From NCBI GenBank assembly GCA_004294195.1, contig REAQ01000264.1, forward strand, positions 1-14,849: 14,849 nt of DNA, read 5' to 3'. Position 1 is the stretch's first letter. The number at the start of each line of letters is the position of its first letter. Below are positions 1-14,849 of this stretch, in pieces. The notes beneath the pieces were generated by a model. The model ran no database searches, had not been told where the DNA came from, and was given only the letters and a program-made list of their open reading frames with translations. The DNA comes from Sphingobacteriales bacterium (lineage in GTDB: Bacteria > Bacteroidota > Bacteroidia > Chitinophagales > Chitinophagaceae). A program made the position numbers and the translations under genes.

Positions 1-339
1 GAAAGAGTGATTTCCCATCGCTGCTTTCACACCACCACAGCCATAGTGTCCACAAACAATCACGTGCTTCACTTTCAACACTTCCACTGCATATTGTAAA
101 ACGGAAAGCATATTCAGATCAGTATGCACCACCATGTTTGCAATGTTGCGATGCACAAAGATTTCTCCCGGCTGTGTACCAGTGATTTCGTTTGCCGGCA
201 CCCTGGAATCAGAGCAGCCGATCCATAGAAACTCCGGCGTTTGCAAGTGTTCAAGCCTGCTGAAATACTCGGGATCATCGTACACTTTTTCGGCGGCCCA
301 GGCTTTGTTTTCCAACAACAGTCTCTCGTAGGTTCTCAT
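1..339 (-). CDS. Beta-carbonic anhydrase, N-terminal 113 residues (cut by window edge)
   Basis: Zinc enzyme that interconverts CO2 and bicarbonate in the cytoplasm. The visible part starts with ATG at 339 and reads open to base 1, so the C-terminal half lies outside the window. The beta-class zinc site is complete: Cys42 and Asp44-x-Arg46 in the segment [13 protein letters not shown], then His98 and Cys101 in CGHYGCGG. The Asp44/Arg46 pair is the known catalytic dyad of this class, and this spacing is the one I remember for the Escherichia coli enzyme Can. The gene begins 9 bases after the stop of the SulP transporter gene on the same strand, so the two are very likely cotranscribed. There is no clear Shine-Dalgarno sequence in the 9-base gap. 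The family call is firm from the motifs; physiological coupling to SulP is inferred from position. Confidence 0.96.
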
Positions 340-348
340 ATCCGTTTT

Positions 349-1920
349 TTATGCCAGTTCTTCTCTCGAATCCGGCGAATGAATTAATGCATGTAAAGGA
401 TTATTCAGATTTTTTTTCAGCTCAACCCTGATGTTTTTCAAATAAGCATGGGCAAGAAATTCATTGATGGTGTCAATGATGTCTTTGTCTATGAAATCTG
501 CACGGGATGCATCAATGATCACAAACGCGTCTTCAGGCACCTGGTCAAGTTTTCTTTTGACGATGGGTTTGTTCAGGAAAGATACATCTTTACGCAACCT
601 TACCATATAGTTCATCTCGTCATTAACCACAAAAACTGACGAGCGGAAATTGCTTCTCACCATGAAGAACAATCCCACCAGGATACCTATCACAATCCCT
701 ATTAAAAGGTCCGTCAGCAAGATGGCTACAATGGTCACAATAAACGGAACAAACTGATCCCAACCCTTGTGATAGAATTCCTTGATCAACGGAATCTTCA
801 CCAGTTTATAACCCGTGAAGATCAGGATGGCAGCGAGAGCCGACAATGGGATCAGGTTCAGGAGTTTTGGAATGAAGATCACGCAAAGCAGCAACAACAC
901 ACCGTGAAAGATGGCCGATAGTTTTGTTCTGGCGCCGGAGTTGACGTTGGCCGAGCTTCTTACAATGACAGAAGTAAGGGGCAAGCCTCCCAGTAGTCCC
1001 GAAACAATATTGCCCACACCCTGGGCTTTCAGTTCCCTGTTGGTGGGTGATATGCGCTTATATGGATCAAGCTTATCCACCGCTTCAATACCGAGCAGGG
1101 TCTCAAGGCTGGCTACAATAGCGAGGGTAAATGCCGTTTTCCAAACCACAATGTTGTTGAGGAATCCGAGGTCAGGATGAGATAGGAAACCGATGAACTC
1201 GCCAGCATTTCCGGCCACCGGTAATTCAACCAGGTGCTCTTGTTGCAATGCTATGGAAGGATTGTTTGCTTTCAGGTATTCATTGATGATAGTGCCGATG
1301 ATCACCACAATCAATGGGCCAGGTACAAATCTCATCCAGGAGATTTTCTTGATGGGTTTCGATTCCCAGAAAATTAAGATTAGTAGGGATACGCCGCCGA
1401 TCAGTATTGCAGCAGGTGTAAAATATTGGAGCGCATGGAACAGTCCGCTGAAGGTATTCTCCCCGCCGCTGTTGAAACTTTCATCGCCTTCAAAACTCGC
1501 TTTGTCGTATCCCACCAGATGTGGAAACTGCTTCAGAATAAGAATCAGACCAATGGCTGCCAACATCCCTTTGATAACAGAGTTGGGCACATAATCTCCG
1601 ATCACGCCGGCTCTGGCAAATCCAAGCGCAAGTTGGATCACCCCACCCAGGATCACAGCCAGCAAAAAGGCTTCAAAACTGGGAAGGTTTAAAATGGCAC
1701 CAGCAACGATAACAGTGAGACCCGCTGCAGGACCACTCACACTCAGTGGTGAGCCGCTAAGGATGCCAACAACCACACCACCTATCACACCGGCGATGAT
1801 TCCGGAAAACAAGGGGGCTTTAGAGGCTAGCGCGATGCCAAGACAAAGGGGAAGTGCAACTAGCAGCACAACTATAGACGCCGAAAGGTCATAGCCTATC
1901 GACTGCACATTTCTTTTCAT
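349..1920 (-). CDS. SulP-family (SLC26-like) inorganic anion transporter with C-terminal STAS-like domain
   Basis: Inner-membrane anion transporter of 523 residues, close to the usual length of bacterial SulP proteins. Residues about 10-422 are a series of hydrophobic helices. SulP hallmarks include SGPAAGL near residue 62, the SLETLLGIEAVDKLDP stretch at 271-286 and the conserved GGLPLTSVIVRSSAN region at 311-325. Residues about 427-510 are soluble and look like a divergent STAS domain, with VIIDASRADFID at 467-478. SulP proteins carry sulfate, bicarbonate or other anions and sequence alone does not decide which. The directly following carbonic anhydrase gene (9-base gap) favours bicarbonate. 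The upstream neighbour is a small exported protein 39 bases away, so all three may form one transcript. No TAnnTTTG promoter box is seen directly before this start. Confidence 0.93.
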   Translation of the reverse strand: MKRNVQSIGYDLSASIVVLLVALPLCLGIALASKAPLFSGIIAGVIGGVVVGILSGSPLSVSGPAAGLTVIVAGAILNLPSFEAFLLAVILGGVIQLALGFARAGVIGDYVPNSVIKGMLAAIGLILILKQFPHLVGYDKASFEGDESFNSGGENTFSGLFHALQYFTPAAILIGGVSLLILIFWESKPIKKISWMRFVPGPLIVVIIGTIINEYLKANNPSIALQQEHLVELPVAGNAGEFIGFLSHPDLGFLNNIVVWKTAFTLAIVASLETLLGIEAVDKLDPYKRISPTNRELKAQGVGNIVSGLLGGLPLTSVIVRSSANVNSGARTKLSAIFHGVLLLLCVIFIPKLLNLIPLSALAAILIFTGYKLVKIPLIKEFYHKGWDQFVPFIVTIVAILLTDLLIGIVIGILVGLFFMVRSNFRSSVFVVNDEMNYMVRLRKDVSFLNKPIVKRKLDQVPEDAFVIIDASRADFIDKDIIDTINEFLAHAYLKNIRVELKKNLNNPLHALIHSPDSREELA

Positions 1921-1959
1921 GTAAGGTTTTTATGATGGAAAAAGGGTAGCTGAAAATTT

Positions 1960-2238
1960 TTACGCGTTAGGGGGAGGCGTATTGATGTCATCGGCCTGCC
2001 TGGAGAGAAAGTGTTCTGAAAAGCAGCGCCCAAGGGGCTGTACAGTGATGTCAGAAAGCTGCACCAATTGGTGGATCAGGTCATTATCCTGATTAACCAC
2101 TTCTTTTCCCAGGGGTGAATGTACGATCTCTTCCTGAAGTTGATTAGAGCTGAGCAGATTGCCAACCTGGGCAATGGGCAAGAGCGGTATACTGAAGATC
2201 AGCATTAAAAATACCGCAATGAGTGACTTTCTGCCCAT
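1960..2238 (-). CDS. Small exported protein of unknown function (92 aa)
   Basis: I do not recognise a named family. The protein opens with MGRKS and a hydrophobic run to about residue 23 (IAVFLMLIFSIPLLPIA), a typical signal peptide or single membrane anchor. It is followed by VGNLLSSNQLQEEIVHS and a polar remainder ending in a proline-rich tail (NTPPPNA). It has one cysteine, near residue 73, and no lipobox. Two things support it as a real gene: the signal-like N-terminus, and its position in the same direction between fabG and the SulP gene with nothing else filling the space. The ATG at 2238 is preceded by GGAC and, 4 bases further up, by TATTTTTA, one mismatch from the TAnnTTTG promoter box; that box is the edge of the palindromic repeat at 2243-2288. 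Its distance to the SulP start is 39 bases. A role linked to anion transport would be a guess from position only. Confidence 0.62.
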   Translation of the reverse strand: MGRKSLIAVFLMLIFSIPLLPIAQVGNLLSSNQLQEEIVHSPLGKEVVNQDNDLIHQLVQLSDITVQPLGRCFSEHFLSRQADDINTPPPNA

Positions 2239-2242
2239 GTCC

Positions 2243-2288
2243 TAAAAATAGCTAATAGCTATTAGCTAATAGCTATTTTTAGTAGCTA
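2243..2288. repeat. Five copies of the palindrome TAGCTA at 7-base spacing, forming an AT-rich hairpin
   Basis: TAGCTA occurs at 2249-2254, 2256-2261, 2263-2268 and 2270-2275, separated by single A, T and A bases, with a fifth copy at 2283-2288. The outer arms TAAAAATAGCTA (2243-2254) and TAGCTATTTTTA (2270-2281) are exact inverted complements. The element fills nearly the whole gap between the fabG stop (2296) and the next start (2238). It could act as a weak bidirectional terminator because each arm ends in a T run. Its left edge also provides a promoter-like TATTTTTA on the minus strand. Confidence 0.85.
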
Positions 2289-2295
2289 TTTTCCG

Positions 2296-3051
2296 TTAAA
2301 TATTCAGGCCGCCACAGGTGCTGATTACCTGCCCGGTGATGTATGAGCTCATGTCTGATGCCAGGAAAAGGGTAGCGTCGGCAACTTCTGATGCGGAGCC
2401 GAATCTTCCCAGCGGAATCTTTTCGAGAAATGCTTTAGACGCTTCACCATCTTTCAAATAGTGGGTCATGTCTGTTTCGATAAATCCTGGTGCAATTGCA
2501 TTGCAGCGAATGTTCCTGCTACCCAGTTCATGTGCCACTGATTTGGTAAAGCCGATGATACCGGCCTTACTGGCCGCATAACTGGATTGCCCACCATTTC
2601 CCCTGATGCCAATGATGGAACTCATATTGATGATGGAACCTTTTTTGGCTTTCATCATGGGCCGCATCACCAGCTTAGTCATATTGAAGACACTCTTCAG
2701 GTTGATGTCCATCACTTCATCCCACTGTTCTGGCGTAACGCGAAGGAGCAGGTTATCTTTTGAAATTCCTGCATTATTTACGCAAACATCCAAACTGCCG
2801 AAGGTGGCCAACACATCGTTGACGAGTTGTTCGCACTGCGCAAAATCGCCGGCATTGCTCTGGTAAGCCTTTGCCTTAACACCCATCGCTTCCATTTTTT
2901 CAACAAGGGCCTTAGCTTTTTCGGCACTGCTGTCACTCACATATGTAAACGCCACATTGGCTCCATGGTCTGCAAATTTCAAAGCGATGGCTTCGCCAAT
3001 TCCGCGGGCGGCTCCTGTTACGATGGCGGTTTTTCCGGCAAGTAATTTCAT
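2296..3051 (-). CDS. fabG: 3-oxoacyl-[acyl-carrier-protein] reductase (SDR family)
   Basis: NADPH-dependent reductase of the fatty-acid elongation cycle, reducing 3-oxoacyl-ACP to 3-hydroxyacyl-ACP in the cytoplasm. It is 251 residues from the ATG at 3051, near the usual 245-250. The Rossmann cofactor loop TGAARGIG is at 12-19 and NNAG at 92-95. The catalytic tetrad Asn117, Ser145, Tyr158 and Lys162 (YAASK) is present, as is the PG of APGF near 188. An in-frame TTG at 3069 would add six residues (MPQTQH), but it is the last three bases of the promoter-like box TATTTTTG, so the ATG is preferred; MKLLAGKTAIVTG is also a normal FabG beginning. The gene lies outside any visible fatty-acid cluster, so a related SDR role (for example in storage polymer or secondary lipid synthesis) cannot be ruled out. 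Confidence 0.9.
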   Translation of the reverse strand: MKLLAGKTAIVTGAARGIGEAIALKFADHGANVAFTYVSDSSAEKAKALVEKMEAMGVKAKAYQSNAGDFAQCEQLVNDVLATFGSLDVCVNNAGISKDNLLLRVTPEQWDEVMDINLKSVFNMTKLVMRPMMKAKKGSIINMSSIIGIRGNGGQSSYAASKAGIIGFTKSVAHELGSRNIRCNAIAPGFIETDMTHYLKDGEASKAFLEKIPLGRFGSASEVADATLFLASDMSSYITGQVISTCGGLNI

Positions 3052-3066
3052 GTGTTGGGTTTGCGG

Positions 3067-3074
3067 CAAAAATA
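3067..3074 (-). promoter_or_regulatory. Candidate -7 promoter box TATTTTTG upstream of fabG
   Basis: Exact match to the Bacteroidota -7 consensus TAnnTTTG, ending 15 bases before the fabG ATG at 3051. No convincing TTG-type -33 element lies at the usual 17-23 base distance, so the call rests on the -7 box and on the same arrangement at other genes in the window. Confidence 0.5.
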
Positions 3075-3099
3075 AGGAGAACCATCAAGAGAATGGTTC
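3068..3099 (-). terminator. Possible intrinsic terminator after the GH3-family gene
   Basis: On the minus strand, GAACCAT pairs exactly with ATGGTTC (plus coordinates 3079-3085 and 3093-3099) around a 7-base loop. A T-rich run, TTATTTTT, follows. It sits about 36 bases past the stop of the GH3-family gene. The stem is only 7 bp and AT-rich, and the T run overlaps the candidate fabG promoter, so termination strength is uncertain. Confidence 0.4.
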
Positions 3100-3134
3100 A
3101 TAAAATCGCCGGCCTTTCTGAAGGTCCGAAAAGC

Positions 3135-4646
3135 TCATAGGTTGATTAGCTGTAGAATTTCTTCAATAAAGGTGCGCTCGTTGCTCAACCTTGGAATTTT
3201 ATGCTGACCGCCGAGCTTACCTTTTTGTTTCAGCCATTTAGCGAAGTCTCCTTTTTGCAGGGTATGGATGATGGGCATCCGAAGCGCTATATCTTTATGC
3301 CGTTTGGCTTCGTAGTCGCTGTTCAGCGATTTGAGCGCATGGTCTAGCTCATATGTAAAATGATCCAACCGCTCCGGCTTTTTCTCAAACTCAATCAGCC
3401 ATTCATGTCCGCCATTGGTATGATCCCCGAAATAGATTGGTGCGGCAGAATAGTCATTTACCACGGTTCCGGTTTGTTCACAGGCTATCGCGATGGCGCG
3501 GTCCGCATTTTCTACCATCAGCTCCTCACCAAACGCGTTGATGAAATGTTTCACTCTCCCACTTACTTTAATCCTGAAAGGCTGTAAAGATGTAAACTGA
3601 ATGGTGTCTCCTACGCAATAGCGCCACAGTCCGCCGTTGGTACTGATGACCAGCGCATAATGTTTGCCGAGCTCAACATCCTGCAGACCGATGGTAAGAG
3701 GCTCTTCCTTGCCATATTCTTCCAGCGGCATGAACTCCATAAAAATACCATGGTCCGTAAACAGCAACATGCCATCGGAATCAGGACTGTCTTGCGCAGC
3801 AAAAAATCCTTCACTGGCATTGTACATCTCCAGGAAGTTCATTTTCTTTCCCATCAACTTTTCAAAATGCTCACGGTAAGGCACAAACGAAACACCGCCA
3901 TGGAGGTATAGTTCCAATTGGGGCCATACTTCTGCGATACTTGATTTGCCGGTGATTTCAAGAATGCGCCGCAGCAACACGAGGGTCCAGGTTGGCACTC
4001 CCGATATCGACGTAACATTTTCATGAATGGTATGCTGTGCAAGTTTTTCGATTTTTGATTCCCACTCATCCATCAGTGCGATGCTCAACTCTGGTGTCCT
4101 GATCCAGGATCCCCAGAAGGGTGTATTCTGCAGCAACACGGCACTGAGATCTCCGTAGTGGGTTTCATCATTGATACGGTTGACGGTGTGGCTACCGCCG
4201 ATCACGAGGCCCTTGCCCGTCAGTAGGTCAGAAAAGGGATTGAAATTGTAATACATGGTCACCACGTCTTTTGCGGCCCTGTAGTGGCCGTCTTCAAGAC
4301 TTTCATTGCTGACCGGAATGAACTTGGATTTTTCTGAGGTGGTACCACTGCTCTTCGCGAACCAATTGATGGGTGTGTTCCACAACAGGTTCTGCTCGCC
4401 TTCCATCAAGCGGAGGATGTACGGCTTCAGATCGTCATACTCATGAATGGGGATCGCCTTTTTGAAAGAGCGGATATTGTATAACGATGAGAACTGGTAT
4501 TTCCGTCCAAACTCCGTGTATTGTGCAGAGGTCACCAGGTCCTGGAGCACTTCCCTTTGCGCGGCAACGGGATTTTGCGTCCAGCCTTCAATGCGCCACA
4601 TTCGCATGCGCGCCAATCTTGATATGGCGGGTGAAAGGAGCCTCAT
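3135..4646 (-). CDS. GH3-family acyl-acid amido synthetase-like protein
   Basis: Member of the ANL adenylating superfamily related to plant GH3 proteins, which adenylate a carboxylic acid and join it to an amino acid. In bacteria the substrate is generally unknown. From the ATG at 4646 it has 503 residues, normal for the bacterial branch. The nucleotide-binding motif SSGTTSEKSK starts at about 99, EMYNASEGFFA is near 274-284, GLWRYCVGDTI near 339-349 and the hinge-like GRVKHFINAFGEEL near 364. An in-frame TTG at 4655 would add three residues, but it lies within TATCTTG, a promoter-like string one base short of TAnnTTTG, so the ATG is preferred. MRLLSPAISRLARMRMWRIE also fits the usual N-terminus. 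It lies between lptB and fabG on the same strand. A lipid or envelope substrate is a guess from these neighbours. An unusual C-rich/G-rich repeat lies directly upstream. Confidence 0.88.
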   Translation of the reverse strand: MRLLSPAISRLARMRMWRIEGWTQNPVAAQREVLQDLVTSAQYTEFGRKYQFSSLYNIRSFKKAIPIHEYDDLKPYILRLMEGEQNLLWNTPINWFAKSSGTTSEKSKFIPVSNESLEDGHYRAAKDVVTMYYNFNPFSDLLTGKGLVIGGSHTVNRINDETHYGDLSAVLLQNTPFWGSWIRTPELSIALMDEWESKIEKLAQHTIHENVTSISGVPTWTLVLLRRILEITGKSSIAEVWPQLELYLHGGVSFVPYREHFEKLMGKKMNFLEMYNASEGFFAAQDSPDSDGMLLFTDHGIFMEFMPLEEYGKEEPLTIGLQDVELGKHYALVISTNGGLWRYCVGDTIQFTSLQPFRIKVSGRVKHFINAFGEELMVENADRAIAIACEQTGTVVNDYSAAPIYFGDHTNGGHEWLIEFEKKPERLDHFTYELDHALKSLNSDYEAKRHKDIALRMPIIHTLQKGDFAKWLKQKGKLGGQHKIPRLSNERTFIEEILQLINL

Positions 4647-4671
4647 TCCGGGCAAGATAGCGAAATATGAG

Positions 4672-4757
4672 TTAGGGGAAGGGTTTAGGGGAAGGGTTTA
4701 GGAGAAGGGTTTAGGCTATAACCTCCCTAAACACTCCCCCTAAACACTCACCCTAAA
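4672..4757. repeat. Inverted array of 13-base repeats with G-quadruplex-forming runs
   Basis: The left half has tandem 13-base units of type TTTAGGGGAAGGG at 4672-4683 (first base missing), 4684-4696 and 4697-4709, plus a partial unit at 4710-4715. After a 6-base centre CTATAA (4716-4721), the right half carries the complementary type, CCCTAAACACTCC at 4725-4737, CCCTAAACACTCA at 4738-4750 and partial CCCTAAA at 4751-4757. The halves pair imperfectly into a long hairpin. The plus strand at 4675-4696 reads GGGG-AA-GGG-TTTA-GGGG-AA-GGG, a textbook four-tract quadruplex pattern. The array fills the gap between the lptB stop and the next start, and its last unit includes the lptB stop codon (4753-4755). 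Confidence 0.9.
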
Positions 4758-5526
4758 AACCCGCCCTATTCTTCGCTTCCTCGTGCAGATAGTCCTTCCG
4801 CTTCAGCTCAAAATTACGGCCGAGGTAAAGGCGGCGCACCTGCTCGTCTTCCGCAAGCTCTTCGGCCGTGCCATGCTTGAAGATCTTGCCTTCAATAAGG
4901 AGATAGGCCCTGTCACAGATAGACAGGGTTTCGTTTACGTTATGGTCAGTGATCAGGATGCCGATATTCTTGTATTTAAGGCGGGCCACCACCGTCTGGA
5001 TATCCTCCACCGCGATGGGATCCACACCTGCAAAGGGTTCATCCAGCAGGATGAAGCTGGGATTAACGGCCAGGGCCCGCGCGATCTCGGTTCGCCGGCG
5101 TTCACCACCACTCAGGGAGTCTCCATTGTTCTTGCGCACATGCGTGAGGCGGAACTCGTTCAAAAGCTCCTCCACCTTATCTTTCCGCTCCTTGCGGGAG
5201 AGGTTGGTCATCTCCAGTACAGACATGATGTTATCTTCCACCGTCAGCTTGCGGAATACCGATGCCTCCTGCGGTAAGTAGCCAATGCCCATTTGCGCCC
5301 TTTTGTACATGGGCAAGGATGTGATCTTGTCTTCATTCAGGTACACTTCGCCCTCGTCAGGCTTGATCAGGCCTACCACCATGTAGAAAGTGGTGGTCTT
5401 GCCTGCTCCATTTGGCCCCAGAAGACCTACAATTTCACCTTGTTTAACGTTGACGGAGACCTTGTTGACCACGGTTCTGTTGCGGTAAACCTTTACCAGG
5501 TCATGCGTGTGTATAATGAGACTCAT
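4753..5526 (-). CDS. lptB: LPS export ABC transporter ATP-binding protein
   Basis: Cytoplasmic ATPase of the LptB2FG complex that extracts lipopolysaccharide from the inner membrane and drives it across the periplasm. It has 257 residues from the ATG at 5526 ([14 protein letters not shown]). All ABC motifs are present: Walker A GPNGAGKT at 37-44, Q-loop Gln86 in YLPQEASVF, signature LSGGE at 138-142, Walker B ILLDEP ending at 164 with Glu163, and switch His195 in [19 protein letters not shown] and the [11 protein letters not shown] stretch are typical of LptB rather than other ABC ATPases. The frame is open to 5763, but the extra 79 residues run into metF on the other strand, so ATG 5526 is chosen; a -7 box lies 11 bases before it. 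The tail after LGRNF is longer than in the E. coli protein. The stop codon lies inside the 13-base repeat array. Confidence 0.95.
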
Positions 5527-5537
5527 GCGTTGTGGAA

Positions 5538-5545
5538 CAAAAATA
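5538..5545 (-). promoter_or_regulatory. Candidate -7 promoter box TATTTTTG upstream of lptB
   Basis: Exact TAnnTTTG match, ending 11 bases before the lptB ATG. A TTG lies 14 bases further upstream, shorter than the usual spacing to a -33 element. It implies a leader of only a few bases. Confidence 0.55.
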
Positions 5546-5590
5546 CAGAACTCTGCCTGCAATTCCCCTTCTTCCCGATCCTTTAACAGA

Positions 5591-5622
5591 TTTGCTGCAC
5601 AAGGCTTTTCTAACTTACTTTG
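5591..5622 (+). promoter_or_regulatory. Candidate metF promoter (TTTG, 20 bases, TTACTTTG)
   Basis: TTTG at 5591-5594 and TTACTTTG at 5615-5622 resemble the Bacteroidota -33 and -7 elements with good spacing; the -7 box is one step off consensus (TAnTTTG). An AAGGAAG ribosome-binding sequence at 5635-5641 ends 10 bases before the metF ATG. Unlike the other boxes in this window, it leaves a leader of about 25 bases. Confidence 0.45.
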
Positions 5623-5651
5623 CACCCAGTTTATAAGGAAGTCATCTACAC

Positions 5652-6605
5652 ATGAAAGTAATCGAGCATATCCAGCAGGCAAAAGATACCCTGATCTCTT
5701 TTGAAATTTTGCCCCCTTTGAAAGGCAAAAGTATTCAGTCCATATATGACCATCTTGATCCACTGATGGAATTCAAGCCTTCGTTCATTAATGTAACCTA
5801 CCACCGCAGTGAACAGGTCTTTAAAAAAAAGGCCGATGGTTCCTTTGAAAAAGTGGAAGTACGTAAGCGCCCAGGTACCGTTGGTATCTGCGCGGCTCTG
5901 ATGAACCATTACCATATTGACACCGTACCCCACCTGATTTGCGGCGGTTTCAACAAACGAGAAACAGAAGATGCCCTCATTGATCTTCATTTTCTCGGGG
6001 TAGATAATGTACTCGTTCTCCGTGGTGATGCCGCCAAGAACGAAACCTTCTTTGAACCAGAGACTAACGGTAACGCATACGCGATTGATTTGCTGAAGCA
6101 GGTGATGGACCTCAACCAGGGTGTATACCTGGAAGATGATATCCGTGAAGGCTTCCGCACGAACTTCTGCATTGGCGTGGCAGGCTATCCGGAGAAACAT
6201 TTTGAAGCCCCCAATCTGCAAACGGATCTGGCCTATGTGAAAGCCAAGGTGGATGCAGGTGCGGAATACATCGTGACACAGATGTTCTTCGATAATCAAA
6301 AGTACTTTGCATTTATGCAGGCCTGCAGAGATGCAGGTATCAACATTCCCATCATCCCCGGACTGAAGCCCATCACCAATAAGAAACAACTGGCTGTAAT
6401 CCCGCGCACCTTCCATGTAGACATTCCTACAGAACTCAGCCTGGAGATCATGAAATGCAAAGTTGATGCCGATGTGGAGAAGGTAGGTATTGAGTGGTTG
6501 GTGGAGCAATCAAAAGAACTGAAGAAAGCTGGTGTACCAGTACTTCACTACTACACGCTCGGAAAGCCTCGCGTAATCCGCGATTCTGTTCGTCAGTTAT
6601 TTTAA
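5652..6605 (+). CDS. metF: 5,10-methylenetetrahydrofolate reductase
   Basis: Flavoenzyme that reduces 5,10-methylene-tetrahydrofolate to 5-methyl-tetrahydrofolate, the methyl donor for methionine synthesis. The TIM-barrel protein has 317 residues, a normal length. Glu18 in SFEILPP matches the catalytic Glu of the family. LVLRGDAA (Asp126) is the flavin/folate-binding loop. GVAGYPEKH at 175-183, TQMFFDN at 209-215 and PGLKPI at 236-241 are also characteristic. The gene is divergent from lptB across 125 bases and converges on the foldase gene, sharing TTAA at 6602-6605 as its stop region. I see no SAM or cobalamin riboswitch in the short leader. Confidence 0.96.
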
Positions 6606-8557
6606 TGCTTAAGGGTGTTTAACACCTGAGTGAAGGTAGCATTGTTGACTAATACAGGATATTGCTTGCGCAACCCATCGATCCACCTTTCTTCCAGAAT
6701 AGTCTGGTAATCATTCACTACCTGTACCCTTGCGTCTTGAAAACTTTTGGGTGAGGGCTTGGGATAGGTCTTGATGATGTAGGCGAAGGTGGCCGACTGA
6801 TCTTCGCGGTTAACCGTTACCGTTGTAGCCGTGTTATTTTTCATGGGTGCATTTTCAGGTTGAATGAGCTTCCATTCCATCCTATTGCTGTCTGCCATGA
6901 TCCTGCCCCCGGAAGTTTCCATCAGTTGACGCCACCCACCCGGATTTTTCATGATTGTATTTCTTGTATTTGACGCTGTTAGAGAATCAGATGCTGAGAT
7001 CATGATCACATCAGCACTTTTGCCCCATTGGTATTTTGATTTATTGCTGTTGTAATAGCTGCGCAGTTCAGCAGTGTCTGTAGCAGCTTTGCTCCAGACC
7101 TTCCGTTCCATTGCTTCAAACAACATATTGCCTTCCATGAATTCGGTGATTTGCGCACGGAATGCCGGATTGTAGGAAGTCATGTGCGCGCGGTAATATT
7201 CTGAACTACTTGCGTTTTTGAAGTCATTCCACAGCGCTTCATATTCCTCCTGCGTGCTATGGTGTACCCTGGATTGTACGTAGCCCAGCCAATCTGTTGT
7301 GACGAGGTTCCTTTCAGGGAACTTCAGAAGAATCGTCTGCTCATTGATGAAGGTGGAAAACGCTTTACTACCTTTCAATGCACTATCCGTAAATCGAAAC
7401 AATTCTCGCAGATCTGTCACCGCAACTTTCATACCGGTGATCTGTACTGTATTTTGTGCAAACACTTTTCGCGGGATATTTGCCCTTGCATCTCTTGCAA
7501 GTGCATCGTTCCAGGTGGTGCCTTTGAAACTGTTGGCATCGGGAAGGGTTTGCTGGAGCCGCTTGATGATATGAAAGCCCATCGTGGTTTCAAATGGAGG
7601 AGCGATCTGTCCATCCTTACTGAGGGCAAAAAGTTTTTCTTCAAAAGCCGGATCGTATGTTCCCACAGACAAAGGAGGGAGTAGACCGCCGTTGGGTGCT
7701 GTGGCTGCGTCAAAGCTGAAACTGCGGGCCAGAGCTTCAAAGGACGCACCTTTTAGCAAAGCCTGGTAAAGGGAGTCGGCACGTTTCTGTGCGGCCAAAT
7801 TTGCAGCCGTACCTGCCTCCTGGTCATAGGCGATGAGGATCTGTTGCGCTTGAATGATACCAGTTGCCAGCCGTTCACCGGTCTGTTTAAAAATATGATA
7901 TCCTTTATCTGATGCAAATGGTTTGGAAATGCCATTTGCCGATAAAGCATAGGCTTCATTTTCGAGGGAATAGGGGAGTGTGAAGACGGTAATGTATCCG
8001 AGATCTCCACGGTTAATCTTAACCGATGAATCGGAGGAAAATTCCAACGCCACTTTCCTGAAGTCTTCACCTGCAGCCAGTTTAGCATAGGCTTTTTCAG
8101 CTTTCGCTTTTGCCCTTTCCATGTCTGCTGGTGAGATGATAACATCGATCTGTGGATAAAACGCAAACTCTTCTTTATAGGGAATAAGGATATGAGAGAT
8201 GCGGATCTCTTTGGTGGCTCGCTGTTTAACTTCCCATATCATCTTTTCCTGCAGCGCTGAGTCAAACATGAACTGGTCCTCGATCTGTTTTCTGAACGCT
8301 GCAATGTCTTCCAGCTTGTAGACGAGGGTGTCAAGCTTCATATTGTAAGCGTCTTGCACCTTCAGTTTGAAACGAGTGTACAGATCCAGGTAGTTGCGAA
8401 CAGAAATCTCTGTGACGGTACCGGGTTCCACATTCTTTTTGAACGCGCGGATGAACTCATCGGCACTCACCTGTTGGTTCCCGTAAGTGAATAAGGTTTG
8501 TGTCTGCGCGGCACAGGTCAACATCAGTGCCCCAGTGATGATCAGTATGGTCTTCAT
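6602..8557 (-). CDS. Periplasmic peptidyl-prolyl cis-trans isomerase with two parvulin domains (SurA/PrsA-like)
   Basis: Predicted exported foldase of 651 residues. MKTILIITGALMLTCAAQ is a signal peptide. The Cys at 15 follows LT rather than a good lipobox, so soluble periplasmic export is more likely than lipidation. After an N-terminal helical part (about 30-115), a first rotamase domain spans about 117-229 (ISHILIPY, GDLGYIT, GYHIFKQ). A second spans about 234-336 (AQQILIAY, NGGLLPPLSVG, GFHIIKR). The C-terminal 300 residues match no domain I can name. Two parvulin domains after a helical chaperone part recall SurA, although SurA is shorter and ends in a helix that packs back on the N-domain. 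The gene starts 3 bases after the stop of the TlpA-like gene, so the two are one operon, probably for folding and redox care of envelope proteins. Its stop codon overlaps that of metF. Confidence 0.88.
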   Translation of the reverse strand: MKTILIITGALMLTCAAQTQTLFTYGNQQVSADEFIRAFKKNVEPGTVTEISVRNYLDLYTRFKLKVQDAYNMKLDTLVYKLEDIAAFRKQIEDQFMFDSALQEKMIWEVKQRATKEIRISHILIPYKEEFAFYPQIDVIISPADMERAKAKAEKAYAKLAAGEDFRKVALEFSSDSSVKINRGDLGYITVFTLPYSLENEAYALSANGISKPFASDKGYHIFKQTGERLATGIIQAQQILIAYDQEAGTAANLAAQKRADSLYQALLKGASFEALARSFSFDAATAPNGGLLPPLSVGTYDPAFEEKLFALSKDGQIAPPFETTMGFHIIKRLQQTLPDANSFKGTTWNDALARDARANIPRKVFAQNTVQITGMKVAVTDLRELFRFTDSALKGSKAFSTFINEQTILLKFPERNLVTTDWLGYVQSRVHHSTQEEYEALWNDFKNASSSEYYRAHMTSYNPAFRAQITEFMEGNMLFEAMERKVWSKAATDTAELRSYYNSNKSKYQWGKSADVIMISASDSLTASNTRNTIMKNPGGWRQLMETSGGRIMADSNRMEWKLIQPENAPMKNNTATTVTVNREDQSATFAYIIKTYPKPSPKSFQDARVQVVNDYQTILEERWIDGLRKQYPVLVNNATFTQVLNTLKH

Positions 8558-8560
8558 GGA

Positions 8561-10000
8561 TTATTTAGTACCTGATGACTTTATTTTATGGTCGAGGAAA
8601 TCATTGAGTTGCTCGTAACTCAGTTTTTTCGCCAGGATTTTTTTGTCGGCGTCAAGCAGATACAGCATCGGTGTCTGGTACACGTCGTACAACTGCCTGA
8701 AGCCCGGCTGACTGGCCTGAATTTCGGCATCCTTCATTTCCTTGGTTTGATAAACGTGAATCCAGTCTTTCAAATTGTGCTCTTTGATGAAAGTCAGCCA
8801 CTTGTCTTTCCCGCCATCGGTCATCACACCATAGATCCTGACACCCATGGCCTTCCACTTGGCGTGATAGAAAGAATCCAGCTTGGGCACTTCCACCTGG
8901 CAGTGGCTGCAGGTGGGATCCCAGAAGCAAACCACGGTATAGCTGCTCTTTACGTCATACAGATTGGTCTTTTTCCCGGTAGTATCCACCATGTTCAGGT
9001 TGGCCCCTTTTTCACCCACCACATTGGCCATCAGGCTGTAACCACGATCGAAGATGAACTTCTTATATTTCTCCGTCATCCAAGCATCGGCCTCACCAGC
9101 GATGAAGTATTTCTGGAAGAGATGCACAAAAACAGCATCCTGACCCATGTATTTCGGGTTCACATATTTTTCCGTGAGCGTTGCCAAAATATACTGCCGC
9201 ATGTCTTTGCTGCTGCGGGCGGCGAACATCATCTCATCGGCTTCAAGGATCAATGAATCCGCCTGTTGAGGAAGCACCTCGTCAAAATACCGGTTGAACC
9301 TGGGCTGGAACACGGGCGTGCGAAGCAATCGCGTATCACTCATATTCACGCCATCCCAGTAATGTGATTTATAAAATTGATAGATAAGGGCCGAGTCTTT
9401 GTAGGTCTCCGGGATCACGGGATCATTGAGGAGTTTGAACACCGCAGAAAGTAAGTGGTCAGGATTGGTTTTAGTGAAATCCTGGCGGTAGTTTTTTAAC
9501 TGAAGATTTTTGTCTTTCAACTGCGCCACGATCTTTGCGGAATCAGCCTTGGTAGGCGCTTTGGCGTAGGACTTTTGCAGGTTGTTCATTTCCCCGCCCA
9601 CCACGGTGGTGAAATCCTGGTAGGATTTGAAGAGCTGGTTTTCTTTGGAGCCGGTGAACTTCACGGATCGCAACAGGTCTGCCGAATCAGCGGATACCGA
9701 GAAACGCTGTTCCTTATCGATCACCAATTCAAAATAGCCGTCCTTATTGGGAAATGCGATCATGTAGATGCCACCCGGCAGTTTTTCCTTTCCGGAAAAA
9801 ACGGCTTCGCTGTTTGTATTGATGGCCACAGAATCTACGAGGGCCTGCTTCTGGCCATAATAATGGGCAAGGAAGAGATAGCCTTTGGTGAAGGGCTTGA
9901 GGGTAACCTTGATCTCATAGCCGGTTTGGGCAAATACGGAAACGCTAAAGACCAGGCCCAGAAAAGCAAAAATGGTTTTTCGATGCATAAGGGAAAGCAT
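8561..10000 (-). CDS. TlpA-like thiol-disulfide oxidoreductase with N-terminal DUF4369-like domain
   Basis: Exported thioredoxin-fold protein of 479 residues (475 from the second ATG at 9988). The signal peptide is MHRKTIFAFLGLVFSVSVFAQ. Residues about 27-120 resemble the beta-rich DUF4369 domain common before thioredoxins in Bacteroidota. A helical middle follows to about 325 and may correspond to DUF5106. The redoxin domain from about 330 has the active site WDPTCSHC (Cys364, Cys367) and the cis-proline loop YQTPMLYLLD (Pro444). Such proteins reduce or isomerise disulfides in the periplasm. Two starts are possible: ATG 10000 is 5 bases from a -7 box, while ATG 9988 gives the cleaner signal peptide. 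The gene is the first of an operon with the foldase gene. Confidence 0.88.
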   Translation of the reverse strand: MLSLMHRKTIFAFLGLVFSVSVFAQTGYEIKVTLKPFTKGYLFLAHYYGQKQALVDSVAINTNSEAVFSGKEKLPGGIYMIAFPNKDGYFELVIDKEQRFSVSADSADLLRSVKFTGSKENQLFKSYQDFTTVVGGEMNNLQKSYAKAPTKADSAKIVAQLKDKNLQLKNYRQDFTKTNPDHLLSAVFKLLNDPVIPETYKDSALIYQFYKSHYWDGVNMSDTRLLRTPVFQPRFNRYFDEVLPQQADSLILEADEMMFAARSSKDMRQYILATLTEKYVNPKYMGQDAVFVHLFQKYFIAGEADAWMTEKYKKFIFDRGYSLMANVVGEKGANLNMVDTTGKKTNLYDVKSSYTVVCFWDPTCSHCQVEVPKLDSFYHAKWKAMGVRIYGVMTDGGKDKWLTFIKEHNLKDWIHVYQTKEMKDAEIQASQPGFRQLYDVYQTPMLYLLDADKKILAKKLSYEQLNDFLDHKIKSSGTK

Positions 10001-10005
10001 TGCAG

Positions 10006-10013
10006 CAAAAGTA
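10006..10013 (-). promoter_or_regulatory. Candidate -7 promoter box TACTTTTG of the TlpA-foldase operon
   Basis: Exact TAnnTTTG match, ending 5 bases before ATG 10000 and 17 before ATG 9988. No clear -33 TTG lies at standard spacing. If transcription starts about 5-8 bases downstream, the mRNA would start at or next to the first ATG, which makes 9988 the safer start. Confidence 0.55.
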
Positions 10014-10061
10014 ATTTAAAAGCATTTCACATTTTGTTAATCCATTTCGTTTCCTGCGGGG

Positions 10062-10069
10062 TAAATTTG
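10062..10069 (+). promoter_or_regulatory. Candidate -7 promoter box TAAATTTG upstream of rlmD
   Basis: Exact TAnnTTTG match, ending 4 bases before the rlmD ATG at 10074. A TTTG at 10033-10036 lies 25 bases upstream, slightly long for a -33 element. A start point 5-8 bases downstream would coincide with the ATG, giving a leaderless mRNA. Confidence 0.5.
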
Positions 10070-10073
10070 CCGG

Positions 10074-11477
10074 ATGCGCAACAGGAAACAAACGGTGCTT
10101 ACACAGGTGGAGGTGACGGACTATGCGGCGGAGGGGAAGGCCCTGGCACGTGTTGACGGGAAAGTGATCTTCATCCAGGGTGCGGTGCCGGGCGATGTGG
10201 TGGATGTGAAATTGTTAAAGAGCAAGAAAGACTGGGCCGAGGGCCAGCTGCTGCAGATCCATAAACCTTCGGAAAAGCGGGTGCAGCCTTTCTGCCAGCA
10301 CTTTGGCGTTTGCGGGGGATGCAAGTGGCAGATGATCCCCTATGAAGAACAGCTGACATTCAAAAACAGAGAGGTGGCCGAGCACTTGCGGCGGATCGGA
10401 AAAGTGGAGCTGCCGCCCATGGAGCCCATCTTCGGCGCAGCCAAAACGCAGTTTTACCGCAACAAGCTGGAGTATACTTTTTCCAGCCGCAAATACCTCA
10501 CGGATGCTGAGTTCAGGGCCAACGGTCCGTCTGACCAGCCCGCACTTGGATATCACATCCCGAAATGGTTTGATAAAGTCATCGATATCCATACTTGTTA
10601 CTTGCAGGAAGAACCGTCTAACGGACTAAGGGATAAGGTGAAAGAGATAGGATTAAGGGAAGGGTTCAGTTTTTACGATATCAGGGCACACAAAGGCTTT
10701 TTGCGCAACCTGGTGATCCGTTATGCGAACACGGGTGAGCTGATGGTGAACCTGGTGGTGGGCGAGGAAGACAAGGTGGCGTTGAAAATTATTTTCGATG
10801 AACTACTTGCTGCATTTCCGCAGATCACTACGTTGATCTATACCGTTAATCACAAGGTGAACGATTCTATTCACGATCTTGAACCGGTTACCTGGTATGG
10901 AAAAGGATATATCGAGGAGAAGCTGGATCATTATGTGTTTAAAATTGGTCCCAAAAGTTTCTTCCAGACCAATACGGGCCAGGGTTTGGAGCTCTACCGC
11001 ATCACGCGCGAGTTTGCCGGGCTCACAGGAAATGAAGTGTTGTATGATTTGTATTGTGGCACGGGAAGCATCGGTATTTTTTGCAGTGAGCAGGCGAAGA
11101 AGGTGATTGGCGTGGAAGTGATTGGTGAGGCGGTGGAAGATGCAAAGATCAATGCTGCAACCAACGGCGTGAACCATGCATCCTTTTTCCCGGGCGATGT
11201 GAGTGAGGTGTGTACCGATGCATTTTTCGCGGAGCATGGAAGACCGGACGTGGTGATCACCGATCCTCCCAGGGCAGGCATGCATGAGAAATTGGTTCGT
11301 ACCTTGCTGGAGATTGCGGCGCCGAGGGTGGTGTATGTGAGTTGTAATCCGGCTACACAGGCGAGGGATCTGCAGTTGTTGGATGAAAAATATAGAGTGA
11401 CGAGGATAAGGCCGGTGGATATGTTTCCGCATACGCACCATATTGAGAATGTCATTCTTTTGGAGCTGAGAAGCTGA
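10074..11477 (+). CDS. rlmD: 23S rRNA (uracil-C5)-methyltransferase RlmD (TrmA/RumA family)
   Basis: SAM-dependent methyltransferase making m5U in 23S rRNA (U1939 in E. coli numbering). It has 467 residues. An N-terminal TRAM domain (about 5-65) is followed by the iron-sulfur motif Cys74-x5-Cys80-x2-Cys83, with a likely fourth ligand Cys175. The SAM-binding motif is YDLYCGTGSIG (324-334), FFQTN is at 296-300, DPPRAGM at 397-403 and the catalytic nucleophile Cys424 is in SCNP. The four-Cys cluster favours RlmD over TrmA, but Bacteroidota often carry more than one RumA-type paralogue, so the exact uridine is less certain than the family. It starts 74 bases from the divergent TlpA operon. A long hairpin repeat begins directly after its stop. 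Confidence 0.91.
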   Translation: MRNRKQTVLTQVEVTDYAAEGKALARVDGKVIFIQGAVPGDVVDVKLLKSKKDWAEGQLLQIHKPSEKRVQPFCQHFGVCGGCKWQMIPYEEQLTFKNREVAEHLRRIGKVELPPMEPIFGAAKTQFYRNKLEYTFSSRKYLTDAEFRANGPSDQPALGYHIPKWFDKVIDIHTCYLQEEPSNGLRDKVKEIGLREGFSFYDIRAHKGFLRNLVIRYANTGELMVNLVVGEEDKVALKIIFDELLAAFPQITTLIYTVNHKVNDSIHDLEPVTWYGKGYIEEKLDHYVFKIGPKSFFQTNTGQGLELYRITREFAGLTGNEVLYDLYCGTGSIGIFCSEQAKKVIGVEVIGEAVEDAKINAATNGVNHASFFPGDVSEVCTDAFFAEHGRPDVVITDPPRAGMHEKLVRTLLEIAAPRVVYVSCNPATQARDLQLLDEKYRVTRIRPVDMFPHTHHIENVILLELRS

Positions 11478-11641
11478 TTCAATTAGGCAATTCGGCAATG
11501 TGGCAGTGCGGTAATGTAGGAAGGCGCGCCTTGCGTAGCGGCGCGCCAGCAGTCACTCCGGGTGTTTCTGCGCAGGCCGGCAACGCACGGCCGCGCTTCC
11601 TACATTGCCGCATTACCGCATTGTCAAATTGCCGCATTAAT
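11478..11641. repeat. Long intergenic hairpin with 8-base tandem units in both arms
   Basis: The left arm is made of GGCAATTC, GGCAATGT, GGCAGTGC and GGTAATGT (about 11487-11518) followed by AGGAAG. The right arm (about 11596-11641) is the inverted complement, starting CTTCCTACATTGCCGCATTA and continuing with the same 8-base rhythm. Pairing continues inward with mismatches through a GC-rich core that includes the palindrome GGCGCGCC at 11523-11530 and 11540-11547 on the left and GGCCGGCAACGCACGGCC at 11577-11594 on the right. The loop is around 11550-11574. The element fills nearly all of the 178-base gap between rlmD and the first rhomboid gene. No T run follows, so it is not a standard intrinsic terminator. 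Confidence 0.9.
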
Positions 11642-11655
11642 TAAATAGTGTATTT

Positions 11656-12348
11656 ATGAATGTAAGAGAAATGGGCATAGGTGGCAGCATACCGCCAGTG
11701 ATCAAAAACCTGTTGATCATCAACGGATTGGTATGGCTGGCGCAGATCACGATCCAGAGCGAAGCATTTGATATCGAGAATCTTTTTGCACTGCATTTTT
11801 ATGAATCCCCGCTGTACAAGCCCTGGCAGTTCCTCACCTACATGTTCTTGCATGATTCAGGCGGGATCACCCATATCCTCTTCAATATGTTTGCCCTGTG
11901 GATGTTCGGCAGCACTTTGGAGAAACTCTGGGGTTCCCAGCGTTTCCTGATCTTTTACCTGATCTGCGGATTGGGTGCCGGATTGGTGCAGATGGGTGCA
12001 TTGTGGTTTGATATGCGGGAGGTGCAGGCTTATTATGATGCGGGCCGTATTTCTAAGGAGTTATATAACCAGGTGGTGAGCGTCCCCACCCTCGGCGCCT
12101 CAGGCGCCGTGATGGGCATTTTTGCCGCCTTCGCCTACACTTTCCCCAATACGGAACTGCTGATCATCCCCATCCCCATTCCGATCAAGGCCAAATGGGC
12201 CATGATCGGCATGATCGCCCTGGACCTCTTTGGCGGTTTTTCCAACCAGAACTCCGGTGTGGCGCATTTTGCCCACGTGGGCGGCGCCGCCATCGGCCTA
12301 ATCATTATCATCCTTTGGAACAAAAAGAACCGTCGCGGGTTTTATTAA
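11656..12348 (+). CDS. Rhomboid-family intramembrane serine protease
   Basis: Six-helix GlpG-type rhomboid of 230 residues that cleaves membrane-spanning substrates within the bilayer. The catalytic Ser149 is in GASGAVMG and His207 in HFAHVGG. The oxyanion-stabilising HxxxN motif is His73-ILF-Asn77, followed by LWMFGSTLE. The site is complete, so activity is expected. An insert of about 25 residues (119-143) lies before the active-site helix. ATG 11656 is used; a second ATG at 11671 (MGIGGSIPP) is possible. TATTTATG at 11651-11658 is a one-mismatch promoter box and would favour the second start. A second, altered rhomboid gene follows 59 bases later. Confidence 0.94.
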   Translation: MNVREMGIGGSIPPVIKNLLIINGLVWLAQITIQSEAFDIENLFALHFYESPLYKPWQFLTYMFLHDSGGITHILFNMFALWMFGSTLEKLWGSQRFLIFYLICGLGAGLVQMGALWFDMREVQAYYDAGRISKELYNQVVSVPTLGASGAVMGIFAAFAYTFPNTELLIIPIPIPIKAKWAMIGMIALDLFGGFSNQNSGVAHFAHVGGAAIGLIIIILWNKKNRRGFY

Positions 12349-12350
12349 TT

Positions 12351-12384
12351 AACGTTCCACAAACGGCGGGAATGTTTATTTTTA
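12351..12384 (+). terminator. Possible intrinsic terminator between the two rhomboid genes
   Basis: AACGTTCC (12351-12358) pairs with GGAATGTT (12369-12376), an 8-bp stem with one G-U pair and a 10-base loop. It is followed by TATTTTTA. It begins 3 bases after the stop of the first rhomboid gene. The T tract is interrupted and also reads as a one-mismatch -7 box, 23 bases before the next ATG, so it could be a partial terminator joined to a promoter. Confidence 0.4.
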
Positions 12385-12407
12385 TATACCAGTGAAAACA
12401 GGGGAAT

Positions 12408-13334
12408 ATGGGAGATCGTGATTATTATTCAAGGCGGAGAACATCGATTTGGAGTGACAACAACGCGCTCCTGATCCTGATTGCCATCAATGTTTTTTTC
12501 TACATCACCTTACGCTTTATCCTCGCGGTATACGGGTTGTCGAACCTTCAGGAAGGCGCTTTCTACCGGAACGTCTTTGAATGGTTTGCCATGCCGGGCA
12601 GTGCAGGCACCCTGCTCACCAGGCCCTGGACCATCTTCACCGCAGGCTTCACCCAGCTTGACCTTTGGTTGTTGATCAGCCACATGCTCTGGCTCTGGAC
12701 CTTCGGTTTCATCTTCCAGGACCTTACCGGTAACCGCCGCATCATCCCGCTGTATATATATGGTTCTGTGATCCCCGCACTGGTGCACATGGTGGGCTAT
12801 AACCTCGTTCCTCAGTTCAGCCAGATGCCAGATGCCGGATTTTATTATGGATCGATGGCTGGTATTATTGCCATCGCCGTGGGGGCCACCACCTTCGCCC
12901 CGGGCTATCGGATTTTTCCGATGATCAATGGCGGCATCCCGCTCTGGGTGCTGACCCTGGTGTTCTGCGCGGTAGATATTTTCTTCCTTAAAGCACATAG
13001 CGCCTGGTTCCTGCCGCATATTGCCGCAGCCATCATCGGCTTCCTTTTTGCACATGCACTGCGAAGTGGTAAAGATTGGGGGGAGTGGATGAATCAGGGT
13101 TACGACTGGTTTACGAATCTCTTTGACTCCAGAAAAAAAGTGCCTGCGCGTAAATCACCCGTGAAACAGGAAGTATTCTATAATACACGCGGCACCCAGC
13201 CTTACAAGAAAACAACAAATCTCACACAGCAGCGCATAGACGAAATCCTCGATAAGATCAACCTGAGAGGGTATGAGAAACTGACCGAGGAAGAGAAAGA
13301 TCTGTTGCGCAGGGCGAGTGAAGAAGATTTGTAA
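12408..13334 (+). CDS. Rhomboid-like membrane protein with altered active-site motifs and C-terminal soluble tail
   Basis: A 308-residue protein aligned by eye with the preceding rhomboid. Six hydrophobic segments lie between about 18 and 217. The active-site serine seems to be kept (Ser149), but the GxSG motif has become YGSM. The HxxxN position reads LLISH, so the Asn is replaced by His92. The last His (His204, LPHIAAA) is kept, but the following GG is AA. It may be a weakly active or inactive rhomboid that binds substrates. The tail (about 218-308) is basic, then ends in a helical segment RIDEILDKINLRGYEKLTEEEKD-type (about 276-308, given here in part), like the short C-terminal domain seen on other Bacteroidota rhomboids (DUF6576, from memory). 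Ribosome binding is likely at AGGGG, 12400-12404. The stop codon overlaps the promoter box of the next gene. Confidence 0.85.
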   Translation: MGDRDYYSRRRTSIWSDNNALLILIAINVFFYITLRFILAVYGLSNLQEGAFYRNVFEWFAMPGSAGTLLTRPWTIFTAGFTQLDLWLLISHMLWLWTFGFIFQDLTGNRRIIPLYIYGSVIPALVHMVGYNLVPQFSQMPDAGFYYGSMAGIIAIAVGATTFAPGYRIFPMINGGIPLWVLTLVFCAVDIFFLKAHSAWFLPHIAAAIIGFLFAHALRSGKDWGEWMNQGYDWFTNLFDSRKKVPARKSPVKQEVFYNTRGTQPYKKTTNLTQQRIDEILDKINLRGYEKLTEEEKDLLRRASEEDL

Positions 13335-13339
13335 ATTTG
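13332..13339 (+). promoter_or_regulatory. Candidate -7 promoter box TAAATTTG at the EEP-family gene start
   Basis: Exact TAnnTTTG match made from the stop codon of the second rhomboid gene (TAA) and the following five bases, ending directly before ATGATG at 13340. With no spacer, it would give a transcript starting inside or after the first codons. It may therefore be chance, or may direct initiation at a later Met. Confidence 0.3.
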
Positions 13340-14488
13340 ATGATGCTGGTAAAAGCTGCGGGAAGATTTTTCTCGATCACCTACATTGCCCTTCTCTGCG
13401 TTTTCCTGGCAGCGTCAGTAACGCCGCACCTTCATCCGGCATCCTGGTGGTTCGTAGGTTTCACAGGTCTGCTTTTCCCCTATCTTTTTCTGACCTTGCT
13501 GATCATGATGTTCTTTTGCGTATTGTTCAAAAGAAAACGACTGGCCATTACCGGATTGATCGCCATCCTCATATCCATTCCCAGCATCGGCCTCATCTTC
13601 GGCCTCAATTTTTCCGGGAGCTTTGAGCCCGCGAAAGATTCCACAGCAGTTCGGGTGATGTCATGGAACGTACGCAGGTTCACACCTTACAATAAAGATT
13701 TCTTCGATCCCAAAAACAATAACCTCAAAGATATCATTGAGGAAGTGGTGAAGTACCAGCCGGATGTACTCTGTCTGCAGGAATTCTATACCGGTCCATC
13801 CAAAAAACGCCGCAACCTGGAACTGTTCAGGGACTCTCTGAACTATCCCTATGTTTCAATAGAATCGGTCACTGCCGGATCTTCGAGATCCCAATCCGGC
13901 ACCGTCATCTTTTCCCGCTACCCTTTCGTAAAAACATATACCTATCAGTTGCCGGTGGATTATGTCACTGCGGCTGAAGACCCTGTGGCTGCAGACATCC
14001 TCGTCGGTAAAGACACCATCCGCGTGATCACTTTCCACCTGCAGAGCTATGGCTTCCTGAACCGCGATTACGAAGATCTTTATAAGATCAAGAATCAGGA
14101 AGACAAGGGCCTGCGAGCATCAAAGAACATCTTCCGGAAAATGCAATACGCCTTCTCACTCAGGGGTGTGCAATCTGATATCATTGAAAGGGAAGTGAGC
14201 CGTTCTCCATATCCTGTTATTGTTTGTGGCGACTTGAACGATGTGCCCAATTCATATGCTTATGAGACGGTGCGGGGTGATATGCGGGACGCATTTCTTG
14301 AGGAAGGGACCGGCCTCGGCAAAAGCTTCATCAGCGGCAGGTCTAAGTTTCTGACCTGGCTGCCTACCTTGCGGATCGACTATATATTCACCTCCCCGAG
14401 GCTTCAGGTGGAGCAGTTCAAGATGGTGACGAGAGATCTCTCAGACCATCGTGGGTTAATCACCGATCTGAAAATGTCTGAAAAATGA
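13340..14488 (+). CDS. Membrane-anchored endonuclease/exonuclease/phosphatase (EEP) family protein
   Basis: About 382 residues. Three N-terminal hydrophobic segments (about 10-28, 36-62 and 69-91) precede an EEP hydrolase domain from about 104. Metal and catalytic motifs of the DNase I/sphingomyelinase/inositol-phosphatase fold are all present: SWNVRRF (Asn110), LCLQEF (Glu148), a His in ITFHLQ (His233), GDLND (Asp298, Asn300) and LSDHRG (Asp369, His370). The substrate cannot be told: phospholipid head groups, phosphoinositide-like molecules or nucleic acids are all known for the fold. With three helices the catalytic domain is expected on the periplasmic face if the N-terminus is inside. ATG 13340 is chosen; an in-frame TTG at 13337 belongs to the promoter-like box. 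The gene is 5 bases after the rhomboid stop, an operon arrangement. Confidence 0.88.
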
Positions 14489-14496
14489 TATTTTTG
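14489..14496 (+). promoter_or_regulatory. Candidate -7 promoter box TATTTTTG upstream of cysS
   Basis: Exact TAnnTTTG match starting directly after the stop of the EEP-family gene and ending 6 bases before the cysS ATG. A start 5-8 bases downstream would fall at the ATG. Confidence 0.5.
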
Positions 14497-14502
14497 GCGC
14501 CT

Positions 14503-14849
14503 ATGGCGCTGAAAGTATATAATTCGTTGAGCAGACAGAGAGAGGATTTTGTACCAATAACCCCCGGACATGTTGGATTGTATGTGTGTGGACCCACCGT
14601 CAGCGGCGAAAGTCATCTCGGCCACGCCAGGCCTTTTATCACTTTTGATATTGTATACAGATATCTCACGTTTCTAGGAAACAAGGTGCGTTATGTGCGC
14701 AACATAACGGATGCAGGTCACTTTGAAGAAGAAGGCCGGGAGGCAGAGGATAAGATCGCGAAGAAAGCGATCCTGGAAAAACTGGAGCCGATGGAGCTGG
14801 TGCAGAAATACACCAATCTTTTCCATTGGGCCATGCACCAGTTCAACAA
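14503..14849 (+). CDS. cysS: Cysteinyl-tRNA synthetase, N-terminal 115 residues (cut by window edge)
   Basis: Class I aminoacyl-tRNA synthetase that charges tRNA-Cys. The visible part starts with [14 protein letters not shown] and shows the zinc/cysteine-binding segment LYVCGPTV (Cys29), the HIGH-type ATP motif HLGHARP (38-44) and [14 protein letters not shown] from about residue 69. These identify CysS clearly. KMSKS and the anticodon-binding part lie beyond the right edge. A short perfect hairpin GCGCC-TAT-GGCGC (14497-14509) spans the start codon and could form only if transcription starts upstream of about 14497. The -7 box 6 bases before the ATG suggests that it may not. Confidence 0.96.

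What the first reader, a model, noticed from the sequence alone, without database searches (positions are those of the whole stretch)
2243..11641. Three gene gaps hold the same kind of structure: inverted repeats whose arms are short tandem repeats, each with a different unit
The spacers at 2243-2288, 4672-4757 and 11478-11641 are each nearly filled by a hairpin whose arms consist of short units in tandem: 7 bases (TAGCTA plus one), 13 bases (TTTAGGGGAAGGG type) and 8 bases (GGCAATGT type). The sequences are unrelated, so this is not one repeat family copied three times; only the architecture is shared. That suggests a process that builds or keeps tandem units in both arms, such as replication slippage on hairpins with template switching, or selection for a strong 3'-end structure in RNA. 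All three follow a gene stop at once (fabG, lptB, rlmD). I know of no named element class that fits.
Basis: partly seen in the sequence, partly recalled or inferred. Interest (0 to 1): 0.72.

Follow-up and report, generated by a model that had tools for sequence, protein, structure and literature searches.

The report
Dispersed hairpins with tandem-repeat arms
The three odd hairpins are members of three unrelated families of short repeats scattered between the genes of this bacterium; related species carry mostly different sets, so the architecture persists while the sequence turns over, much like known REP repeats and with no identified machinery behind it.

Summary
All three gaps contain strong inverted repeats with tandem-unit arms (7, 13 and 8 bp), absent from shuffles. 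They are not local products. Each belongs to its own dispersed family in this genome: at least 22 near-full copies (8-bp), 22 loci (13-bp), 122 overlapping forward hits (7-bp). The families are almost unknown elsewhere: the 8-bp element was found in none of 40 same-genus and 394 other sampled Bacteroidota genomes. The class is general: intergenic arrays have units of 7 or 8 bp in 101 of 124 cases, the species sampled carry mostly different units, and arrays tend to sit within a few bases of stop codons.

The 8-bp family is best resolved. Its arm is a 36-nt module with sharp ends, found alone (16 copies) or as inverted pairs, 19 of them around a fixed 82-nt core, with no target duplication and no co-variation between arms. 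That is REP/REPIN-like copying, not slippage on a hairpin. The 13-bp family does show arm co-variation, so slippage or conversion is not excluded there. The copying machinery is unknown; a Y1 transposase seems not to be required. Closest precedents: REP/REPINs and Xanthomonas GGGAATC heptamer inverted pairs. New variant of a known kind.

The parts
2247..2277 (.). TAGCTA-N array of four hexamers (7-bp family), ends A-N and N-T; with flanking A/T runs it makes the 2242-2282 hairpin; one further TAGCTA at 2283-2288
   Evidence: family ends
4673..4754 (.). 13-bp family element AGGG...CCCT: three TTTAGGGGAAGGG-type units, loop, two to three reverse-complement units; the lptB stop codon (TAG, complement of 4753-4755) overlaps its right end
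11481..11638 (.). 158-nt element of the 8-bp family
11481..11516 (+). 36-nt octamer-periodic arm module, outer to inner
11519..11600 (+). 82-nt core with two homologous inverted hairpins around TGCGTTGC-type loops (homology of the halves read by eye)
11603..11638 (-). second 36-nt arm module, inverted

Best explanation
The three structures are single copies of three independent, lineage-specific families of short dispersed extragenic repeats that behave like REP/REPIN populations. For the 8-bp family the unit is a 36-nt module of about 4.5 octamers with its own position-specific sequence. It occurs alone, or as an inverted pair around an 82-nt core or a mosaic core. Copies arise by duplication to new sites without a target-site duplication, then diverge by point mutation. 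They are retained, or land, between genes, often directly after stop codons, where the hairpin can also act as an mRNA 3' end. Shown for the 8-bp family: dispersal, sharp ends, fixed arm length, no target duplication, lineage restriction in the genomes searched. Shown for the class: gene-end placement. Inferred: active mobility, the enzyme (unknown; possibly a single-strand-acting one), any RNA role, and that the 7- and 13-bp families work the same way.
For: Copies: at least 22 near-full places for the 8-bp element, 22 loci for the 13-bp element, some of them short matches, 122/121 overlapping pattern hits for TAGCTA. Absent from 40 of 40 same-genus genomes (8-bp), 29 of 29 relatives (13-bp), 28 of 29 (7-bp), 394 of 394 other sampled Bacteroidota (8-bp; at most two candidates scored per genome), 393 of 394 (exact 7-bp pattern). 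19 of 19 copies with both core halves have an 82-nt core and ungapped arms. 37 of 38 arm ends stop at nucleotide 38 from the core (L033 has lost one end), information falling from about 1.8 to 0.3 bits. Sixteen solo arms have sharp ends on both sides. TAGCTA arrays: T at outward position 2 in 95 of 101 ends, next base at most 46%. No target duplication of 2-11 bp in 19 copies. The gap after rlmD is 13-60 nt without the element in 26 of 29 relatives, 178 nt here. Placement.
Against: No empty site at base resolution: the nearest relative has 67% RlmD identity. No transposase gene bounded by these ends was noticed, but none was searched for systematically. In the 13-bp family, arms of one element are more alike than arms of different elements (10-21 of 10,000 permutations, n=14) and loops are not conserved. 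Dispersal from one ancestor is not shown for the short 7-bp arrays, whose hexamer number varies 3-5. The fabG gap is no longer than in relatives (57 vs 36-106 nt), so that case is replacement or drift, not simple insertion. The 19 fixed-length copies come largely from places chosen by similarity to the full element; other paired arms enclose cores of 33-104 nt.
Confidence: 0.68

Rival explanations
1. Local growth: replication slippage, with template switching on the hairpin, builds units in both arms at each gap.
For: 7/8-bp bias fits the published idea of a polymerase-length slippage unit (Mrazek 2007, not held, as cited in PMC4679880 and PMC4692102). Arm co-variation in the 13-bp family. Unit counts of 3/4/5 in 17/31/3 TAGCTA arrays. 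The nearest relative, G015, carries unrelated arrays in two of the three orthologous gaps.
Against: Same unit at dozens of loci in one genome and nearly none elsewhere. Fixed arm length, position-specific units, sharp ends and no arm co-variation in the 8-bp family. Symmetric spacers in TAGCTA arrays are not complementary (13 of 54, 16 expected).
Confidence: 0.15
2. They are kept mainly as mRNA 3'-end structures: bidirectional terminators or decay barriers.
For: Very strong folds. Median 2-8 nt to a facing stop; same-genus tandem gaps nearer to the stop in 21 of 24 (p=0.0003); convergent gaps enriched in own (OR 3.8, p=0.004) and same-genus samples (OR 5.4, p=4e-7). 5' arm purine-richer in 34 of 42 families, poorer in 5, tied in 3.
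Against: None of the 16 terminator-like sites of the simple window scan falls on them. Solo arms have no recognised partner within 250 nt. Own tandem gaps nearer to the stop in only 9 of 16 (p=0.80); named relatives 11 of 15 (p=0.12); convergent enrichment p=0.08 in named relatives. Avoidance of promoters alone could give similar placement.
Confidence: 0.12
3. They are ordinary MITEs moved by a DDE transposase.
For: Terminal inverted repeats with a fixed end in the 8-bp family.
Against: No target-site duplication of 2-11 bp in 19 copies. A parent element was not searched for.
Confidence: 0.05

Closest known systems
REP sequences and REPINs (PMC3116915, passages seen; PMC3733652, passages and the genome-distribution section read)
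   Same: High-copy short extragenic repeats; singlets and inverted doublets with fixed spacing that fold into long hairpins; next to the 3' ends of convergent and unidirectional genes; ends that supply stop codons.
   Different: The repeated unit is a direct octamer array, not a stem-loop; no conserved GTAG tag seen; no linked RAYT shown; about ten families (counted by eye) in one genome.
GGGAATC heptamer repeats of Xanthomonas and GGGGA(C/T)T of Nostoc (PMC4692102; sections 10 and 16 and passages read)
   Same: Intergenic heptamer arrays with free positions, commonly four units; 70 and 75 inverted pairs in the two Xanthomonas genomes; close to the upstream gene; under-represented between divergent genes.
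   Different: That paper treats one unit type per genome; here many families, mostly different in the other species sampled, also 8 and 13 bp, and a composite element with a fixed core.
TAACTGA repeats of Beggiatoaceae and some Bacteroidetes (PMC4679880; section 12 and passages read)
   Same: Intergenic heptamer arrays with scattered distribution.
   Different: In the main genome studied they are direct repeats mostly before start codons, with one inverted case.
BrickBuilt MITE of Porphyromonas gingivalis (PMC4596501; abstract and outline seen)
   Same: Bacteroidota intergenic element containing a tandem repeat.
   Different: 23-bp unit flanked by leader and tail with small inverted ends; the arms themselves are not the tandem repeat.

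Membership tests
REP | 20-40 nt, high copy, extragenic | tested here: met
   36-nt module; 79 arm hits in about 0.4 Mb of stretches, a few counted twice
REP | single unit is an imperfect palindrome | tested here: not met
   by inspection the 8-bp module is a direct array and solo copies have no recognised partner; its core halves are hairpins and the TAGCTA unit is itself palindromic
REP | GTAG or CGTC tag | tested here: inconclusive
   the two bases between arm and core vary (TA in about half, else AT, AA, TT and others; rows), so GTAG is not conserved there; no dedicated tag search was run
REP/REPIN | linked RAYT gene | tested here: inconclusive
   one Y1_Tnp in the 75%-complete genome, cut by a contig end; arrays of any kind in flanks of 5 of 30 Y1 loci, with an rc partner in 2; partnered arrays also in G011 and G013 with no Y1_Tnp hit
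REPIN | inverted doublet with fixed spacing | tested here: met
   82-nt core in 19 of 19 copies with both halves; 33 of 55 paired arm hits at that spacing, the rest at others
MITE (DDE) | target-site duplication | tested here: not met
   19 copies of the 8-bp and 14 of the 13-bp family
MITE (DDE) | terminal inverted repeats with fixed end | tested here: met
   37 of 38 ends
MITE (DDE) | parent transposase with the same ends | not tested
   -
Xanthomonas-type heptamer inverted pairs | intergenic 7-bp arrays in inverted pairs near the upstream stop | tested here: met
   at class level; the 8- and 13-bp families differ in period
Xanthomonas-type heptamer inverted pairs | G-quadruplex-forming G tracts | not tested
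   -
Slippage microsatellite | unit number varies between copies | tested here: not met
   8-bp family, 37 of 38 arms end at the same nucleotide; TAGCTA arrays do vary, 3-5 hexamers
Intrinsic terminator | G+C stem with T-run | tested here: not met
   simple consensus scan, no site on the three hairpins

The most novel reading that the evidence does not exclude
A clade-wide class of extragenic repeats keeps a form (units of 7 or 8 bp in inverted arms, 5' arm purine- and G-rich on both strands, placed at stop codons) while its sequence is replaced between species, with about ten families coexisting per genome. They would be spread by a copying activity, not RAYT, that recognises short direct-repeat modules.
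Probability: 0.3. Interest if true: 0.78.

Novelty: new variant of a known kind. Interest (0 to 1): 0.56.

Why it matters
It would show that REP-like populations can be built from direct-repeat modules, that many such populations can share one compact genome, and that they turn over between related species while size, polarity and position stay. It also gives a concrete test bed for the old question of why 7-bp repeats are so common in bacteria: here the best-resolved case, an 8-bp one, looks like a copied element, not a slippage product.

Tried and rejected
Rfam at gathering scores: no match in the window. RAYT as the general mobiliser: array density shows no significant relation to Y1_Tnp count in 22 genomes (Spearman +0.35, p=0.11; Mann-Whitney p=0.21), so a weak link is not excluded; flanks of 30 Y1 loci hold partnered arrays in 2. 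Target duplications: none in 19 copies of the 8-bp and 14 of the 13-bp family. Arm co-variation as proof of hairpin-guided growth: negative for the 8-bp family (3122 of 5000 permutations), positive for the 13-bp family (10-21 of 10,000). A first 13-bp test was confounded by arm length and replaced, which dropped three partial elements of 17. The same test on the CAATTG family (n=4, 6322 of 10,000) and a G015 GAGAG family (n=4, 396 of 10,000) is too small to use. TAGCTA symmetric spacers: no complementarity. Purine polarity is not unique: 360 ordinary intergenic inverted repeats show 226:104, but by A over T (238:94), with G over C 154:129; 70 tandem-armed ones show 53:9, G over C 46:13, or 27:10 by family. 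Paper searches answered; no listed title or abstract start described this multi-family class.
Full report
CHECK. All three hairpins are present where described, fold far better than shuffles (z -6.4, -5.8 and -8.5; the + strand of gap 2 -4.6), and are not chance: in 333 kb of this genome (window plus L035-L054 and L165-L184) 49 intergenic tandem arrays were found, 28 with a reverse-complement partner, against 0 in five shuffles; 10 more arrays lay in called ORFs. The L035-L054 stretches were chosen because they held hits, which inflates the own density; the 20 stretches taken by contig number (77 kb) hold 8 arrays (rows), about 10 per 100 kb. 150 kb of E. coli gave none.

THREE FAMILIES. The 11478-11641 sequence gives 71 match rows in its own genome (both strands of the palindrome count), at least 22 places near full length. 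The 4655-4760 sequence gives 34 rows at 22 loci, some short. TAGCTATTAGCTATTAGCTA with up to 2 mismatches hits 122 forward and 121 reverse, overlapping within arrays. None of 40 other genomes of the genus has the 8-bp element, nor any of 394 other sampled Bacteroidota (at most two candidates per genome scored). The 13-bp one is in 0 of 29 relatives, the 7-bp one in 1 of 29; an exact four-hexamer pattern is in 1 of 394 others, once. In the sample 73 of 190 non-coding pieces resemble another piece, falling into about ten unit families by eye.

THE 8-BP ELEMENT. Nineteen copies with both core halves recognised all have an 82-nt core and ungapped arms. At 37 of 38 ends similarity stops at nucleotide 38 from the core; L033 has lost one end. 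This gives a 158-nt element (window 11481-11638). Arms of one element are no more alike (0.786) than arms of different elements (0.790; 3122 of 5000 permutations reach the observed value). A position-specific model found 79 arm hits in the stretches held (a few counted twice where stretches overlap): 55 paired, 33 of these at the standard spacing and the rest at 33-104 nt, and 24 unpaired. Of the 24 I kept 16 and dropped 8: two duplicates (L046, L053), two poor scores (L003, L263), three with a core or another arm beside them (L033, L051, L388) and one at a contig end (L173). The 16 show the same 36 nt with sharp ends on both sides. Mosaic cores carry a different module with GGCATTG heptamers (L390-L393). 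No target duplication exists at 2-11 bp. In the 29 best same-genus RlmD loci, the gap from rlmD to the next ORF (223-246 aa, rhomboid-sized, identity not checked) is 13-60 nt in 26, while two have a miscalled start and one was unreadable; it is 178 nt here.

THE OTHER TWO. TAGCTA arrays (51): 3, 4 or 5 hexamers in 17, 31 and 3; the second base outside is T at 95 of 101 ends and the next is unconserved; symmetric spacers pair in 13 of 54 against 16 expected. 13-bp elements end at AGGG/CCCT (located by that motif, so only the fall outside it is informative), have variable loops, and their arms co-vary within elements (10, 18 and 21 of 10,000 permutations for 26, 28 and 30 nt; n=14). From the lptB stop to the aligned GH3 start there are 97 nt here and 0-45 nt in 26 of 28 relatives with an aligned GH3; G015 has 113 nt with unrelated arrays and G045 94 nt. 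The fabG gap is 57 nt here and 36-106 nt in 7 readable relatives of 8, with no array seen.

THE CLASS. At a lower threshold, with periods 5-20 searched, intergenic arrays have period 7 or 8 in 49 of 59 (own), 37 of 43 (80 named loci) and 15 of 22 (same-genus stretches), and period 5 or 6 in none. G015, the relative with the closest RlmD, carries about ten families, mostly different from G000; AGGTTGC-type and AAAAGT-type arrays occur in both. Other species carry further units. Arrays face stops: within 10 nt of a facing stop in 32 of 40 (own), 37 of 66 (genus) and 20 of 29 (named), against 10 of 24, 6 of 36 and 3 of 21 for starts. Random placement in the same gaps gives 0.68, 0.34 and 0.45 for stops and 0.48, 0.30 and 0.18 for starts. 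In tandem gaps the array is nearer to the stop in 9 of 16 (own, p=0.80), 21 of 24 (genus, p=0.0003) and 11 of 15 (named, p=0.12). Convergent gaps are enriched in own (p=0.004) and genus samples (p=4e-7), not clearly in named ones (p=0.08); divergent gaps are depleted significantly only in the genus (p=0.012). Among 42 species-by-unit families the 5' arm is purine-richer in 34, poorer in 5, tied in 3; G exceeds C in 27 against 10, a bias ordinary inverted repeats lack (154:129). Genes were called as longest ORFs, so distances to starts are approximate.

MECHANISM. The 8-bp data fit a copied REP/REPIN-like element and speak strongly against ongoing slippage as the source of its arms. The enzyme is unknown: partnered arrays occur in G011 and G013, which have no Y1_Tnp hit, and flanks of Y1 genes hold partnered arrays in 2 of 30 loci. 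Gene-end placement matches REPs, for which distances under 20 bp to the 3' ends and stop codons supplied by the repeat are described (PMC3733652). It may be tolerance, targeting or function; this was not separated.

NOVELTY. REPINs and the Xanthomonas heptamer pairs cover most of the architecture. New here: a direct-repeat module as the repeated unit, many coexisting families, turnover of units between species, and the G-rich 5' arm rule. The nine answered paper searches listed no such class in the rows shown; most subscription papers are not held in that library.

CHANGES ON CHECKING. Mended against the calls: 37 of 38 arm ends instead of all 38, match rows not called places, the kept and dropped solo arms, shared unit types with G015, the G015 gap length, and the tag test set to inconclusive. 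None of these moves the odds.

Noticed in passing
G015 loci L056 (gap after rlmD) and L280 (lptB-GH3 gap): The relative with the closest RlmD holds unrelated tandem arrays (GACGCAGA type; GAGAGCCA and ACCTGCA types) in two of the three orthologous gaps, hinting at gaps that are repeatedly invaded.
   Followed up: partly
L390-L393 (G000 contigs C82, C193, C83, C167): Mosaic 8-bp elements whose core halves are replaced by a module with CGCGAGGCA and GGCATTG heptamers, nesting one family inside another.
   Followed up: partly
window 4753-4755: The lptB stop codon (TAG) lies at the end of the 13-bp element.
   Followed up: partly
L257 (G000:C146), last 340 bases: The only Y1_Tnp gene found in this genome is cut by the contig end; the gap upstream of the neighbouring gene holds pieces of three repeat families side by side.
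   Followed up: partly
intergenic inverted repeats sampled: Tandem-armed hairpins tend to have G-rich 5' arms on both strands, unlike ordinary intergenic inverted repeats, whose 5' arms tend to be A-rich.
   Followed up: partly
G062:C63:9811-9837: One perfect four-hexamer TAGCTA array in a distant Bacteroidota genome, perhaps independent.
   Followed up: no
window 1960-2238: 92-aa ORF without a Pfam match between the sulfate transporter and fabG.
   Followed up: no
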